From Tepidicaulis marinus (GTDB lineage: Bacteria; Pseudomonadota; Alphaproteobacteria; Parvibaculales; Parvibaculaceae): a stretch of 64,000 nucleotides of DNA. Location of the stretch: the NCBI RefSeq assembly GCF_000739695.1, contig NZ_BBIO01000003.1, positions 62,001 to 126,000 on the forward strand, given 5' to 3'. The notes under the pieces were generated by a model that made no database searches, had not been told where the DNA came from, and saw nothing but the letters and a program-made list of their open reading frames with translations. This document shows positions 1-64,000 of this stretch, one piece after another. Every line of letters begins with the position of its first letter. Within the stretch, counting starts at the first letter, position 1. A program made the translations under genes and the position numbers.

Positions 1-46
1 CGGTGCGGCGGGGGCGCGGGCGCGCGGACGCAAGGCCCCGTGAATG

Positions 47-80
47 CCGGTCATATCGCAGGGACCGGTCATGTCGCAGG
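47..80. repeat. two-copy 18-bp tandem repeat
   Basis: Two nearly identical 16-bp units (15 of 16 bases match) start at 47 and 65. They lie in a GC-rich stretch (1-179) where no convincing gene can be read. A short inverted repeat (CCTCCG at 130-135, CGGAGG at 145-150) follows. The purpose is unknown. Confidence 0.4.
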
Positions 81-179
81 CAAGAGCGCGGAGGGGAAGG
101 TGATCAGGGCTGCGCCGCCAATTCGGTGCCCTCCGCAAGGTTTTCGGAGGCGGCCTCTTCGGCGGCGCAGAAGCGTTAC

Positions 180-290
180 TTACTTCTTGGCCTTTTTCGC
201 TTTGGAAGCGGCGGCGCCGGCTTCCTTGGCGGGGGCTTTTGCGGTCTTGGCACCGGCGGCCTTGCCGCCTGCCTTCTGAGTCTTCGCCAT
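180..290 (-). CDS. 36-residue Lys/Ala-rich basic peptide
   Basis: The predicted 36-aa product (MAKTQKAGGKAAG...) consists almost only of Lys, Ala, Gly and Thr and ends KAKKAKK. The ATG at 288-290 is preceded on the minus strand by GGAGAG at a good spacing, which favours this start over a longer frame reaching 401. Composition resembles the basic tails of bacterial histone H1-like or AlgP-like proteins, and the next gene on the same strand is a larger protein of that type. It may bind DNA or RNA through charge. No fold or enzymatic motif is visible, and the assignment rests on composition, the ribosome-binding site and the neighbour only. Confidence 0.5.
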   Translation of the reverse strand: MAKTQKAGGKAAGAKTAKAPAKEAGAAASKAKKAKK

Positions 291-494
291 ATCTGGCTCT
301 CCAGTAAAGGGGCCCGCGTCCCTGGCACCATGCCGGCCGGAGGCCCGCTTAGTCATGCAGCATTCCGGGGCGTTGACGACGTGCCGCCCGGAAAATGCCA
401 CCAGATGATTTCGCCTTTAAGTTGATGATTCCGTCAATCGGAAAATGCGTAAGCGGAGCTTTTTTCGCGCCCGGACAGTGGCCGCGGGCAAAAT

Positions 495-524
495 AAAAAG
501 GGCCCGGCTGGCGGGCCCTTTTTT
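495..524 (-). terminator. rho-independent terminator of the histone-like gene
   Basis: A perfect 7-bp GC stem (GGGCCCG at 500-506 with CGGGCCC at 512-518) has a 5-nt loop and is flanked by an A-run and a T-run, so it could work in both directions. It sits just after the stop of the histone-like gene on the minus strand. Confidence 0.85.
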
Positions 525-540
525 GGAAAGACGGAGTGTC

Positions 541-954
541 TTAGACGGCGGGGGCGGCGGGCGCTGCCGGTGTGTCCATTTTCACCGGGGTCTTTTTGCG
601 CACGGGGCCCTTTTTCTTCGCTGCTTTTTTCTTGGCGGCGGGCTTTTTCGGAGCGGCTTTCTTTTTGGCGGCCGCCTTTTTCTTCGGCGCTGCCTTTTTC
701 TTGGCTACGGTTTTCTTCTTTGCCGCCGCCTTTTTCGTGGAAGCCTTTTTCGTTGCCGTTTTCTTGGCCGCAGCCTTCTTGGCTACTTTCTTTTTGGCGG
801 TCTTTTTGGCCGGGGCCTTTTTCACCGCTTTCTTCGCTGCCTTCTTGGCAGCGGTCTTCTTTGCTGCCGTCTTCTTTTTCGGGGCTGCTTTCTTGGCAGC
901 CGCTTTCTTCGTCGCCGCTTTTTTAACCGTCTTCTTGGCCGGTTTCGTTGCCAT
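541..954 (-). CDS. histone H1-like Lys/Ala-rich protein
   Basis: This 137-aa protein is built from repeated KKAA, AAKK and APKK units over almost its whole length. It ends in a short non-basic tail rich in Ala and Pro. The composition is that of bacterial histone H1-like or AlgP-type proteins, which bind nucleic acid through their positive charge and help to compact the nucleoid. The ATG at 952-954 is preceded by GGAGG and a strong terminator follows the stop, so it is a single-gene unit. The DNA is itself low-complexity, so copy number and length may vary between strains. There is no globular domain, and function is inferred from composition. Confidence 0.8.
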   Translation of the reverse strand: MATKPAKKTVKKAATKKAAAKKAAPKKKTAAKKTAAKKAAKKAVKKAPAKKTAKKKVAKKAAAKKTATKKASTKKAAAKKKTVAKKKAAPKKKAAAKKKAAPKKPAAKKKAAKKKGPVRKKTPVKMDTPAAPAAPAV

Positions 955-1121
955 CGTCGTGGCCTCCTATAGAGGGGGGTGTCGCGCCACGCATGGCCAT
1001 CCTGCCCCCGCAAGTCACAGTGACTCACCTCTCAAAAAATTCTGAGAGCTGCGGAATAAATTGGCAGTTACTTCTGCGAAGCTGTCAATCAAGAAGTGCC
1101 GGTCAGAGAGCCGATCGATGC

Positions 1122-2078
1122 TTATTTTTGCGCACCTGTGATCGCGCGAGCAAAGTTTTTGGCATTGAAGCTTTGAAGATCGTCGATGCCCTCGCCCACA
1201 CCGATGAGATGGACGGGCAGGCCGAAGCGTCCGGCGAGCGCGACGAGAATGCCGCCGCGCGCCGTGCCGTCGAGCTTCGTCATGATCAGGCCGGTCAGGC
1301 CGGCGGTCTCTTTGAAGACTTCCACTTGGTTGATGGCGTTCTGGCCCGTGGTCGCATCGAGCACGAGAAGGGAGAGATGCGGGGCTTCCGGATCGCGCTT
1401 CTTGATGACGCGCACGACCTTTTCAAGCTCGGCCATGAGGCCCGCTTTGTTTTGCAGGCGCCCGGCCGTGTCGATGAGAAGGACGTCGGTGCCTTCCGCC
1501 TTTGCCCGGTCGATCGCCTCGAAGGCAAGGCCGGCCGCATCGCCGCCGACTTTCGTTTCAACCACCGGGGCGCCGATGCGCTCGCCCCAGATTTTCAGCT
1601 GGTCGATGGCGGCGGCGCGGAACGTATCGCCTGCCGCGAACATGACGGATTTGCCCTCCGCCTTCAGCTTCGCGCCGATCTTGCCGATCGTGGTGGTCTT
1701 GCCCGAGCCGTTGACGCCGGTCACGAGCACGATGAAGGGCTTTTTGGAGCTGTCGATCTCGAAGGGCTTTTCGACGGGCGCGAGCACCGCGGCGATTTCT
1801 TCGGCGAGAATCTCGCGGATCTCTTCCGGGCTTACTTCCTTGTTGTAGCGGCCCTTGCCCACGGCCTCGGCAATCGCAGCGGCCTGATCGAGGCCCATAT
1901 CGGCCATGATCAGCAGGTCTTCGAGTTCCTGCAGCGTCTCCCCGTCCAGCTTGCGCTTGGTGAAGATGCCGCTCACCCCCTCGCTCAAGGCCTGGGTGGA
2001 GCGCTGAAGCCCCTCCTTCATGCGTTTGAAGAGGGATTTCTTTTCCGGTTTTTCAGGATTGGTCTCGTGCTCGCTCAT
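1122..2078 (-). CDS. ftsY: signal recognition particle receptor FtsY
   Basis: FtsY is the SRP receptor GTPase that docks ribosome-nascent chain-SRP complexes at the inner membrane. The 318-aa product shows the NG domain: an N-domain helical bundle to about residue 100, the P-loop GVNGSGKT near 121-128, DTFRAAA near 151, DTAGR near 203 and TKLDGTARGG near 267-276. The acidic A domain of enteric FtsY is almost absent, leaving about 40 charged residues at the N terminus, so the protein is a short form. The start codon overlaps the stop of mtaB by 4 bp (ATGA), so the two are probably translationally coupled in a dapF-mtaB-ftsY operon. The partner Ffh is encoded at 5.6 kb on the other strand. Confidence 0.97.
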   Translation of the reverse strand: MSEHETNPEKPEKKSLFKRMKEGLQRSTQALSEGVSGIFTKRKLDGETLQELEDLLIMADMGLDQAAAIAEAVGKGRYNKEVSPEEIREILAEEIAAVLAPVEKPFEIDSSKKPFIVLVTGVNGSGKTTTIGKIGAKLKAEGKSVMFAAGDTFRAAAIDQLKIWGERIGAPVVETKVGGDAAGLAFEAIDRAKAEGTDVLLIDTAGRLQNKAGLMAELEKVVRVIKKRDPEAPHLSLLVLDATTGQNAINQVEVFKETAGLTGLIMTKLDGTARGGILVALAGRFGLPVHLIGVGEGIDDLQSFNAKNFARAITGAQK

Positions 2079-3385
2079 GCGGGCAACATACCGATGAGCT
2101 TGCCATCCTCAAGCCCTTTGATCGTGAGCGGCAGGATTTCGCCTTCCCTTGCCAAAGCCGTCGCAGCGGCATCGGGCACGACCTGGAAGAAGTGCGGCGT
2201 GCGCCCGAGGCCGGGCTTTTCCATCAGCACGTTCTGCGTGGTGCCGAGTGCGCTTTGCAGGGCGCTTGTCAGGCGCGCTTCGCCTTTTTCGCGCAGGCGC
2301 CGGGCCCGTTCCTTGATGAGCGCGCCGTCCACCTGCGGCATGCGCGCCGCAGGGGTGCCGGGGCGGGCGGAGTAAGGAAAGACATGCAGGAAGGTCAGCT
2401 CGCACTCGTCGACAAGGCGGAGGGAGTTCTCGAACATCGCCTCGCTCTCGGTCGGAAAGCCCGCAATGATGTCGGCGCCGAAGGTCATTTCCGGGCGCAG
2501 GCGCTTGGCCTCCTTGCAAAAGGCGATGGCATCCTCGCGCGAATGGCGCCGCTTCATCCGCTTCAAGGTCAGATTGTCCCCGGCCTGGAGCGAGAGGTGA
2601 AGATGCGGCATGAAGCGTTCTTCTTCCGCGATGAGCCGCATCAGCGGTTCGTCCACTTCGATGGAATCGATGGAGGAAAGACGCAGGCGCTCCAGCTCGG
2701 GCACCAGCTTGAGGATGCGGGCGCAGAGATTGCCGAGCGAAGGCGTGCCCGGCAGGTCCGTGCCATAGGAGGTGATGTCGACGCCGGTAATGACCACCTC
2801 GCGGTAGCCATTGGCCACCAGCTTGCGGATCTGGGAGACGACTTCGCCCGCCGGCACCGAGCGCGAATTGCCCCGCCCGTAGGGAATGATGCAGAAGGTG
2901 CAGCGGTGGTCGCAGCCATTTTGCACCTGAACGAAGGCGCGGGCGCGCCCCTCGATGCCTTCCACGAAATGGCTTGCCGTCTCGCTGACCGACATGATGT
3001 CGTTGACGCGCACTTTCTCATTCTGGCCGAGGGAAAGGCGGGTGAAGCTTTCACCCTTCAGCTTTTCCTCATTGCCGATCACCGCGTCCACCTCCGGCAT
3101 GGCGGCGAATTCGTCCGGGTCGATCTGCGCGGCGCAACCCGTCACGACGATGCGGGCGAGCGGGTTTTCGCGGCGCGCCTTGCGGATCGCCTGGCGGGCC
3201 TGGCGCACGGCCTCGTTCGTCACCGCGCAAGTGTTGACGATGATGGCGTTTTCGAGCCCAGCTTTTTCGGCATGGCCGCGCATCACCTCGGATTCGTATG
3301 TATTGAGGCGGCAGCCGAAGGTGAGGATTTCGGCAGGCTTTACCTCCCGTTCCTCATCGCCGCCCTTGTGAAGATGCGCGCTCAT
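2075..3385 (-). CDS. mtaB: tRNA t6A37 methylthiotransferase MtaB
   Basis: MtaB is a radical-SAM enzyme that converts t6A at position 37 of ANN-decoding tRNAs to ms2t6A. The 436-aa product has the UPF0004 domain with cysteines near 25, 53 and 84 that hold the auxiliary iron-sulfur cluster. It also has the radical-SAM CxxxCxxC motif (CDHRCTFC, cysteines near 158, 162 and 165) and a C-terminal region compatible with a TRAM-like domain. The TFGCRLN opening is typical of MtaB rather than MiaB. It overlaps dapF upstream and ftsY downstream by 4 bp each. The first 16 residues are poorly conserved in type, so a slightly later start is possible. Confidence 0.95.
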   Translation of the reverse strand: MSAHLHKGGDEEREVKPAEILTFGCRLNTYESEVMRGHAEKAGLENAIIVNTCAVTNEAVRQARQAIRKARRENPLARIVVTGCAAQIDPDEFAAMPEVDAVIGNEEKLKGESFTRLSLGQNEKVRVNDIMSVSETASHFVEGIEGRARAFVQVQNGCDHRCTFCIIPYGRGNSRSVPAGEVVSQIRKLVANGYREVVITGVDITSYGTDLPGTPSLGNLCARILKLVPELERLRLSSIDSIEVDEPLMRLIAEEERFMPHLHLSLQAGDNLTLKRMKRRHSREDAIAFCKEAKRLRPEMTFGADIIAGFPTESEAMFENSLRLVDECELTFLHVFPYSARPGTPAARMPQVDGALIKERARRLREKGEARLTSALQSALGTTQNVLMEKPGLGRTPHFFQVVPDAAATALAREGEILPLTIKGLEDGKLIGMLPA

Positions 3386-4251
3386 GAGGCGCTCCTTCCG
3401 GCATAAGCTTCCCAGTCGAGCTCGCCTTTATAGTCGAGCTCGGCGGGGCCGGTCATATAGACGTGATTGTCCGCCTCGCGCCATTCGATGGTGAGCTCGC
3501 CGCCGGGCAGTGCGACTTGCACGATGCGCTCGGTCAGGCGCTTGCGGATCGCGGCGACGCCCGCCGCGCAGGCAGCGGTGCCGCAGGCCCGTGTCAGGCC
3601 TGCGCCGCGCTCCCAAACGCGCAAGGTGATGTGGGTGCGGCTGTCGACCTGCGCGAGCGAGATATTGGCGCGCTCGGGAAAGATCGGGTGATGTTCGAGC
3701 ATCGGTCCGATCTGCGCGAGGTTATAGGCGTTCACATCCTGCACGAAAAAGATCGCGTGGGGATTGCCCATATTCACGGCGGCGGGCGTATGCAGGATCG
3801 GCGCGTCGATGGGGCCGATCTGCAATTCGATGCCGCGCGTGTCGCGGATTTCTTCTGAAAGCGGGATCTGGTGCCATTCAAGGCGCGGCTCGCCCATATC
3901 GACGGTGATAAGTCCGTCCCCGCCCGGCATGGCGCGCAAGGTGCCCGCCACGGTTTCGACCGCCACTTCTTCCTTGCCGCTTTCCTGCATCAGAAGATCG
4001 CCGATGCAGCGCGTGGCGTTGCCGCAGGCTTCCACCCGCTCGCCGTCATTGTTCCAAATATCCATGAAGGCATCGCCGCCATCCCGCGCCGGTTCGATGA
4101 CGATGAACTGGTCGCAGCCGATGCCGTTTTCGCGGCTCGATATGGCGGCGACGATTTCCGGCGTCAGCTCCAGCGCGCGCGCACGGGCATCCAGCACGAC
4201 GAAGTCGTTGCCGAGGCCGTTCATCTTCAAATAGGGCACGCGGGTTGCCAT
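3382..4251 (-). CDS. dapF: diaminopimelate epimerase
   Basis: DapF interconverts LL- and meso-diaminopimelate in the lysine and peptidoglycan precursor pathway, using two cysteines and no cofactor. The 289-aa product has the opening KMNGLGNDFVV, the first catalytic cysteine in ACGNATRC (near residue 76) and the second in RACGTAAC (near residue 223), as in the family. Length is normal. It is the first gene of a minus-strand operon with mtaB and ftsY, an order common in Alphaproteobacteria. The upstream region is shared with the divergent CinA-like gene and contains a 13-bp tandem repeat. Confidence 0.97.
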   Translation of the reverse strand: MATRVPYLKMNGLGNDFVVLDARARALELTPEIVAAISSRENGIGCDQFIVIEPARDGGDAFMDIWNNDGERVEACGNATRCIGDLLMQESGKEEVAVETVAGTLRAMPGGDGLITVDMGEPRLEWHQIPLSEEIRDTRGIELQIGPIDAPILHTPAAVNMGNPHAIFFVQDVNAYNLAQIGPMLEHHPIFPERANISLAQVDSRTHITLRVWERGAGLTRACGTAACAAGVAAIRKRLTERIVQVALPGGELTIEWREADNHVYMTGPAELDYKGELDWEAYAGRSAS

Positions 4252-4352
4252 GGCTGCGCCTTTGATCTCGTAAAGCCCTGTTCCTCAGGGGTTCTATGCG
4301 CGTTATATGGCGAAAGAGGGGTAAATTGCCAATAAAGCCTTGCCGCAACCTT

Positions 4353-4404
4353 GTCGCAGGGCTGGGTCGCAGGGCTGGGTCGCAGGGCTGGGTCGCAGGG
4401 CTGG
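4353..4404. repeat. 4 x 13-bp perfect tandem repeat
   Basis: Four exact head-to-tail copies of GTCGCAGGGCTGG fill 4353-4404. The array lies between the divergent dapF and CinA-like genes, ending 23 bp before the ATG at 4428. A 13-bp unit is not a multiple of three, so it is not coding in character. It may be a slippage-prone microsatellite in the shared promoter region. Confidence 0.9.
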
Positions 4405-4427
4405 CGCGGAAGGGAAAAGGACACGCG

Positions 4428-4913
4428 ATGGATGAGTTAAGAGAGCTGGCGGGCCGGGCAGGCATGCTCTTGAAAGCGCGCGGAGAGCGCCTCGCGGTCA
4501 CCGAATCCACCTGCGGGGGGCTGCTTTCCGCCGCTTTCGTCGCGCAGCCCGGCGCTTCCGGCTTTTATCTCGGCGGCGCGGTCATTTATACGCGCGAGGC
4601 GGGACGAGCTCTTTACCAGATAGAGGCGGCGGCGCTGAAAGGTAAAAGCCCGCTCACGGAAGATTATATCGCTGCCCTTGCCGAAGGTTTCCGCGGCCAG
4701 ATGGGGGCGGACTGGGCGCTCGGGGAAATGGGCGCGGCCGGGCCCGATCCCTCGCCTTACGGGCCCCCTGCCGGCACCGCCGCCATCGCCCTTGCGGGCC
4801 CCAGCCCCTCTGCCCGCATCGTTTCGACCGGGGTCGCCACGCGGGCTGAGAACATGCGCCTTTTCGCCAAAGCCGCGCTGGAGCTGCTGATCGAGGGGCT
4901 GGAAGGGGCTTAG
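4428..4913 (+). CDS. CinA C-terminal-domain family protein
   Basis: The 161-aa product matches the stand-alone CinA C-terminal (PncC-like) domain, whose characterised members deamidate nicotinamide mononucleotide. It reads VTESTCGG near residues 24-31, where canonical PncC has ESCTGG. In the segment reading YTREAGRA, the family's usual lysine (YSNEAK in E. coli PncC as I recall it) is absent. The GAAGPDPSPYGPPAGT segment fits the conserved glycine-rich turn. The ATG at 4428 has an AAGGGAAAAGGA Shine-Dalgarno region. Longer upstream reading would translate the tandem repeat and is unlikely. Amidase activity is uncertain because of the substitutions. Confidence 0.75.
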   Translation: MDELRELAGRAGMLLKARGERLAVTESTCGGLLSAAFVAQPGASGFYLGGAVIYTREAGRALYQIEAAALKGKSPLTEDYIAALAEGFRGQMGADWALGEMGAAGPDPSPYGPPAGTAAIALAGPSPSARIVSTGVATRAENMRLFAKAALELLIEGLEGA

Positions 4914-4928
4914 GGTACCGCTACTGTC

Positions 4929-5017
4929 GTCACCCTCGCGCTTGACGCGTGGGTCCATGAGGAGGCTGCGATCTGTGGAGACGCTGTTTGGACCCCGGCT
5001 CGCAGGCCGGGGTGACG
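4929..5017. repeat. inverted pair of the GTCACCC/GGGTCCA intergenic repeat
   Basis: Two copies of a ~29-bp element occur here in opposite orientation: 4929-4957 (GTCACCC...GGGTCCA, diverged) and 4989-5017 (TGGACCCC...GGGGTGACG). The same element recurs as pairs at 27698-27798 and 33001-33100, and as a variant at 11860. It fills the gap between the CinA-like gene and the convergent flagellar-rod-like gene. Confidence 0.75.
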
Positions 5018-5043
5018 GGCGGTGATAGTGGAAAGGCCCTGCC

Positions 5044-5346
5044 TCAGGAAAGAATATCAATCACCTCCCGCTCCGTCTCGGAGACGGCGGCGAAGACCTT
5101 GGCATTGGCCTTATAGGCGTGTTCGGCCTGGAGAAGGTCGAGCGTGCCGGTGAGGAGTGTGTCCTCCGGCGGCCGGGAGAGGGGCTGTGTGCCCGTCAGC
5201 GGGCCCGCCTGAAGCGTCTCGAGGGGCGTCTCGGAGGTATTTTCGGGCCGGGAGACGGGGGCGCGGGCAATCGTCTCCGCTGCTTTTGTGAAAGCGGCGG
5301 CGGCGGATTTAAGCCCTGTCAGGGCGTGGGAAAGCGCGCCGATCAT
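5044..5346 (-). CDS. small flagellar-rod-like protein (FlgC/FlgG-type termini)
   Basis: This 100-aa protein looks like the two ends of a flagellar rod or hook protein joined by a short linker. The N terminus (ALSHALTGLKSAAAAFTKAAETIA) resembles the rod-protein N-terminal helix that normally carries the ANDLANANT-type motif. The C terminus (LLQAEHAYKANAKVFAAVSE) resembles the flagellar rod C-terminal domain (AYQANAKV). The middle is only about 45 residues, rich in Pro and Thr. No other flagellar gene is nearby. It could be an accessory rod or export component, or a coiled-coil protein of unrelated role. The similarity is by eye. Confidence 0.55.
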   Translation of the reverse strand: MIGALSHALTGLKSAAAAFTKAAETIARAPVSRPENTSETPLETLQAGPLTGTQPLSRPPEDTLLTGTLDLLQAEHAYKANAKVFAAVSETEREVIDILS

Positions 5347-5567
5347 GGAGCCAAGGCTAGCGAGGGCCTTTTACCGGGGCCTAAAGGAAATCGGCGGCAT
5401 TTTAACGGCTTGGCGCTCCCTGGGCGCTCCCATCCGGTTCATGCCCCTCAAAATGGCGCGATAGAGCGATTATCTTGACTCTCAGCCTGCCTTCAGCCTA
5501 ATTTCCGGCCACCTTTCGGAACAATCTGTCCCGAATGGTCCGGATGAGGCCAATTGGCCAGGATCAC

Positions 5568-5597
5568 CACCTGTCGGCGAGGGTTCGCTCACAGGTG
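5568..5597 (+). other. stem-loop in the ffh leader
   Basis: CACCTGT at 5568-5574 pairs with ACAGGTG at 5591-5597. An inner GCGA/TCGC stem (5577-5580 with 5585-5588) caps it. It ends 36 nt before the ffh start codon. It has no T-run, so it is not an ordinary terminator. It does not match the conserved core of 4.5S RNA. Confidence 0.5.
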
Positions 5598-5633
5598 CAA
5601 ATTTCTTTTGCGTATAAGGGTTTAGCGCAAGGC

Positions 5634-7169
5634 ATGTTCGAGAATCTTCAGGACCGGCTTTCCGGCGTCTTCGACAAACTGACCGGGCGCGGCGCGCTGT
5701 CGGAAAAGGATGTCGATGAGGCGCTGCGCGAGGTGCGCCGGGCGCTGCTCGAAGCCGATGTGGCGCTGCCTGTCGCCCGCGCTTTCGTGGAGAAAGTGCG
5801 CACGCGCGCGGTGGGCCATGAAGTCCTGAAATCCGTGACGCCCGGCCAGCAGGTCGTCAAGATCGTCCATGACGCGCTGGTCGATACGCTGGGCGCGGAG
5901 GCGGCGGAAATTTCGCTCAATGCCCCGGCCCCCGTCGCCATCATGATGGTGGGCCTGCAGGGCTCGGGTAAGACGACCTCGACCGCGAAGATCGCCAAGC
6001 GGCTGATGAAACGGGAAAAGCGCAAGGTCCTGATGGCCTCGCTCGACACCCGCCGCCCGGCTGCCCAGGAACAGCTCAAAGTGCTGGGCGAGCAGAACGA
6101 TATTCCCACCCTTGCCATTGTCGAAGGCCAGGAGCCTGTGGCGATCGCAAGGCGCGCGATGGAAGCGGGCCGTCTTGGCGGCTATGACGTGGTCTTGCTC
6201 GACAGCGCCGGCCGGCTGCATGTCGATGAAGCGCTGATGGCCGAGATCACCCAAGTGCGCGATCTTGCCCATCCCCATGAAACGCTGCTCGTGGCCGACA
6301 GCTTGACCGGTCAGGACGCGGTGAACGTCGCCGAGCAGTTCCAGTCCCGCATCGGGCTGACCGGTATCGTGCTGACGCGGACGGATGGTGACGGGCGCGG
6401 CGGCGCTGCCCTTTCCATGCGCCATGTCACGGGCGTGCCGATCAAACTTCTGGGCACGGGCGAGAAGATCGACGAGCTGGAGGATTTCGATCCCCGCCGC
6501 ATCGCCGGGCGCATTCTCGGCCAGGGCGATGTCGTCAGCCTGGTGGAAAAAGCCGCCGAGACCATCGACGCGGAAAAAGCCGAGCGCATGGCGCGCAAGA
6601 TGAAGAAGGGTCAGTTCGACCTCGACGATCTTGCCGAGCAATTGCAGCAGATGGGCAAGATGGGCGGCATGGCGGGGGTGCTTGGCATGTTGCCGGGCAT
6701 GGGCAAGATCAAGAAGCAGCTCGGCCAAGCCCAGCTCGATGACAGCATTTTCAAACGTCAGGCGGCGATCATCTCCTCCATGACGAAACAGGAACGGCGC
6801 AACCCCAAAGTGCTGAATGCCAGCCGCAAGAAGCGCGTGGCCGCCGGCTCGGGCACGTCGGTGCCGGAGATCAACCGCCTGCTCAAGATGCACCGCCAGA
6901 TGGCGGACATGATGAAGCAGATGGGCAAGAAGGGCATGAAAGGCCTTTTCGGCGGCATGGGTGGCGGTATGGGCGGCCTGATGGGCGGCGGCATGCCCGA
7001 GATGCCGAGCGATCCGAAAGAGGCCGAACGGCTCTTGCAGCAAATGGGCGGGAGCGGCGGTTTGCCGCCCGGCCTCGGGTCGAACTCGATCGCCGGCGGC
7101 GGCCTGCCGGGGCTTGGGGGTCCGGGCGGTCTTCCCGGTCTGCCTTCAGGGCGCGGCAAAAAGAAGTGA
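5634..7169 (+). CDS. ffh: signal recognition particle protein Ffh
   Basis: Ffh is the SRP54 GTPase that, with 4.5S RNA, recognises signal sequences at the ribosome and hands them to FtsY. The 511-aa product begins MFENLQDRLSGVFDKL, the usual Ffh start, which fixes the ATG at 5634. It has the P-loop GLQGSGKT near 107-114, DTRRPAA, DSAGR and TRTDGDGRGG in the G domain. A methionine-rich M domain follows from about residue 300, with a Gly/Met/Pro-rich low-complexity tail of about 70 residues. The family's usual TK(L/M)DG motif reads TRTDG here. It heads the ffh-rpsP-rimM-trmD-rplS block. Confidence 0.97.
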   Translation: MFENLQDRLSGVFDKLTGRGALSEKDVDEALREVRRALLEADVALPVARAFVEKVRTRAVGHEVLKSVTPGQQVVKIVHDALVDTLGAEAAEISLNAPAPVAIMMVGLQGSGKTTSTAKIAKRLMKREKRKVLMASLDTRRPAAQEQLKVLGEQNDIPTLAIVEGQEPVAIARRAMEAGRLGGYDVVLLDSAGRLHVDEALMAEITQVRDLAHPHETLLVADSLTGQDAVNVAEQFQSRIGLTGIVLTRTDGDGRGGAALSMRHVTGVPIKLLGTGEKIDELEDFDPRRIAGRILGQGDVVSLVEKAAETIDAEKAERMARKMKKGQFDLDDLAEQLQQMGKMGGMAGVLGMLPGMGKIKKQLGQAQLDDSIFKRQAAIISSMTKQERRNPKVLNASRKKRVAAGSGTSVPEINRLLKMHRQMADMMKQMGKKGMKGLFGGMGGGMGGLMGGGMPEMPSDPKEAERLLQQMGGSGGLPPGLGSNSIAGGGLPGLGGPGGLPGLPSGRGKKK

Positions 7170-7177
7170 TCTTGAGA

Positions 7178-7236
7178 TTTTGAATTCAGATTTTTGAGTT
7201 CAGAGATCGGTTTTGAGAATTAACGGGCGCAAGCCC
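7178..7236 (+). other. AT-rich leader with direct repeats and GCAA hairpin before rpsP
   Basis: Two near-identical 13-mers (TTTTGAATTCAGA at 7178 and TTTTGAGTTCAGA at 7192) and a further TTTTGAGA stand out as AT-rich against the GC-rich surroundings. They are followed by a small hairpin, GGGC-GCAA-GCCC, at 7225-7236. The region separates ffh from rpsP and may carry a promoter or a post-transcriptional site. Confidence 0.4.
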
Positions 7237-7267
7237 TTGAGTTGAGCGAAGAAAAGGAAGTTCAAAT

Positions 7268-7684
7268 ATGGCAACGAAAATTCGTCTGGCCCGTGGCGGC
7301 ACCAAAAAGCGTCCCTTCTACCGGATCGTGGTCGCCGATGTGCGCTCGCCCCGCGATGGCCGCTTTATCGAAAAGATCGGCACGTTCAACCCGCTGCTGC
7401 CGAAAGATCATGCAGAGCGCCTGAAGCTCGATACCGAGCGTGCGCAGCATTGGCTCGGCCAGGGCGCCAAGCCGACCGACCGTGTGGCCCGTTTCCTCGA
7501 TGCCGCCGGCCTCATCAAGCGCGAAGCCCGCAACAACCCGAACAAGGGCAAGCCGGGTCAGAAAGCGCAGGAGCGTCTGGAAGCCGAGCGTTTGAAAGCG
7601 GAAGAAGCCAAAGCTGCTGCCGAGGCACCGGCTGAAGAAGCGCCTGCCGAGGAAGCTGCGGCAGAGGAATCTGCCGAAGCCTGA
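7268..7684 (+). CDS. rpsP: 30S ribosomal protein S16
   Basis: S16 stabilises the 5' domain of 16S rRNA in the 30S subunit. The 138-aa protein starts [24 protein letters not shown], the family's canonical opening, after an AAGGAAG ribosome-binding site. The S16 core ends near residue 85. The remaining ~50 residues are a charged tail that becomes pure Ala/Glu/Pro ([21 protein letters not shown]), longer than in enteric S16 but seen in many Alphaproteobacteria. It lies 98 bp after ffh and 53 bp before rimM. Confidence 0.98.
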
Positions 7685-7737
7685 TTGGGGCCTGATTGGG
7701 TCAAGGCGGCAAGAGCCCGGTGCGAGAGGATTGAGGC

Positions 7738-8397
7738 ATGAGCCCAGATGATGCGGGAGAGGGAGCCGGGGAGACGAAAGTCTGCCTTGGCGTGATTGCC
7801 TCGCCGCACGGCGTGCATGGGCGCTGCCGCATCAAGACCTTCACCGCCGAGCCCGAAGCCATTGGCGATTACGGGCCGGTGGAAACGGCCAAGGGCAGCT
7901 TCGCGCTGAAAGTGACGGGCACCGGCAAGGGCGAGGGCATTGTCATCGCCGAGCTGGAAGGCGTAACCCGGCGCGAGCAGGCCGAGGCGCTGCGCGGGCT
8001 GGAGCTTTATGTGCCGCGCGAGAAGCTCGGCGTGCCGGAGACGGGCGATGGCGAGGAAGAGGCCTTCTTCCATGCCGATCTCGTCGGGCTCGAAGCTTGG
8101 GCCACGGACGGCAAGCTGCTCGGCCGGGTGATCGCGGTGCATGATTTCGGTGCCGGCGATCTTCTGGAGATCGAGCAGCCGAACGGCAAAGCCGAGCTTT
8201 TGCCCTTCACCAAGGACAATGTGCCCGAGGTGAAGCTTGCCGAAGGCCGGCTCATTGCCGATCCGCCCGCAGGCCTGTTCGAGCCGGACAAGCCCCGCGC
8301 GAAAAAGCGCCGCCGCAGCCCGCGCGCCAAGGCGAAAGCCGAAGCGCAAAAGGCGGAAGCGGGCGCTGAAGCCGGTAAGGCGCCGGGCGATGGCTGA
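7738..8397 (+). CDS. rimM: 16S rRNA processing protein RimM
   Basis: RimM assists maturation of the 30S head and binds S19. The 219-aa product has the N-terminal beta-barrel ([21 protein letters not shown] near 15-36) and a PRC-barrel domain ([19 protein letters not shown] near 113) ending near residue 180. An unusual ~40-residue tail rich in Lys, Arg, Ala and Glu ([20 protein letters not shown]) follows and is absent from typical ~175-aa RimM. The ATG at 7738 has GAGAGGATTGAGG upstream. Its stop overlaps the trmD start by 8 bp. Confidence 0.95.
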
Positions 8398-9145
8398 GGG
8401 CCGCACTGCCTCTTCAGGATCTGCCTCTTCAGGTTCTGCTTGGCGGGCGAGCGTGCTGACGCTCTTTCCGGAAATGTTTCCGGGGCCGCTCGGGTTTTCG
8501 CTGGCGGGCAGGGCACTTGAAGAAGAGCGCTGGGCGCTCGAAACGGTGGACATTCGCGGGTTTGCGCGCGATAAACACCGCTCCGTGGACGACACCCCCG
8601 CAGGCGGGGGCGCGGGCATGGTCATGCGGGCGGATGTGCTTGCCGCCGCGATCGACGCCGTTCACGGGCCCAGCGACGAGAGGCCGCTCATCTATCTCAG
8701 CCCGAGGGGAAAGCCCCTCGATCAGGCGAGAGTGCGTTCTCTGGCGGAAGGTTCCGGCGCGGTGCTCTTATGCGGGCGCTTTGAAGGGATCGACCAGCGG
8801 GTGATCGAGGCGCGGGGGCTCGAAGAGGTGAGCCTTGGCGACTTTGTTCTTTCCGGAGGAGAGCCGGCGGCGCTGGCGCTTCTCGATGCCGTGATCCGGC
8901 TTTTGCCGGGGGTCATGGGAAAAGAGGCCTCGGGCGAGGAAGAAAGCTTCGAGACCGGGCTTCTGGAATATCCGCATTACACGCGGCCGCCCGTCTTCGA
9001 GGGCCGGGAAATCCCGGAAATCCTCACTTCCGGCCATCACGGCCGGATTGCCGAGTGGCGGCGGCAGGAAGCGGAAAAGTTAACGCGCGAAAGGCGTCCG
9101 GATCTTTGGGAGAAATATCTCAAAGCCTCTCGCCATCGCGATTGA
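8390..9145 (+). CDS. trmD: tRNA (guanine-N1)-methyltransferase TrmD
   Basis: TrmD methylates N1 of G37 in tRNAs with G36, which prevents +1 frameshifting. The 251-aa product shows the SPOUT knot: LTLFPEMF near residue 23, [38 protein letters not shown] and the [15 protein letters not shown] motif. [12 protein letters not shown] and [13 protein letters not shown] follow, covering substrate binding and the C-terminal domain. The ATG at 8390 overlaps the end of rimM. A longer upstream frame inside rimM is not protein-like. The first 17 residues (Ser/Gly-rich) are an extension before the conserved core. Confidence 0.97.
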
Positions 9146-9218
9146 ATTATGTTAGGGAAGCGCGCCCGCAGCGATGGGATTATCGGGGCGGCGCTTATAT
9201 AGAAATGAGGACAGGCCG

Positions 9219-9608
9219 ATGAACATCATTCAGGAACTCGAAAAAGAGCAGATTTCCGCTCTTTCCGAGAAGAAAACCGTGCCGGAATTCGGCCCTGGCG
9301 ATACGGTGAAGGTCAATGTGAAAGTGACCGAAGGCACCCGTGAGCGCATCCAGGCCTATGAAGGCGTGTGCATTGCCCGCTCCGGCGGCGGCCTGCAGGA
9401 AAGCTTCACGGTACGCAAGATTTCCTACGGTGAAGGCGTGGAACGCGTGTTCCCGATCTACTCGCCGCTGGTCGATTCCATCGAGGTTCTGCGCCGCGGT
9501 AAAGTGCGCCGCGCGAAGCTCTATTACCTGCGCGGCCGCCGCGGCAAATCCGCCCGTATTGCAGAGCGCCAGGATAAGACCCGCACCAAGGAGAAGGCTG
9601 CGGAGTAA
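9219..9608 (+). CDS. rplS: 50S ribosomal protein L19
   Basis: L19 sits at the 30S-50S interface. The 129-aa protein begins [19 protein letters not shown] and contains [42 protein letters not shown] and [20 protein letters not shown], all characteristic of L19. The ATG at 9219 has GAGG upstream. It is the last gene of the ribosomal block and is followed by a clear terminator. Confidence 0.98.
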
Positions 9609-9637
9609 CCCTGCTCGCCCATTTATCCGAGCATCCG

Positions 9638-9675
9638 AAAAGCGGGCAGGGCGACACGTCCAGGCCCGCTTTTTG
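9638..9675 (+). terminator. rho-independent terminator after rplS
   Basis: AAGCGGGC (9640-9647) pairs with GCCCGCTT (9664-9671) around a 16-nt loop and is followed by a T-rich tail. This closes the ffh-rplS block. Confidence 0.85.
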
Positions 9676-9707
9676 TTTGCCGCTATACCCGTTTGAGAAA
9701 TGAAGAC

Positions 9708-9754
9708 GGGGCCCGATCCTGAAGGACCGGCCGCAAGGCCAGGATGGGAGCCCC
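9708..9754 (+). other. imperfect hairpin with GCAA tetraloop in the leuC leader
   Basis: Nested pairings GGGGC/GCCCC (9708-9712 with 9750-9754), ATCCT/AGGAT (9716-9720 with 9741-9745) and GGCC/GGCC around a GCAA tetraloop (9729-9740) form a long stem. It ends about 30 nt before the leuC start. It may be a leader regulatory structure for leucine synthesis, but no Leu-rich leader peptide is visible. Confidence 0.45.
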
Positions 9755-9784
9755 CAAGAAGAAGCAAGATAGGAGCGTAGAGAA

Positions 9785-11200
9785 ATGTCTGCCCGCACCA
9801 CGCCCAGAACTATGTATGACAAAATCTGGGATGCGCATCTGGTCGATGAGCAAGAAGACGGCACCTGCCTCCTTTATATCGACCGCCATCTCGTCCATGA
9901 AGTGACGAGCCCGCAGGCCTTCGAGGGCCTGCGCATGACGGGCCGCAAGGTGCATGCGCCGGGCAACACGCTGGCCGTGGCCGACCATAACGTGCCGACG
10001 GCGGGCCGGGCGAACGGCATCGACGATCCGGAATCGAAGCTGCAGGTCGAAACGCTGGAAAAGAACGCGGCCGAGTTCGGTGTGGAATATCTGCCCATGC
10101 TCGATATCCGCCAGGGCATCGTGCACATTGTCGGCCCCGAGCAGGGCTTCACGCTGCCGGGCACGACGATCGTGTGCGGCGACAGCCATACCTCGACCCA
10201 TGGCGCGTTCGGCGCGCTGGCCCACGGTATCGGCACCTCGGAAGTCGAGCATGTGCTCGCCACGCAGACGCTCATTCAGTCCAAGGCCAAGAATATGCGC
10301 GTGACGGTGAACGGGCAGCTGCCGCCCCATGTCACCGCCAAGGATATCATTCTGGCGATCATCGGCGAGATCGGCACGGCCGGCGGCACCGGCTATGTGA
10401 TCGAGTTTGCCGGCGAAGCGATCCGCTCGCTTTCCATGGAAGGGCGCATGACGGTCTGCAACATGACCATCGAAGGCGGTGCCCGCGCCGGCCTCATCGC
10501 GCCCGATGAGAAGACCTATGAGTATCTGAAAGGCCGCCCGCGCGCGCCGCAGGGGGAGATGTGGGAGAAGGCGGTCGATTATTGGCGCAGCCTGCCCTCC
10601 GATGAAGGCGCGCATTTCGACAAGGAAGTGGTGCTCGATGCGGCCAGCCTGCCGCCCATCGTGACCTGGGGCACGAGCCCGGAAAACGTCGTCTCCATCG
10701 AAGGGGCGGTGCCGGACCCGGCCAAGATCGCCGATGAAGCCAAGCGTACGGCCATCGAGCGGGCACTGAAATATATGGGTCTTGAGCCCAATACGAAGAT
10801 GACGGACATCAAGCTCGACCGCGTCTTTATCGGCTCGTGCACGAACGGGCGCATCGAGGATATCCGCGAGGTCGCCAAGATCGCCAAGGGCCGTAAGGTC
10901 GCTGCGCATGTAAATGCGATGGTGGTGCCGGGCTCCGGCCTGGTGAAAGAGCAGGCGGAACAGGAAGGGCTCGACAAGATCCTCATCGAAGCCGGTTTCG
11001 ACTGGCGCGAGCCGGGCTGTTCCATGTGCCTTGCGATGAATGCCGATAAGCTCGCGCCGGGCGAGCGCTGCGCCTCGACCTCGAACCGCAATTTCGAAGG
11101 CCGTCAGGGCCGCGGCGGGCGCACGCATCTCGTCTCGCCGGAAATGGCGGCGGCCGCAGCCATCGCCGGTCACTTCGTGGACGTGCGCAAGTTCAGCTAA
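9785..11200 (+). CDS. leuC: 3-isopropylmalate dehydratase large subunit
   Basis: LeuC, with LeuD, isomerises 2- to 3-isopropylmalate in leucine synthesis using a [4Fe-4S] cluster. The 471-aa product has the cluster ligands in GSCTNGR and EPGCSMC. The aconitase-type motifs [13 protein letters not shown] and [17 protein letters not shown] are also present. Length and start (after GGAGCGTAGAGAA) are normal. leuD follows after only 11 bp, so the two subunits are co-translated. leuB is downstream. Confidence 0.98.
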
Positions 11201-11211
11201 GGAGAGCGACA

Positions 11212-11817
11212 ATGGATAAATTCAAGAAACTCGAGGGCGTTGCCGCTCCCATGCCGCTGATCAATATCGACACGGATATGATCATCCCGAAGCAGTTCCT
11301 GAAGACGATCAAGCGCACAGGGCTCGGCAAGAACCTGTTCGACGAGATGCGCTACAAGGATGACGGCTCGGAAGTCGAGGATTTCGTGCTCAACAAACCG
11401 GCCTACCGGAATGCGGAAATTCTGGTGGCGGGCGACAATTTCGGCTGCGGGTCGAGCCGCGAACATGCGCCCTGGGCGCTGCTCGATTTCGGCATCCGCT
11501 GCATCATTTCCACGAGCTTTGCCGACATCTTTTATAATAACTGCTTCAAGAACGGCATTTTGCCGATCCGGCTGCCGCAGGAAGATGTGGACAAACTGAT
11601 GGACGATGCCGAGCGCGGCGCCAATGCGCGCCTCACCGTCGATCTGGAAGCACAGGAAATCCGCGGGCCGGATGGCGGCGTCATTAAGTTCGACATCGAT
11701 CCCTTCCGCAAGCATTGCCTGATGGAAGGGCTCGACGATGTGGGCCTGACGCTGCAGAAGAAATCGGCGATTGAAACGTTTGAGGCGAAGCGCGCCGAAG
11801 AACAACCCTGGCTTTAA
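11212..11817 (+). CDS. leuD: 3-isopropylmalate dehydratase small subunit
   Basis: LeuD is the swivel-domain subunit of isopropylmalate isomerase. The 201-aa product starts [30 protein letters not shown] and contains [17 protein letters not shown], the substrate-binding signature of the family. A GGAGAG ribosome-binding site lies just after the leuC stop. The 150-bp gap to leuB contains a variant of the dispersed GTCACCCC repeat, so leuB may be expressed partly on its own. Confidence 0.98.
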
Positions 11818-11859
11818 AGGCATTTGCGCAGGGCCGTATTCGCAGCCGCATATTCCGCC

Positions 11860-11886
11860 GTCATCCGGCCTGCGAGCCGGGGTGAC
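11860..11886. repeat. single variant copy of the GGGGTGAC intergenic repeat
   Basis: GTCATCCGGC followed by a short spacer and GAGCCGGGGTGAC resembles half of the element found as inverted pairs elsewhere in the window. Here it is a single copy between leuD and leuB whose own ends (GTCA and TGAC) are complementary. Confidence 0.6.
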
Positions 11887-11967
11887 AGTTGAGATAAAAG
11901 GATAGGCCGTACTCCGTCGCTGGGCGCCGAGGCGGCAAAACGGCGAAGAAAAAGAAACGAGAGACGC

Positions 11968-13074
11968 ATGACGAAGAAAATTCTGATCCTGCCCGGCGAC
12001 GGCATCGGCCCTGAAGTGATGGGCGAGGTCGAGCGCATTATCGACTGGTTCAACAAGGAGCGCGGCTTGGGTGCCGAAACCGAGCGCGACCTTGTGGGCG
12101 GCTGCGCTTATGACGCGCATGGTCAGGCCGTGTCGGATGCGACCATGGCAAAGGCTCAGGAAGCCGATGCCGTGCTGCTCGGTGCCGTGGGCGGGCCGAA
12201 ATGGGACGGCGTGCCCTTCGATGTGCGCCCGGAAGCGGGGCTTCTGCGTCTCAGGAAGGATCTTGAACTTTTCGCCAATCTGCGCCCGGCGCTTTGCTTC
12301 CCCGCGCTTGCCGATGCGTCTTCCTTGAAGCGCGAGCTTGTGGAAGGGCTCGACATCATGATCGTGCGCGAGCTGACGGGCGGGGTTTATTTCGGTGAGC
12401 CGCGCGGCATCGAGGATTTGCCGAATGGCGAGCGGCGCGGTTTCGACACGCAGGTTTATTCGACGCATGAAGTGCAGCGCATCGGGCGCGTGGCCTTCGA
12501 TCTTGCGCGTAAGCGCGGCAACCGCGTCACCTCCGTTGAAAAACGCAACGTGATGCATTCCGGCGTCTTCTGGCATGAAGAAATGGTCAAGCTGCACAAG
12601 GCGGAATTCTCCGATGTGACGCTCGATCATATGCTCGCCGACAATTGCGGCATGCAGCTTGTGAAACAACCCAAGCAGTTCGACGTTATTGTCACCGACA
12701 ATCTCTTCGGGGATATGCTGTCCGATGTCGCGGCCATGCTGACGGGCTCGCTCGGCATGCTGCCTTCCGCCTCGCTCGGCGGCAAGGATGCCAACGGCAA
12801 GGCTAAGGCGCTTTACGAGCCCGTGCACGGCTCGGCACCCGATATCGCGGGCCAGGGGCTTGCCAATCCGCTTGCAACGATCCTCTCTTTCGCCATGGCG
12901 CTGCGGTACACGTTCGATCTTAGCGCCGATGCGGATCTTCTGGAGAAAGCCGCGGAAACGGTGCTCGCCGAAGGCTACCGCACGGGCGACATCATGCAGC
13001 CCGGCATGAAAAAGGTCGGGACGAAACAAATGGGCGACGCGGTGCTTGCCGCACTCACCAAACTGTCCGCTTAA
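11968..13074 (+). CDS. leuB: 3-isopropylmalate dehydrogenase
   Basis: LeuB oxidatively decarboxylates 3-isopropylmalate with NAD+. The 368-aa product shows [10 protein letters not shown] at the N terminus and the substrate-binding region [21 protein letters not shown]. It also shows [24 protein letters not shown] and [26 protein letters not shown], followed by the NAD-binding [12 protein letters not shown]. The ATG at 11968 follows AACGAGAGACGC. A 13-bp perfect inverted repeat separates it from asd. Confidence 0.98.
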
Positions 13075-13079
13075 AATAT

Positions 13080-13117
13080 GACCGTCTGACTTTTCCGGGA
13101 TCGCAAGTCAGACGGTC
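13080..13117 (+). other. 13-bp perfect inverted repeat between leuB and asd
   Basis: GACCGTCTGACTT (13080-13092) is perfectly complementary to AAGTCAGACGGTC (13105-13117) across a 12-nt loop. No T-run follows, so this is either a hairpin that stabilises mRNA, a factor-dependent attenuator, or an operator. It lies 3 bp after the leuB stop and 53 bp before asd. Confidence 0.7.
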
Positions 13118-13170
13118 CCATGAAAAGGCGATCCGCAAGAAGGAGCCGCTTAAGGCTTCAGGAGAAACAC

Positions 13171-14190
13171 ATGGGTTATAAAGTCGCTGTCGTTGGCGCC
13201 ACGGGCAATGTGGGCCACGAGATGCTGAACATTCTGGCGGAACGCAAGTTCCCCGCCGATGAGGTGGTGGCGCTTGCCTCCCGCCGTTCTCAAGGCAAGG
13301 AAGTTTCGTTCGGCGACAAGACCCTGAAGGTCAAGGCGCTGGAGAATTACGATTTCTCCGATACCGACATTGCGCTGATGTCGGCGGGTGGCTCGGTGGC
13401 CGAGGAATGGGCGCCGAAAATCGCCGCGCAGGGCTGCGTCGTGATCGACAATTCCTCCAAGTTCCGCATGGACCCGGATGTGCCGCTCGTTGTGCCGGAA
13501 GTGAATGCGGAGGCGATTGCCGGTTACACGAAAAAGAACATCATCGCCAACCCCAACTGCTCCACGGCGCAGATGGTGGTGGCGCTGAAGCCGCTGCATG
13601 AGAAAGCCACGATCAAGCGTGTGGTCGTCTCCACCTATCAGTCGGTTTCCGGCGCCGGCAAGGCGGCGATGGACGAGCTTTTCACGCAGACGCGCGCCAT
13701 CTATGTGAACGATCCCATCGTCAAGGAACAGCTGACGAAGCAGATCGCTTTCAACGTCATTCCGCATATCGACGTCTTCATGGAAGACGGCGATACGAAG
13801 GAAGAGTGGAAGATGATGGCCGAGACGAAAAAGATGCTCGACCCGAAGATCAAGCTCACGGCGACCTGTGTGCGTGTACCGGTTTTCGTCGGCCATTCCG
13901 AAGCGGTGAATATCGAGTTCGAAAACCCGATTTCCGATGACGAGGCGCGGGACATTCTGCGCGAAGCGCCGGGCATTCTCGTCGTCGATAAGCGCGAGGA
14001 CGAAGGCTATGTCACGCCGGTCGAATGCGTGGGCGATTACGCCACCTTCATCAGCCGTATCCGTGTCGATCCGACGGTGGAAAACGGCCTGAACCTTTGG
14101 TGCGTGTCGGACAATTTGCGTAAAGGCGCCGCGCTCAACGCCATTCAGATCGCCGAAGTGCTTTGCTCGGATTATCTGAAAAAAGCCTGA
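13171..14190 (+). CDS. asd: aspartate-semialdehyde dehydrogenase
   Basis: Asd reduces aspartyl phosphate to the semialdehyde at the branch point to lysine/DAP, threonine and methionine. The 339-aa product begins MGYKVAVVGATGNVGHEML and has the catalytic cysteine in NPNCSTAQ (near residue 130). SGAGKAAMDEL and the substrate-binding RVPVFVGHSEAVNIEF also fit the family. The ATG at 13171 follows CAGGAGAAACAC. Upstream codons belong to the leader. A strong terminator follows. Confidence 0.97.
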   Translation: MGYKVAVVGATGNVGHEMLNILAERKFPADEVVALASRRSQGKEVSFGDKTLKVKALENYDFSDTDIALMSAGGSVAEEWAPKIAAQGCVVIDNSSKFRMDPDVPLVVPEVNAEAIAGYTKKNIIANPNCSTAQMVVALKPLHEKATIKRVVVSTYQSVSGAGKAAMDELFTQTRAIYVNDPIVKEQLTKQIAFNVIPHIDVFMEDGDTKEEWKMMAETKKMLDPKIKLTATCVRVPVFVGHSEAVNIEFENPISDDEARDILREAPGILVVDKREDEGYVTPVECVGDYATFISRIRVDPTVENGLNLWCVSDNLRKGAALNAIQIAEVLCSDYLKKA

Positions 14191-14211
14191 TTGCCCGCCG
14201 ATTTGAGATTA

Positions 14212-14247
14212 AAGACGCCCTTCCGGCCAGCCGGGAGGGCGTTTTTT
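14212..14247 (+). terminator. rho-independent terminator after asd
   Basis: ACGCCCT (14215-14221) pairs with AGGGCGT (14236-14242), extended by an inner CCGG stem, and is followed by TTTTTT. It separates the leuB-asd region from the Amt-kinase gene. Confidence 0.9.
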
Positions 14248-14368
14248 CATAGGATAGACTGACCGTTTTCCACTTATTAAGACTAGTGAGTGATAACTAT
14301 ACCCCGCGCGTGGTGGCGTCTTTTCATTGGCCGGGACAAAGCCGTTCCGGCACATCGTTGCGGGGGCA

Positions 14369-16531
14369 ATGGCAATGGCGCCAATGAGCGGGCTCGATAT
14401 CGCCTGGGTTCTGATCTGCACCGTTTTGGTGCTGCTCATGCAGGCAGGCTTCACCTGTCTTGAGACCGGGCTCATCCGGGCCAAAAATTCTATCAATGTC
14501 GCGGTGAAGAACGTCGCGGATTTCTCGCTCGCCAGTCTTGTCTTCTGGGCGGTGGGGTACGGACTGATGTTCGGCCCGAGTGCTTTCGGTCTCGTGGGCC
14601 ATGACGGCTTCATGCTGGCGGGCCAGGCGGAAGTTACGCCCGAGCGTTCCAGCGAGATGGTGTTCTTCTTTTTCCAGCTTGCCTTTTGCGGCACGTCAAT
14701 CACGATTGTCTCGGGCGCTGTTGCCGAGCGGATGAGCTTTAAAGGCTATCTCGCCGCAACCTTCATTCTCTCGCTTCTCATCTATCCGATCATCGGCCAT
14801 TGGGCCTGGGGCGGGCTTGACTCGGGCTCGGCCACGGGCTGGCTTGAAAAACTCGGCTTTATCGATTTTGCCGGCTCGACGGTCGTTCACAGTGTCGGCG
14901 GCTGGGCGGCGCTTGCCGCGATCCTCGTTATCGGCCCGCGCCTTGGCCGCTTCGGGCAAGGCGGGCGCGCCATCGAGCCGCATAATCTGCCGCTGGCGGC
15001 CCTTGGCATGTTCCTCATCTGGATCGGCTGGTTCGGTTTTAACGGCGGCAGCACGCTCGCCGTCAATCATGTGGTGCCCGTGGTGCTCGTTCATACGCTG
15101 CTTGCCGCCTCCGCGGGCGGTATCGCGGTGATGGGGCTGACCTGGGCAATAGATCAGCGCCCGGATGTGGGCGCGACCGTGAACGGCGTTCTGGCCGGGC
15201 TCGTTGCGATTACCGCAAGCGCGCATATCGTCAGCACGGGCGGTTCCGTTCTCATCGGCGCCATGGGCGGTTTCGTCTCGGTGCTTGCCGCCAAGCTGCT
15301 CGAGCGGCTGGAAATCGACGACGCAGTGGGCGCGGTGCCGGTGCATCTGGCCGCCGGTATTTGGGGCACGCTGGCCGTCGCGCTTTTCGGCGAGATGTCT
15401 TATTTCCCCAATGGCGCAAGCCGGTTCGAGCAATTCACCGTGCAGCTCACCGGCGTTGCCGCGGCAGGGGCCTATGCCTTCACGCTTTCCTTCGCGCTGA
15501 TGAAACTCATCGATCCTTTCCTTGCCATGCGTGTGCGCGCCCGGGCCGAGCGTGAAGGGCTCAATATTTCCGAACATGGGGCAAGCAGCGCGCTTTCCGA
15601 ACTTTTGGGGCGGATGGAAGACCAAAGCCGGCGCGGGGATTTTTCCCACAAGGTGCCCGTCGAGCCTTTCACGGAAGCAGGCGAGCTTGCCTTCCGCTAT
15701 AATCTCGTTCTCGACCGCTTCAACAGCGAGGTCAGCGCCCATGAAAAAGCGGCGGCGGCGTTGCGCGAAGCGCGCGATGCGGCCGAAATCGCCAATGCGG
15801 CAAAGTCCGAATTCCTGGCCAATATGAGCCACGAGCTTCGAACGCCGCTCAATGCGATCATCGGTTTTTCCGAGATCATGACGGGCGGCATGTTCGGCGA
15901 GATCGAGAACCCGCAGTATAAAGAATATATCCACGACATTCACCGTTCCTCCAACCATCTGCTCAGCCTGATCAACGACATTCTCGATCTCTCCAAGATC
16001 GAGGCGAACAAGATGGAGCTCGCGGATGAAGATCTTGATCTCGGCGAGGAAGTGCGCGGCTGCGAGCGGCTGATCCGCTGGCGCGCGCAAGAAGCGAAAC
16101 TTGTTTTCGATGTGCTGATCGACGAAGATCTGCCCCGGCTGATCGCCGACCGGCGGGCGCTTCGCCAGATGATCCTCAATCTCGTCTCCAACGCGGTGAA
16201 GTTTACGCCGGAAGGGGGCCGTGTGGTCCTCTCGGTGGAGCGGGAAGTGGATGGACGCATCGCGATTTCCGTCGCCGATACCGGCATCGGTATTGAGAAA
16301 TCGGATATCCCGAAAGCGCTGACGCCGTTCCAGCAAATCTCCACCGGCGACACGGTCTATATGGCAGATGGCACGGGGCTCGGCCTGCCGATCACCGCGG
16401 CGCTCGCGCGGCTGCATGGGGGCACGGTGGTGATCCGTTCGGAGCCCGGGCGCGGCACGGAAGTGACGGTGCGCCTTCCCGCCTCCCGTCTTCAGGAACG
16501 GCCTGCGAAGAACAAGATCGAATTCGTTTAA
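14369..16531 (+). CDS. ammonium transporter-histidine kinase fusion (Amt-HK)
   Basis: This ~720-aa protein joins an 11-helix Amt/Rh ammonium channel (residues ~5-400) to a histidine kinase. The Amt part keeps the aspartate and first pore histidine in DFAGSTVVH (Asp ~166, His ~174) and the second pore histidine in GAVPVHLAAG (~326). The linker contains LNISEHGAS, also known from Amt-GGDEF proteins. The kinase has the H-box SHELRTPLNAIIGF (His ~488), N-box NLVSNAVKFTPEGG, G1 VADTGIGI and G2 GTGLGLPI. Amt-kinase fusions are known as membrane ammonium sensors. No response regulator is adjacent. The start is uncertain: ATG codons at 14369, 14375 and 14384 and a TTG at 14327 are all in frame. Confidence 0.93.
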   Translation: MAMAPMSGLDIAWVLICTVLVLLMQAGFTCLETGLIRAKNSINVAVKNVADFSLASLVFWAVGYGLMFGPSAFGLVGHDGFMLAGQAEVTPERSSEMVFFFFQLAFCGTSITIVSGAVAERMSFKGYLAATFILSLLIYPIIGHWAWGGLDSGSATGWLEKLGFIDFAGSTVVHSVGGWAALAAILVIGPRLGRFGQGGRAIEPHNLPLAALGMFLIWIGWFGFNGGSTLAVNHVVPVVLVHTLLAASAGGIAVMGLTWAIDQRPDVGATVNGVLAGLVAITASAHIVSTGGSVLIGAMGGFVSVLAAKLLERLEIDDAVGAVPVHLAAGIWGTLAVALFGEMSYFPNGASRFEQFTVQLTGVAAAGAYAFTLSFALMKLIDPFLAMRVRARAEREGLNISEHGASSALSELLGRMEDQSRRGDFSHKVPVEPFTEAGELAFRYNLVLDRFNSEVSAHEKAAAALREARDAAEIANAAKSEFLANMSHELRTPLNAIIGFSEIMTGGMFGEIENPQYKEYIHDIHRSSNHLLSLINDILDLSKIEANKMELADEDLDLGEEVRGCERLIRWRAQEAKLVFDVLIDEDLPRLIADRRALRQMILNLVSNAVKFTPEGGRVVLSVEREVDGRIAISVADTGIGIEKSDIPKALTPFQQISTGDTVYMADGTGLGLPITAALARLHGGTVVIRSEPGRGTEVTVRLPASRLQERPAKNKIEFV

Positions 16532-16544
16532 GCTGTCATCTGCG

Positions 16545-17270
16545 CTACGCGGAAATTTCCATGCGCAAGCCCTCTGCATTGAAGCGGGGCTCAGCGGGCA
16601 GGCGGATTTCTGCCCCTTGGCTCATGCGCCAGGCGCTCCAGGTGCAGGCGCAGGCATCGAGAATATCGTCTTTTCCCACGTCCTTGCGTTTGAAGGCGGG
16701 GGCGCGCAATTGCGTGAGCGGAAAGCCTGCTTTTTCAAGCAGGCCGCGGCGGAGCGCGAGGCCGGGTTCCGCCGGCGCGCTTTTGACTTTTTTCGGCAAG
16801 TGCAGCGGTATCTCCCCGTTCATTGCCCAGAACGCCAGCTCCGGGTGGCATTCGCGCAGCCAGCTTTGCGTTTCCGGCGTTACAAGCGCTGCAAGCTCGC
16901 GAATCTTCGGGAAGATGTTGAAACATTGTTTGGAGACACCGCGCGGCGGTTCCGAATGCGCGCGATTGAGACGGCAGGCCTCCTGAAACTCCTCAGCCGC
17001 AAGCGCGGCGCGCGCCGGGGTGGAAAAGACGGAGGATTGGCGCTGGCCGAGCCGGGCGCGGGCTTCGCGTTCGCAGTGCCGCCCGCCGCGCTCGGCTTTT
17101 TCCGGCAGGCCGATCGGCATATCGACGGCAAGGAAGGCAGGGCGCTCGTCCCATTTCAGAACCTCGGCAAGTTTTTTCACCAATCGGGCCTGCGGCGGCG
17201 GGCCTTCCGGTCCCTGCCAGAGCACGAGAACCCAGCCTGCCGGGCAGCCATCGGCGCCTGCCACGATCAT
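16545..17270 (-). CDS. DUF429 domain-containing protein
   Basis: The 241-aa product has the DUF429 pattern: an N-terminal GADGCPAGWVLV, AVDMPIGLPE near residue 70, GRHCEREARARLG, SSVFSTPAR near residue 100 and a C-terminal KDDILDACACTWSA. The family has a predicted RNase H-like fold and acidic residues at equivalent positions (Asp in GADG, Asp in VDMP, Asp-Asp near the end), which suggests a nuclease, but its role is not established. It overlaps pdxY by 4 bp, so the two are co-translated. It converges on the Amt-kinase gene with only 13 bp between stops. Confidence 0.85.
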   Translation of the reverse strand: MIVAGADGCPAGWVLVLWQGPEGPPPQARLVKKLAEVLKWDERPAFLAVDMPIGLPEKAERGGRHCEREARARLGQRQSSVFSTPARAALAAEEFQEACRLNRAHSEPPRGVSKQCFNIFPKIRELAALVTPETQSWLRECHPELAFWAMNGEIPLHLPKKVKSAPAEPGLALRRGLLEKAGFPLTQLRAPAFKRKDVGKDDILDACACTWSAWRMSQGAEIRLPAEPRFNAEGLRMEISA

Positions 17271-18112
17271 GGCTGAAGATCCTCAAGCTCAAAGCGCGGG
17301 GCGTTGGGGCGGAGCGCGTCTTGATTGGCAATGAGCCGCAATTCTTCGGCGCCTCTACTCGCCGCAATGATGGCGGCAGCCGCATCCGAGGCGAGGGCGA
17401 GGGCATGAGCCGGCTCATTTCTTTCCAGGAAGTGGCCGAGAAAGAGCGCGCTGATCAGATCGCCCGTGCCTTTCGGCACGTCTTCAATGAAAGGCGTGCT
17501 GCAGCGCCAGGCATGGAAGGGGCTCACCAGCACACTTGCCGCAAACCCGGGTTCCGGCGGCGGCGCGGAGGTGGCAAGCACATAAGGTGTTTTCAGCGCG
17601 CGGGCTGCGGCGCGCGTCTGCGCCATGTCCTCGCAGGGCAATCCGGCAAGGTGTGACAGTTCGAACGGGTTCGGCGTCAAAATATCGGCAAGGGCGCCGA
17701 GTGCACGCATGCCCGATGCGATATTTTCAGGGACGTAAAGCCCCGTGTCTTCGTCGCCGAGAATGGGATCGCAGAGATAAAGAAAGGGCCGCTTGCTTTC
17801 TGCCGCCTCTTTGCGCCGCCGCGCAATGAAGCGGGCGGCGATATCCAATTGTTCGGGATGGGCGAAATAGCCGGTGAGCACCGCATCGCAGTCCGCAAGC
17901 CAGCCCTTTTCTTCCAAGGAGGAAAGCGCGGCCTCCAGAAAGGCAGGCTCGCTCACCCGCGCGGCAGGTCTCCCATGGCCCGGATGATGGGATAGCAGCG
18001 TGGTGGGCAGCGCCATCACTTCATGGCCGAGGCGCTGCAATGTGAAAACGGCGGCGGAATTGCCCACATGGCCCCGGGCGACCTGGCTGGAGAGACAAAG
18101 AATGTTGGCCAT
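17267..18112 (-). CDS. pdxY: pyridoxal kinase
   Basis: PdxY phosphorylates pyridoxal in the vitamin B6 salvage pathway. The 281-aa product carries the ribokinase-fold hallmarks SSQVARGHVGNSAAVFTLQRLG at the N terminus, GYFAHPEQ, DPILGDEDTGLYV (near 115-127), TPNPFELSHLAG and the anion-hole motif PKGTGDLISALFLG near residue 225. These match PdxY rather than ThiD or PdxK. The start is ATG at 18112. The downstream DUF429 gene overlaps by 4 bp. The catalytic Asp lies in KGTGD. Confidence 0.93.
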   Translation of the reverse strand: MANILCLSSQVARGHVGNSAAVFTLQRLGHEVMALPTTLLSHHPGHGRPAARVSEPAFLEAALSSLEEKGWLADCDAVLTGYFAHPEQLDIAARFIARRRKEAAESKRPFLYLCDPILGDEDTGLYVPENIASGMRALGALADILTPNPFELSHLAGLPCEDMAQTRAAARALKTPYVLATSAPPPEPGFAASVLVSPFHAWRCSTPFIEDVPKGTGDLISALFLGHFLERNEPAHALALASDAAAAIIAASRGAEELRLIANQDALRPNAPRFELEDLQP

Positions 18113-18238
18113 CCGGTATTCCTTAGAGCGTAAGCCTTGGCTGCGGAACCTCAGGGCGAATCGCTGCTTGGCAGCGGGGCACGGGCTTTATAGTCTGCCG
18201 CCAATTCAAGCCTTGCAGAAGACCATTGGAGAGAGTTT

Positions 18239-19129
18239 ATGGCCGATCAGTCCGCCCGCCCGCGCCGCAGCGTGCTTTATATGCCCGGATCGAACGCCCG
18301 GGCGCTGGAAAAAGCAAAGAGCATTGCCGCCGACACGCTCATCCTGGATCTGGAAGATGCGGTGGCCCCCGATGCCAAGGAAGAAGCGCGTGCGCAGGTG
18401 ACCTCCGCCGTTGCGGGCGGCGGCTATGGCAAGCGGGAAATCGTGATCCGCGTGAATGGGCTCGACACGCCCTGGGGCGCGGCCGATATCGAGGCGGCGG
18501 TTGCCGCCGGGCCGGACGCCATATTAGTGCCGAAGATCAGCTCGCCTGAAGATGTGACGCGCGCGCATGAGGCGCTTGAAAAGGCGGGCGCGGGCCCCGA
18601 GCTGCAGCTTTGGGCGATGATGGAAACGCCGCTCGCCATGCTGCGCGCCGAAGCTATTGCCGCGATGAGCCAGACGACGCGGATGAGCGTCTGGGTAATG
18701 GGCACGAACGACATCGCCAAGGAGCTGCGCTGCGCCCATACGCCCTTGCGGCTGCCGATGATCACGTCGCTCGGGCTTTCCATGCTGGCGGCGCGCGCTT
18801 ATGGCATTGTGATGCTCGACGGCGTTTATAACGACATCAAGGATGAGGACGGCTTCAAGGAGATGTGCGTGCAGGGCCGCGAGCTCGGCTTTGACGGCAA
18901 GACTCTGATCCATCCCTCGCAGGTCGGTCCCTGCAACGAGATTTTTGCGCCCGATCCGGAAGATGTCGCTTTCTCGCGCGCCATTATCGAAGCCTTCGCC
19001 CAGCCGGAGAACAAAGGCAAGGGCGTTTTGAAGGTGGAAGGGCGCATGGTCGAGCTGCTGCATGAAGAAATCGCCCGGCGCACCGTTGCCATTGCCGAGG
19101 CGATCGAGGAACTTGAGAAGAGCGCATAG
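18239..19129 (+). CDS. mcl2: CoA-ester lyase, (S)-malyl-CoA thioesterase-like (Mcl2 type)
   Basis: The 296-aa protein belongs to the HpcH/HpaI-CitE superfamily (TIM barrel, Mg-dependent). It has SVLYMPGSNARALEKA, LDLEDAVAPDAKEEAR, RVNGLDTPWG, LWAMMETPLAML, MGTNDIAKEL and GFDGKTLIHPSQV. These segments resemble the Rhodobacter Mcl2 (S)-malyl-CoA thioesterase more closely than the Mcl1 lyase. In the ethylmalonyl-CoA pathway this step releases malate from malyl-CoA. The neighbouring mesaconyl-CoA hydratase supports that role. A generic citrate-lyase-beta or citramalyl-CoA lyase activity cannot be excluded from sequence alone. Confidence 0.85.
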   Translation: MADQSARPRRSVLYMPGSNARALEKAKSIAADTLILDLEDAVAPDAKEEARAQVTSAVAGGGYGKREIVIRVNGLDTPWGAADIEAAVAAGPDAILVPKISSPEDVTRAHEALEKAGAGPELQLWAMMETPLAMLRAEAIAAMSQTTRMSVWVMGTNDIAKELRCAHTPLRLPMITSLGLSMLAARAYGIVMLDGVYNDIKDEDGFKEMCVQGRELGFDGKTLIHPSQVGPCNEIFAPDPEDVAFSRAIIEAFAQPENKGKGVLKVEGRMVELLHEEIARRTVAIAEAIEELEKSA

Positions 19130-19174
19130 GCCTTCGTGCGCTGGGTGCCAAACACTGCCTCAAGAGAGGACAAG

Positions 19175-19675
19175 ATGAGCAAATCTATCGAGGACTATGT
19201 GGTTCGCACCGGCGCTTTCAGTACCGAAGGCGGGTTCCGGTTTGCTCATCCGCTCAATCCCAATTCACGCATCGAGATGCGCCAGCTTTCCCGGCAGGCA
19301 GGCATGGAGCGGGTACATCTTACCCTCGCGCGCGTGCCGGCAGGCAAGGAAAGCTTTATTGCCCATGCGCATACGACCGAAGAAGAGTTTATCTTCATTC
19401 TGGAAGGTGAAGGGTTGCTGCGGATCGACGGCGAGACGACCATGGTGCGCAGCGGCGATTATGTCGGCTTTCCGGCGGACGGCGCCGTGCATCATCTCTC
19501 CAACCCCGGCACGAGCGATCTTGTCTATCTGATGGGCGGTGAGCACCTGAAAGCGGATGTCTCCCGGTTTCCCGATATCGGCAAGGTTGGCTTTTGGGCG
19601 GACGGCATTATGACCTATGTGGATGAAGATGCGGGCCAGCGTTTCGTGCCGGATGATTTCGTCGCGAAGGACTGA
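19175..19675 (+). CDS. cupin-domain protein in the ethylmalonyl-CoA cluster
   Basis: The 166-aa protein is a single-domain cupin. Motif 1 reads AHAHTTEEEFIFILEGEG (His-x-His and Glu metal ligands) and motif 2 reads GDYVGFPADGAVHHLSN with a further His. The ATG at 19175 has GAGAGGA upstream. A GTG start at 19136 would add residues unlike the family. It lies between mcl2 and the mesaconyl-CoA hydratase gene with short gaps (45 and 48 bp), so all three are probably one operon. The substrate is unknown. It could be a small dioxygenase or isomerase-like enzyme, or a sensor. Confidence 0.8.
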   Translation: MSKSIEDYVVRTGAFSTEGGFRFAHPLNPNSRIEMRQLSRQAGMERVHLTLARVPAGKESFIAHAHTTEEEFIFILEGEGLLRIDGETTMVRSGDYVGFPADGAVHHLSNPGTSDLVYLMGGEHLKADVSRFPDIGKVGFWADGIMTYVDEDAGQRFVPDDFVAKD

Positions 19676-19723
19676 AGCGCCGCCATGCGGCAATGACGAC
19701 AAGCCTAAAGCAGAAAGAAAACG

Positions 19724-20770
19724 ATGACGAAAACCAATCCGGGTAATTTCTTCGAGGATTTCAAGATCGGGCAGGTGCTTGCCCATGCAACGCCGCGCAC
19801 GGTGACGGAAGGCGATGTCGCGCTTTACACCGCGCTCTTCCCGGTGCGTTTTGCGCTGCAATCTTCCGATGAGTTTGCCCGGGGCGTCGGCTATGCCCGC
19901 GCGCCCATCGATGACATGCTCGCCTTTCATATCGTCTTCGGCAAAACCGTTCCCGATATTTCACTGAATGCGGTTGCCAATCTCGGCTATGCCGATTGCC
20001 GTTTCCTAAAACCCGTCTTTCCGGGCGATACGCTCTCGGCGAGTTCTGAGGTGATCGGCCTGAAAGAAAATTCCAACGGAAAGACCGGCGTCGTCTATGT
20101 CCGCTCCACCGGGCGCAATCAAGCGGGCGAGGCCGTGCTCGATTATGTGCGCTGGGTGATGGTGCGCAAACGCGATGAGGCCTCCCCTGCGCCCGCACCC
20201 CAAGTGCCGGAGCTGCCCAGTGCGGTCGGCCCTTCGGCTATCGCGCTGCCCGAGGGTACGGATTTCTCCAGGATCGACCTTGCCGCCACCGGCTCGCCTT
20301 TCAAATGGGGCGATTATGAAGCCGGTGAAAAGATCGACCATGTGGACGGTGTGACGATCGAGGAAGCCGAGCACATGATGGCGACCCGGCTTTATCAGAA
20401 CACCGCCAAAGTGCATTTCAACCAGTTTACGGAAGGCAAGGGCCGTTTCGGGCGCCGGCTTATTTATGGCGGCCACGTGATTTCCCTTGCCCGGGCGCTT
20501 TCCTTCAACGGGCTCGGCAATGCCTTTCTGGTTGCCGCGATCAATGGCGGACGGCATGTCGCGCCCTGCTTCGGCGGCGATACGGTGTTCGCCTGGTCTC
20601 AGGTTCTGGAAAAGGCGCCGTGCCCCGGCCGGAACGATCTCGGGCTCCTGCGCATTCGCACCATTGCCGCCAAAGACCGGCTGTGTCACGATTTCCCCGG
20701 GATGGAGAACGAGGGGGATGGCGAGGGTATCATTTTGGACCTTGATTATTGGGTTCTGATGCCCCGCTAG
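19724..20770 (+). CDS. mch: mesaconyl-CoA hydratase (MaoC-fold)
   Basis: Mesaconyl-CoA hydratase interconverts mesaconyl-C1-CoA and beta-methylmalyl-CoA in the ethylmalonyl-CoA pathway. The 348-aa product has two hot-dog domains and closely recalls the Rhodobacter enzyme: TNPGNFFEDFKIGQ, HATPRTVTEGD, LQSSDEFARGVGYARAPIDD, FGKTVPDISLNAVANLGYAD and VIGLKENSNGKTGVVYV. Length is normal for the family (about 340). A SpoIIAA-like gene starts 6 bp after its stop, so that small protein is very probably co-expressed. Its presence argues that this organism assimilates C2 units without relying on isocitrate lyase. Confidence 0.92.
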   Translation: MTKTNPGNFFEDFKIGQVLAHATPRTVTEGDVALYTALFPVRFALQSSDEFARGVGYARAPIDDMLAFHIVFGKTVPDISLNAVANLGYADCRFLKPVFPGDTLSASSEVIGLKENSNGKTGVVYVRSTGRNQAGEAVLDYVRWVMVRKRDEASPAPAPQVPELPSAVGPSAIALPEGTDFSRIDLAATGSPFKWGDYEAGEKIDHVDGVTIEEAEHMMATRLYQNTAKVHFNQFTEGKGRFGRRLIYGGHVISLARALSFNGLGNAFLVAAINGGRHVAPCFGGDTVFAWSQVLEKAPCPGRNDLGLLRIRTIAAKDRLCHDFPGMENEGDGEGIILDLDYWVLMPR

Positions 20771-20776
20771 GGCAGC

Positions 20777-21157
20777 ATGAAGAAATTCACTTTCTACGAA
20801 GTGAAGATCGAGGAAATCGAGCCCGGTATCGTCGTCACCGATTACGGCAGCCAATTGGTTACGCCCGTCCTGCTTGCCGATCTCCTCGACAGGCTTGCCC
20901 GCGAATGGGGCGATACGAAAATCGCCATGTTGACCATCGCGCCCAGCGCCACGGAGATGGGGAAATTCACTTCCGTGGTCGAAGAGAAGAACGCCTCGGG
21001 TTTTATCATTGCTTCCGCCGTTCTGGCCTCGAACCAGCTGCAGAGAGAGCTTATCCGCGTCGTGCACGGGCAAAAACAGACGGCTCACCCGCGGCGCATT
21101 TTCGAAGACAAGGAAGAAGCGATCGCCTGGCTGCGTGAAGAGCTGCACGGGCGGTGA
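20777..21157 (+). CDS. SpoIIAA/STAS-like small protein, tandem paralogue 1
   Basis: This 126-aa protein is the first of three tandem paralogues. It begins FTFYEVKIEEIEPGIVVTDYG and ends with FEDKEEAIAWLREEL. The final F-x-D-x-E-x-A-x-x-WL signature is typical of the SpoIIAA-like (STAS/SEC14-type) family, whose members are one-domain alpha/beta proteins of mostly unknown role. It starts 6 bp after the mesaconyl-CoA hydratase stop, so it belongs to that operon. No catalytic motif is seen, and the family assignment rests on the C-terminal signature and predicted fold pattern. Confidence 0.65.
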   Translation: MKKFTFYEVKIEEIEPGIVVTDYGSQLVTPVLLADLLDRLAREWGDTKIAMLTIAPSATEMGKFTSVVEEKNASGFIIASAVLASNQLQRELIRVVHGQKQTAHPRRIFEDKEEAIAWLREELHGR

Positions 21158-21362
21158 CAGGCGCCCTGTCAATGATGCAATTCTTCTTCTACCATTTGTT
21201 TCGTACACAGTTTTGTGAGAACACGGCGTAAGGCAGCTTTTGTCGTATTGCCGTGATTGCCGCGCGAAAAAGATTCGGCCAGTCTTTTTCTATCGATGGG
21301 GCAAGGGGGGTGCGGGCGGCGCAGAGAACTTGAGGCGGTTCCCGGTCTGCCGGCAGAAGACA

Positions 21363-21743
21363 ATGAAGCAATTCCGGTTCTACGAAGTCGAGATCAATGA
21401 AATCGAGCCGCGGATCATTTCCCTCGATTACGGCAATTATCTTGTAACGGCGGATATCGTCCGCTCGCTGCTTCTGAAAATCAAAAAGGATTGGCCGGGG
21501 CAGAAAGTCGCTTTGCTGTCCGCGGCAGAAGCCATCTCCAACCTCGACAAGGTCGCGTATGTGCTCGAAGAGCTGAAGGCTTCCGAGTTCATCTGCGCGG
21601 GCGGCATTCTGGTCCGTAACCGTCTGCAGGCTGATATTGCCCAGGCGTTCGTCAAAATACAGGTAGCGGGAGCATATGCGCAGAAAATCTTCGTCGACAA
21701 GGAGGAGGCACTTGTCTGGCTGAGGGAGCGGCTGGGCGACTGA
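21363..21743 (+). CDS. SpoIIAA/STAS-like small protein, tandem paralogue 2
   Basis: This 126-aa paralogue begins FRFYEVEINEIEPRIISLDYG and ends FVDKEEALVWLRERL, aligning along its length with the genes before and after it. The ATG at 21363 gives the start that matches the paralogues. A longer frame from 21240 would add 41 residues with no counterpart. It is separated from paralogue 1 by 205 bp with no evident gene, so it may have its own promoter. The middle segment (FICAGGILVRNRLQADIAQAF) differs most from paralogue 1, which suggests divergence after duplication. Function unknown. Confidence 0.65.
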   Translation: MKQFRFYEVEINEIEPRIISLDYGNYLVTADIVRSLLLKIKKDWPGQKVALLSAAEAISNLDKVAYVLEELKASEFICAGGILVRNRLQADIAQAFVKIQVAGAYAQKIFVDKEEALVWLRERLGD

Positions 21744-21811
21744 CCGGCTTGCTGAGCGTCCGCCGCTGTGTCACTCTTTTAATCAGGGTACTGCGCGGTG
21801 GATGAGCCTTC

Positions 21812-22204
21812 ATGGGTACGGCACTAAAGCAGCTTCGGTTCTATGAGGTTGAGATTCGCGAGCTCGAGCCGCGGATTTTGGAAATCGATTATGGAACGCA
21901 GATCATTACCGCCGAGCTTTTGGAGGCGGTGATCGAGAAAGTGCACAAGGAATGGCCGGATTATAAGGTGGCTATTCTCGTGCGCGCCGCTTCCGCCGTG
22001 GATCTGGGGCGTGTTGCCAAAGTGGTGGAGGCGGAAAAGCTCGGCCGGACGACAGCCGCCGTTGCCATTCTCGGTCATAGCAAGCTGGCGCAGATGCTGG
22101 GCAATCTCTTCATGCGTTATGAGCGCAGTCCTTATCCCAACCGGCTTTTCACTGACCGGGAAGCGGCCATTGCCTGGCTGCGCGCGCAGCTAAGGGATGC
22201 GTGA
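21812..22204 (+). CDS. SpoIIAA/STAS-like small protein, tandem paralogue 3
   Basis: The 130-aa third paralogue reads LRFYEVEIRELEPRILEIDYG near its N terminus and FTDREAAIAWLRAQL at its C terminus. The central AILGHSKLAQMLGNLFMRY and the terminal signature are the best match of the three to classical SpoIIAA-like proteins. The ATG at 21812 adds five residues to the N terminus compared with its sisters. It lies 68 bp after paralogue 2 and converges with an MHYT-domain kinase 37 bp further on. A role in membrane or signalling interactions is possible but not shown. Confidence 0.65.
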   Translation: MGTALKQLRFYEVEIRELEPRILEIDYGTQIITAELLEAVIEKVHKEWPDYKVAILVRAASAVDLGRVAKVVEAEKLGRTTAAVAILGHSKLAQMLGNLFMRYERSPYPNRLFTDREAAIAWLRAQLRDA

Positions 22205-22241
22205 GCCGTTCGGCCTTGATGTCTGGCTGCGCGCGGGCAGT

Positions 22242-23873
22242 CTAGATCAGCGTTACCTTGCGCTCTTTCTGAGCGGTGCCCGTCTGGGTAGCCGCCTGGG
22301 TACCCGTCTGCATGCCCGCCTGGATGGTTGCCGCAAGCACCCGCCCGGCCGGAAACACCAGGCTGACGCAGGTTCCCACACCCACTTCGCTCTCCAGTTC
22401 CAATCTGCCGCCATGCAATTCCATCAGCCGGCGCGAAAGCGGCAACCCGAGGCCCGTGCCTTCATATTGCCGGTGGAGCGAATTGTCGATCTGACCGAAG
22501 TTTTCCATCGCCAGCGCAATGTCTTTCCGGGCGATGCCGATACCGGTATCGCGTATGTCGATGGAAAGCTCGCCGGTGTCGCGTAACTGCGCGGAAATAG
22601 CGACCGACCCGCCTTTGGGCGTGAACTTCACCGCATTGGAGAGAATGTTGAGGAGGATTTGGCGCACCCGCCTCTCGTCCCCATCGATCAGCGGCAAATG
22701 CGCCGTCTCCGACACATGAACCGATATCTCGCCGCTTTCGGCCAGATGCGAAATCATGCGGTGCGCGGCGTCGATGGCCATACCCACTTCCAGCGGTGCC
22801 TCTTCAAGCTCCAGGCGGCCCGCATCGAGCTTTGAGAAATCCAGAATGTCGTTGATGAGAGCGAGTAAGTGTCTGCCGCTTTCGTGAATATGACCGGTAT
22901 ATTCCCGGTAATGATCATTGGGCAGCGGGCCGAAATGCTCATGCGCCATCATCTCGGAAAAGCCGATAATGGCGTTGAGCGGGGTTCTGAGTTCATGGCT
23001 GATGGCTGCCAGGAATTGCGATTTGGCCTGGCTGCCGGCTGCCGCAGCTTCCAAAGCGCTTAAGAGATTGTCGCGCACCGCTTCCAGCTCGTCCCGCGTG
23101 ATCTCCAGTTCTTCGGCATAGCGGCGCATGCGTTCGGCTTCTTGCGCGTTGCGCCCGGCAAGATGCTTGTCGAAAACGGCCATCAGAAAGGCTGTGCTCA
23201 GGATCATTGCGGAGAGCATGGCGGTGAAAACCGCCAGCCATTTGGGATCCACCGTGGCATAGGAAAAAGGCATTGCCGGGTCCGGCACCAGCGTGACTGC
23301 CGTCATGCCGGTGAAATGCAGCCCGCAAATGGCGAGGGTGAACAGCGCCGTGCCGACGAGATGCCGGCTCACCCCATCCAGAATGCGAATGAGATTGAAA
23401 GCCAGCGCCATGACGGCGAGCCCGATGATCCAGGAGGCGGCGACATAAGCGCCGTCCCACTCGATATGACCTGAAAGGCGCAGTGCCGACATGCCGGTAA
23501 AATGCATGAAGCCGATGGCCGCGCCGACAGTCAGCCCGCCCAGCGTCAGCCGGTTCATATAAAGGGCAATGCCCGCGCCCAGCGTGCAGAGCGACACGGA
23601 AATGAAAACGGAAAGCACCGTCAGCGGAACGTCATAAGCAACAGGCAAGGCGGACTGGTAAGCCAGCATGGCGATGAAATGCGTCGCCCAGATGCCGGCG
23701 CCTGCCACAAGCCCCGTGCCTAGCAGCCAATAAAATTTAGGGCGGCCTTCGGCAACCCACGCCCGGAAGAATAGATCGATGGAGGTAAAGCATGCGATCA
23801 GGCAGACCGTGGCGGCGAGGCCAACGAGCCAGAGATTGTGCTCGTTCGTGATGCACTCCAGTACCGTAATCAT
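22242..23873 (-). CDS. MHYT-domain sensor histidine kinase
   Basis: The 543-aa protein has a seven-helix MHYT sensor domain (residues ~10-235) with the three signature repeats THFIAM (~64), MHFTGM (~123) and LHFTGM (~185). MHYT domains are proposed to bind copper and sense O2, CO or NO. A coiled-coil linker, a HisKA domain with SHELRTPLNAIIGF (His ~293) and an HATPase domain follow, with NILSNAVKFTPKGG, IRDTGIGIA and GTGLGLPLS. The last 25 residues are a low-complexity Gln/Thr/Gly tail. There is no receiver domain and no adjacent response regulator. It faces the STAS-like trio tail to tail. Confidence 0.94.
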   Translation of the reverse strand: MITVLECITNEHNLWLVGLAATVCLIACFTSIDLFFRAWVAEGRPKFYWLLGTGLVAGAGIWATHFIAMLAYQSALPVAYDVPLTVLSVFISVSLCTLGAGIALYMNRLTLGGLTVGAAIGFMHFTGMSALRLSGHIEWDGAYVAASWIIGLAVMALAFNLIRILDGVSRHLVGTALFTLAICGLHFTGMTAVTLVPDPAMPFSYATVDPKWLAVFTAMLSAMILSTAFLMAVFDKHLAGRNAQEAERMRRYAEELEITRDELEAVRDNLLSALEAAAAGSQAKSQFLAAISHELRTPLNAIIGFSEMMAHEHFGPLPNDHYREYTGHIHESGRHLLALINDILDFSKLDAGRLELEEAPLEVGMAIDAAHRMISHLAESGEISVHVSETAHLPLIDGDERRVRQILLNILSNAVKFTPKGGSVAISAQLRDTGELSIDIRDTGIGIARKDIALAMENFGQIDNSLHRQYEGTGLGLPLSRRLMELHGGRLELESEVGVGTCVSLVFPAGRVLAATIQAGMQTGTQAATQTGTAQKERKVTLI

Positions 23874-24129
23874 AAATGCCGACCGCCTGATCTTTCCCGG
23901 CCGCCTGCAGCGCAGCCCGGCCTTTCTTGATAAATGCTACAGCGTGTATGGCGGGTTAATTTCCAGGCAGGGGTTTTGCGCAGGGGAAAGCGTTCTCTTG
24001 CGATTCATTCGCAAATATTGCGCTTAAGTGCCTGATTTTTCTTCTGCATTTGCCTTGACGTCCCGGCTCGGCTAAACACTTTCTCCAAAAGCAACCCTTT
24101 GAGTAATCAATTTCAGGGGCAGGTCCTCA

Positions 24130-24534
24130 ATGGCTGACTCACCTTCCGCTTCCCGGCCGCTTTCGCCGCATTTGGGCATTTACCGCAAAATGCTCACCAT
24201 GATGATGTCGATCGTCCATCGCATTACCGGCGCCGCGCTCTATTTCGGTACTTTGCTGCTTGCCTGGTGGCTGATCGCCGCGGCGAGCGGCGCGGAGGCT
24301 TACGACGTCTTCTCGGCCCATGCCGGTTCCTGGTACGGGCGGATCGTGCTCTTCGGTTACACCTGGGCACTGATCCACCACATGCTGGGCGGGCTGCGCC
24401 ATCTGGTCTGGGACATGGGCAAAGGCTTCGACCTGCGCCTTGTCGAATGGATGGCGCGCGGCACGGTTGCAGGTTCGGTCATTCTCACCGTGGTGGTCTG
24501 GGTGATCGCCTATCAAATGATGGGAGCGCTTTGA
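24130..24534 (+). CDS. sdhC: succinate dehydrogenase cytochrome b556 subunit
   Basis: SdhC anchors succinate dehydrogenase (complex II) in the inner membrane and helps bind haem b and ubiquinone. The 134-aa product starts with [26 protein letters not shown], the family signature (S-x-x-H-R-x-T-G). Three hydrophobic helices follow, and the haem-ligand region [15 protein letters not shown] is near residue 80. Its stop overlaps the sdhD ATG (TGATG). The 256-bp gap upstream, shared with the divergent MHYT kinase, should hold the operon promoter, but no convincing -35/-10 pair is seen. Confidence 0.96.
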
Positions 24535-24917
24535 TGAGCGATATGCGCACACCTTTGAGCCGCGTGCGCGGCCTTGGTTCGGCAAAAGCCGGGACGGAAC
24601 ATTTCTGGCTGCAGCGGCTGACGGCGATCGCCAATATTCCGTTGGTGATTTTTCTTCTGGCCTCGCTCGTGGCGCTGGCCGGGGCGGACTATGAGACCGT
24701 GCGGGCCTATCTTTCCATGCCGCTCGTCACCGTCATCGTGCTGGCGCTGATCGTCTCCGGCATCTGGCATATGCGCCTCGGCATGCAGGTGGTGATCGAG
24801 GATTATGTGCACGGCGAGAATCTGAAACTGCTCTCGATCATCGGGAACAATTTCTTCGCGCTCGCGGTCGGGCTTGCCTGCGTCTATGCGGCGCTGAAGC
24901 TCGGCTTCGGTTCTTAA
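24534..24917 (+). CDS. sdhD: succinate dehydrogenase membrane anchor subunit
   Basis: SdhD is the second membrane anchor of complex II. The 127-aa product has [25 protein letters not shown] at the N terminus, three transmembrane helices, and [20 protein letters not shown], the conserved haem/quinone segment. The ATG at 24534 overlaps the sdhC stop by one base. An earlier frame start inside sdhC is not protein-like. sdhA follows after 79 bp. Confidence 0.96.
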
Positions 24918-24996
24918 AATTCGGGCGCTGATGTCCGGTCCTTGCGCCGGCTTTCAGGGTCATTTGACGTTCAATTCATAAAAGGCAGTGTCCGGC

Positions 24997-26790
24997 ATGA
25001 GTGCCTCAAAAGCATATGAATTCCAGGATCATTCCTTCGACGTAGTGGTGGTCGGCGCCGGTGGCGCGGGGCTTCGCGCCACGCTTGGCTGCGCTCAGGC
25101 CGGTTTGAAGACCGCCTGCATCACCAAAGTGTTTCCCACCCGCTCGCACACGGTTGCAGCTCAGGGCGGCATTTCCGCCTCGCTCGGCAATATGGGGCCG
25201 GATGACTGGAAATGGCATATGTACGACACCGTCAAAGGGTCGGACTGGCTGGGCGATCAGGACGCCATCGAATATCTCTGCCGCAATGCGCCGAAAGCCG
25301 TTTACGAGCTTGAGCATTTCGGTGTGCCGTTCTCGCGGACGGAAGAAGGCAAGATCTATCAGCGCCCCTTCGGCGGCATGACCACCGAATACGGCAAGGG
25401 CATCGCGCAGCGCACCTGTGCTGCCGCCGACCGGACGGGCCATGCGATCCTGCACACGCTTTATGGTCAGAGCCTGCGCTATGACGCGGAATTCTTCATC
25501 GAGTTTTTCGCCATCGACCTCATCATGAGCGATGACGGGCGCTGCGTCGGTGTCGTCGCGCTGAAAATGGATGATGGCACGCTGCACCGCTTCTCCGCCA
25601 AGCAGACGATCCTGGCGACGGGCGGTTATGGCCGCGCTTATTTCTCCGCAACCTCGGCGCATACCTGCACGGGCGACGGCAATGCCATGGTGCTGCGCGC
25701 CGGCCTGCCGTTGCAGGATATGGAATTCGTGCAATTCCACCCGACGGGGATTTACGGTGCCGGCTGCCTGATCACGGAAGGCGCGCGCGGCGAAGGCGGC
25801 TATCTCGTCAATTCCGAAGGCGAACGCTTCATGGAGCGCTATGCGCCGTCCGCCAAAGACCTTGCCTCGCGCGACGTGGTCTCCCGCTCCATGACCATGG
25901 AAATTCGCGAAGGGCGCGGTGTGGGCGCAGGCAAAGACCATATCTTCCTGCATCTCGATCACCTGGACCCGGATGTGCTCGCCTCGCGCCTGCCGGGGAT
26001 TTCCGAATCGGCCCGCATCTTTGCCGGTGTCGATGTGACCAAGGAACCGATCCCGGTGCTGCCGACCGTGCACTACAATATGGGCGGTATCCCGACGAAC
26101 TATCATGGCGAGGTGATCTCGGGCAAAGGCGGCGCGGACGATATCGTGCCCGGCCTGATGGCGATCGGGGAAGCGGCCTGCGTTTCCGTGCACGGGGCGA
26201 ACCGCCTCGGCTCCAACTCGCTGATCGACCTTGTGGTGTTCGGCCGCGCGGCGGGCCTGCGCGCCGCCGATGTGGTCGATCCTGCCGAAAAAGCACCGAC
26301 GCTGCCGAAAGGCGCGGGCGAGAATTCCATTGCCCGTCTCGATCATTTCCGCAACGCGAATGGCTCCACGCCGACCGCCGAGCTGCGCCTTGAAATGCAG
26401 CGGACCATGCAGAATAACTGCGCGGTTTACCGCACGGGCGAGGTTCTGGAAGAGGGCGTCAAGCTCATGGAAAAAGTCCATGCCGCCGCCGACGACATCA
26501 AGGTCACGGACCGCTCGCTGATCTGGAACTCCGATCTCATCGAAACGCTGGAATTCGACAACCTGATCGTTCAGGCCCGCGCGACGATGAACGGGGCGGA
26601 TGCGCGTAAAGAAAGCCGCGGCGGCCATGCCCGTGAAGATTTCCCGAACCGGGATGATGAAAACTGGATGAAGCACACGCTCGCCTGGGTCGATGACAAC
26701 CGCAACGTCACGCTCGGCTACCGCGAAGTGCACAATTACACGCTCTCCAACGAGATCGAGTACATCCAGCCGAAAGAACGTGTCTATTAA
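24997..26790 (+). CDS. sdhA: succinate dehydrogenase flavoprotein subunit
   Basis: SdhA oxidises succinate to fumarate and carries covalent FAD. The ~597-aa product has the dinucleotide-binding [13 protein letters not shown] near residue 15, the FAD-linking histidine in [10 protein letters not shown] (near residue 51) and [14 protein letters not shown]. The active-site segments [30 protein letters not shown] and [22 protein letters not shown] also match. The ATG at 24997 gives the usual MSASKAYEF start. A GTG nine bases earlier is possible. sdhB follows after 25 bp. Confidence 0.98.
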
Positions 26791-26815
26791 GGCTTGAAGG
26801 TAAGGGTTTACGCAA

Positions 26816-27595
26816 ATGGTTGAACTTGCACTGCCGAAAAATTCCCGCGTCACCAAGGGGAAAACCTTCAAGGCGGCACAGGGCGCAAAGAAGGTCCGTA
26901 AATTCCAGGTCTACCGCTGGGATCCGGAAGGCGGGGAAAACCCGCGCATGGATACCTATGAGGTCGATCTCGACAATTGCGGCCCGATGGTGCTCGACGC
27001 GCTCATCAAGATCAAAAACGAAATCGATACGACGCTGACTTTCCGCCGCTCCTGCCGCGAGGGGATTTGCGGGTCCTGCGCGATGAATATCGACGGCACG
27101 AACACGCTGGCCTGCACGAAGGGCATCGACGAGATCAAGGGTGAGGTGAAAATCTACCCGCTGCCGCATATGCCGGTGGTCAAAGACCTCGTGCCGGACC
27201 TGACGAATTTCTATGCCCAGCACGCCTCCATCGAGCCCTGGCTGCAGACGCGCACCGTCGAGCCGGAAAAAGAATGGAAGCAGTCGCCGGAAGACCGGGA
27301 GAAACTCGACGGGCTTTATGAGTGCATTCTGTGCGCCTGCTGCTCGACCTCGTGCCCCTCTTATTGGTGGAACGGCGACCGCTATCTCGGCCCGGCCGTG
27401 CTCCTGCAGGCCTACCGCTGGCTGATCGACAGCCGCGACGAGGCAACCGGCGAGCGGCTCGACAATCTGGAAGACCCCTTCCGGCTTTACCGCTGCCACA
27501 CGATCATGAACTGCGCCAAGGCCTGCCCGAAGGGCCTCAACCCGGCCAAGGCGATTGCCGAAATCAAGAAGATGATGGTGGAACGCCGCGTCTGA
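26816..27595 (+). CDS. sdhB: succinate dehydrogenase iron-sulfur subunit
   Basis: SdhB transfers electrons from FAD to quinone through three iron-sulfur clusters. The 259-aa product has the [2Fe-2S] ligands in [14 protein letters not shown] plus a later Cys (LACTKG). The [4Fe-4S] and [3Fe-4S] ligands are in [16 protein letters not shown] and [17 protein letters not shown]. The start follows AAGGTAAGGG. A terminator 24 bp after the stop ends the sdhCDAB operon. Confidence 0.98.
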
Positions 27596-27619
27596 CCTTG
27601 CCGGCATCCGGAAAGTTGT

Positions 27620-27648
27620 AAAGGCCGTCCTTCGGGGCGGCCTTTTTC
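27620..27648 (+). terminator. rho-independent terminator of sdhCDAB
   Basis: AAAGGCCG pairs with CGGCCTTT around a short loop that includes CTTCGG, and TTTT follows. Confidence 0.9.
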
Positions 27649-27697
27649 GTTTGTCTTTGTTTTGTCCGCGCGCTTGCGCTTGCTGCGGCAGGCTGCG

Positions 27698-27798
27698 TGG
27701 ACCCCGGCTCGGGGGCCGGGGTGACGGGAAGAGCAAGCGGTGAGGCAATGCCTTTCCCTTAACTCCAAGTGTCACCCCGGGTTTATCCCGGGGTCCAT
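27698..27798. repeat. inverted pair of the GGGGTGAC intergenic repeat
   Basis: The copy at 27698-27726 reads TGGACCCC...GGGGTGAC. The second copy at 27771-27798 is in the opposite orientation, GTCACCCC...GGGGTCCA. Being inverted, the two could pair into a long stem in RNA. They sit directly after the sdh terminator. Confidence 0.85.
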
Positions 27799-27897
27799 AT
27801 AGCGGTTGCCGCAAGGAGTGGAGCCGCTGGACCCTCCATCAAGCGGACATGTGAGGGCGAAAAGCGAGAAGGTTCATGCAATTTCTCATTCTGCCTC

Positions 27898-27926
27898 TTG
27901 AAATGCTTCGATAATTCCATAATTAT
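27898..27926 (+). promoter_or_regulatory. predicted arsR promoter
   Basis: TTGAAA at 27898-27903 and AATTAT at 27921-27926 are spaced by exactly 17 bp. Transcription would begin about 7 nt further on, at or next to the ATG at 27933, so the arsR mRNA would be leaderless. This agrees with the absence of any ribosome-binding site. The -10 lies inside the operator palindrome. Confidence 0.55.
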
Positions 27927-27930
27927 CGAA
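27907..27930. promoter_or_regulatory. palindromic ArsR operator
   Basis: TTCGATAAT (27907-27915) and ATTATCGAA (27922-27930) form a perfect 9-bp inverted repeat with a 6-bp spacer, ending 2 bp before the arsR ATG and overlapping the predicted -10. Size and placement fit an ArsR/SmtB-family operator for autorepression released by As(III). Confidence 0.8.
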
Positions 27931-27932
27931 CT

Positions 27933-28277
27933 ATGAAACAGGAAGATGTCATTCTCGCCCTTGGCGCCCTTGCTCAGGAGACCCGGCTTCAGGTTTTCCG
28001 GGCCCTGGTGCGCGCCCATTCGCCGGACCCGGCGGCGGGCGGGCTTGCCGCCGGCGCGCTCGCCGAGGCGCTGGGCGTTGCCCAGCCCACGCTTTCCTTT
28101 CACCTGAAAGAGCTGGCGCGGGCCGGGCTCATCCAGGCACGGCGGGAAGGGCGCTCGATCATCTACCGGGCCGAGCTCGGCGCCATGCAGGCTTTGACGC
28201 AATACCTGCTCGAAGATTGCTGCGGCGGGGCCTGCGGCTCGGTTCAAACCCTTTCTCTGGAAAAGGAGTGTGTGTGA
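27933..28277 (+). CDS. arsR: ArsR-family transcriptional repressor
   Basis: The 114-aa protein has a winged-helix DNA-binding domain (LAQETRLQVFRALV near 13-26, recognition helix GVAQPTLSFHLKELARAGLI near 49-68, wing EGRSIIYRA). It has a C-terminal CCGGAC cluster (near residues 96-101) that could bind As(III). This cysteine arrangement resembles ArsR proteins with C-terminal metal sites rather than the E. coli CVC type. The ATG has no Shine-Dalgarno sequence, because an operator palindrome ends 2 bp upstream, so a leaderless transcript is likely. Its stop overlaps the arsI start. Confidence 0.92.
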   Translation: MKQEDVILALGALAQETRLQVFRALVRAHSPDPAAGGLAAGALAEALGVAQPTLSFHLKELARAGLIQARREGRSIIYRAELGAMQALTQYLLEDCCGGACGSVQTLSLEKECV

Positions 28278-28735
28278 TGAAACGCCTTCACGTCAGCTTC
28301 AATGCGAGCGATCTGGAAAAATCCATCGCGTTCTACACGGAACTTTTCGGCGCCGCGCCCAGCGTGCGCAAAGACGATTACGCCAAATGGATGCTGGACG
28401 ACCCGCGTGTCAATTTCGTCATCGAAGGGGGCGGCGGCACGCCGGGCTTCACCCATGCCGGCATTCAGACCGAAAGCGAAGAAGAATTGCATGAAGTCTT
28501 TGACCGCCTGAAAGAGGCCGAAGCGCCCTATCTACCCGAAGGCGTGACGACATGCTGCTATCACAAGTCCGAAAAAAGCTGGACGTCCGATCCGGACGGT
28601 GTGGCCTGGGAAGCCTTCTATACGTTCCACCAGACCGAAGAGCGCGGGCATTCCAACTTGGAAGCGGACGCTTATGACGTCCCGCCCGCAAAGGCGGAAA
28701 ACATCACCGGCTGCGGCCTTTCCGGCTGTTGCTGA
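28277..28735 (+). CDS. arsI: ArsI/CadI-type dioxygenase (organoarsenical C-As lyase)
   Basis: The 152-aa protein is a VOC-fold metalloenzyme of the ArsI/CadI family. ArsI breaks the carbon-arsenic bond of trivalent methylarsenicals with non-haem iron and O2. Visible residues fit: His5, His60 and Glu112 as iron ligands, and the vicinal pair Cys93-Cys94 in TTCCYHKSEKSW that binds the trivalent arsenical. The C terminus adds a Cys-rich GCGLSGCC. The ATG at 28277 (AAAAGGAG upstream) overlaps the arsR stop (TGATG). A CadI role in cadmium resistance is the alternative, but the operon context favours arsenic. Confidence 0.88.
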   Translation: MKRLHVSFNASDLEKSIAFYTELFGAAPSVRKDDYAKWMLDDPRVNFVIEGGGGTPGFTHAGIQTESEEELHEVFDRLKEAEAPYLPEGVTTCCYHKSEKSWTSDPDGVAWEAFYTFHQTEERGHSNLEADAYDVPPAKAENITGCGLSGCC

Positions 28736-28757
28736 GACCAGCCAAGAGTATGATCCG

Positions 28758-29276
28758 ATGAGCGATACCAAGCGTCAATTCAACGTGCTTTTCCTGTGTA
28801 CGGGAAATTCCTGCCGCAGCATTCTAGCGGAAGCCTATCTCAATCATGCCGCCGGCGACCGGTTCAAAGCCTATAGCGCGGGCAGCCACCCAAAGGGACA
28901 AGTACACCCTTTGGCGCTTGAGACATTGCGCGTGGCAGGCCTTCCTACTACAGGACTGTCCAGCAAGGGATGGGAAGCATTCGAGGGGCCGGGCGCGCCG
29001 GCCCTCGATTTCGTCATCACCACCTGCGACAGCGCGGCGAATGAGGTCTGCCCCATCTGGCCGGGCCAGCCGATGAATGCCCATTGGCCCTTCCCGGACC
29101 CGGACGCTTTCCAAGGCACGGAGACGGAGACGAAGGCGCACTTCCTCGATGTTTTCCGGCAGATCCGTACAAGGATCGATATTTTCGCCAATCTGCCGCT
29201 GGCCAGTCTCGACAAGCTTTCCTTGCAGAAAAAGCTCGATGAGATCGGCAAGACCGCGCCGGCCCCTTCCCTTTAA
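28758..29276 (+). CDS. arsC: arsenate reductase, thioredoxin-coupled LMW-PTP type
   Basis: The 172-aa protein reduces As(V) to As(III) for export. It has the phosphatase-like loop CTGNSCR (C-x5-R, Cys ~14, Arg ~20). A second redox pair is in [16 protein letters not shown] (Cys ~90 and ~98), the arrangement of the S. aureus thioredoxin-dependent ArsC. The tail is longer than in that protein and has a helical [18 protein letters not shown]. The ATG at 28758 lies 22 bp after arsI. An upstream frame inside arsI is not used. Confidence 0.93.
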
Positions 29277-29296
29277 TTTGCTTCAGGATCGTTTCC

Positions 29297-30364
29297 ATGG
29301 CCGATAGTCAGCCCAGCCGTCTTTCGTTTTTGGACCGCTATCTCACTTTCTGGATTTTCGCCGCCATGGCGGCGGGCACGCTGCTGGGAACGTTCTTTCC
29401 GGGCGCCGCCCATCTTTTCGGCTCGTTTTCGGTGGGCTCGACCAATCTGCTGATCGCCGCCGGGCTCATTCTCATGATGTATCCGCCGCTTGCGCGGGTG
29501 AAATATGAAGAGCTGCCGCGTGTTTTCGAAGACAGAAAAGTTCTGGTTCTCTCGCTCATTCAGAACTGGCTGATCGGGCCTTTCCTGATGTTCGCGCTGG
29601 CCGTGATTTTTCTGCGCGATGAACCGGCCTATATGACGGGCGTCATTATCATCGGTCTTGCCCGCTGCATTGCCATGGTCATCGTCTGGAACCAGCTGGC
29701 GCGCGGCAGCAACGAATATGTGGCAGGCCTCGTTGCTTTCAATTCGCTCTTCCAGCTTCTGTTCTTTCCCGTTTATGTCTGGTTTTTTCTGGGCGTTTTG
29801 CCGCCGCTTCTCGGGCTTGAGGGGCAAATTCTCGATATCGGGTTCTGGACCGTGGCGGGCGCCGTTTTCCTTTATCTCGGTGTGCCCTTCGCGGGCGGCT
29901 ATCTGACGCGCAAGGTGCTGCGCGCGCGCAAGGGTGAGAACTGGTACACGAATACTTTCCTGCCGCGCATCGGCCCCATTACGCTTGCCGCGCTGCTCTT
30001 TACGATTTTCGTCATGTTCGCCATGAAAGGCGAGGCGGTGCTGGCCCTGCCGGTCGATGCGCTGCGCATCGCGCTGCCGCTTGCGATTTATTTCTTCCTC
30101 ATGTTCGCGGTGAGTTTCGTGATGGGCAAGCTCTTGGGGGCGGATTACGCGCGCACCACCTCGCTCTCGTTCACGGCGGCCTCCAATAATTTCGAGCTCG
30201 CCATTGCCGTTGCCATCGCCACGTTCGGCATTGCCTCGCCCGTCGCCTTTGCCACGGTGATCGGCCCCCTGGTGGAAGTGCCGGTGCTGATCTCCCTCGT
30301 CTCCGTGGCGCTTTGGCTGAAAAAGCGCTGGTTTACCGGCGCTGAGGTCCGCCAGCCTGCCTGA
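29297..30364 (+). CDS. acr3: ACR3-family arsenite efflux transporter
   Basis: The 355-aa membrane protein has ten predicted helices. It carries the ACR3 hallmarks [18 protein letters not shown] near residue 55, [12 protein letters not shown], and [18 protein letters not shown], which contains the conserved cysteine needed for As(III) transport. [18 protein letters not shown] lies near the C terminus. It exports arsenite using the proton motive force. It is the last gene of arsR-arsI-arsC-acr3, 20 bp after arsC. A GC-rich inverted repeat without a T-run (30371-30400) follows the stop. Confidence 0.95.
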
Positions 30365-30545
30365 CGCAGGGGCGGGCTTTACCTTTCCCGGCCGCCCGCC
30401 TGCCGCTGGCCCGTTCGTTGGCCAATATACTCGACAAGGGACACAAGAGACCGTGAGCGGGGCTTGCGGGCGCCGGGCTGCGGCGTTAAGCAGACAGGCA
30501 GGAAGGCGTCTGCCCGGACCCTCGGGCCCCAGCCGGGAGCAAAAA

Positions 30546-32045
30546 ATGACCAAAGAACTCATGCATTTTATCGGCGGCAAGGCCGTGAAGGGCCAGAGCG
30601 GCCGTTTCCTCGATGTTTACAACCCGAATACCGGCGAGGTTTCCGCGCGCACGCCGCTGGCAAGCGCCGATGAAGTGCGCGCCGCGATCGCCTCCGCCGA
30701 AAAGGCGTTTCCGGATTGGGCCGCCGTCAACCCGCAGCGCCGCGCGCGGGTGATGTTCGAGTTCAAGCGCCTGGTCGAGGCCAATATGAACGAGCTTGCC
30801 GAAATGCTCTCCAACGAGCATGGCAAAGTGGTCGCGGATTCCAAGGGCGATGTGCAGCGCGGGCTGGAAGTCATCGAATTTGCCTGCGGCATTCCCCATC
30901 TTCTCAAAGGCGAGTTTACCGAAGGGGCGGGGCCCGGCATCGACATGTATTCGATGCGCCAGCCGCTCGGCGTTTGCGCCGGCATCACGCCCTTCAACTT
31001 CCCGGCCATGATCCCGATGTGGATGTTCGGTGTCGCCATTGCCTGCGGCAACACCTTCGTGTGCAAACCTTCGGAAAAAGATCCCTCCGTGCCGCTGCGC
31101 CTTGCCGAACTGATGATGGAAGCGGGCGCGCCCGAAGGCGTGCTCAACGTCGTCAATGGCGATAAGGAAGCGGTGGACACGCTTTTGACCGATCCTGGCA
31201 TCGAAGCGGTGAGCTTCGTCGGCTCCTCGGCGATCGCCGAATATATTTACGCCACGGCTGCTGCCCACGGCAAACGCGTGCAGGCCATGGGCGGGGCGAA
31301 GAACCACGCCATTATCATGCCCGATGCGGATATGGACCGCGTGGTCGACGATCTCATCGGCGCGGGCTACGGCTCGGCGGGCGAGCGCTGCATGGCGATC
31401 TCCGTTGCGGTGCCTGTGGGCGAGGAAACGGCGGACCGGCTCGTCGAAAAACTCGTGCCGCGCGTGCAGTCGCTCAAAGTCGGTCTTTCCACCGATCCCG
31501 ATGCCGATTACGGCCCCCTCGTCACCGCGCAGCACCGCGAGAAGGTGAAGGCCTGCATCGATCTCGGTGTGAAGGAAGGCGCGGAGCTTCTCGTCGATGG
31601 CCGCGACTTTTCCATGCAGGGCTATGAAAACGGTTTCTTCCTCGGCGGCTCGCTCTTCGACAAAGTGACGCCGGACATGTCCATGTATAAGGAAGAGATT
31701 TTCGGCCCGGTCCTCCAGATCGTGCGGGCGAAGGATTTCGAAGAAGCCGCCGCATTGCCGACGAAACATCAATACGGCAACGGCGTTGCGATCTTCACCC
31801 GTGACGGGGATGCGGCGCGCAGCTTTGCCAGCCAAGTGCAGGTCGGCATGGTCGGCATCAATGTGCCGATCCCGGTGCCGCTTGCCTATCACTCCTTCGG
31901 CGGCTGGAAGCGTTCGGCCTTCGGCGATACGAACCAGCATGGGCCCGAAGGCGTGCGCTTTTACACGAAAGTGAAAACCGTCACCTCGCGCTGGCCGACC
32001 GGCGTCAAGGAAGGCTCGAGCTTCGTCATCCCGACCATGAAATAG
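30546..32045 (+). CDS. mmsA: CoA-acylating methylmalonate-semialdehyde dehydrogenase
   Basis: MmsA converts methylmalonate semialdehyde to propionyl-CoA, and malonate semialdehyde to acetyl-CoA, in valine, inositol and beta-alanine breakdown. The 499-aa product has the MmsA openings HFIGGKAVKGQSGRFLDVYNP and the diagnostic GITPFNFPAMIPMWMF. FVGSSAIAEYIY follows, with the catalytic cysteine in GSAGERCMAIS near residue 284. The ATG at 30546 has GGGAGC upstream. The C-terminal SRWPTG is typical. Propionyl-CoA made here would feed the same methylmalonyl pool as the ethylmalonyl-CoA pathway. A terminator follows. Confidence 0.95.
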   Translation: MTKELMHFIGGKAVKGQSGRFLDVYNPNTGEVSARTPLASADEVRAAIASAEKAFPDWAAVNPQRRARVMFEFKRLVEANMNELAEMLSNEHGKVVADSKGDVQRGLEVIEFACGIPHLLKGEFTEGAGPGIDMYSMRQPLGVCAGITPFNFPAMIPMWMFGVAIACGNTFVCKPSEKDPSVPLRLAELMMEAGAPEGVLNVVNGDKEAVDTLLTDPGIEAVSFVGSSAIAEYIYATAAAHGKRVQAMGGAKNHAIIMPDADMDRVVDDLIGAGYGSAGERCMAISVAVPVGEETADRLVEKLVPRVQSLKVGLSTDPDADYGPLVTAQHREKVKACIDLGVKEGAELLVDGRDFSMQGYENGFFLGGSLFDKVTPDMSMYKEEIFGPVLQIVRAKDFEEAAALPTKHQYGNGVAIFTRDGDAARSFASQVQVGMVGINVPIPVPLAYHSFGGWKRSAFGDTNQHGPEGVRFYTKVKTVTSRWPTGVKEGSSFVIPTMK

Positions 32046-32070
32046 AACCTGATTGGTTCTTGCGCAAATT

Positions 32071-32104
32071 GAAGGCGTTGCCATCTAATGGCAGCGCCTT
32101 TTTT
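32071..32104 (+). terminator. rho-independent terminator after mmsA
   Basis: AAGGCG-T-TGCCAT pairs with ATGGCA-G-CGCCTT and is followed by TTTT. It ends 14 bp before the arylamine N-acetyltransferase start. Confidence 0.85.
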
Positions 32105-32117
32105 CTGGAGCTTGCCC

Positions 32118-32975
32118 ATGTCCGCCCAAGCCAATCCGCCGCTGCCCGAAGAAACTCCGATCGATCTCGACGCTTACTTCGCGCGGATCGGCTATCAGGG
32201 TCCCCGCCAGCCGGACCTTGAAACGCTGAGCGGCATTCAGTTTGCGCAAGCCACCTCCGTGCCCTTTGAAAATCTAAACATTCTTTTCGGGCGCGGCATC
32301 GCGCTCGATCCGGAAAGCCTGCAGCGCAAGATCGTGCGTGAGCGGCGCGGCGGTTATTGCTTCGAGCAGAACGGGCTCTTGTTGCGGGTGCTGCGGCAGC
32401 TCGGTTTCAAAGCCGAAGGGCTGATCGGGCGCGTGCGCTGGATGCAGCCGGCGGGCGCGCCGCCCACGGGCCTCACCCATATGCTGATCCGCGTGCATTT
32501 GCCCGAAGGGCCCTATCTGGTGGATGCGGGCTTTGGCGGTATCCGCCAGACGGTGCCGCTCAAACTCGTGCCGGGTCTCGTGCAGAAGACTTCCCATGAA
32601 GATTTCCGCCTGGTGGAGGAGGGCAGCAGCCTTCTTCTGCAGGCCGATCTTGGCGGCCGCTGGGGCGACATTTGCGCTTTCGGGCTGGAGACGGCAGCGG
32701 GCGCCGATTACGAGCTCGGCAATTGGTTCACCTCCACGCACCCTTCCTCGCTTTTCGTCAATTACCTCATCGCCGAGCGCCCGGCGCCGGGCCTGCGCAA
32801 AATGCTCTTCAACGACATGTTGACGGTCCGCGTGGTGGGCAAGGAACCGGAAACGCATATGCTTTCTTCCGCCGAAGAAATCGCCGCGGCGCTCGATGAG
32901 CATTTCGACCTGCCCGTCGCGCAGGACAAGGTGCCGGTGCTGGAGAAGTTCGTGGGGCTCACCGCCTCGCTTTGA
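32118..32975 (+). CDS. nat: arylamine N-acetyltransferase
   Basis: NAT transfers the acetyl group of acetyl-CoA to arylamines and hydrazines. The 285-aa product has the catalytic triad in the usual order: Cys81 in RGGYCFEQN, His121 in LTHMLIRV and Asp136 in LVDAGFG. The N-terminal DLDAYFARIGYQG and FENLNILFGRGI are also typical. The ATG at 32118 has GGAG eight bases upstream. An earlier frame start lies in the terminator of mmsA. The physiological substrate is unknown. Confidence 0.94.
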   Translation: MSAQANPPLPEETPIDLDAYFARIGYQGPRQPDLETLSGIQFAQATSVPFENLNILFGRGIALDPESLQRKIVRERRGGYCFEQNGLLLRVLRQLGFKAEGLIGRVRWMQPAGAPPTGLTHMLIRVHLPEGPYLVDAGFGGIRQTVPLKLVPGLVQKTSHEDFRLVEEGSSLLLQADLGGRWGDICAFGLETAAGADYELGNWFTSTHPSSLFVNYLIAERPAPGLRKMLFNDMLTVRVVGKEPETHMLSSAEEIAAALDEHFDLPVAQDKVPVLEKFVGLTASL

Positions 32976-33000
32976 GGAAAGTGTTTGCCGCGCCGCTTCA

Positions 33001-33100
33001 TGGACCCCGGGTCAAGCCCGGGGTGACAGCATGAGTTTGGGGTGGGCACTGAACCGTCCAAATACGCCCCGCGTCACCCCGGCCCCCGAGCCGGGGTCCA
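33001..33100. repeat. inverted pair of the GGGGTGAC intergenic repeat
   Basis: One copy at 33001-33028 reads TGGACCCC...GGGGTGACA. An oppositely oriented copy at 33073-33100 reads GTCACCCC...GGGGTCCA. Arrangement and spacing (about 45 bp between copies) are as at 27698-27798. Confidence 0.85.
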
Positions 33101-33222
33101 TGCAGCCTCGCTATATACCGCAGCGCCGGAAACGGCGTCCTGCCACAATGCCCACCCAGTTCGTCAATTGTTCTTCCCTGCGAAGCGATTGCTTTCTGCG
33201 GCATATGCGCTAAAAGCGCCTC

Positions 33223-34356
33223 ATGAGCGAGGGGCCATTACAGGCATACCGCGCGCGTGTCGCGGCCGGTGAGATCGCGCATGACCCGGCGCAGGAACGG
33301 GCGGCGGGGCATTTGGCGCGCCTGCATGACGAGCTTTTATCCTGGCGGCCGGGCAAGAAGGCGGGGCCGCTGCGCCGCTTCGGCATCGGCAAGCCGGTCA
33401 GCCCGCCGGAAGGCATTTATCTTTGGGGCGATGTCGGGCGCGGCAAATCCATGCTGATGGATCTCTTCTTCGAGGGCGCGCCCCTTGCCCAAAAGCGCCG
33501 GGTGCATTTTCACGCTTTCATGTCCGAGACCCATGAGCGCATCTTTGCCTGGCGGCAAAAAGAAAAGGCAGGCAAGGCCAAGGGCGATGATCCCATTCCC
33601 CCCGTCGCGGACCTGATCGCCTCGGAAGCCCAGCTTCTCTGCTTCGATGAATTTCAGGTGCATGACATTGCCGATGCCTCGATCCTCGGGCGGCTTTTCA
33701 CGGCGCTTTTCGAGCGGGGGGTGGTGGTGGTCGCCACCTCGAACCGGGCGCCCGACGGGCTTTATGAAGGCGGGCTCAACCGGCACCGGTTCCTGCCCTT
33801 CATTGCGCTCATCAAGGAAGAGATGGAAGTACTCAGCCTTGAAAGCGAGCGCGATTACCGGCTCGACCGGATGATGGGGATGCAGGTCTATCACACACCG
33901 CTTGGGCCAGCCGCTCGCGCGGCGATGGACGCGGCTTTCAGCACCTTGACCGACGGGGCGCAGGGCCATGCGCGGCGCCTTGCAGTCAAGGGGCGGGCGG
34001 TGGAAGTGCCCTGCGCGGCGCACGGTGTGGCGCGGTTTTCCTTTGCCGATCTTTGTGAAAAGCCGCTCGGCGCCGCCGATTATCTGAAAATTGCCGAAAC
34101 GTTCGACACGGTGCTGATCGACGATATTCCTCAGCTCGGGCCCGCGCGGCGCAATGAGGCCAAGCGCTTCGTTACGCTGATCGACGCGCTATACGAGGCG
34201 CGGGTAAAGCTCGTCGTCTCCGCCGAGGCCGCGCCCCAGGCGCTTTATCCGGCAGGGGACGGGGCGTTCGAATTCGAGCGCACGGTGTCGCGGCTGATGG
34301 AAATGCAATCGGCGGAGTATCTGGGCGAAGATGCCGCCCTTCACGCCGCCGATTGA
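33223..34356 (+). CDS. zapE: AFG1/ZapE-family ATPase
   Basis: ZapE is an AAA-related ATPase linked to Z-ring dynamics in E. coli and to mitochondrial protein quality control as AFG1. The 377-aa product has Walker A GDVGRGKSMLMD (near residue 69), the FHAFM segment, Walker B LLCFDEFQVHDIADA (near 140), sensor-like VVVATSNRAPDGLYEGGLNR and the C-terminal TVLIDDIPQL and FVTLIDALYE. The ATG at 33223 follows AAAGCGCCTC, with no strong Shine-Dalgarno sequence. It converges with the lipoprotein gene. Confidence 0.93.
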   Translation: MSEGPLQAYRARVAAGEIAHDPAQERAAGHLARLHDELLSWRPGKKAGPLRRFGIGKPVSPPEGIYLWGDVGRGKSMLMDLFFEGAPLAQKRRVHFHAFMSETHERIFAWRQKEKAGKAKGDDPIPPVADLIASEAQLLCFDEFQVHDIADASILGRLFTALFERGVVVVATSNRAPDGLYEGGLNRHRFLPFIALIKEEMEVLSLESERDYRLDRMMGMQVYHTPLGPAARAAMDAAFSTLTDGAQGHARRLAVKGRAVEVPCAAHGVARFSFADLCEKPLGAADYLKIAETFDTVLIDDIPQLGPARRNEAKRFVTLIDALYEARVKLVVSAEAAPQALYPAGDGAFEFERTVSRLMEMQSAEYLGEDAALHAAD

Positions 34357-34370
34357 GGGCCTTATGTCTT

Positions 34371-35099
34371 TTAGCGGGTAATCGGGAAAATCACCTTGCC
34401 ATCCGAGCGCTGGGCCGGCAGCGGCTTCGGCTCGGGCCGGGTGTTCACGGCGGCCGTTTTCACCGGCGCGTTGTCCCGCTTTGCTGCTTCGCCTGCCGCT
34501 TTGGCTTCGGCTACTTGCAGCTTCTTTTCCGCCGTCAGCTCGTAGCTCCAGGTCTGCCCGTAGGAGGCCTGCAGAAAGCCGAAGGAGAGCCGCTCGCCGC
34601 GGGCCTTCGTTTCGGCGGGCACGGCGGCCCGGTCGAGGGTGAAATTGCGCTCCAGCTTCTGCCGGTCGATGGGGCGGAAGCCGTGGATTTCAGCGGCGGC
34701 AAGACGCGGCTGATGGGCGCTGGCAAGCGCCGTCGCGGTGCCCGCGGTGTCAGGCTCCAGGAGGGCCATCAGCCCGCCGAAATCCTCTTTCGTGGCGGTG
34801 GAGCCATGCTCTTCGCAAAAGCCGCGGTCGGAGCGCAGAACGCTTTCCAGCATCCGGCAATCCTTGCCGGTGGCGGCGGAAAGCGCGTGTTCGGTCAGAT
34901 CGCGGCCGGTAATGAAGCTGGCGGAAATCCCGGCGATGGTGAGCACTTCGCCCACCGTCACGGCGCCGATCAACGGCGCGCCGCAGCCGCCCAAAGACAG
35001 GCCGAGCGCGGTAATAATGGCCGTGTTCTTAAGCCTGCGCCCGCTGCCGGATTGGTTGAAAATAGAAGATTTAACGATACTCACGAACCCCTTCGGCAT
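34371..35099 (-). CDS. orphan predicted lipoprotein
   Basis: I do not recognise this 242-aa protein. A hydrophobic segment ends in a lipobox-like LSLGGC (near residues 34-39), so it is probably a lipoprotein, although the segment before it (about 28 residues) is long for a signal peptide. A GTG at codon 6 could be the real start. After the lipobox there is a second short hydrophobic stretch (LIGAVTVGEVLTIAGISASF). An alpha/beta region with two more cysteines follows, and then a Lys/Pro/Ala-rich tail. It sits between zapE (convergent) and mdh (divergent). No catalytic motif is seen. Confidence 0.7.
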   Translation of the reverse strand: MPKGFVSIVKSSIFNQSGSGRRLKNTAIITALGLSLGGCGAPLIGAVTVGEVLTIAGISASFITGRDLTEHALSAATGKDCRMLESVLRSDRGFCEEHGSTATKEDFGGLMALLEPDTAGTATALASAHQPRLAAAEIHGFRPIDRQKLERNFTLDRAAVPAETKARGERLSFGFLQASYGQTWSYELTAEKKLQVAEAKAAGEAAKRDNAPVKTAAVNTRPEPKPLPAQRSDGKVIFPITR

Positions 35100-36556
<1,457 letters not shown>

Positions 36557-36579
36557 GTTTTCGGCATTGCCGGAAAGTT

Positions 36580-36609
36580 CAAAGGGGCTGCCGCGGCAGC
36601 CCCTTTTCT
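36580..36609 (+). terminator. rho-independent terminator after mdh
   Basis: AAAGGGGCTGC pairs with GCAGCCCCTTT around a CGCG loop and TTTT follows. It is an 11-bp perfect stem. It may also end the convergent TetR-family gene. Confidence 0.9.
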
Positions 36610-36634
36610 TTTGCCTCCTGTTCGCCGGGGCGTC

Positions 36635-37273
36635 TTAAAGACCAAGATAGGCGCAGGCCATGCGGGTAAGCTCGCGCTCCAGCGCGTCGTCACGCAGATG
36701 CAAAGGCCCCGGATCGTTGAGCAGCGTATTGGCCGCGGTGCTGAAAATGAGCTGCAGCGCAAAGCCGAGCGCGAGGCGCGGGTCGGGATGAGCGATCTCT
36801 TTGAGGCGCGGGCCAAGCTCGCCGGTCAGGCGGTGCTGCAGGCGCTGCACGAGATCGCGGAAGCTCAGCCATTCATCCGGCGCATTGGCCGAGCGGGCAA
36901 GGGCAGCGCGCAAAAGCCCTTCATTGGCGCGCAAATCGGCCAGAATGGCGCGCACGATTTCGCCCATGACTTCGGCAAGGGGCGCGCGTGCCAGTTCCGT
37001 GCGCTCGCCCAGCGCGTCGATCTTGGCGTTCATTTCCTCCGTGAAGCGCTCCTTCAGCGCCCGGAAGAGGCCTTCCTTGTTGCCGAAGAGATAATAGGCG
37101 GTGCCGACCGCGCAGTCCGCCCGCGCGGTGATGTCGCTCATCTTCACATCCTCAAAGCCGCGCTCGGCGACGAGGGTGAGGGCGGCGCCGAGCAGCTTTT
37201 CCTGCTTGTCGCGGGCGCGGGCCTGACTGGCACGGCGCATGGCGGGGGCAGGCGAGGAAAGGGGCTCTGGCAT
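36635..37273 (-). CDS. TetR-family transcriptional regulator
   Basis: The 212-aa protein has an N-terminal TetR helix-turn-helix: DKQEKLLGAALTLVAERGF, then VKMSDITARADCAVGTAYYLFGNKEGLF (near residues 44-71). A ligand-binding helical domain of typical size follows. The ATG at 37271-37273 has GGAGAC upstream. A longer frame running across the divergent promoter is not real. A 22-bp near-perfect palindrome lies in the 90-bp gap to the divergent metallo-hydrolase gene. The regulator therefore probably represses both itself and that gene. The inducer is unknown. Confidence 0.9.
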   Translation of the reverse strand: MPEPLSSPAPAMRRASQARARDKQEKLLGAALTLVAERGFEDVKMSDITARADCAVGTAYYLFGNKEGLFRALKERFTEEMNAKIDALGERTELARAPLAEVMGEIVRAILADLRANEGLLRAALARSANAPDEWLSFRDLVQRLQHRLTGELGPRLKEIAHPDPRLALGFALQLIFSTAANTLLNDPGPLHLRDDALERELTRMACAYLGL

Positions 37274-37298
37274 CTTGTCTCCAGGTAAAGGATGGCGC

Positions 37299-37327
37299 TT
37301 GACGCGGGGTTTATTCTGAAGGAATAT
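37299..37327 (+). promoter_or_regulatory. candidate promoter of the metallo-hydrolase gene
   Basis: TTGACG at 37299-37304 and GAATAT at 37322-37327 are 17 bp apart. The operator palindrome begins at the -10. On the opposite strand TTGAAT and CAGAAT, also 17 bp apart, could drive the tetR gene, with the -35 inside the palindrome. Confidence 0.35.
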
Positions 37328-37347
37328 GAATTTGAATTCAAGTTCAT
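37326..37347. promoter_or_regulatory. 22-bp palindrome, probable TetR operator
   Basis: The sequence from 37326 to 37347 is self-complementary around the central GAATTC, with one mismatched pair. The half-site reads ATGAA(T)TTGAA. It lies between the divergent start codons of the TetR-family and metallo-hydrolase genes. Confidence 0.8.
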
Positions 37348-37363
37348 GTTTATAGGAGTGGGC

Positions 37364-38446
37364 ATGACAAAGCGTGGAAAAGTGGTGGTTGGCGTTCTGG
37401 GCGTGGCGGTGCTTCTGGCGGGCGCGCTCTATGGGGCGCTGCAGGTGCCTGCCGTGCAGGATGCGCTTTTCACGCGGGCGGTGGAGGCGCGGGCAGGGCA
37501 TGTGCGCACTGAGCTTCTGGAAGATGACGCGCTCCATATCGTCTTTTGCGGCACGGGCTCGCCGCTGCCCGATGCGGAGCGGGGCCAGGCCTGTATCGGG
37601 GTGTTTGCGGGCGGGCGCTTTTTCCTCATCGATGCAGGCGGCGGGGCGGCGGAAAAGATCGCCGCGCTGCAAATGCCCATCGGCGCGCTATCGGGCGTGC
37701 TGCTTACCCATTTTCATTCGGACCATATTGCGGGCCTGCCCAATATCGTGCTGCAGAGCTGGGCGCAGGGGCGGCATGAACCGCTCAAAGTCTATGGTCC
37801 TGCCGGCGTGAAACAAGTGACGGACGGGTTTTCGGCGGCTTATGCGCTCGACAGCGTTTACAGAACCGCGCATCACGGCGCGGAAATCATGCCGCCCTCC
37901 GGCGCGCGCTATGCGCCCGAGCCCGTGCCGCTGCTCAATGATTTTTCGGAAGCGGTGGTGCTTGAGGAAGACGGGCTGAAGATCACCGCCTTCCGCGTCG
38001 GCCACGCGCCGGTGGACCCGGCCTATGGCTACCGGATCGATTACAAGGACCGTTCCGTTGTTTTTTCAGGCGATACGGTGAAGCATCCCAATGTCGTGCG
38101 TCATGGCAAGGACGCGGACGTGATGGTGCATGAGGCGCTTGCCCCGCACATGGTCGAAACGCTGGCGCGCGGCATCGAGCCGCGCCTGCCCGATACCGCG
38201 CAGATCCTGCGCGATACGCTGACCTATCACACGAGCCCTGTGGAGGCGGCGGAGGCGGCCAATGAAGCGGGGGCGGGGCTTCTCGTCTATTCCCATGTGG
38301 TGCCGCCGCTGCCCAATGCGCTTGCCCGTTCGATTTTCTTGCGCGGTGTCTCCGAGGTGCGTCCGGCGAATGTCAAAATTGGCCGGGACGGGCTCTATCT
38401 GAAATTGCCGGTGAACTCTTCTGACATTCAGGAGAGCCAGTGGTGA
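37364..38446 (+). CDS. MBL-fold metallo-hydrolase with N-terminal membrane anchor
   Basis: The 360-aa protein has an N-terminal hydrophobic segment (VVVGVLGVAVLLAGALYGAL near residues 7-26, a signal anchor or uncleaved signal peptide). A metallo-beta-lactamase domain follows with FCGTGSPLPDAERGQACIGV, IDAGGG and the metal-binding HFHSDH at 116-121. VVFSGDTV, DVMVHEA and a final SHVVPP complete it. The pattern is that of RNase Z-like or arylsulfatase-like exported hydrolases. The ATG at 37364 has ATAGGAG upstream. It is probably controlled by the divergent TetR gene. The substrate is unknown. Confidence 0.88.
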   Translation: MTKRGKVVVGVLGVAVLLAGALYGALQVPAVQDALFTRAVEARAGHVRTELLEDDALHIVFCGTGSPLPDAERGQACIGVFAGGRFFLIDAGGGAAEKIAALQMPIGALSGVLLTHFHSDHIAGLPNIVLQSWAQGRHEPLKVYGPAGVKQVTDGFSAAYALDSVYRTAHHGAEIMPPSGARYAPEPVPLLNDFSEAVVLEEDGLKITAFRVGHAPVDPAYGYRIDYKDRSVVFSGDTVKHPNVVRHGKDADVMVHEALAPHMVETLARGIEPRLPDTAQILRDTLTYHTSPVEAAEAANEAGAGLLVYSHVVPPLPNALARSIFLRGVSEVRPANVKIGRDGLYLKLPVNSSDIQESQW

Positions 38447-38481
38447 GGGGACGCTGACAAAGCGGCGATGGATACCTTTAT

Positions 38482-38507
38482 AAGGGGCAGCTTCGGTTGC
38501 CCCTTTT
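38482..38507 (+). terminator. rho-independent terminator after the metallo-hydrolase gene
   Basis: AAGGGGCA pairs with TGCCCCTT around a loop that includes CTTCGG, followed by TT. Confidence 0.85.
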
Positions 38508-38624
38508 GCATTGGCGCTTTGTGTTGCAGGGTAGGCGGCGACGCGGCTGCGAGCTGAAAATGCGTTCATTTTTTCTCTTTGCGCCGCGTCACGCTTGGCT
38601 GCGGCAAAGGACCGCAGTTCGCGG

Positions 38625-38652
38625 TTGCTATCGGAGTGACGAGTGCTATAAC
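38625..38652 (+). promoter_or_regulatory. candidate sucC promoter
   Basis: TTGCTA (38625-38630) and TATAAC (38647-38652) are 16 bp apart in the 280-bp gap upstream of sucC. The match is moderate, and the rest of the gap after the terminator shows nothing else clear. Confidence 0.3.
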
Positions 38653-38726
38653 TCGGCACCGATTAGGCAATTTTTATAACCCTCGCATGTGTGGGTCCCG
38701 CGCATGCCTCAGCCGGTCGAGTCCAT

Positions 38727-39896
38727 ATGAATATTCACGAATACCAGGCGAAAGCTGTCCTTGCGAAATACGGTGTGCCCGTTGCCAAGGGCATTCCGGC
38801 ATTCACGGCAGAGGAAGCTGTGAAGGCGGCGAAAGAACTCGGCGGTCCCATCTGGGTCGTCAAAGCGCAAATCCACGCGGGCGGCCGCGGCAAGGCAGGC
38901 GGTGTGAAAGTCGTCAAATCGATCGAAGAGGTCGAAGCCGAAGCCAAGCGGATGCTCGGCCTGACGCTGGTCACGCACCAGACCGGGCCGGAAGGCAAAG
39001 AGGTCAAGCGCCTTTACATCGAAGACGGCTCCGCCATCGAGCGCGAGCTTTATCTCTCCTGCCTCGTCGACCGCGCCACGGGCCGCGTCGCTTTCATCGC
39101 CTCCACCGAAGGCGGCATGGATATCGAGGAAGTGGCGGCGAAAACCCCTGAGAAAATTCTTACCTTCTCGGTGGACCCGGCCTCCGGCGTTTCCGGGTTC
39201 CATGGAAGACGCATCGCTTTCGCGCTCGGCCTTAAAGGCGATCAGGTCAAGCAGTGCACGGCGCTGATCCGGAACCTTTACACGGCCTTTGTCGACGCGG
39301 ATATGAGCATGCTCGAAATCAATCCGCTCATCGTCAACAAGGACGGCGATCTGCTCTGCCTCGATGCGAAGATCAATTTCGACTCGAACGCGCTTTACCG
39401 TCATGCCGACATTGTCGAGCTGCGCGATCTGGATGAAGAAGACCCCAGCGAGATCGAAGCTTCGAAATACGATCTGAACTACGTCAAGCTCGATGGCACG
39501 ATCGGCTGCATGGTGAACGGCGCGGGCCTTGCCATGGCGACGATGGACATCATCAAGCTTTACGGCGAGGAGCCGGCGAACTTCCTCGATGTGGGCGGCG
39601 GCGCGACGAAAGAAAAAGTGACGGCGGCTTTCAAGATCATTCTGTCGGACCCGAATGTGAACGGCATTCTGGTCAATATCTTCGGCGGTATCATGCGCTG
39701 CGACATCATTGCCGAGGGCGTCGTCGCCGCGGCGAAGGAAGTCTCGCTCAATGTGCCGCTGGTCGTGCGCCTTGAAGGCACGAATGTGGATCTCGGCAAG
39801 AAGATCATGGCGGAAAGCGGCCTGCCGATCATTTCGGCGGACAATCTTGCCGATGCCGCCGACAAAATTACCAAAGCCGTGAAGGAGGCCGCGTAA
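38727..39896 (+). CDS. sucC: succinyl-CoA synthetase beta subunit
   Basis: SucC, with SucD, converts succinyl-CoA to succinate with substrate-level phosphorylation. The 389-aa product begins [22 protein letters not shown] and has an ATP-grasp domain ([20 protein letters not shown]). The C-terminal CoA-ligase part contains [28 protein letters not shown] and [17 protein letters not shown]. The ATG at 38727 gives the canonical start. Its stop overlaps the sucD ATG by one base (TAATG). Confidence 0.98.
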
Positions 39897-40771
39897 TGGC
39901 TGTTCTGGTCGATAAGAATACCAAAGTCATTTGCCAGGGCTTCACCGGCAATCAGGGCACGTTCCACTCCGAACAGGCGATTGCCTATGGCACGAAGATG
40001 GTCGGCGGCGTCAGCCCCGGCAAAGGCGGCAGCACGCATCTCGACCTGCCCGTCTTCGATACGGTGGCCGAGGCGGTGGAAAAAACCGGCGCCAATGCAT
40101 CGGCGATCTATGTGCCCCCGCCTTTCGCGGCCGATGCGATCCTGGAAGCCATCGATGCGGGTATCGAGCTTGCCGTCTGCATCACCGAGGGCATTCCGGT
40201 GCTCGACATGGTGAAGGTGAAGCGCGCCCTCGACGGTTCGAACACCCGTCTTATCGGGCCGAACTGCCCGGGCGTCATCACACCTGGCGAGTGCAAGATC
40301 GGCATCATGCCGGGCCACATTCACAAGCGCGGCTCGGTGGGCATCGTCTCGCGCTCCGGCACGCTGACCTACGAAGCGGTAGCGCAGACCACGGCGGCCG
40401 ATCTCGGCCAGTCGACCTGCATCGGCATTGGCGGCGACCCGGTGAAAGGCACCGAGTTCATCGACGCGCTGGAACTGTTGCTGGCAGACGATGAAACCCA
40501 GTCGATCATCATGATCGGGGAGATCGGCGGCTCGGCTGAAGAAGAAGCGGCCGAATTCATCAAGGCTTCCAAGGTCAAGAAGCCGATGGTCGGTTTCATT
40601 GCCGGCGTCACCGCGCCTCCCGGACGGCGCATGGGCCATGCCGGCGCGATCATCGCGGGTGGCAAGGGCGGCGCCGACGACAAGATCGAAGCCATGCGGT
40701 CGGCGGGGATTGCGGTGGCGGATTCGCCCGCCGCGCTCGGCACCACACTGGTCGATCTTTTGAAGAAATAA
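39896..40771 (+). CDS. sucD: succinyl-CoA synthetase alpha subunit
   Basis: SucD binds CoA and carries the phosphohistidine. The 291-aa product has [27 protein letters not shown], the CoA-binding signature. [11 protein letters not shown] and [14 protein letters not shown] follow, and the active-site histidine is in [11 protein letters not shown] near residue 248. It is translationally coupled to sucC. The 202-bp gap to sucA contains a strong hairpin. Confidence 0.98.
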
Positions 40772-40885
40772 CCCGGCGTCCCCGGCTCAAGAAATGAATC
40801 GGGGACGAATTCTTCTGCGCCGCTTCAATGAGTTAGCACCTGCCTCTTGAAGCGCCGCCGCAAGAATTTAAATGGCTAGTTAACC

Positions 40886-40927
40886 CCCGGCGTGCCACAC
40901 TCTTAACCATAAGACCGGCACGCCGGG
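40886..40927 (+). other. strong hairpin in the sucD-sucA gap
   Basis: CCCGGCGTGCC (40886-40896) pairs perfectly with GGCACGCCGGG (40917-40927). The loop contains a second stem, TCTTA-ACCA-TAAGA. No T-run follows. It ends 46 nt before the sucA ATG and is the strongest non-terminator hairpin seen in the window. A second, weaker inverted repeat (CGTCCCC 40777-40783 with GGGGACG 40801-40807) lies closer to sucD. Confidence 0.75.
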
Positions 40928-40973
40928 CATCTTCACATAAAGGGGGGTGCGGGCCTCCCGCACCGGCCGTTTG

Positions 40974-43913
40974 ATGAGCAAAAACAGCGCGAACGACGAA
41001 TTTGAGCGGACCTCCTTTCTCTTCGGAGCCAACGCCAGTTTCGTCGAAGGGCTTTACGCCAAATACCAAGAAGACCCGGACTCGGTCGATGCCGATTGGC
41101 GGACTTATTTTTCTTCCCTGGGCGATGATAAAGCGGACGTGTTGAAGGAAGCCAAGGGCCCGTCCTGGGCGCGGGCCGACTGGCCGGTTCATGCGAACGG
41201 GGAACTGGTCAGCGCGCTCGACAGCAATTGGCCGGCGGCCGATCAGGCGAAAATCCAGGCGAAAATCGAAAACCGCGCGCCCGCTTCCGCCAGCCAGGCG
41301 GATATCCGCTCAGCAACGCTCGATTCCATCCGCGCCCTGATGATGATCCGCGCCTACCGTATCCGCGGCCATCTCGATGCCGATATCGATCCTTTGAAGC
41401 TGCGGCCGAAATCGGACCACCCGGAGCTCGATCCAGCAAGCTACGGCTTCGGTCCGGAGGATATGGACAGGCCGATTTTCATCGACAATGTGCTCGGCCT
41501 TGAAACGGCCACCGTGCGCGAGATGCTGGACATTCTGCGGCGCACCTATTGTTCGACCTTCGCCATCGAGTTCATGCATATCGCCGATCCGGTGGAAAAA
41601 GCCTGGCTGCAGGAGCGCATCGAAGGGCGCGACAAGGAAATCTCCTTCACCAAGCAGGGCAAGCTCGCCATCCTTGAAAAGCTGATCGAGGCGGAAGGCT
41701 TCGAGAAGTTTCTGGCGCGCAAATATACCGGCACGAAACGCTTCGGCCTCGATGGGGCGGAAGCGGCGATCCCGGCACTCGAGCAGATCATCAAGCGCGG
41801 CGGCGCGCTGGGGGTCGAGGAGATCGTTATCGGTATGCCGCACCGCGGCCGCCTCAATGTGCTCGCCGCCGTGATGAGCAAGCCTTATCAGGCGATCTTC
41901 CATGAGTTCAAAGGCGGCTCGTCCAATCCGGAAGATGTGGAAGGCTCGGGTGATGTGAAATATCACCTCGGCGCTTCCTCGGACCGCGAGTTTGACGGCA
42001 ACAAGGTGCATTTGTCGCTGACCGCCAATCCCTCCCACCTTGAGATCGTCGATCCGGTGGTGCTGGGCAAGGCGCGCGCCAAGCAGGACCAGCGCGGGCG
42101 CGACCGGGGCACGGTCATTCCGCTGCTCCTTCACGGCGATGCCGCTTTTGCGGGCCAGGGCGTGGTGGCCGAATGTCTCGGCCTTTCGGGGCTGACGGGT
42201 CACAAGTCCGGCGGCTCGATCCACTTCATCGTCAACAACCAGATCGGTTTTACGACCAGCCCGATCAATTCGCGCTCCTCGCCCTATCCTTCCGATCTTG
42301 CCAAGATGGTGGCGGCGCCGATCTTCCATGTGAACGGCGATGATCCCGAAGCGGTGGTCTATGCGGCGAAAGTGGCGACCGAGTTCCGCCAGAAATTCCG
42401 CAAGCCTGTCGTCATCGACATGTTCTGCTACCGGCGCAACGGGCATAACGAGGGCGACGAGCCCATGTTCACCCAGCCCTTGATGTACCGGAAGATCAAG
42501 GAACATCCGACCACGGTGAAAATCTATTCCGACCGTCTGGTGGAAGAGGGCACGCTTACCCAGGAAGAAGCCGATCAGCGCATGCAGGCGTTCAATGACC
42601 GGCTGGAAAAGGATTTCGAAGCGGCCAATGCTTTCCGCCCCAACAAGGCCGACTGGCTGGACGGGCGCTGGTCCGGTCTTTCCAAAGCCGAGGGGGAAGC
42701 GCGGCGCGGGGATACGGATGTCGAGATCGAAGATCTGCGCAAGCTGGGCTTGAAGCTGACGGAAATTCCGGAAGACTTTGTCCCTCACCGCACGATCCAG
42801 CGCCTTATGGAAAATCGCCGCAAGATGATCGAGACCGGCGAAGGGCTCGACTGGGCGATGGCCGAACATCTGGCCTTCGGCACGCTTCTGCAGGAAGGCT
42901 ACGGCGTGCGCCTTTCGGGGCAGGACAGCGAGCGCGGCACGTTCTCCCAGCGTCATTCGGTTCTGCACGATCAGGAAACCGGGGCCGAGTACACGCCGCT
43001 CAACAATATCGGCGCCGACGGCAATTACGAGGTCATCAACTCGATGCTCTCGGAAAACGCCGTTCTGGGCTTCGAATATGGCTATACGCTCGCCGAGCCC
43101 AATTGCCTTGTCATGTGGGAAGCGCAGTTCGGCGATTTCGCCAATGGCGCGCAGGTCGTCATCGACCAGTTCATTTCCTCGGGCGAGCGTAAATGGCTGC
43201 GCATGTCCGGTCTCGTCATGCTCTTGCCGCATGGTTTCGAAGGGCAGGGGCCGGAGCACTCTTCGGCTCGCCTCGAGCGCTATTTGCAGGCTTGCGCGGA
43301 AGACAATATGCAGGTTGCGAACTGCACGACGCCGGCGAACTATTTCCATATTCTGCGCCGCCAGCTGCACCGTAATTTCCGCAAGCCCCTCGTGCTGATG
43401 ACGCCGAAGTCGCTGCTCCGTCACAAACGGGCGGTATCCTCGCTGAAAGAACTGGCTACGGGCTCCTCTTTCCACCGTCTCCTTTGGGACGATGCGGAGA
43501 TGCTGCCGGGCCAGGAAATCAAGCTCGTCGAGGATTCCAAGATCAAGCGGGTGGTGCTGTGCTCGGGCAAGGTCTATTACGATCTTTACGAGGAGCGCGA
43601 GAAGCGCGGCATCAACGACGTTTATCTTTTGCGCGTCGAGCAACTTTATCCCTTCCCCGCCCGTTCCTTGATCAAGGAATTGTCGCGCTTCCCCCAGGCG
43701 GAAATCGTCTGGTGCCAGGAAGAGCCAAAGAATATGGGCGCGTGGAGCTTCATCGAGCCCAATGTCGAATGGGTGCTGACCCATATCGATTCGCGCTATC
43801 ACCGGGCCCGTTATGCGGGCCGTCCCGCGGCGGCTTCGCCCGCAACGGGTCTCATGAGCAAACATTTGCAGGAACTCAACCAGCTTCTCAAAGAAGCGCT
43901 CAGGATCGACTGA
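40974..43913 (+). CDS. sucA: 2-oxoglutarate dehydrogenase E1 component
   Basis: SucA is the thiamine-diphosphate E1 of the 2-oxoglutarate dehydrogenase complex. The 979-aa product has the N-terminal E2-binding NDEFERTSFLFGANASFVEGLYAKYQ, KRFGLDGAEAAIPALEQII, and IGMPHRGRLNVLAAVM. FHGDAAF-type LLHGDAAFAGQGVVAE and the ThDP-binding DMFCYRRNGHNEGDEPMFTQP also match. Length is normal. The ATG at 40974 is preferred. A GTG at 40947 is directly next to the AAGGGGG sequence and is too close to use it. Confidence 0.97.
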   Translation: MSKNSANDEFERTSFLFGANASFVEGLYAKYQEDPDSVDADWRTYFSSLGDDKADVLKEAKGPSWARADWPVHANGELVSALDSNWPAADQAKIQAKIENRAPASASQADIRSATLDSIRALMMIRAYRIRGHLDADIDPLKLRPKSDHPELDPASYGFGPEDMDRPIFIDNVLGLETATVREMLDILRRTYCSTFAIEFMHIADPVEKAWLQERIEGRDKEISFTKQGKLAILEKLIEAEGFEKFLARKYTGTKRFGLDGAEAAIPALEQIIKRGGALGVEEIVIGMPHRGRLNVLAAVMSKPYQAIFHEFKGGSSNPEDVEGSGDVKYHLGASSDREFDGNKVHLSLTANPSHLEIVDPVVLGKARAKQDQRGRDRGTVIPLLLHGDAAFAGQGVVAECLGLSGLTGHKSGGSIHFIVNNQIGFTTSPINSRSSPYPSDLAKMVAAPIFHVNGDDPEAVVYAAKVATEFRQKFRKPVVIDMFCYRRNGHNEGDEPMFTQPLMYRKIKEHPTTVKIYSDRLVEEGTLTQEEADQRMQAFNDRLEKDFEAANAFRPNKADWLDGRWSGLSKAEGEARRGDTDVEIEDLRKLGLKLTEIPEDFVPHRTIQRLMENRRKMIETGEGLDWAMAEHLAFGTLLQEGYGVRLSGQDSERGTFSQRHSVLHDQETGAEYTPLNNIGADGNYEVINSMLSENAVLGFEYGYTLAEPNCLVMWEAQFGDFANGAQVVIDQFISSGERKWLRMSGLVMLLPHGFEGQGPEHSSARLERYLQACAEDNMQVANCTTPANYFHILRRQLHRNFRKPLVLMTPKSLLRHKRAVSSLKELATGSSFHRLLWDDAEMLPGQEIKLVEDSKIKRVVLCSGKVYYDLYEEREKRGINDVYLLRVEQLYPFPARSLIKELSRFPQAEIVWCQEEPKNMGAWSFIEPNVEWVLTHIDSRYHRARYAGRPAAASPATGLMSKHLQELNQLLKEALRID

Positions 43914-43954
43914 CCCCTCCCTTTCAGCCGCTCTGAGCCAAAAGGAAAGAACGC

Positions 43955-45268
43955 ATGGCTACCGAAATTCGTGTTCCCACGCTTGGCGAATCCATCACCG
44001 AGGCGACCGTTGCGCAGTGGTTCAAGAAGCCGGGCGACAGTGTGGAAGCCGATGAGCCGTTGGTCGAGCTGGAAACGGACAAGGTGACCGTGGAAGTGCC
44101 GGCGCCGGCGGCGGGCGTTCTTTCCGAAATTCTGGTCTCGGACGGCGACACGGTGGAAGTGGGCGCGCTTTTGGGTGAAATCGGCGAGGGCAAAGGTGCT
44201 CCCGCCAAGAAAGAGCAGCCGAAAAAAGAAGAGCCCAAACAGGAAGCGGCAAAAGAAGAAGCCAAATCCGAAACCAAGACGCAAAAGGCTGAAGCTCCTG
44301 CCGCCTCGAAGTCCGATGAGAGCGAGGAAGAGGGATCCGACGCCTTGTCGCCTGCCGTGCGCAAGCTGATCGACGAGCACGATCTCGACCCGGCCAGGAT
44401 CGAAGGCACGGGCAAGGGCGGGCGCCTCGTCAAAGGCGACGTGCTGAAAGCCATCGAAAAACGCGGGGATGTGCCGAGCGCGCCGGAAAGCAAGCCTGCT
44501 CAGGAGAGTAAGGCGCCGGAAGCGCCCCAGCGCGAAGAGAAGCGCGAAGACACGCACGAAGACCGGGACGCGCGCGAAGAGCGCGTGAAGATGACACGCC
44601 TGCGCAAGACCATCGCGAGCCGCCTTAAGCAGGCCCAGGACACGGCGGCGATGCTCACCACCTTCAACGAGGTGGACATGACGAATGTCATGGCGGCGCG
44701 CAAGGAATACAAAGACCTTTTTGAGAAGAAGCACGGCGTGCGTCTCGGCTTCATGAGCTTTTTCGTGAAAGCCTGTATCGCGGGCCTGCGCGACATTCCC
44801 GCCATCAATGCCGAGATCGACGGCGATGAGGTCGTCTATAAGAACTACTACAATTTCGGCATTGCTGTCGGCACCGATAAAGGCCTTGTCGTGCCCGTCG
44901 TCAAGAATGCGCAGGACATGTCGCTCGCTGAAATCGAAAAGGCGATCAACGATTTCGGCGCCAAGGCACGGGACGGTAACTTGAAGCTCGAAGATTTGCA
45001 GGGCGGCACCTTCACCATTTCCAATGGCGGGGTTTACGGCTCGCTGATGTCGACGCCCATTCTCAACATGCCCCAGTCGGGCGTTTTGGGCATGCACAAG
45101 ATTCAGGAGCGGCCCGTGGCCGTGGACGGGAAAATCGAAATCCGTCCCATGATGTATCTGGCGCTCTCCTACGATCACCGCATCGTGGACGGCAAGGAAG
45201 CGGTGACCTTCCTCGTCCGGGTCAAGGAAAGCCTGGAAGACCCGCAGCGCCTTCTGCTCGATCTTTAA
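43955..45268 (+). CDS. sucB: 2-oxoglutarate dehydrogenase E2 (dihydrolipoyl succinyltransferase)
   Basis: SucB is the lipoate-bearing core of the complex. The 437-aa product has one lipoyl domain with the modified lysine in [11 protein letters not shown] (near residue 43). A Lys/Glu/Ala-rich hinge follows, then the E3/E1-binding domain [33 protein letters not shown]. The catalytic domain ends with the active-site histidine in [14 protein letters not shown] near residue 408. It lies 41 bp after sucA and 54 bp before lpd. Confidence 0.97.
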
Positions 45269-45322
45269 TTTCATCACCGGGGCGCCCGTCCCGTTGCCTC
45301 ACCCACCTTAAAGGGGGTTTCG

Positions 45323-46726
45323 ATGTCCGATTCTTTCGATCTCGTTGTCATTGGCGCGGGGCCGGGCGGTTATGAATGCGCCATCCGCGCCGCTCAGCTC
45401 GGCATGAAGGTCGCTTGCGTTGAAAAGCGCGAGGCGCTGGGCGGCACCTGCCTCAATGTCGGCTGCATTCCGTCCAAGGCGCTGCTGCATACGTCCGAGC
45501 TTTACGAGGAAGCCAAACACTTTGCCGATTTCGGCATCAAGGTCGAAAAGCTCGGCCTCGATCTGCCGCAAATGCTGGCGGTGAAGGACGAGGCGATCGA
45601 AGGCAATACGAAGGGGATCGAATTTCTCTTCAAGAAGAACAAGATCGAATGGGTAAAGGGCGCGGGCAAGCTTGCCGGGAACGGCAAGGTCGATGTGAAG
45701 CTGGGTGAAGGCGGCAGCCGCACGCTCGAGGCAAAGAACATCGTCATCGCCACGGGTTCGGATGTGGCCAAACTGCCGGGTATCGAGATCGATGAAAAGC
45801 GCGTCGTCTCCTCGACCGGCGCGCTCGACTTAAAAGAAGTGCCGGGCCGCCTCATCGTTGTCGGCGGCGGGGTCATCGGCCTGGAAATGGGCTCGGTCTG
45901 GAGCCGCCTCGGCGCCGATGTCACCGTGGTCGAGTTTCTCGACGTCATCCTGCCCGGCATGGACGGGGAAGTGCAGAAGAACTTCCAGCGCATCCTCAAG
46001 AAGCAGGGCTTCAAGTTCAAGCTCGGCTCGAAAGTGACGAAAGTCGACACGTCCGGGAAGACCTTGAAGGTTTCCGTCGAGCCTGCCAAGGGCGGCAAGG
46101 AAGAAGTGTTGGAAGCCGATATCGTTCTCGTGGCGATCGGCCGTGTGCCTTATACCTCGGGCCTCGGGCTAGAAGATGCCGGTGTCGATACGGATCAGCG
46201 CGGGCGCGTGGAAATCGACGGGCATTTCAAGACGAGCGCGCCGGGCATCTATGCCATCGGCGATGTCGTGAAAGGTGCGATGCTTGCGCATAAAGCGATG
46301 GAAGAAGGCACGGCGCTTGCCGAAATGCTGGCCGGTCAAAAACCCCATGTGAATTACGATACCATTCCGGGCGTCGTTTATACGGGCCCCGAAGTTGCCG
46401 CCGTCGGCAAGACGGAAGAGCAGCTGAAGGAAGAAGGCATTCCTTATAAAGCCGGGAAATTTCCTTTCACTGCGAACGGCCGCGCCAAGGCGAACAAGGC
46501 GACGGACGGGTTCGTGAAAATTCTCGCCCATGCGGAAACCGATGCCGTGCTCGGCGTGCATATTATCGGCACGCAGGCGGGCGAGATGATCCATGAAGCG
46601 GTGACGGTGATGGAATATGGCGGCTCGGCGGAAGACATTGCCCGCACCTGCCATGCGCATCCCACACTTTCCGAGGCGACCAAGGAAGCAGCCCTCGCCG
46701 TGCATGGGCGGCCCATCCATATGTAA
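45323..46726 (+). CDS. lpd: dihydrolipoyl dehydrogenase
   Basis: Lpd is the FAD-dependent E3 that reoxidises dihydrolipoamide. The 467-aa product has the FAD motif [16 protein letters not shown] and the redox-active disulfide in [13 protein letters not shown]. The NAD motif is [26 protein letters not shown] follows, and the catalytic His-Glu pair is in [15 protein letters not shown]. The position right after sucB shows it serves the 2-oxoglutarate complex, and it may also serve others. It converges with xerC 6 bp after its stop. Confidence 0.98.
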
Positions 46727-46732
46727 GTGCGC

Positions 46733-47746
46733 TTACCGGCGCGCGCGCGGATGGGCCTTGTCGTAAATGGCCAGAAGCTGCGCGTCCTCGACGGCAGTAT
46801 AGGCCTGCGTGGTGGAAAGGCTGGCATGGCCGAGCAGTTCCTGCACCGCCCGTAAGTCGCCGCCTGCCGCAAGCAAATGCGTTGCAAAAGAATGGCGCAG
46901 CGCATGCGGCGTCACACTACCGGGCAATCCTAAAACGAGGCGCAGGCGCTCGGTGAGTTTTTGCACCTGCCGGGGCCCCAGCGCCTTGCCCCGCACGCTT
47001 TTGAAAAGCGCGTCTTCTTCGCCGATGGGATGAGGGCAAAGGGCGGCGTAGGCCGTGACGGCCTCGCGCGCGGCTGGCAGCACGGGCAAGACCCGCTCCT
47101 TGCGCCCCTTGCCGGTAATGCGCAGGGAATTTCCGAGCGGCAGGTTCGCGCCTGTCAGCGACAGCGCTTCAGAGACACGCAGGCCGCAGCCATATAAGAG
47201 CGTCAGCAAAGCCCCGTCCCGCGCTCTGATCCAGGCCTCTTGCGGCGTCTTTCCCGCTTCCTCGATGAGCGCGCGCGCCGCCTCGACAGGAAGAGGCTTC
47301 GGCAGGGCGCTTGGCAGTTTCGGGGAGCGGATGCGCGCGAGCGCCTGATTGCCGCTGAGGCCTTCGCGTTCCAAAAAGCGGTAGAACATGCGCAGCGCGG
47401 AAAGATTGCGGGCGAGCGAGCGCGAGGCAATGCCGTCATTACGGCGCTGCGCCAGGAAGGCGCGGAAATCGGCGGCGGTGAGTTGATCAAGATCCTTAAG
47501 CGATGCCGCACCGCCCAGATGCGCGCTCAGGAATTCGCAAAACCGCGTCAGGTCGCGGGCGTAATTCTCGAGTGTTTTGGGGCTGGCCCGTTTCTCGCCG
47601 CTTAAATGCTCAAGCCAGGTGAGAAAAATATCGCGCAGGTCGCGCGCGGCGGGCAGCGCATCGGCGAGGGCCGGCAGGTCGGGTTCGTCCGTCTCTGCCT
47701 TCTCCTTCAGCCTTGCGTTTTGTCCTTCGCGGGAAGGTCCAGCCAT
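46733..47746 (-). CDS. xerC: tyrosine recombinase XerC
   Basis: XerC, with XerD, resolves chromosome dimers at dif. The product (~337 aa) has the SAM-like N-terminal domain (LENYARDLTRFCEFL) and the full catalytic set: Arg in YGCGLRVSEALSL, Lys in GKGRKERVLPV, HALRHSFATHLL, His in LLGHASLSTTQ and the Tyr in AYTAV. The ATG at 47744-47746 overlaps the DUF484 gene by 40 bp. A GTG at 47756-47758 is an alternative. Overlap with a DUF484 gene is the usual order in Proteobacteria. Confidence 0.95.
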   Translation of the reverse strand: MAGPSREGQNARLKEKAETDEPDLPALADALPAARDLRDIFLTWLEHLSGEKRASPKTLENYARDLTRFCEFLSAHLGGAASLKDLDQLTAADFRAFLAQRRNDGIASRSLARNLSALRMFYRFLEREGLSGNQALARIRSPKLPSALPKPLPVEAARALIEEAGKTPQEAWIRARDGALLTLLYGCGLRVSEALSLTGANLPLGNSLRITGKGRKERVLPVLPAAREAVTAYAALCPHPIGEEDALFKSVRGKALGPRQVQKLTERLRLVLGLPGSVTPHALRHSFATHLLAAGGDLRAVQELLGHASLSTTQAYTAVEDAQLLAIYDKAHPRARR

Positions 47747-48456
47747 AGGCGCATGCACCGCTCGATGATGCGGGCGATGAACTCGATCAGATCGCCCGCT
47801 TGGTCCGGATGGAATTGTTGCGGATCATGCGCCCCGATGGCAAGCAGACCGGGCGGGGCGGAGGAAGAAAAGTCGAGGCGGATCAGCGCTTCGGAGCCGA
47901 TTTCCTCGGCAAGGCCGCCATAAAGGCCGCGCGAGGCAACGATATGATCGGCGAGCACATAAGGCATGCCGCCAAGAATGCGCCCGACGCCGCCTGCTTC
48001 CAGAATGCGCACGCCGCGCACTCCGATACCGCTAACTTCCGTTGCCGATTCCACGCAAAGCACCACCGCTTCCACTTCAAGCGCCGCGGCGAGGCCGCCC
48101 GGCGAAATAATGAAGTCGATCAGTTCCTCGAAGCTCTTGGCATCGAGAAGGCGCAGCACCGCGGCATGAACCCGCTCACGCGCGAGCGCGTTGAAGGAGG
48201 TCGCCTCGATCAGATCGGCCTGAATGTCTTTCAGCTGCGCAACGCGGCGCTGCAGGCGCTTGACCATGATCTGCTGCAGATCGAGCACATTGCCGCCATG
48301 CTCGGCGGAGGGCGCGATCAGCGTTTCGACGAGATCGGGATTGGTGTCGAGGAAGCCCGGATGCGCCAGAAGATAATTTCTGACATCCGCCGGGCTCAAT
48401 GTCCGGGGCTCGTCGGCGCGGCTTAGGGGATTGCTCGAATCGTTATGCTGGCTCAT
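47707..48456 (-). CDS. DUF484 family protein
   Basis: The 249-aa product fits DUF484: an N-terminal LSPADVRNYLLAHPGFLDTNPDLVETL, a coiled-coil segment (LQQIMVKRLQRRVAQLKDIQADLIE near residues 59-83) and a GAF-like domain. That domain reads VLCVESATE and ends LLAIGAHDPQQFHPDQAGDLIEFIARIIERCMRLWL. The family's biochemical role is unknown, but it is nearly always next to xerC or dapF. It lies 10 bp after the transaldolase-family gene, so fsa-DUF484-xerC is probably one transcript. Confidence 0.92.
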   Translation of the reverse strand: MSQHNDSSNPLSRADEPRTLSPADVRNYLLAHPGFLDTNPDLVETLIAPSAEHGGNVLDLQQIMVKRLQRRVAQLKDIQADLIEATSFNALARERVHAAVLRLLDAKSFEELIDFIISPGGLAAALEVEAVVLCVESATEVSGIGVRGVRILEAGGVGRILGGMPYVLADHIVASRGLYGGLAEEIGSEALIRLDFSSSAPPGLLAIGAHDPQQFHPDQAGDLIEFIARIIERCMRLWLDLPAKDKTQG

Positions 48457-48466
48457 GGCGCGTTAC

Positions 48467-49123
48467 TCATACAATCTTTTGGCCGGTCTTTTCCCAGTCG
48501 GCAAGGAAAGCGGCAAGCCCCTTGTCGGTGAGATTGTGTTGCGCAAGCTGGCGCAGCACCTGCGGCGGCACCGTCGCAACATCGGCGCCGATCAAAGCCG
48601 CTTCGCTTACGTGGTTGGGATTGCGAATCGAAGCGACGAGAATCTCGGTCGTGAAAGCGGGATAATTGTCGTAGATCGTGCGGATGTCCTCGATGAGGTC
48701 CATGCCGTTCAGGTTGAGATCGTCGAGCCGGCCGACGAAAGGCGAAACGAAGGTCGCCCCCGCCTTGGCGGCAAGCAAAGCCTGATTGGCCGAGAAGCAC
48801 AGCGTGACATTGACCATCGTGCCTTCGCTCGTGAGCTGGCGGCAGGCTTTCAGCCCGTCCCAGGTCAGCGGCACTTTGATGGCGATATTGTCGGCAAGCT
48901 CGCGCAGGTGCCGGCCTTCGCGCAGCATGCCGTCCGAATCAGTGGCCGTGACTTCCGCGCTCACCGGTCCGTCGACGGCGGCGCAAATGTCTTTGAGCAC
49001 GTCGAGCATGGGCCGGCCCGTCTTGGCCATGAGCGAGGGGTTCGTCGTCACCCCGTCCAGCATGCCCGTTTCGCTCAGCTCGCGAATCTCGTCAATGTCT
49101 GCCGTATCGACAAAGAATTTCAT
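48467..49123 (-). CDS. fsa: transaldolase / fructose-6-phosphate aldolase family protein
   Basis: The 218-aa protein is the short TalC/FSA-type transaldolase. It begins [34 protein letters not shown] and has the Schiff-base lysine in NIAIKVPLT (near residue 83). [29 protein letters not shown] and [23 protein letters not shown] follow. Members of this subfamily act as true transaldolases or as fructose-6-phosphate aldolases, and sequence reading alone does not decide which. It is divergent from priA, with 182 bp between start codons. Confidence 0.92.
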
Positions 49124-49305
49124 ACCGCTTCCCGTCCGTTTTTGGCTTCATCAAACGCAGCGCGGGCGCATGACGCGTCCATCAGCTTTTTCCGTTTGAA
49201 AAATCCCCCGATCCCAGGCAGCACTTTGACGGCAGCCGCCGATGCGCGCAAGGCTTGAGAGGTTTATATGTGCCTTTGGTCCGGCTAGGGTTAATCTTGC
49301 GTGTC

Positions 49306-51546
49306 ATGACCACCAAACTTTCCCACAGCGCTTCGCCTGAGCGCGCGCCGCATGCCTTGAAAGGCGCGGCGGCGGGCGGAGAACGTGTTGGCGTCCTCCT
49401 GCCGCTCGCTCTTTCCGGAGCATACGACTATCTCGTTCCCGAGGGGTTAAGACTCGCCCCCGGCGATTACGTGACCGTGCCGCTCGGTCCAAGGTTAATG
49501 GTCGGTGTCGTCTGGGGGCCGGGCAGCGGCGAGGTAGCGGATAAAAAACTTAAGAAAGTGGCAGACCGTCTGGATGTGCCGCCTATGCCGGAGGGCCTGC
49601 GCAAATTCACCGAATGGGTGGCCGATTACACGCTCTCCCCGCCCGGCATGGTGCTGCGCCTTGCCATGCGCGCGCCGGGGGCGCTGGAGCCGCCGCGTCT
49701 GTGCACCGCTTACCGCCTGGCGGAAGGGGCGGAGGCCGTACTGCCTAAAATGACGCCGGCAAGAACCCGCGTTCTGGACGTGGCGCGGGACGGCTTTGCC
49801 CGCCGTTCCGGTGAGCTTGCCGAAGAAGCCGGTGTTTCGGCGGGTGTCGTTAAGGGCCTTGCCGATGCCGGCGTCCTGGAAAAAGTCGCTTTCACCACCG
49901 AGCGCGGTTTCGATGTGCCGGATCTTGAGGTGCCGCGCCCGGCGCTTTCAGCGGCGCAAAGCGATGCGGCGGCGGCAATCGGCACGCGGGTTGAAGAAGG
50001 CGGCTTTGAAACGTTCCTGCTTGATGGGGTGACGGGCTCTGGCAAGACGGAGGTTTATTTCGAGGCGGCGGCGCGGGCGCTTGCCGCCGGGCGCCAGGTG
50101 CTCATCCTCTTGCCGGAAATCGCCCTTACCTCACAGTTTCTCGACCGCTTCGAGGCGCGCTTCGGATGCCGGCCCGCCGAGTGGCATTCGGATCTTCCGG
50201 CGCGCGAGCGCCGCCGGGTCTGGCGCGGGGTGGCGGAGGGCCGTGCGCGCATTGTCGTCGGCGCGCGCTCGGCGCTCTTTTTGCCCTTTGCCGAGCTCGG
50301 GCTCATCGTCGTCGATGAAGAACATGAGATCGCCTTCAAGCAGGATGAAGGCGTCCATTACAATGCCCGCGACATGGCGGTGGTGCGCGGCTCGCTCGGT
50401 GCCTTTCCGGTGGTGCTTGCCTCCGCCACGCCGGCGCTTGAAACCATGGCGAATGTCTGGGCGGGGCGCTACCGGCATCTCGTGCTTTCCGAGCGTCATG
50501 GGGCGGCGCAAATGCCGGATGTCTTTGCCATCGATATGCGCGCCGATCCGCCCGAGCGCGGGCGCTGGCTGTCCCCCCGCCTCGTCAAATCCATGGCGCA
50601 AGGGCTGGCAAAAGAAGAACAGTCGCTGCTCTTTTTGAACCGGCGCGGCTATGCGCCGCTTACCCTTTGTAGGAGCTGCGGGCACCGGCTGGAATGCCCG
50701 CAATGCGACAGCTGGCTGGTCGAGCACCGGTTCCGGAAAGAGCTCGCCTGCCATCATTGCGGCTATACCGCCCCTTCCCCCAAAGCGTGCCCGGCCTGCG
50801 GGGCGGAAGATGCGCTGGTGGCCTGCGGGCCGGGGGTGGAGCGGATCGCCGAAGAAGTCACCGAGCTTTTCCCGGAGGCGCGGGTGGCGCTCCTTTCGAG
50901 CGACGTGCTCCGCGGGCCCGCCGCCTACCGCGAGGCGGTGCGCCAGATCGAGGAGCACGAGGTCGATATCATCATCGGGACGCAGGTCGTGGCCAAGGGG
51001 CACAATTTCCCGCTTTTGACGCTGGTGGGTGTCGTCGATTCCGATCTTGGCCTTGAGAACGGGGATTTGCGGGCGGCCGAGCGCACGTTCCAGCTTCTCC
51101 ATCAGGTCTCGGGCCGGGCGGGCCGGGCGGAAAAGCCGGGGCGGGTGCTGATGCAGACCTATATGCCCGAGCATGGGGTGATGCGGGCGCTGCTTTCGGG
51201 CGACCGCGACGCTTTTCTGGAGCGGGAGGCGGCGGGGCGCGAGCGGCTCGGCTATCCCCCTTACGGGCGCCTGGCGGGCATCGTGCTGTCCTCGCCCCGG
51301 CTCGACCAGCTCCAGGCGCTGGCAAGGGATATGGCCCGCCTTGCCCCCCTTTCGGAGAAGATCGACGTGCTGGGCCCGGCGCCTGCCCCGCTCGCGCTTT
51401 TGCGCGGGCGCCATAGGATGCGATTCCTCGTGAAAGCGCGCCGTGAGGCCCACATCCAAGGCTATATTGCCCAGTGGCTTGCCCAGGTGCAAATCCCGGC
51501 CGCCGTGCGGGTGGCGGTGGATATCGACCCTTACAATTTTTCCTGA
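49306..51546 (+). CDS. priA: primosomal replication restart helicase PriA
   Basis: PriA rebuilds replication forks away from oriC. The ~746-aa product has the N-terminal 3'-DNA-binding domain (VLLPLALSGAYDYLVPEGL), Walker A GVTGSGKTEVYF (near residue 240), Walker B VVDEEHE and SATPALET. Eight zinc-binding cysteines lie in CRSCGHRLECPQCDSWL and CHHCGYTAPSPKACPACGAE. GTQVVAKGHNFPLLTLVGVVDSD and QVSGRAGRAEKPGRVLMQTY complete it. The start at 49306 (ATG, weak ribosome-binding site) is chosen. An in-frame TTG lies 51 bp upstream. Confidence 0.95.
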   Translation: MTTKLSHSASPERAPHALKGAAAGGERVGVLLPLALSGAYDYLVPEGLRLAPGDYVTVPLGPRLMVGVVWGPGSGEVADKKLKKVADRLDVPPMPEGLRKFTEWVADYTLSPPGMVLRLAMRAPGALEPPRLCTAYRLAEGAEAVLPKMTPARTRVLDVARDGFARRSGELAEEAGVSAGVVKGLADAGVLEKVAFTTERGFDVPDLEVPRPALSAAQSDAAAAIGTRVEEGGFETFLLDGVTGSGKTEVYFEAAARALAAGRQVLILLPEIALTSQFLDRFEARFGCRPAEWHSDLPARERRRVWRGVAEGRARIVVGARSALFLPFAELGLIVVDEEHEIAFKQDEGVHYNARDMAVVRGSLGAFPVVLASATPALETMANVWAGRYRHLVLSERHGAAQMPDVFAIDMRADPPERGRWLSPRLVKSMAQGLAKEEQSLLFLNRRGYAPLTLCRSCGHRLECPQCDSWLVEHRFRKELACHHCGYTAPSPKACPACGAEDALVACGPGVERIAEEVTELFPEARVALLSSDVLRGPAAYREAVRQIEEHEVDIIIGTQVVAKGHNFPLLTLVGVVDSDLGLENGDLRAAERTFQLLHQVSGRAGRAEKPGRVLMQTYMPEHGVMRALLSGDRDAFLEREAAGRERLGYPPYGRLAGIVLSSPRLDQLQALARDMARLAPLSEKIDVLGPAPAPLALLRGRHRMRFLVKARREAHIQGYIAQWLAQVQIPAAVRVAVDIDPYNFS

Positions 51547-51872
51547 AAATACCTTCCGGCAGGCCCATGTGCCCCACGGGCTGTCCCGGGCTTCGCTTCT
51601 TTGCCCCCCGCTTCTTTGCCAAGTAATTGAAAAGACCCGCACAAGCGCTTTTTATGTCCCCATGATGTACCTTTTGCCGCACCCGCTCACTTTTCGTAAG
51701 GACTCGTGTTGCCAGCCCTTACACCTTGTGTTACCTACAGCGCGGCTTAGGGGACACCGGCTTTGGCGGGCGTCTTTTTGTGCCAAAAAAGTCAAAAAAT
51801 TCAATAGGTTAGGGATGTACGCCAATCGGCGGGCCTTTCTTTCTGAGAAGTTCAAGCGCAGGCGAGCCAAAC
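51547..51872. other. priA-atpH intergenic region
   Basis: The 326-bp gap has a 12-bp direct repeat (CGCTTCTTTGCC at 51593 and 51609) and an A-rich stretch (51782-51800). A weak promoter-like pair, TTGCCA (51709-51714) and TACCTA 17 bp later, is present. The atp operon promoter must lie here but cannot be placed with confidence. No gene is seen. Confidence 0.5.
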
Positions 51873-52432
51873 GTGTCATCTGAAGACTCCATCGTCGCTG
51901 GTATGGCGGGCCGTTACGCGGTCGCGCTGTTTGAATTGGCGGAAGCTGGCGGCTCTCTCGAGCAGGTGGAAAGCGATCTTTCCACGCTCGTCTCAATGAT
52001 CGGTTCCTCCAGCGATCTGGACCGCTTTATCCGCTCTCCGCTTTTCAAATCGGACGAGCAGCTGCGGGCCATGAACGCCGTCATGAAGCGGGCCGGTCTT
52101 GGCGATCTCACACAGAATTTTATCGGCGTTGTTATCAAGAACCGCCGCCTCTTTGCCCTTCCCTCCATGGTGAAGGTGTTTGGCGCGCTGATGGCGCGCC
52201 GGCGCGGTGAAATTTCGGCGGATGTGCTTTCGGCTCATCCGCTTTCTGATTCCCAGGTCACCGAACTCAAGGAAGCGTTGAAGGCTTCCATGGGTAAGGA
52301 CGTGGCGATCACGACTTCAGTGGATGCGGGGCTTCTCGGCGGTCTTATCGTTAAGATGGGCAGCCGGATGATCGATGCCTCGCTCCGTACCAAGCTCAAC
52401 AAGCTCAAGTTCGCGATGAAAGAGGCTGGCTG

Positions 52433-52433
<1 letters not shown>
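51873..52433 (+). CDS. atpH: ATP synthase F1 delta subunit
   Basis: The delta subunit (OSCP) links F1 to the peripheral stalk. The 186-aa product starts [23 protein letters not shown] and has the C-terminal signature [33 protein letters not shown]. The start is a GTG at 51873, chosen because it gives the conserved alphaproteobacterial N terminus. The next ATG would cut into it. The stop overlaps the atpA ATG by one base. The Fo genes are not in this window, in line with the split atp operons of Alphaproteobacteria. Confidence 0.96.
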
Positions 52434-53962
<1,529 letters not shown>

Positions 53963-53991
53963 GGCTGGCCATAGCTGGAGGTTGAGGGCTT

Positions 53992-56657
<2,666 letters not shown>

Positions 56658-56689
56658 GTCCAATCGCTTGAAAGGGAGTTCCGGCTCAG

Positions 56690-57085
56690 ATGGCTGAGAA
56701 ACTCAAATTCGATCTGGTCTCGCCCGAGCGGCTTCTCATGACGGCGGAAGTCGATCAAGTCACCGTGCCGGGCGCCGAGGGTGTCTTCGGTGTCGGTCCC
56801 GGCCACGTGCCGGTCATGTCGACGCTGCGCCCCGGTGTGCTGGATGTGGTGGAGAACGGCACGGAAAAGCGGTTTTTCGTGCGCGGCGGCTTTGCCGAAG
56901 TGAACGCGGACGGGCTGACGATCCTGGCCGAACAGGCGCTGGACCTTGGGGCCATCGACGCTGCCGGCCTCGATCAAGAGATCAAGAATGCCGAGGAAGA
57001 CGCCGCCGATGCCAAGACGGAGGCGGCCCGCGAGGAAGCCGCCGAGCGGCTGGCAAAGCTCCGGGAAGTCCGCGCCGCTGTTTGA
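56690..57085 (+). CDS. atpC: ATP synthase F1 epsilon subunit
   Basis: The epsilon subunit couples the rotor to the c-ring and can inhibit ATP hydrolysis. The 131-aa product has the N-terminal beta-sandwich (FDLVSPERLLMTAEVDQVTVPGAEGVFGVGPGHVPVMSTLRPG) and a short C-terminal helical part rich in Ala and Glu. The helical part is shorter than in enteric epsilon, as is common in Alphaproteobacteria. The ATG follows GAAAGGGAG. A terminator 31 bp after the stop ends the operon. Confidence 0.97.
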   Translation: MAEKLKFDLVSPERLLMTAEVDQVTVPGAEGVFGVGPGHVPVMSTLRPGVLDVVENGTEKRFFVRGGFAEVNADGLTILAEQALDLGAIDAAGLDQEIKNAEEDAADAKTEAAREEAAERLAKLREVRAAV

Positions 57086-57115
57086 GGCCAAGACATTACG
57101 GGCACTAGGGATTTG

Positions 57116-57142
57116 GAGGGCGGCAGATTGCCGCCCTTTTTC
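57116..57142 (+). terminator. rho-independent terminator of atpHAGDC
   Basis: AGGGCGGCA pairs with TGCCGCCCT across a 3-nt loop (GAT) and is followed by TTTTTC. Confidence 0.9.
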
Positions 57143-57178
57143 TTTGCGATAGAGTCTTAAATCGGTGGATCACTTGAG

Positions 57179-57199
57179 TATAATCGTGCGTTAACGATT
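57179..57199 (+). promoter_or_regulatory. TATAAT and palindrome upstream of the ferritin-like gene
   Basis: A perfect TATAAT (57179-57184) overlaps a 6-bp inverted repeat, AATCGT (57182-57187) and ACGATT (57194-57199). The -35 at the right distance (CTTAAA) is weak, which would suit an activated or repressed promoter. It lies 17 bp before the ATG at 57217. Confidence 0.45.
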
Positions 57200-57216
57200 G
57201 AGACGGGTAGCCGACC

Positions 57217-58038
57217 ATGGGTCATTGGACATTAGACGATATCAACTGGGACGCTTTTGAAGCGGACGCGGTCGATCCTGATATCTTGGCCGCGGTCAAG
57301 GCGGCGGCGATGGTGGAATATAATGCCGCCGACTATGTGACTTATCTGTGTAACGTCTTCGCCGAGCACCCGGACATTCAGGAGACGATCCGCCAATGGG
57401 GCGCCGAAGAAGCACAGCACGGCAAGGCGCTCTCGGCCTGGGCGGAGCTTGCCGATCCGGGCTTCACTTTCGATGAGGCTTTTGCCCGTTTTCAGACGAT
57501 TTATTCCATCCCCGTCGATGCAACCGAAAGCGTGCGCGGCAGCCGGGCGGGGGAAATGATCGCGCGCTGCGTGGTGGAAACCGGCACCTCTTCTTTTTAT
57601 ACCGCCATCAAAGACGCGGCGGACGAACCGGTGCTGAAGGAAATCGCAACGCGTATTGCCGCCGACGAATTCCGCCACTACAAACTTTTCTATGATGTGC
57701 TGCGCAAATTCGAGGGTGAAGAACCCTCGCTCTGGGCGCGGGCGAAGGTGGCACTCGGCCGCTTGAGCGAGGCCGATGACGACGAGCTTGCCTCGGCCTA
57801 TTACGCCGCCAACACGCCAACGGATGGCAGCACACCTTATAGCCGCAAGCGGTTTGCCGCAGCTTACGAACTGCGCGCGCTCACTCTTTACAAGCGCCAT
57901 CACACGGACCGGCTGGTCTCCATGATCGCAAAAGCCATCGGCATGCATCCGCATGGGCGCGTGGTGCGCACGCTTTCCCCGGTTGTCTGGAAGGTGATGC
58001 AGTATAAGCGCCGCCGCGCCATGGCGGCTGCGGCTTAA
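57217..58038 (+). CDS. ferritin-like (rubrerythrin-type) diiron protein
   Basis: The 273-aa protein has a four-helix ferritin-like domain with a plausible diiron set: MVEYNAADYV (Glu ~34), GAEEAQHGKAL (Glu and His ~72-75), CVVETGTSSFY (Glu ~122) and ADEFRHYKLF (Glu and His ~153-156). After about residue 180 comes a helical C-terminal region rich in Arg and Lys, with HPHGRVVRTLSPVVW. It is not a short classical rubrerythrin and lacks the rubredoxin cysteines. Possible roles are peroxide handling or hydroxylation. Its stop overlaps the convergent rppH stop. Confidence 0.82.
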   Translation: MGHWTLDDINWDAFEADAVDPDILAAVKAAAMVEYNAADYVTYLCNVFAEHPDIQETIRQWGAEEAQHGKALSAWAELADPGFTFDEAFARFQTIYSIPVDATESVRGSRAGEMIARCVVETGTSSFYTAIKDAADEPVLKEIATRIAADEFRHYKLFYDVLRKFEGEEPSLWARAKVALGRLSEADDDELASAYYAANTPTDGSTPYSRKRFAAAYELRALTLYKRHHTDRLVSMIAKAIGMHPHGRVVRTLSPVVWKVMQYKRRRAMAAAA

Positions 58039-58538
58039 GCGCCGGCCAGCGTTAGCGCGCGGAACTCGGCCACCACCTGTTCATAGACCGGCCGTTTGAA
58101 GGGCACGATGAGATCGACCAGCTCGTCGATATCGGCCCAGCGCCATTCGCTGAATTCCTGTTCTTCATGCGCCATGATGTCGATATCGCTATCCACGCCG
58201 GTAAAGCGCATGGCGAACCATTTCTGCTCCTGGCCGCGGAATTTTCCTTTCAGCCCTTTGCCGATGAGTTCCGGCGGCAGATCGTAGCGGAACCATTCGC
58301 GCGCCTCGGCGATGATCTTGGCCTTGTGCGTCCCGGTCTCTTCCTGCAATTCGCGGAAGGCGGCATGTTCGGGCAGCTCGCCCTTGTCGATCCCGCCTTG
58401 CGGCATCTGCCAGTGATTGCCGGCGGGCAGGCCTTCCCCGGCCAGCCGGTTGCCGATCCACACTTTGCCTTGCTTGTTCAGGAGCATGACGCCGACGCAA
58501 GGCCGGTAGGGCAGTGTGTCCGCAAGGGCAGGGCTCAT
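58035..58538 (-). CDS. rppH: RNA pyrophosphohydrolase (Nudix)
   Basis: RppH removes pyrophosphate from 5'-triphosphorylated RNA and so starts mRNA decay. The 167-aa product has RPCVGVMLLNKQGKVWIGNR and HWQMPQGGIDKGE. The complete Nudix box Gx5Ex7REUxEExGU is in GGIDKGELPEHAAFRELQEE (residues ~47-66). The C-terminal QEQKWFAMRFTG and EFSEWRWADIDELVDLIVPFKRPVYEQVV are typical. The ATG at 58538 overlaps the upstream deacetylase-like gene by 4 bp. It is the last gene of the minus-strand envelope operon. Confidence 0.95.
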   Translation of the reverse strand: MSPALADTLPYRPCVGVMLLNKQGKVWIGNRLAGEGLPAGNHWQMPQGGIDKGELPEHAAFRELQEETGTHKAKIIAEAREWFRYDLPPELIGKGLKGKFRGQEQKWFAMRFTGVDSDIDIMAHEEQEFSEWRWADIDELVDLIVPFKRPVYEQVVAEFRALTLAGA

Positions 58539-59788
58539 TGGGTCTTTTCCATTTTCCGTTTCACCGCAGCGCTTACCGGGATAAGCGTGATCCCGGCCTC
58601 TTCCAGGGTTTGCGTCCATTCCAAGGCCTTTTCGACCGTGATGGGAAAGCCGGACCCGGTGCCGATCGCGGTGCCCTGTTTTCCGGCATCTTCGGTTAAG
58701 TTGTCCAGCGACGTTTCGATGATGTTTTCGCGCAAGGCCGGGTCGATCAGCCGGTCGCCGCTTGCCCAGGGCATGGCGTTTTCAGATGCCAGTTCGCCCG
58801 CCACCGAGCGGCGGCCGACGCCTGCATCGATATAGAGAAGGCCGCGCGCCGACAGCGCCTCGATAATCGGCATCATCGCCCCCTTCTCCGCCGTAAAGCG
58901 CGCGCCCTGATAAGGCAGGACACCGACATAGCCGGTAAAGCGGCTGAGCAGCCAGTCAAGCCGGTCGAGGTTGTCGGCGGCGCTCGCCCCTGTCAGCAGC
59001 GTGTAGGGGCCGGGGTCGTTATTGGGATAATCGAAGGGCTCCATGGGCAGTTCCAGCAGCACTTCATGGCCGTCCGCCCGCGCCTCGTCGATCCAGCGCT
59101 GCAGATTGCGCCCGTAAGGGGCAAAGGCGAGGGAGACTTCGGCGGGCAGTTTTTCTATGGCGTTCGCCGTCGCGCTTTCCGAAATGCCGAGCCCGCCGAT
59201 GACAAGGGCGGCGGCGGGGCCTTCGATGGGCTCTTGCGGGCGGGCATAGGCCTGCCAGGGCCGTGTGCCATCGGCGCCGATCACGGGCAGGGGACCGTAT
59301 TTGCTTTCCTTGGTCAGCGCCTCGATCGGGGCCTTGGCGAGCGCCCGAGCGGCTTCTTCCTGGGCTTTCTCGGCCCCTTCTTCGGGCTCAGGCTCCTGGG
59401 GGATGAGCGTCTCTGCAGGCGCTTTTTCTGCCGCCGGTTCTTCCGTCTTCTTTTCCGTCAGGGGCATGGGCGGGGGCAGGTCGGGCCCGGCCCGGCGCAG
59501 CAATTTGCTTAAGTCTTCGCCTTCGCTCGTGCGCTTGCCATTTGCCGGCGGATCGGGTTCCGGGCCGAGCGCGATAATGATTTCCGGGCTTTTTGCCTTT
59601 TCCGGCTCGCTCAGCGCCAGCCAGCCTGCGAGCGCGGCATAGACCAGCGCCACGGCCAGCGCGGTGACGAGCAACGGGCTGAAGCGGCCCTGGCGTTTTG
59701 CCAGCGCGCGCCGCTGCTGGAGCCTTTCCTTAAGCCACGGGTCCTGTCCGGCGGTTTCCTCCGCCGCGTTATCGTCGTCCGTGGACAT
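58535..59788 (-). CDS. divergent polysaccharide deacetylase family protein (YibQ/DUF610)
   Basis: The 417-aa protein has an N-terminal cytoplasmic stretch, one transmembrane segment (LLVTALAVALVYAALAGWLAL near residues 39-59) and a Pro/Glu/Ala-rich periplasmic linker to about residue 190. A divergent polysaccharide deacetylase barrel follows: ALVIGGLGISESATANAIEKLP, LAFAPYGRNLQRWIDEAR, VLLELPMEPFDYPNNDPGP and LYIDAGVG. The first motif reads GGLG, where the active-type YibQ motif would have Asp-Asp. Whether it is an enzyme is unknown. The family is linked with murein-remodelling genes, as here. Confidence 0.9.
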   Translation of the reverse strand: MSTDDDNAAEETAGQDPWLKERLQQRRALAKRQGRFSPLLVTALAVALVYAALAGWLALSEPEKAKSPEIIIALGPEPDPPANGKRTSEGEDLSKLLRRAGPDLPPPMPLTEKKTEEPAAEKAPAETLIPQEPEPEEGAEKAQEEAARALAKAPIEALTKESKYGPLPVIGADGTRPWQAYARPQEPIEGPAAALVIGGLGISESATANAIEKLPAEVSLAFAPYGRNLQRWIDEARADGHEVLLELPMEPFDYPNNDPGPYTLLTGASAADNLDRLDWLLSRFTGYVGVLPYQGARFTAEKGAMMPIIEALSARGLLYIDAGVGRRSVAGELASENAMPWASGDRLIDPALRENIIETSLDNLTEDAGKQGTAIGTGSGFPITVEKALEWTQTLEEAGITLIPVSAAVKRKMEKTQ

Positions 59789-59840
59789 TATGGCCTCTTT
59801 GCGCGTCTTGCGTTACCGCTCAAGGCGCAGCCCCGTCTTG

Positions 59841-61187
59841 TCAATTGGCGGTGCCTTGCTCCACACCGGCATTGGATTTTGCCTGCTTGTTGGCTGCGGC
59901 CTGTGCGCTTGGTTTCTTGCCGTTCAGAAGGTCGATGGCATAAAGCAGCTGTGTATCGTCTTCCTTGTTGGCCGGCACGTAGGAAGAAGAGCCCGAGGCT
60001 TCTTTTTCCTCGCCTTCTTCGGAGGTCAGGTGGCCGCGCAAAGATGCCTCGCCCGTCACGCGGCGGTTTTTCTCTTCCTCGGTTTCCTGGCGCACGATCA
60101 GATCGGGATCGATACCTTTGGCCTGAATGGAGCGGCCCGAGGGCGTGTAATAGCGTGCCGTGGTCAGGCGGATGGCGCCGTCCGAGCCGAGCGGAATGAT
60201 GGTCTGAACCGAGCCTTTGCCGAAGGAGCGCGTGCCGATAACGGTGGCGCGGCGATGATCCTGCAGCGCCCCGGCAACGATTTCGGAGGCCGAGGCGGAG
60301 CCGCCATTGACCAGCACCACCACGGGCCGCCCGCCGGTCATGTCGCCGCTGCGCGAATTGTAGCGCTGTGTGTCTTCCGAATGGCGCCCGCGTGTCGAGA
60401 CGATTTCACCCTGCTCGAGGAAGGCGTCGGAAACCGAGATCGCCTGGTCGAGGAGGCCCCCCGGATTGTTGCGCAGGTCGATGATATAGCCTTTCAGATT
60501 GGCGCCGATTTCTTTCTGCAGCGCCGTCACCGCTTCATCGAGGCCGCTCGAGGTCTGCTCGTTGAAGGTCGTGACGCGGATATAACCGATATCGCCTTCG
60601 CGCCGGTAGCGCACGGATTTGATGGTGATTTTGTCGCGCGTGATGGAAATATCGAAAGGCTCGTCCCGGCCTTCGCGGATGATGGAGAGCTTGATGCTCG
60701 TGCCGACCGGGCCGCGCATTTTTTCCACCGCTTCCGACAGCGACATGCCCATGATCGGTTCGTCGTCGAGATGCGTGATCAGATCGTTCGGGCGCACGCC
60801 GGCTTCCGACGCGGGGGTTTCGTCGATGGGCGTGACGACTTTGACGAGGCCGTTTTCCATCGTCACTTCGATGCCCAGACCGCCGAATTCACCGCGGGTC
60901 TGCACCTGCATGTCGCGGTAGTTTTTCGGGTTGAGATAGCTGGAATGCGGATCGAGCGAGGAGAGCATGCCGTTGATCGCATTGTCGATCAGCGAGGCAT
61001 CATCCGTTTCTTCCACATAATCGGCGCGCACGCGCTCGAAAACGTCGCCGAAGAGATTGAGCTGGCGGTAGGTTTCCGAGTTCGCGGCGTTGGCCGGCGT
61101 CTCCTGGGAAATGGGCTGAAGAGCGAAAATGGCCAAAGTGGCCGAAAGAGTGCCAATGGCAAAACTGGCAAGTATCTGCCTCTTCAT
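59841..61187 (-). CDS. ctpA: S41 family C-terminal processing peptidase
   Basis: CtpA-type proteases trim or degrade envelope proteins, including peptidoglycan hydrolases. The 448-aa product has a signal peptide (residues ~1-34), a PDZ domain (GLGIEVTMENGLVKVVTPIDETPASEAGV) and the S41 domain. The catalytic serine is in NGGSASASEIVAGAL (near residue 300) and the lysine in GTRSFGKGSVQ (near 325). The C-terminal ~90 residues are low-complexity (Glu, Ser, then Ala/Gln/Lys). It overlaps the stop of envC by one base. Confidence 0.95.
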   Translation of the reverse strand: MKRQILASFAIGTLSATLAIFALQPISQETPANAANSETYRQLNLFGDVFERVRADYVEETDDASLIDNAINGMLSSLDPHSSYLNPKNYRDMQVQTRGEFGGLGIEVTMENGLVKVVTPIDETPASEAGVRPNDLITHLDDEPIMGMSLSEAVEKMRGPVGTSIKLSIIREGRDEPFDISITRDKITIKSVRYRREGDIGYIRVTTFNEQTSSGLDEAVTALQKEIGANLKGYIIDLRNNPGGLLDQAISVSDAFLEQGEIVSTRGRHSEDTQRYNSRSGDMTGGRPVVVLVNGGSASASEIVAGALQDHRRATVIGTRSFGKGSVQTIIPLGSDGAIRLTTARYYTPSGRSIQAKGIDPDLIVRQETEEEKNRRVTGEASLRGHLTSEEGEEKEASGSSSYVPANKEDDTQLLYAIDLLNGKKPSAQAAANKQAKSNAGVEQGTAN

Positions 61188-62566
61188 TATCCTCGCGCCT
61201 TTCTTTCACTCAGGGCAAACCAGGGTTTGGGGTCTATCGGTTCGCCGTCCTTACGGAATTCAATATAGAGGGTGGGTTTAACGTTTCCCTTTAACGCAGC
61301 ATTTTTTGCTTCGGACCCTGCCATCTGCCCCAACGGCTCGCCCGCCAGCACCTGCTGGCCGACCTGGGTGTCGATTCGCTCCAGGCCCGCGAACAGCAAA
61401 TGGTATCCTTCGCCCACCGACAGGATCAAGAGTTGCCCGTATCGCCGGAAGGGTCCAGCAAACACTATTTTACCGTCAAATGGGGCAGTAATTTGCGCAT
61501 CGGGACGGGTCTTGAGCGATAAACCGCGATTGCGCCCGCCTGCGCCGTCATTTTCGCCGAAAATCTTCGTGATTTCGCCATGGGCGGGCAGGCGAATTTG
61601 CCCCCGCGCTTTCGAAAAAAGCCTGTTTTGTCCTGAGATGAGCGGCCTGCCGGAGGGCAGGGAGGCCAGTTGCCGGTCCTCGTCCGCAGGCGCCTCGGGG
61701 CCGGCTTCTGCCGGGGAGAGCGGTTTTGAGGCCGGGGCCTGGAGGCGGGCAGAGGGGCGGACAGGGCGCGCCTCGGGCAGGCGGTGGGCGGCGCGGGCTT
61801 CCAGTTTTTCGATCAGTTCGCTCAAGGTGCGCGCTTCCTGGGAGAGGCGGGCCACTTCCTCGCGCTCGGTTTCAAGGCGTTCGTCCAGTTCGGCCTGGGC
61901 GGTGAGCTTGGCGGAGAGCAGACGTTCCAATTCCTGCTGCTCGGCGGCAAGCGCGCCGCTGGCATCGGAAAGCGTTTCGCGCTCTGCCAGAATATCCTGG
62001 CGCACCCGGCGCAGCTCATCGAGGCGGGCGCGGATTTCGCGCGCCTCCGCTTCAAGCTGCGGCACCAGCGTGCCCAGCACCATGGCCGAGCGCATGGCGC
62101 CCAGCGCGTCGTCCGGCTTGACGGCAAGGGCGGGCGGGGGATTGCGGTCGAGGCGCTGGAGGGCGGCCAGCGTTTCGGCAAGGTCTTTGCGCCGGGCGCT
62201 AAGCTGGGCGCGCAGCACCGCCTCCGCCCCGACAAGGCCCGTCAAGCGGTCTTCGGAAAGCGTGACGTCTTCCTCGCGCGCCTGCACGCGGGCGGCGGCC
62301 TTGATCAATTGGGCCCGCAATTTGGCGACTTCCGCGCGCAGCTCTTCGGCCTGCGCTTCCAGCATGACCTGGCGCTCTTTGGCGGTGCCCAGTTCCTTTT
62401 CGATGGATTGCAGCGCTTCGGGGTCGGGCGCGCGCTCCTGGGCGGAGGCGCCGCTCCCGGCGGCATGAAAGGCGAGCACGGCGAAAGCGCCAGCCGTCAA
62501 AAGGGAAAGGCTGCGGGAACCGGCTGTCTTGTGCCTAAAGCGCGGCACGAGGCGAGGTCTCCTCAT
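61187..62566 (-). CDS. envC: EnvC-type murein hydrolase activator (degenerate LytM)
   Basis: EnvC proteins activate amidases for cell separation. The 459-aa product has a signal peptide or anchor (about residues 15-43), a long coiled-coil region (about 50-265), a Pro/Ala-rich linker and a C-terminal LytM/M23 domain. That domain lacks zinc ligands: the region that should read HxxxD reads RNRGLSL, and the HxH site reads HLLFAG, as expected for a non-catalytic activator. LYIEFRKDGEPIDPKPWF ends it. The ATG overlaps gpmI by 32 bp. A GTG at codon 7, with AGGAGA ahead of it, is an alternative start. Confidence 0.92.
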   Translation of the reverse strand: MRRPRLVPRFRHKTAGSRSLSLLTAGAFAVLAFHAAGSGASAQERAPDPEALQSIEKELGTAKERQVMLEAQAEELRAEVAKLRAQLIKAAARVQAREEDVTLSEDRLTGLVGAEAVLRAQLSARRKDLAETLAALQRLDRNPPPALAVKPDDALGAMRSAMVLGTLVPQLEAEAREIRARLDELRRVRQDILAERETLSDASGALAAEQQELERLLSAKLTAQAELDERLETEREEVARLSQEARTLSELIEKLEARAAHRLPEARPVRPSARLQAPASKPLSPAEAGPEAPADEDRQLASLPSGRPLISGQNRLFSKARGQIRLPAHGEITKIFGENDGAGGRNRGLSLKTRPDAQITAPFDGKIVFAGPFRRYGQLLILSVGEGYHLLFAGLERIDTQVGQQVLAGEPLGQMAGSEAKNAALKGNVKPTLYIEFRKDGEPIDPKPWFALSERKARG

Positions 62567-64000
62567 CGGTCAGTATGAGCGAGGCGCCGGTCATGCCGGC
62601 CGGAGGATCGACGCCCAAAAGGCCAAGCAGGGTGGGCGCGACATCGGCAAGCGTGCCCGGCCGCAGCGGCGCGGCCCCGCCCTCTCTCCCGCGCACCAGC
62701 ACGAAGGGGACGCGGTTCGTCGTATTGCCGGGATAGATATCGCCGGTTTCCGGGTCCGTCATTGTCTCCGCATTGCCATAGGTCGAGGTGATCAGCAATG
62801 TCCCCCCGCGTTTTTCCAGCTGAGCGGCAATCTTGCCGAGGCATTTGTCGATCACTTCGGCGGCCTTGCGGGTCAGCGTAACATCGCCCGTCCGGGCGGC
62901 AAGGCTGACATTGGCGAAGTTGAGCACGATGACGTCGTGCGACTTCTTCTTGATCGCTTTCACGGCCTCGCCCGCCATGTCGAGAGCGGCAAGTTCCGGC
63001 TTCTTTTCGAATTTCGTGCGCGGCGGCGGTTCCATGATCTGGAAGGTTTCGCCGGGCAGCAGGTCCTTGCGACCGCCCGTCTGATAAAGGCGCGCCTTGA
63101 CGGCGATGGCCGGATCGGCGAGGTGAAGCTGGCTGAGCCCGGCTTCGGCCAAAGCTTCCGAGAACGAGCCCGTCAGCGTCTCCATGGCGAAAAGGGGCTG
63201 CACGGCGCCGTCCAGCGGCGGCATCAGCTCGTAAAGCGAGTATGCGCCGGCAAGGTCCGCGCGGCCCTGGCGCTCGAACAGGGAAAAATCATCGCTGGTA
63301 AGCGCGCCCATCAGGGATTGGAAGCCGTCGGCGCGCAGGTTCATGAGCAAAATCGCATCGTCCTGCCGGATGCCCCGGTATTGCGTATGCACGCCGGGGG
63401 GAACGAGATGGGGCGGGATACCCTTGGCCTCATAATCGGCGACATGGGAGGGGCCATGCTCGATTTGCTCGCCCAGCCCATGCACGATGGCCTCATAGGC
63501 CGCAGGCAGGCGCTCGCCGATACCGACGCCGTCCATCACGTAATTGCGCCCCATGACGGTGGCCAAGCGCGCGTTTTCCGCCCCCGCCAGGTCTTCCATC
63601 AGCTCGGCCATGTAATCGACGGCCTTGACCCGGTGACTGTCCACCCCGTCGGCAAAGGCATGAACCCAGACGTCGAACCCTTCATGGCTCAAAAGCGCTG
63701 CCAGCACGGCCAGGTGATATTGATGGGAATAATTGGCTGCCGGCGAGGCGATGCCGAAAAGATGTACCGATCCGCCCAGCCGCCGTAGCCGGGCGAGCAT
63801 GTCCTGCAGCACGGGGTGGGAGGCAATGTTGCCGCCGCCATCGGCGATGAACGTGTCGTGGATGATCTGCGCGGGCCGTGTGACGGGCCGCCCGAGGCCG
63901 AGCACCCGGTGCCCGGTTTCGCCATTGCCCGCTTCGCCCGGTTTCATGCCGACCGCCTCGCCGCTTGCCGTTAGCGCGGTGCGTGCATTGCGCGCTGACA
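62535..64000 (-). CDS. gpmI: phosphoglycerate mutase-like (iPGM-fold) protein, probable pseudoenzyme, 5' partial
   Basis: This is a homologue of cofactor-independent phosphoglycerate mutase whose 5' end lies beyond the window: the frame stays open to base 64000. Fold-level landmarks remain (AGNGETGHRVLGLGR, VHLFGIAS, VHAFADGVD, LNFANVSL, LLITSTYGNAE, NTTNRVPFVLV). The chemistry does not. The nucleophile Ser of GNSEVGH is Gly, DMVGH reads SLAAR, DHGN reads TYGN, the His of HTNxVP is Asn, GGVHSH reads AANYSH and DGRD reads DGVD. It is therefore unlikely to be a working mutase. It heads the envC-ctpA-yibQ-rppH operon, so a role tied to the envelope or to metabolite sensing is possible. Confidence 0.88.
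   Translation of the reverse strand, partial: SARNARTALTASGEAVGMKPGEAGNGETGHRVLGLGRPVTRPAQIIHDTFIADGGGNIASHPVLQDMLARLRRLGGSVHLFGIASPAANYSHQYHLAVLAALLSHEGFDVWVHAFADGVDSHRVKAVDYMAELMEDLAGAENARLATVMGRNYVMDGVGIGERLPAAYEAIVHGLGEQIEHGPSHVADYEAKGIPPHLVPPGVHTQYRGIRQDDAILLMNLRADGFQSLMGALTSDDFSLFERQGRADLAGAYSLYELMPPLDGAVQPLFAMETLTGSFSEALAEAGLSQLHLADPAIAVKARLYQTGGRKDLLPGETFQIMEPPPRTKFEKKPELAALDMAGEAVKAIKKKSHDVIVLNFANVSLAARTGDVTLTRKAAEVIDKCLGKIAAQLEKRGGTLLITSTYGNAETMTDPETGDIYPGNTTNRVPFVLVRGREGGAAPLRPGTLADVAPTLLGLLGVDPPAGMTGASLILTDEETSPRAAL

Follow-up and report, generated by a model that had tools for sequence, protein, structure and literature searches.

A small FlgC-related protein with end helices and no body, encoded apart from the flagellar genes of Tepidicaulis marinus: a candidate minor axial subunit or adaptor

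Introduction

Short axial proteins made of two helices are familiar from the injectisome, where they form the inner rod and the needle (SctI/YscI). In the flagellum, the systems closest to the protein described below are the rod protein FlgC and FliE, the connector between the rod and the MS ring. In the available text of PMC11673145, FlgC consists of a D0 domain and a Dc body that stiffens the rod, axial assembly requires contacts between D0 domains, and FliE has a D0 without a Dc, its D0 sitting on FliP/FliR.

The DNA analysed here, called the window, is a stretch of 64,000 nucleotides of Tepidicaulis marinus (contig NZ_BBIO01000003.1, positions 62,001 to 126,000). An earlier note, made from the letters alone, had pointed to a 100-residue product with sequence resembling both terminal helices of axial flagellar proteins but almost none of the body, and had proposed an assembly cap, adaptor or regulator that pairs with rod subunits; the follow-up partly supports that interpretation. 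Like FlgC (model TIGR01395), its nearest axial protein, the mini protein has an N- and a C-terminal helix. In contrast with FlgC it has no Dc body, its short relatives measure 72–121 residues, its own profile matches are sub-cut-off and its gene lies outside the flgB-flgC-fliE cluster. It resembles FliE in size (106 and 110 residues in the window genome) and in having D0 without Dc, whereas the sequences show no meaningful match and FliE genes, assigned by eye, are present in both flagellar clusters of that genome. The injectisome proteins differ in that the association found for the mini protein is with flagellar genes; the YscI model is matched by one of 44 members of the mini set, at 0.014, a single weak match. 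A fourth system enters as a neighbour and not as a homologue: at six out-of-class loci the mini gene adjoins a gene of the family (PF12118) to which Campylobacter CJM1_0395 belongs.

Neither the fold nor the superfamily of these proteins is new. No description of rod paralogues that lack the body and are spread over a class turned up in the open-licence literature, as far as titles and the opening lines of abstracts go. Flagellar parts lists derive from few model species and from flagellar operons. The conserved set of rod-like minis and FlgC-length forms, present in 56 of 387 genomes of the class and also outside it, would supply a component that can be overlooked when such lists start from operons, and the minis would offer a natural experiment on the capacities of an isolated D0 in axial assembly and export.

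A constrained gene between cinA and ffh

The mini gene occupies positions 5044..5346 of the reverse strand, with its ATG at 5346 and its stop ending at 5044, and encodes 100 residues read here as a probable D0-only FlgC paralogue. It converges with a gene for a stand-alone CinA domain (4428..4913, forward strand; PF02464 at 1e-32) and diverges from ffh (SRP54; 5634..7169, forward strand). These two genes mark a conserved locus, whose next gene is dapF (3382..4251, reverse strand); an ftsY-like gene and dapF lie beyond the immediate neighbours in the window. In the loci of the family that were read, the mini gene adjoins the cinA-like gene and, wherever the other flank is visible, has ffh on that side, or, in one genome (G004), sits between ffh and dapF. 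Gene names in these context loci were mostly assigned by eye. The named record closest to the window gene belongs to the Rhodobiaceae metagenome-assembled genome UBA4490 (L005).

One other genome of the same genus, G001, turned up in the searches made, and its orthologue is 92% identical. The two mini genes differ by 17 synonymous and 8 non-synonymous changes (dS 0.253, dN 0.039, dN/dS 0.155), values close to those of the cinA-like neighbour in the same pair (dS 0.253, dN 0.034, dN/dS 0.136). Residues 34–49 hold six of the eight replacements and the sole indel, a deletion of four residues; the predicted helices hold the other two, at residues 17 and 94. The open reading frame of the earlier note is therefore a genuine gene under purifying selection, as measured on one species pair. 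A chance open frame is ruled out by the dN/dS, the synteny and the existence of relatives. Elsewhere in the window, near ftsY, the reverse strand at 541-954 encodes a protein of 137 residues, rich in Lys and Ala, which resembles histone H1 when judged by eye.

Two helices and a linker in place of the body

An AlphaFold model computed with two sequences predicts helices at residues 2–28 and 61–99 with unstructured residues between them; a mean pLDDT of 62 and a pTM of 0.27 make the model good as a secondary-structure prediction only. The N-terminal helix (5263..5343, reverse strand; block pLDDT 65–75) aligns, by way of relatives, with the D0 helix at the N terminus of rod proteins. The C-terminal helix (5050..5166, reverse strand) contains the motif YKANAKV and resembles Flg_bbr_C over residues 70–96. 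Between them, residues 29–60 (5167..5262, reverse strand) form a variable linker without modelled secondary structure, with pLDDT below 50 for residues 32–55. This linker takes the position that the Dc body has in FlgC, and the near-absence of a body that the earlier note had read from the sequence holds: about 32 residues stand in its place, unstructured in the low-confidence model. Mean pairwise identity follows the same division, at 0.30 for residues 1–29, 0.07 for residues 30–60 and 0.29 for residues 61–100, and the pattern of the two end helices is preserved throughout the class and outside it.

Similarity to axial proteins

Taken alone, the window protein stays below every curated cut-off. 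Its best Pfam match is Flg_bbr_C (PF06429), with 14.5 of the required 23 bits (E 0.026), which is also the best match of its four closest relatives (14.7, 15.7, 17.4 and 21.8 of 23 bits, all sub-cut-off). Flg_bb_rod (PF00460) gives no match to it at E<=10, at a setting whose filters drop most weak matches. Among NCBIfam models FlgE appears at E 0.31, and the FlgC model TIGR01395, with its cut-off of 102.1 bits, is not among the matches. A pairwise search of its own genome reaches FlgC at an insignificant E of 0.4 (25% identity); the reverse search, with the genome's FlgC as query against the window, returns nothing at 1e-3.

The relatives carry the signal. Searched one by one at E<=0.1, 37 of 44 match Flg_bbr_C (best 1e-11) and eight match Flg_bb_rod (best 5.6e-7); the resemblance of the N-terminal helix rests on these relatives, since the window protein itself has no Pfam match there. 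The FlgC model is matched at E<=0.01 by 20 of the 44 aligned members, a level at which the window protein has no NCBIfam match. A profile of five sequences (A1), with which 387 genomes of the class were searched for additional proteins, already places FlgC first among solved structures, at 0.007. The alignment of 44 class proteins (A2), from which L079 of G373 was excluded because no N-terminal part was located in frame with the rest, gives FlgC at 1.3e-11. Two members of A2 are FlgC-like proteins of 132–134 residues and might bias it towards FlgC; with these removed, the 42 shorter members (A5; 72–121 residues) still rank FlgC first (7.3e-10), followed by FlgE (2.5e-9) and FlgG (2.8e-8). The 14 sequences of the window's own family (A4) give a weak result, in which a designed helical protein leads (0.026) and FlgC takes third place (0.042).

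Within the window genome, A4 and A5 both rank its own FlgC first among the flagellar-region proteins of a set of 1497 called from the loci (3.4e-6 and 2.6e-13), ahead of FlgE, FlgG and FlgK, and FliE has no meaningful match to either profile (E 0.37 and 3.5). As judged from these profiles, the mini family shares homology with the D0 helices at both ends of axial proteins, FlgC being the nearest of them. The profile search proposed as a check of the claimed resemblance thus gives significant matches for the family and a sub-cut-off match for the window protein by itself.

Long forms and repeated shrinkage

The minis belong to a wider set of FlgC-like proteins that fall below the FlgC cut-off and coexist with canonical FlgC, the long forms scoring about 40–86 bits on the FlgC model. 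At three loci, long and short forms occupy the same position. Beside an EamA-like transporter gene and ilvC (named by eye), G382, G319 and G250 encode forms of 136–137 residues, measured from the start that matches, and the form in G168 has 78; in BLASTP the G319 and G168 proteins are 43% identical across 44 residues of the C-terminal part (1e-10) and 38% identical across an N-terminal stretch of 55 with a gap (1e-6). At a second shared locus, G426, G301 and G226 have forms of 127 residues within longer open frames and G365 has 105 residues. At a third, between genes resembling the ChvG kinase and hprK-ptsH by eye, the lengths are 130 residues in G136 and 78 in G135.

A FastTree phylogeny of 73 sequences and 93 columns, each filled in more than 70% of sequences, joins short forms to their syntenic long forms (support 0.91 for G168 and 0.93 for G365) and separates canonical FlgC and FlgB from all paralogues and minis (0.95), many of the remaining nodes being weak. 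We infer that the Dc body was lost repeatedly from FlgC paralogues. On the sequence evidence, the minis belong to a diverse set of FlgC paralogues encoded apart from canonical FlgC, in which the D0 helices are kept and the Dc is gone from the short members.

Presence in flagellated genomes

The 56 genomes of the class with a mini protein or FlgC-length relative are defined by a profile match at E<=1e-12, a threshold picked after the match list had been seen so as to exclude canonical axial proteins. The count mixes short and FlgC-length forms and leaves out weaker true-looking ones (for example in G178, G411, G132 and G214); none of its matches coincides with a FlgC above its cut-off. FlhA is found in 51 of the 56, compared with 227 of all 387 genomes (Fisher p 1.1e-8, uncorrected for kinship), and canonical FlgC exceeds its cut-off in 68 of 70 genomes tested. 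Three of the five FlhA-less genomes (G314, G100 and G433) would count as flagellum-free by FlhA alone, wrongly, as they carry flagellar gene clusters; FliF was searched for and not found in these three or in G214, and its lack in the three is taken to reflect missing contigs.

The other two, G365 and G426, have no FlhA, FliF or canonical FlgC and still hold an open mini or long gene, in assemblies 96–97% complete; G226 and G301 of the same family (f98) are flagellated. The expectation that orthologues occur only in flagellated species is thus borne out for 54 of 56 genomes and broken by these two, and a wide presence in species without flagella was not seen in the class sample.

The window genome itself has two flagellar gene sets, on contigs C28/C42 and C39, with two FlhA and two canonical FlgC proteins (147 and 150 bits on the FlgC model). 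Its flgB-flgC-fliE clusters lie on C42 and C39, and the mini gene lies elsewhere, between the cinA-like gene and ffh, which confirms its isolation from flagellar loci. With two canonical FlgC already present, a relocated canonical FlgC is ruled out; a misplaced FliE is ruled out likewise by the FliE-like gene, identified by eye, in both clusters.

Distribution and loss within the family

A profile search finds the mini gene in 14 of 40 genomes of the window's family: in both genomes of genus g1, all seven of g3, both of g4, three of 27 in g5 and neither of the two in g2. FlhA is present in 38 of the 40, and in 26 of the 27 of g5. The g5 genomes without the mini gene (24, of which eight are less than 90% complete) retain FlhA in 23 cases. 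At 20 mini-less cinA loci of g5, the distance from the aligned end of cinA to ffh is 189–190 nt in ten, as against 768 in the window; six have a gap of 505–904 nt, and in four ffh was not seen. The 14 minis of the family have no match at E<=0.05 in these 20 loci. The short gaps and the missing matches indicate that the gene has gone without recognisable trace from at least ten g5 loci. From this distribution, the mini protein is accessory and dispensable for possession of a flagellum.

Neighbouring genes

Flagellar genes are generally missing from the surroundings. Forty-six flagellar-cluster proteins of the window genome, named by eye, were compared by tblastn with the whole window and matched just the ftsY-like gene (by flhF) and positions 52-56 kb (by fliI), the latter taken for ATP synthase. 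A first set of 40 context loci with up to 6 kb per side contained one canonical FlgC (L080), which was set aside; in the remaining 39, matches of the same queries were limited to the mini gene and to sequence of SRP-type GTPases. Among 12 loci of a second set, those of G191 and G271 have a long paralogue downstream of fliO-fliP, at a distance of about 1.5 kb; in the remaining ten, flagellar queries gave self-matches or nothing. A search of 299 genomes of the phylum led to 28 further loci (L132-L159), ten of which are short forms from outside the class, some of them inside longer open frames; three such loci with 6 kb flanks (G647, G558 and G593) had no flagellar match.

Certain lineages have a recurrent partner. 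In all six loci of families f179 and f183 (L141, L142, L148, L149, L150 and L154), a gene related to SprA (PF12118-like) directly follows the mini gene on the same strand, two of the calls resting on Pfam and four on similarity to those two. This neighbour is absent from four of the ten out-of-class loci read and was not found in 50 other context loci. Proteins like the minis of f179, f183 and f182 presumably occur in gamma- and betaproteobacteria. In g5, a small protein of 73–89 residues is encoded upstream of the mini gene in all three mini-bearing genomes (L008:1788-2048, L121:304-522 and L085:6318-6584); it has no match at E<=0.05 in the 20 mini-less g5 loci and none at the window's locus (L093). 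In four genomes of family f71, a protein of 131–135 residues is encoded immediately next to the mini gene (L057:6311-6703, L061:6319-6711, L062:6316-6708 and L064:5581-5985). Two of the three g5 partners and two of the four f71 partners were scanned, and none of these four has a Pfam match.

Proposed role and alternatives

The reading we prefer, at a probability of roughly 0.4, is that the mini protein is exported and serves at the base of the rod, as a minor axial subunit or an adaptor. The flagellar type III export gate would still recognise it as an early substrate of the rod type, and this gate would be its way out of the cytoplasm. Its two helices would then pack, in few copies, into the D0 core of the proximal rod, in the FliE-FlgB-FlgC zone. 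Lacking a Dc, it could not add to the stiff shaft, which suggests a connecting role as for the D0 of FliE; whether as a minor adaptor, as a plug or as a subunit that sets timing, it would be an accessory outside the core and might tune assembly or export. This reading draws on the homology, the shrinkage series, the link to flagellated genomes, the long paralogues near fliO-fliP in G191 and G271, the dN/dS, the helical model and the published background on D0. A hint of export comes from the SprA-related neighbours, as the Campylobacter SprA-related protein CJM1_0395 is absent from the supernatants of a flgG mutant in the available text of PMC5223770. Counted against it are the sub-cut-off matches, the insignificant pairwise search, the weak A4 result and the pTM of 0.27, together with G365 and G426, the loss in g5, the lack of flagellar neighbours and the four of ten out-of-class loci that lack SprA.

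Foremost among the alternatives, though on balance unlikely, is a cytoplasmic or secretion-coupled regulator that mimics the ends of rod subunits, competes for sites on the export gate or chaperones, reports or times the completion of the rod and is removed by export. A mimic of this kind would be expected to keep helical ends and dispense with a structural body, and genes outside flagellar clusters with an accessory distribution also suit it; there is reportedly a precedent, a specialised flagellin paralogue that relieves translational co-repression by being secreted. The results fit this regulator or a structural part, and no regulatory partner, target or phenotype is known for it. Distinctly unlikely is an export companion or marker that helps a non-structural partner through the flagellar export channel. 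The adjacent partner genes in f179 and f183, g5 and f71 speak for it, as does the flagellum dependence of the Campylobacter protein in supernatants (available text of PMC5223770); however, the window's locus has no partner, being flanked by the cinA-like gene and ffh, the absence of Pfam matches in the scanned small partners leaves nothing that connects them, and SprA-related genes are confined to the loci named above among those searched.

An old FlgC paralogue that has gained a role independent of the flagellum would account for the isolation of the gene and for the open frames in G365 and G426, but the strong association with flagellated genomes makes this improbable, and the two exceptions may themselves reflect recent loss or missing contigs, for which G314, G100 and G433 provide a precedent. 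More improbable still is a decaying, functionless relic of an FlgC duplication. Repeated shrinkage, fast change in the linker and frequent loss are what a relic would show; against this stand a dN/dS of the order of the neighbouring gene's in the one species pair and an end-helix pattern that persists far beyond the family. Returning to the axial subunit or adaptor, a wider version of it, rather unlikely as a whole, would have proteobacterial flagella draw on a hitherto unrecorded class of accessory D0-only subunits that arise by recurrent stripping of Dc from a FlgC paralogue, stay at the export gate or go through it, act as a removable wedge or checkpoint between gate and rod and, in some lineages, escort partner proteins out.

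Additional observations

Sigma-54 sites were found in none of 42 upstream stretches (1.4 expected) and CtrA-like sites in two (0.3 expected), counts too few for an argument from co-expression. At five loci from distant families (L067, L059, L186, L079 and L090), a mini or long form lies beside genes that resemble chvG/chvI, hprK or ptsH by eye. In G018 the mini gene is present as tandem copies (L084:4360-4629 and 5001-5261), the second of which is the more diverged.

Follow-up and report, generated by a model that had tools for sequence, protein, structure and literature searches.

In the window, a 64,000-nucleotide stretch of the Tepidicaulis marinus genome, three small STAS-like genes (dufA, dufB and dufC) lie in tandem between the mesaconyl-CoA hydratase gene mch and sdhCDAB. 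We consider it probable that the trio represents a genus-specific tandem triplication, within a variable mch-sdhC interval, of a small non-catalytic binding module, and that dufA is made together with the enzymes of C2 assimilation. The genes concerned are as follows (window coordinates).

18239..19129, plus strand: mcl, HpcH/HpaI-type malyl/methylmalyl-CoA lyase (PF03328; exact substrate inferred from the neighbourhood)
19175..19675, plus strand: cupin protein between mcl and mch (PF07883)
19724..20770, plus strand: mch, mesaconyl-CoA hydratase (PF19315)
20777..21157, plus strand: dufA, DUF7793/STAS-like protein of 126 aa
21363..21743, plus strand: dufB, DUF7793/STAS-like protein of 126 aa
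21812..22204, plus strand: dufC, DUF7793/STAS-like protein of 130 aa
22242..23873, minus strand: MHYT sensor histidine kinase (matches to MHYT, HisKA and HATPase_c domains)
24130..27595, plus strand: sdhCDAB, the conserved right-hand boundary of the mch-sdhC interval

Our data demonstrate the paralogy, family membership, synteny and purifying selection of the trio. The initial annotation described three paralogues of 126-130 aa with two shared signatures and a divergent core, and both the open reading frames and an alignment of the three proteins bear this out: an N-terminal FYEVxIxExEPxIxxxDYG and a C-terminal FxDxExAxxWLR are invariant, and the middle has diverged. Pairwise identity is about 34-43% (38-43% for the dufA protein against its paralogues). 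A genome search with the dufC protein returned dufA and dufB with E-values of about 1e-25 to 1e-26, sequence matches far beyond chance, and no further copies. An earlier start is possible for dufB (TTG at 21240); the ATG at 21363 was taken because the paralogue alignment and the sister species agree on it.

The same array, with the same spacing and the same kinase, is present in MAG UBA4490 (L004), the only other species of the genus searched; a contig scan with the dufA protein, which reaches close relatives only, found one relative. Comparison of these two species by the NG86 method gave dN/dS ratios of about 0.24 for dufA (dN 0.066, dS 0.281), about 0.12 for dufB (dN 0.087, dS 0.738) and about 0.05 for dufC (dN 0.035, dS 0.666), with mch at 0.10 for comparison. 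All three genes are under purifying selection. That selection has kept all three copies despite their divergence suggests that they truly divide labor, a point against explaining the trio by position alone.

The position of the trio was compared across 40 genomes of the family (an order-level search gave the identical 40). A DUF7793-type gene occurs in six of them, mch in all 40. The six are both species of this genus (g1), with three copies each, and four of the seven genomes of the sister genus (g3), with one copy each, immediately upstream of sdhC and 1.6-2.6 kb from mch; in three of these, beta-lactamase-like and TetR genes lie between mch and the DUF7793 gene. Only in this genus does a DUF7793 gene stand directly behind mch. 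With or without a DUF7793 gene, mch and sdhC are on the same strand and 0.2-3.5 kb apart in 12 of 13 contexts, and a PAS_5 protein occupies the interval in some g5 genomes. The interval is thus filled differently among genomes, which marks it as a variable site and makes the closeness of the trio to mch a by-product of a wider synteny. In one sister-genus genome (G009) the intact copy is followed downstream by what is left of a second DUF7793 gene, its 3' end (L016:9383-9514).

These comparisons do not support the earlier proposal that the trio, mch and the kinase form one system, beyond a single genus. That proposal had named in advance what would speak against it, namely orthologues that occur singly and scattered, and outside the genus this is largely the pattern found: single copies beside sdhC in part of the sister genus and none in most genomes of the family. 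The conserved linkage to mch across genomes expected of an ethylmalonyl-CoA pathway component was not found among them. Adjacency of mch and sdhC occurs without a duf gene, just as relatives of the kinase are placed elsewhere without one, so the nearness of the trio to a C2-assimilation gene and to a kinase mostly reflects the layout of the region.

Within the genus, the link between dufA and mch is closer. The mch stop and the dufA start are separated by 6 bp, a gap identical in the second species, which makes co-transcription plausible. Of the claim that dufA is co-expressed with C2 assimilation, the short, conserved gap therefore stands, and co-expression itself is a plausible reading of it. 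A promoter and terminator scan detected sites no more often than in shuffled controls and therefore cannot place the limits of the operon. The GC content of the duf genes is 0.545-0.577 against 0.60-0.64 for their neighbours, but GC3 is similar, and a recent foreign origin is not argued from composition. A plasmid search by translated sequence gave no match.

Regarding the history of the copies, the dufC protein is 43-45% identical to the sister-genus proteins, and those of dufA and dufB are 29-37% identical to them. The simplest reading, which we infer from these sequences, is a tandem triplication within this genus with dufC nearest the ancestral form. A tree joins dufA with dufB (97/95), a join for which the program flags possible long-branch attraction, and leaves the order of dufC and the sister-genus copies unseparated. 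Given both points, copies may instead have been lost in the sister genus.

Under the curated Pfam cut-off of PF25056 (DUF7793; 26 bits), dufC (48.6 bits) and dufB (26.5 bits) are members, and dufA falls just short at 25.2 bits, though it is a paralogue of both. Against PF11964 (SpoIIAA-like; 25 bits), dufC scored 24.8 and dufA 17.7, both under the cut-off, and dufB had no match. PF01740 matched none of the three, the matches of this genome to that profile being on other contigs. The best sequence relative with a solved structure is Arth_0117 (PDB 3bl4; E 0.011, about 28% identity). Two of five models of the dufC protein were usable (pLDDT 77.5 and 71.4; the remainder about 50), and the better one, built on six sequences, has a pTM of 0.75. 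VIA-align 2 matched this model best to the STAS structure 4xs5 (Z 10.3, rmsd 2.9 over 109 residues) and also to RsbS (6jhk; Z 8.7), and Foldseek ranked 3bl4 first at an E-value of 1.7e-3, all Foldseek E-values being above 0.001. The STAS/SpoIIAA-like nature suggested by the initial annotation thus agrees with the PF25056 matches, the near miss to PF11964 and the modelled structure, and we assign this predicted fold to the trio with moderate confidence.

The three proteins resemble DUF7793 proteins in sequence and in being single-domain proteins of about 120-130 aa, but differ in forming three diverged tandem copies with a conserved FYEVxIxExEP N-terminal stretch; the sister-genus proteins have only the EPxI..DYG portion of the longer signature in common with them. 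With the SpoIIAA-like proteins of Shewanella (2ook, 2q3l) they share size, predicted fold (Z 6.3-7.0) and a C-terminal Trp-Leu helix, whereas the cavity and membrane binding are features of the Shewanella proteins, the trio being known from sequence and model. A profile comparison with the PF11964 protein of another genome (G319) gave no significant match, and literature searches on DUF7793, on Arth_0117 and on STAS proteins in connection with the ethylmalonyl-CoA pathway found no paper in the library used.

On the reading that we favor, a single-domain DUF7793 gene would have occupied the variable mch-sdhCDAB interval in part of the family and been triplicated in tandem in this genus, with dufC keeping the most ancestral-like sequence and dufA and dufB diverging further. 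Each protein would most likely be small, cytosolic and non-catalytic and would serve to bind either other proteins or a small hydrophobic or acyl ligand, and at least dufA, judging by its position, would be produced alongside the C2-assimilation enzymes. For finding out what DUF7793 proteins bind, the conserved but diverged tandem trio of this C2-assimilating alphaproteobacterium offers a tractable starting point.

PF25056 is rare among the relatives sampled, all from the phylum to which the window belongs: matches occur in 6 of 385 genomes at class level and in 4 of 398 at phylum level. Two copies occur elsewhere as a tandem pair in G734 and at two loci in G394. The pair in G734, from another family of the phylum, lies directly behind a receiver-TPR protein (L088:5843-8317), an arrangement whose gene order suggests a two-component link there. 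At four loci of f67, an alphaproteobacterial family unrelated to that of the window, a DUF7793 gene lies between a FlK-type thioesterase gene, with which it is convergent, and a thiolase gene (L080:5443-6975, L081:5771-7881, L082:5648-7746 and L105:4358-6553). A CoA-thioester theme common to these neighbourhoods and to mch is a weak lead. If meaningful, it would provide the first functional hint for DUF7793; if not, the locus would be an ordinary gene-family expansion.

A more specific form of the favored reading is that the proteins are CRAL-TRIO-like carriers or sensors of hydrophobic or acyl/CoA-linked ligands in CoA-thioester metabolism. The Shewanella SpoIIAA-like relatives have a switchable nonpolar cavity, which is deep in their open form, and a role as carriers of nonpolar compounds has been proposed for them (PMC2954212). 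Alphaproteobacterial DUF7793 genes lie beside mch here and beside the thioesterase and thiolase in f67. However, the neighbour of the sister-genus copy is sdhC and not an acyl-CoA gene, the four f67 loci may share a single inherited arrangement, and the neighbours in G734 have no relation to CoA; we regard this specific form as unlikely.

The MHYT kinase gene is convergent with dufC, 37 bp apart, and the tested neighbouring genes (14.3-28.3 kb) encode no receiver domain, which confirms the initial description of a kinase facing dufC with no adjacent response regulator. It could be supposed that kinase and trio form a dedicated gas- or redox-sensing module tuning the ethylmalonyl-CoA pathway, each STAS-like protein serving a different input or partner. 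The MHYT domain of CoxC senses CO (PMC11347149), the DUF7793 pair in G734 shows that two-component neighbours occur elsewhere, and the other species of the genus has retained the array along with the kinase, although two species offer little independent evidence. Against this, kinase relatives (about 49% identical over nearly the full length) occur in several g5 genomes in other neighbourhoods and without a DUF7793 match, so kinase and trio are separable; the sister-genus DUF7793 genes have no such kinase nearby; and the kinase gene is convergent, not co-directional, with the trio. A functional tie is probably absent, and the dedicated module is improbable. A conserved membrane protein (MASNENLNEFTL...) is the neighbour of the kinase relative in three g5 genomes (L106:3271-6624, L107:5027-8320 and L108:5370-8809), and this seems to be the normal setting of the relative in those genomes.

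We give very little weight to the conjecture that DUF7793 proteins are STAS-like modules sensing acyl-CoA or acyl groups, whose three copies here would join in a mixed complex that reports on flux between the ethylmalonyl-CoA pathway and succinate dehydrogenase. Highly improbable is a classical SpoIIAA/RsbV anti-anti-sigma partner switch, in which an RsbW-type kinase would phosphorylate, and a SpoIIE-type phosphatase dephosphorylate, the serine with which helix 2 begins: the predicted fold is shared with RsbS, RsbV and SpoIIAA (Z about 7-9), and sequence alignment, used here for residue mapping, puts serines S57 of dufA and S61 of dufC at the beginning of predicted helix 2, but the trio lacks a match to the PF01740 profile of those proteins, the aligned residue is Ala in dufB and S, G, T or A in relatives, the genome has no SpoIIE match, and all PF13581 matches listed lie in frames of at least 456 codons, the size of sensor kinases, none resembling a stand-alone RsbW.

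A second sensor kinase is encoded further upstream in the window (14351-16531, plus strand), where an ammonium transporter (PF00909) is fused to HisKA and HATPase_c. This Amt-type sensor kinase has no receiver domain, and in several genomes of g3 and g5 its homologues are found beside mcl.
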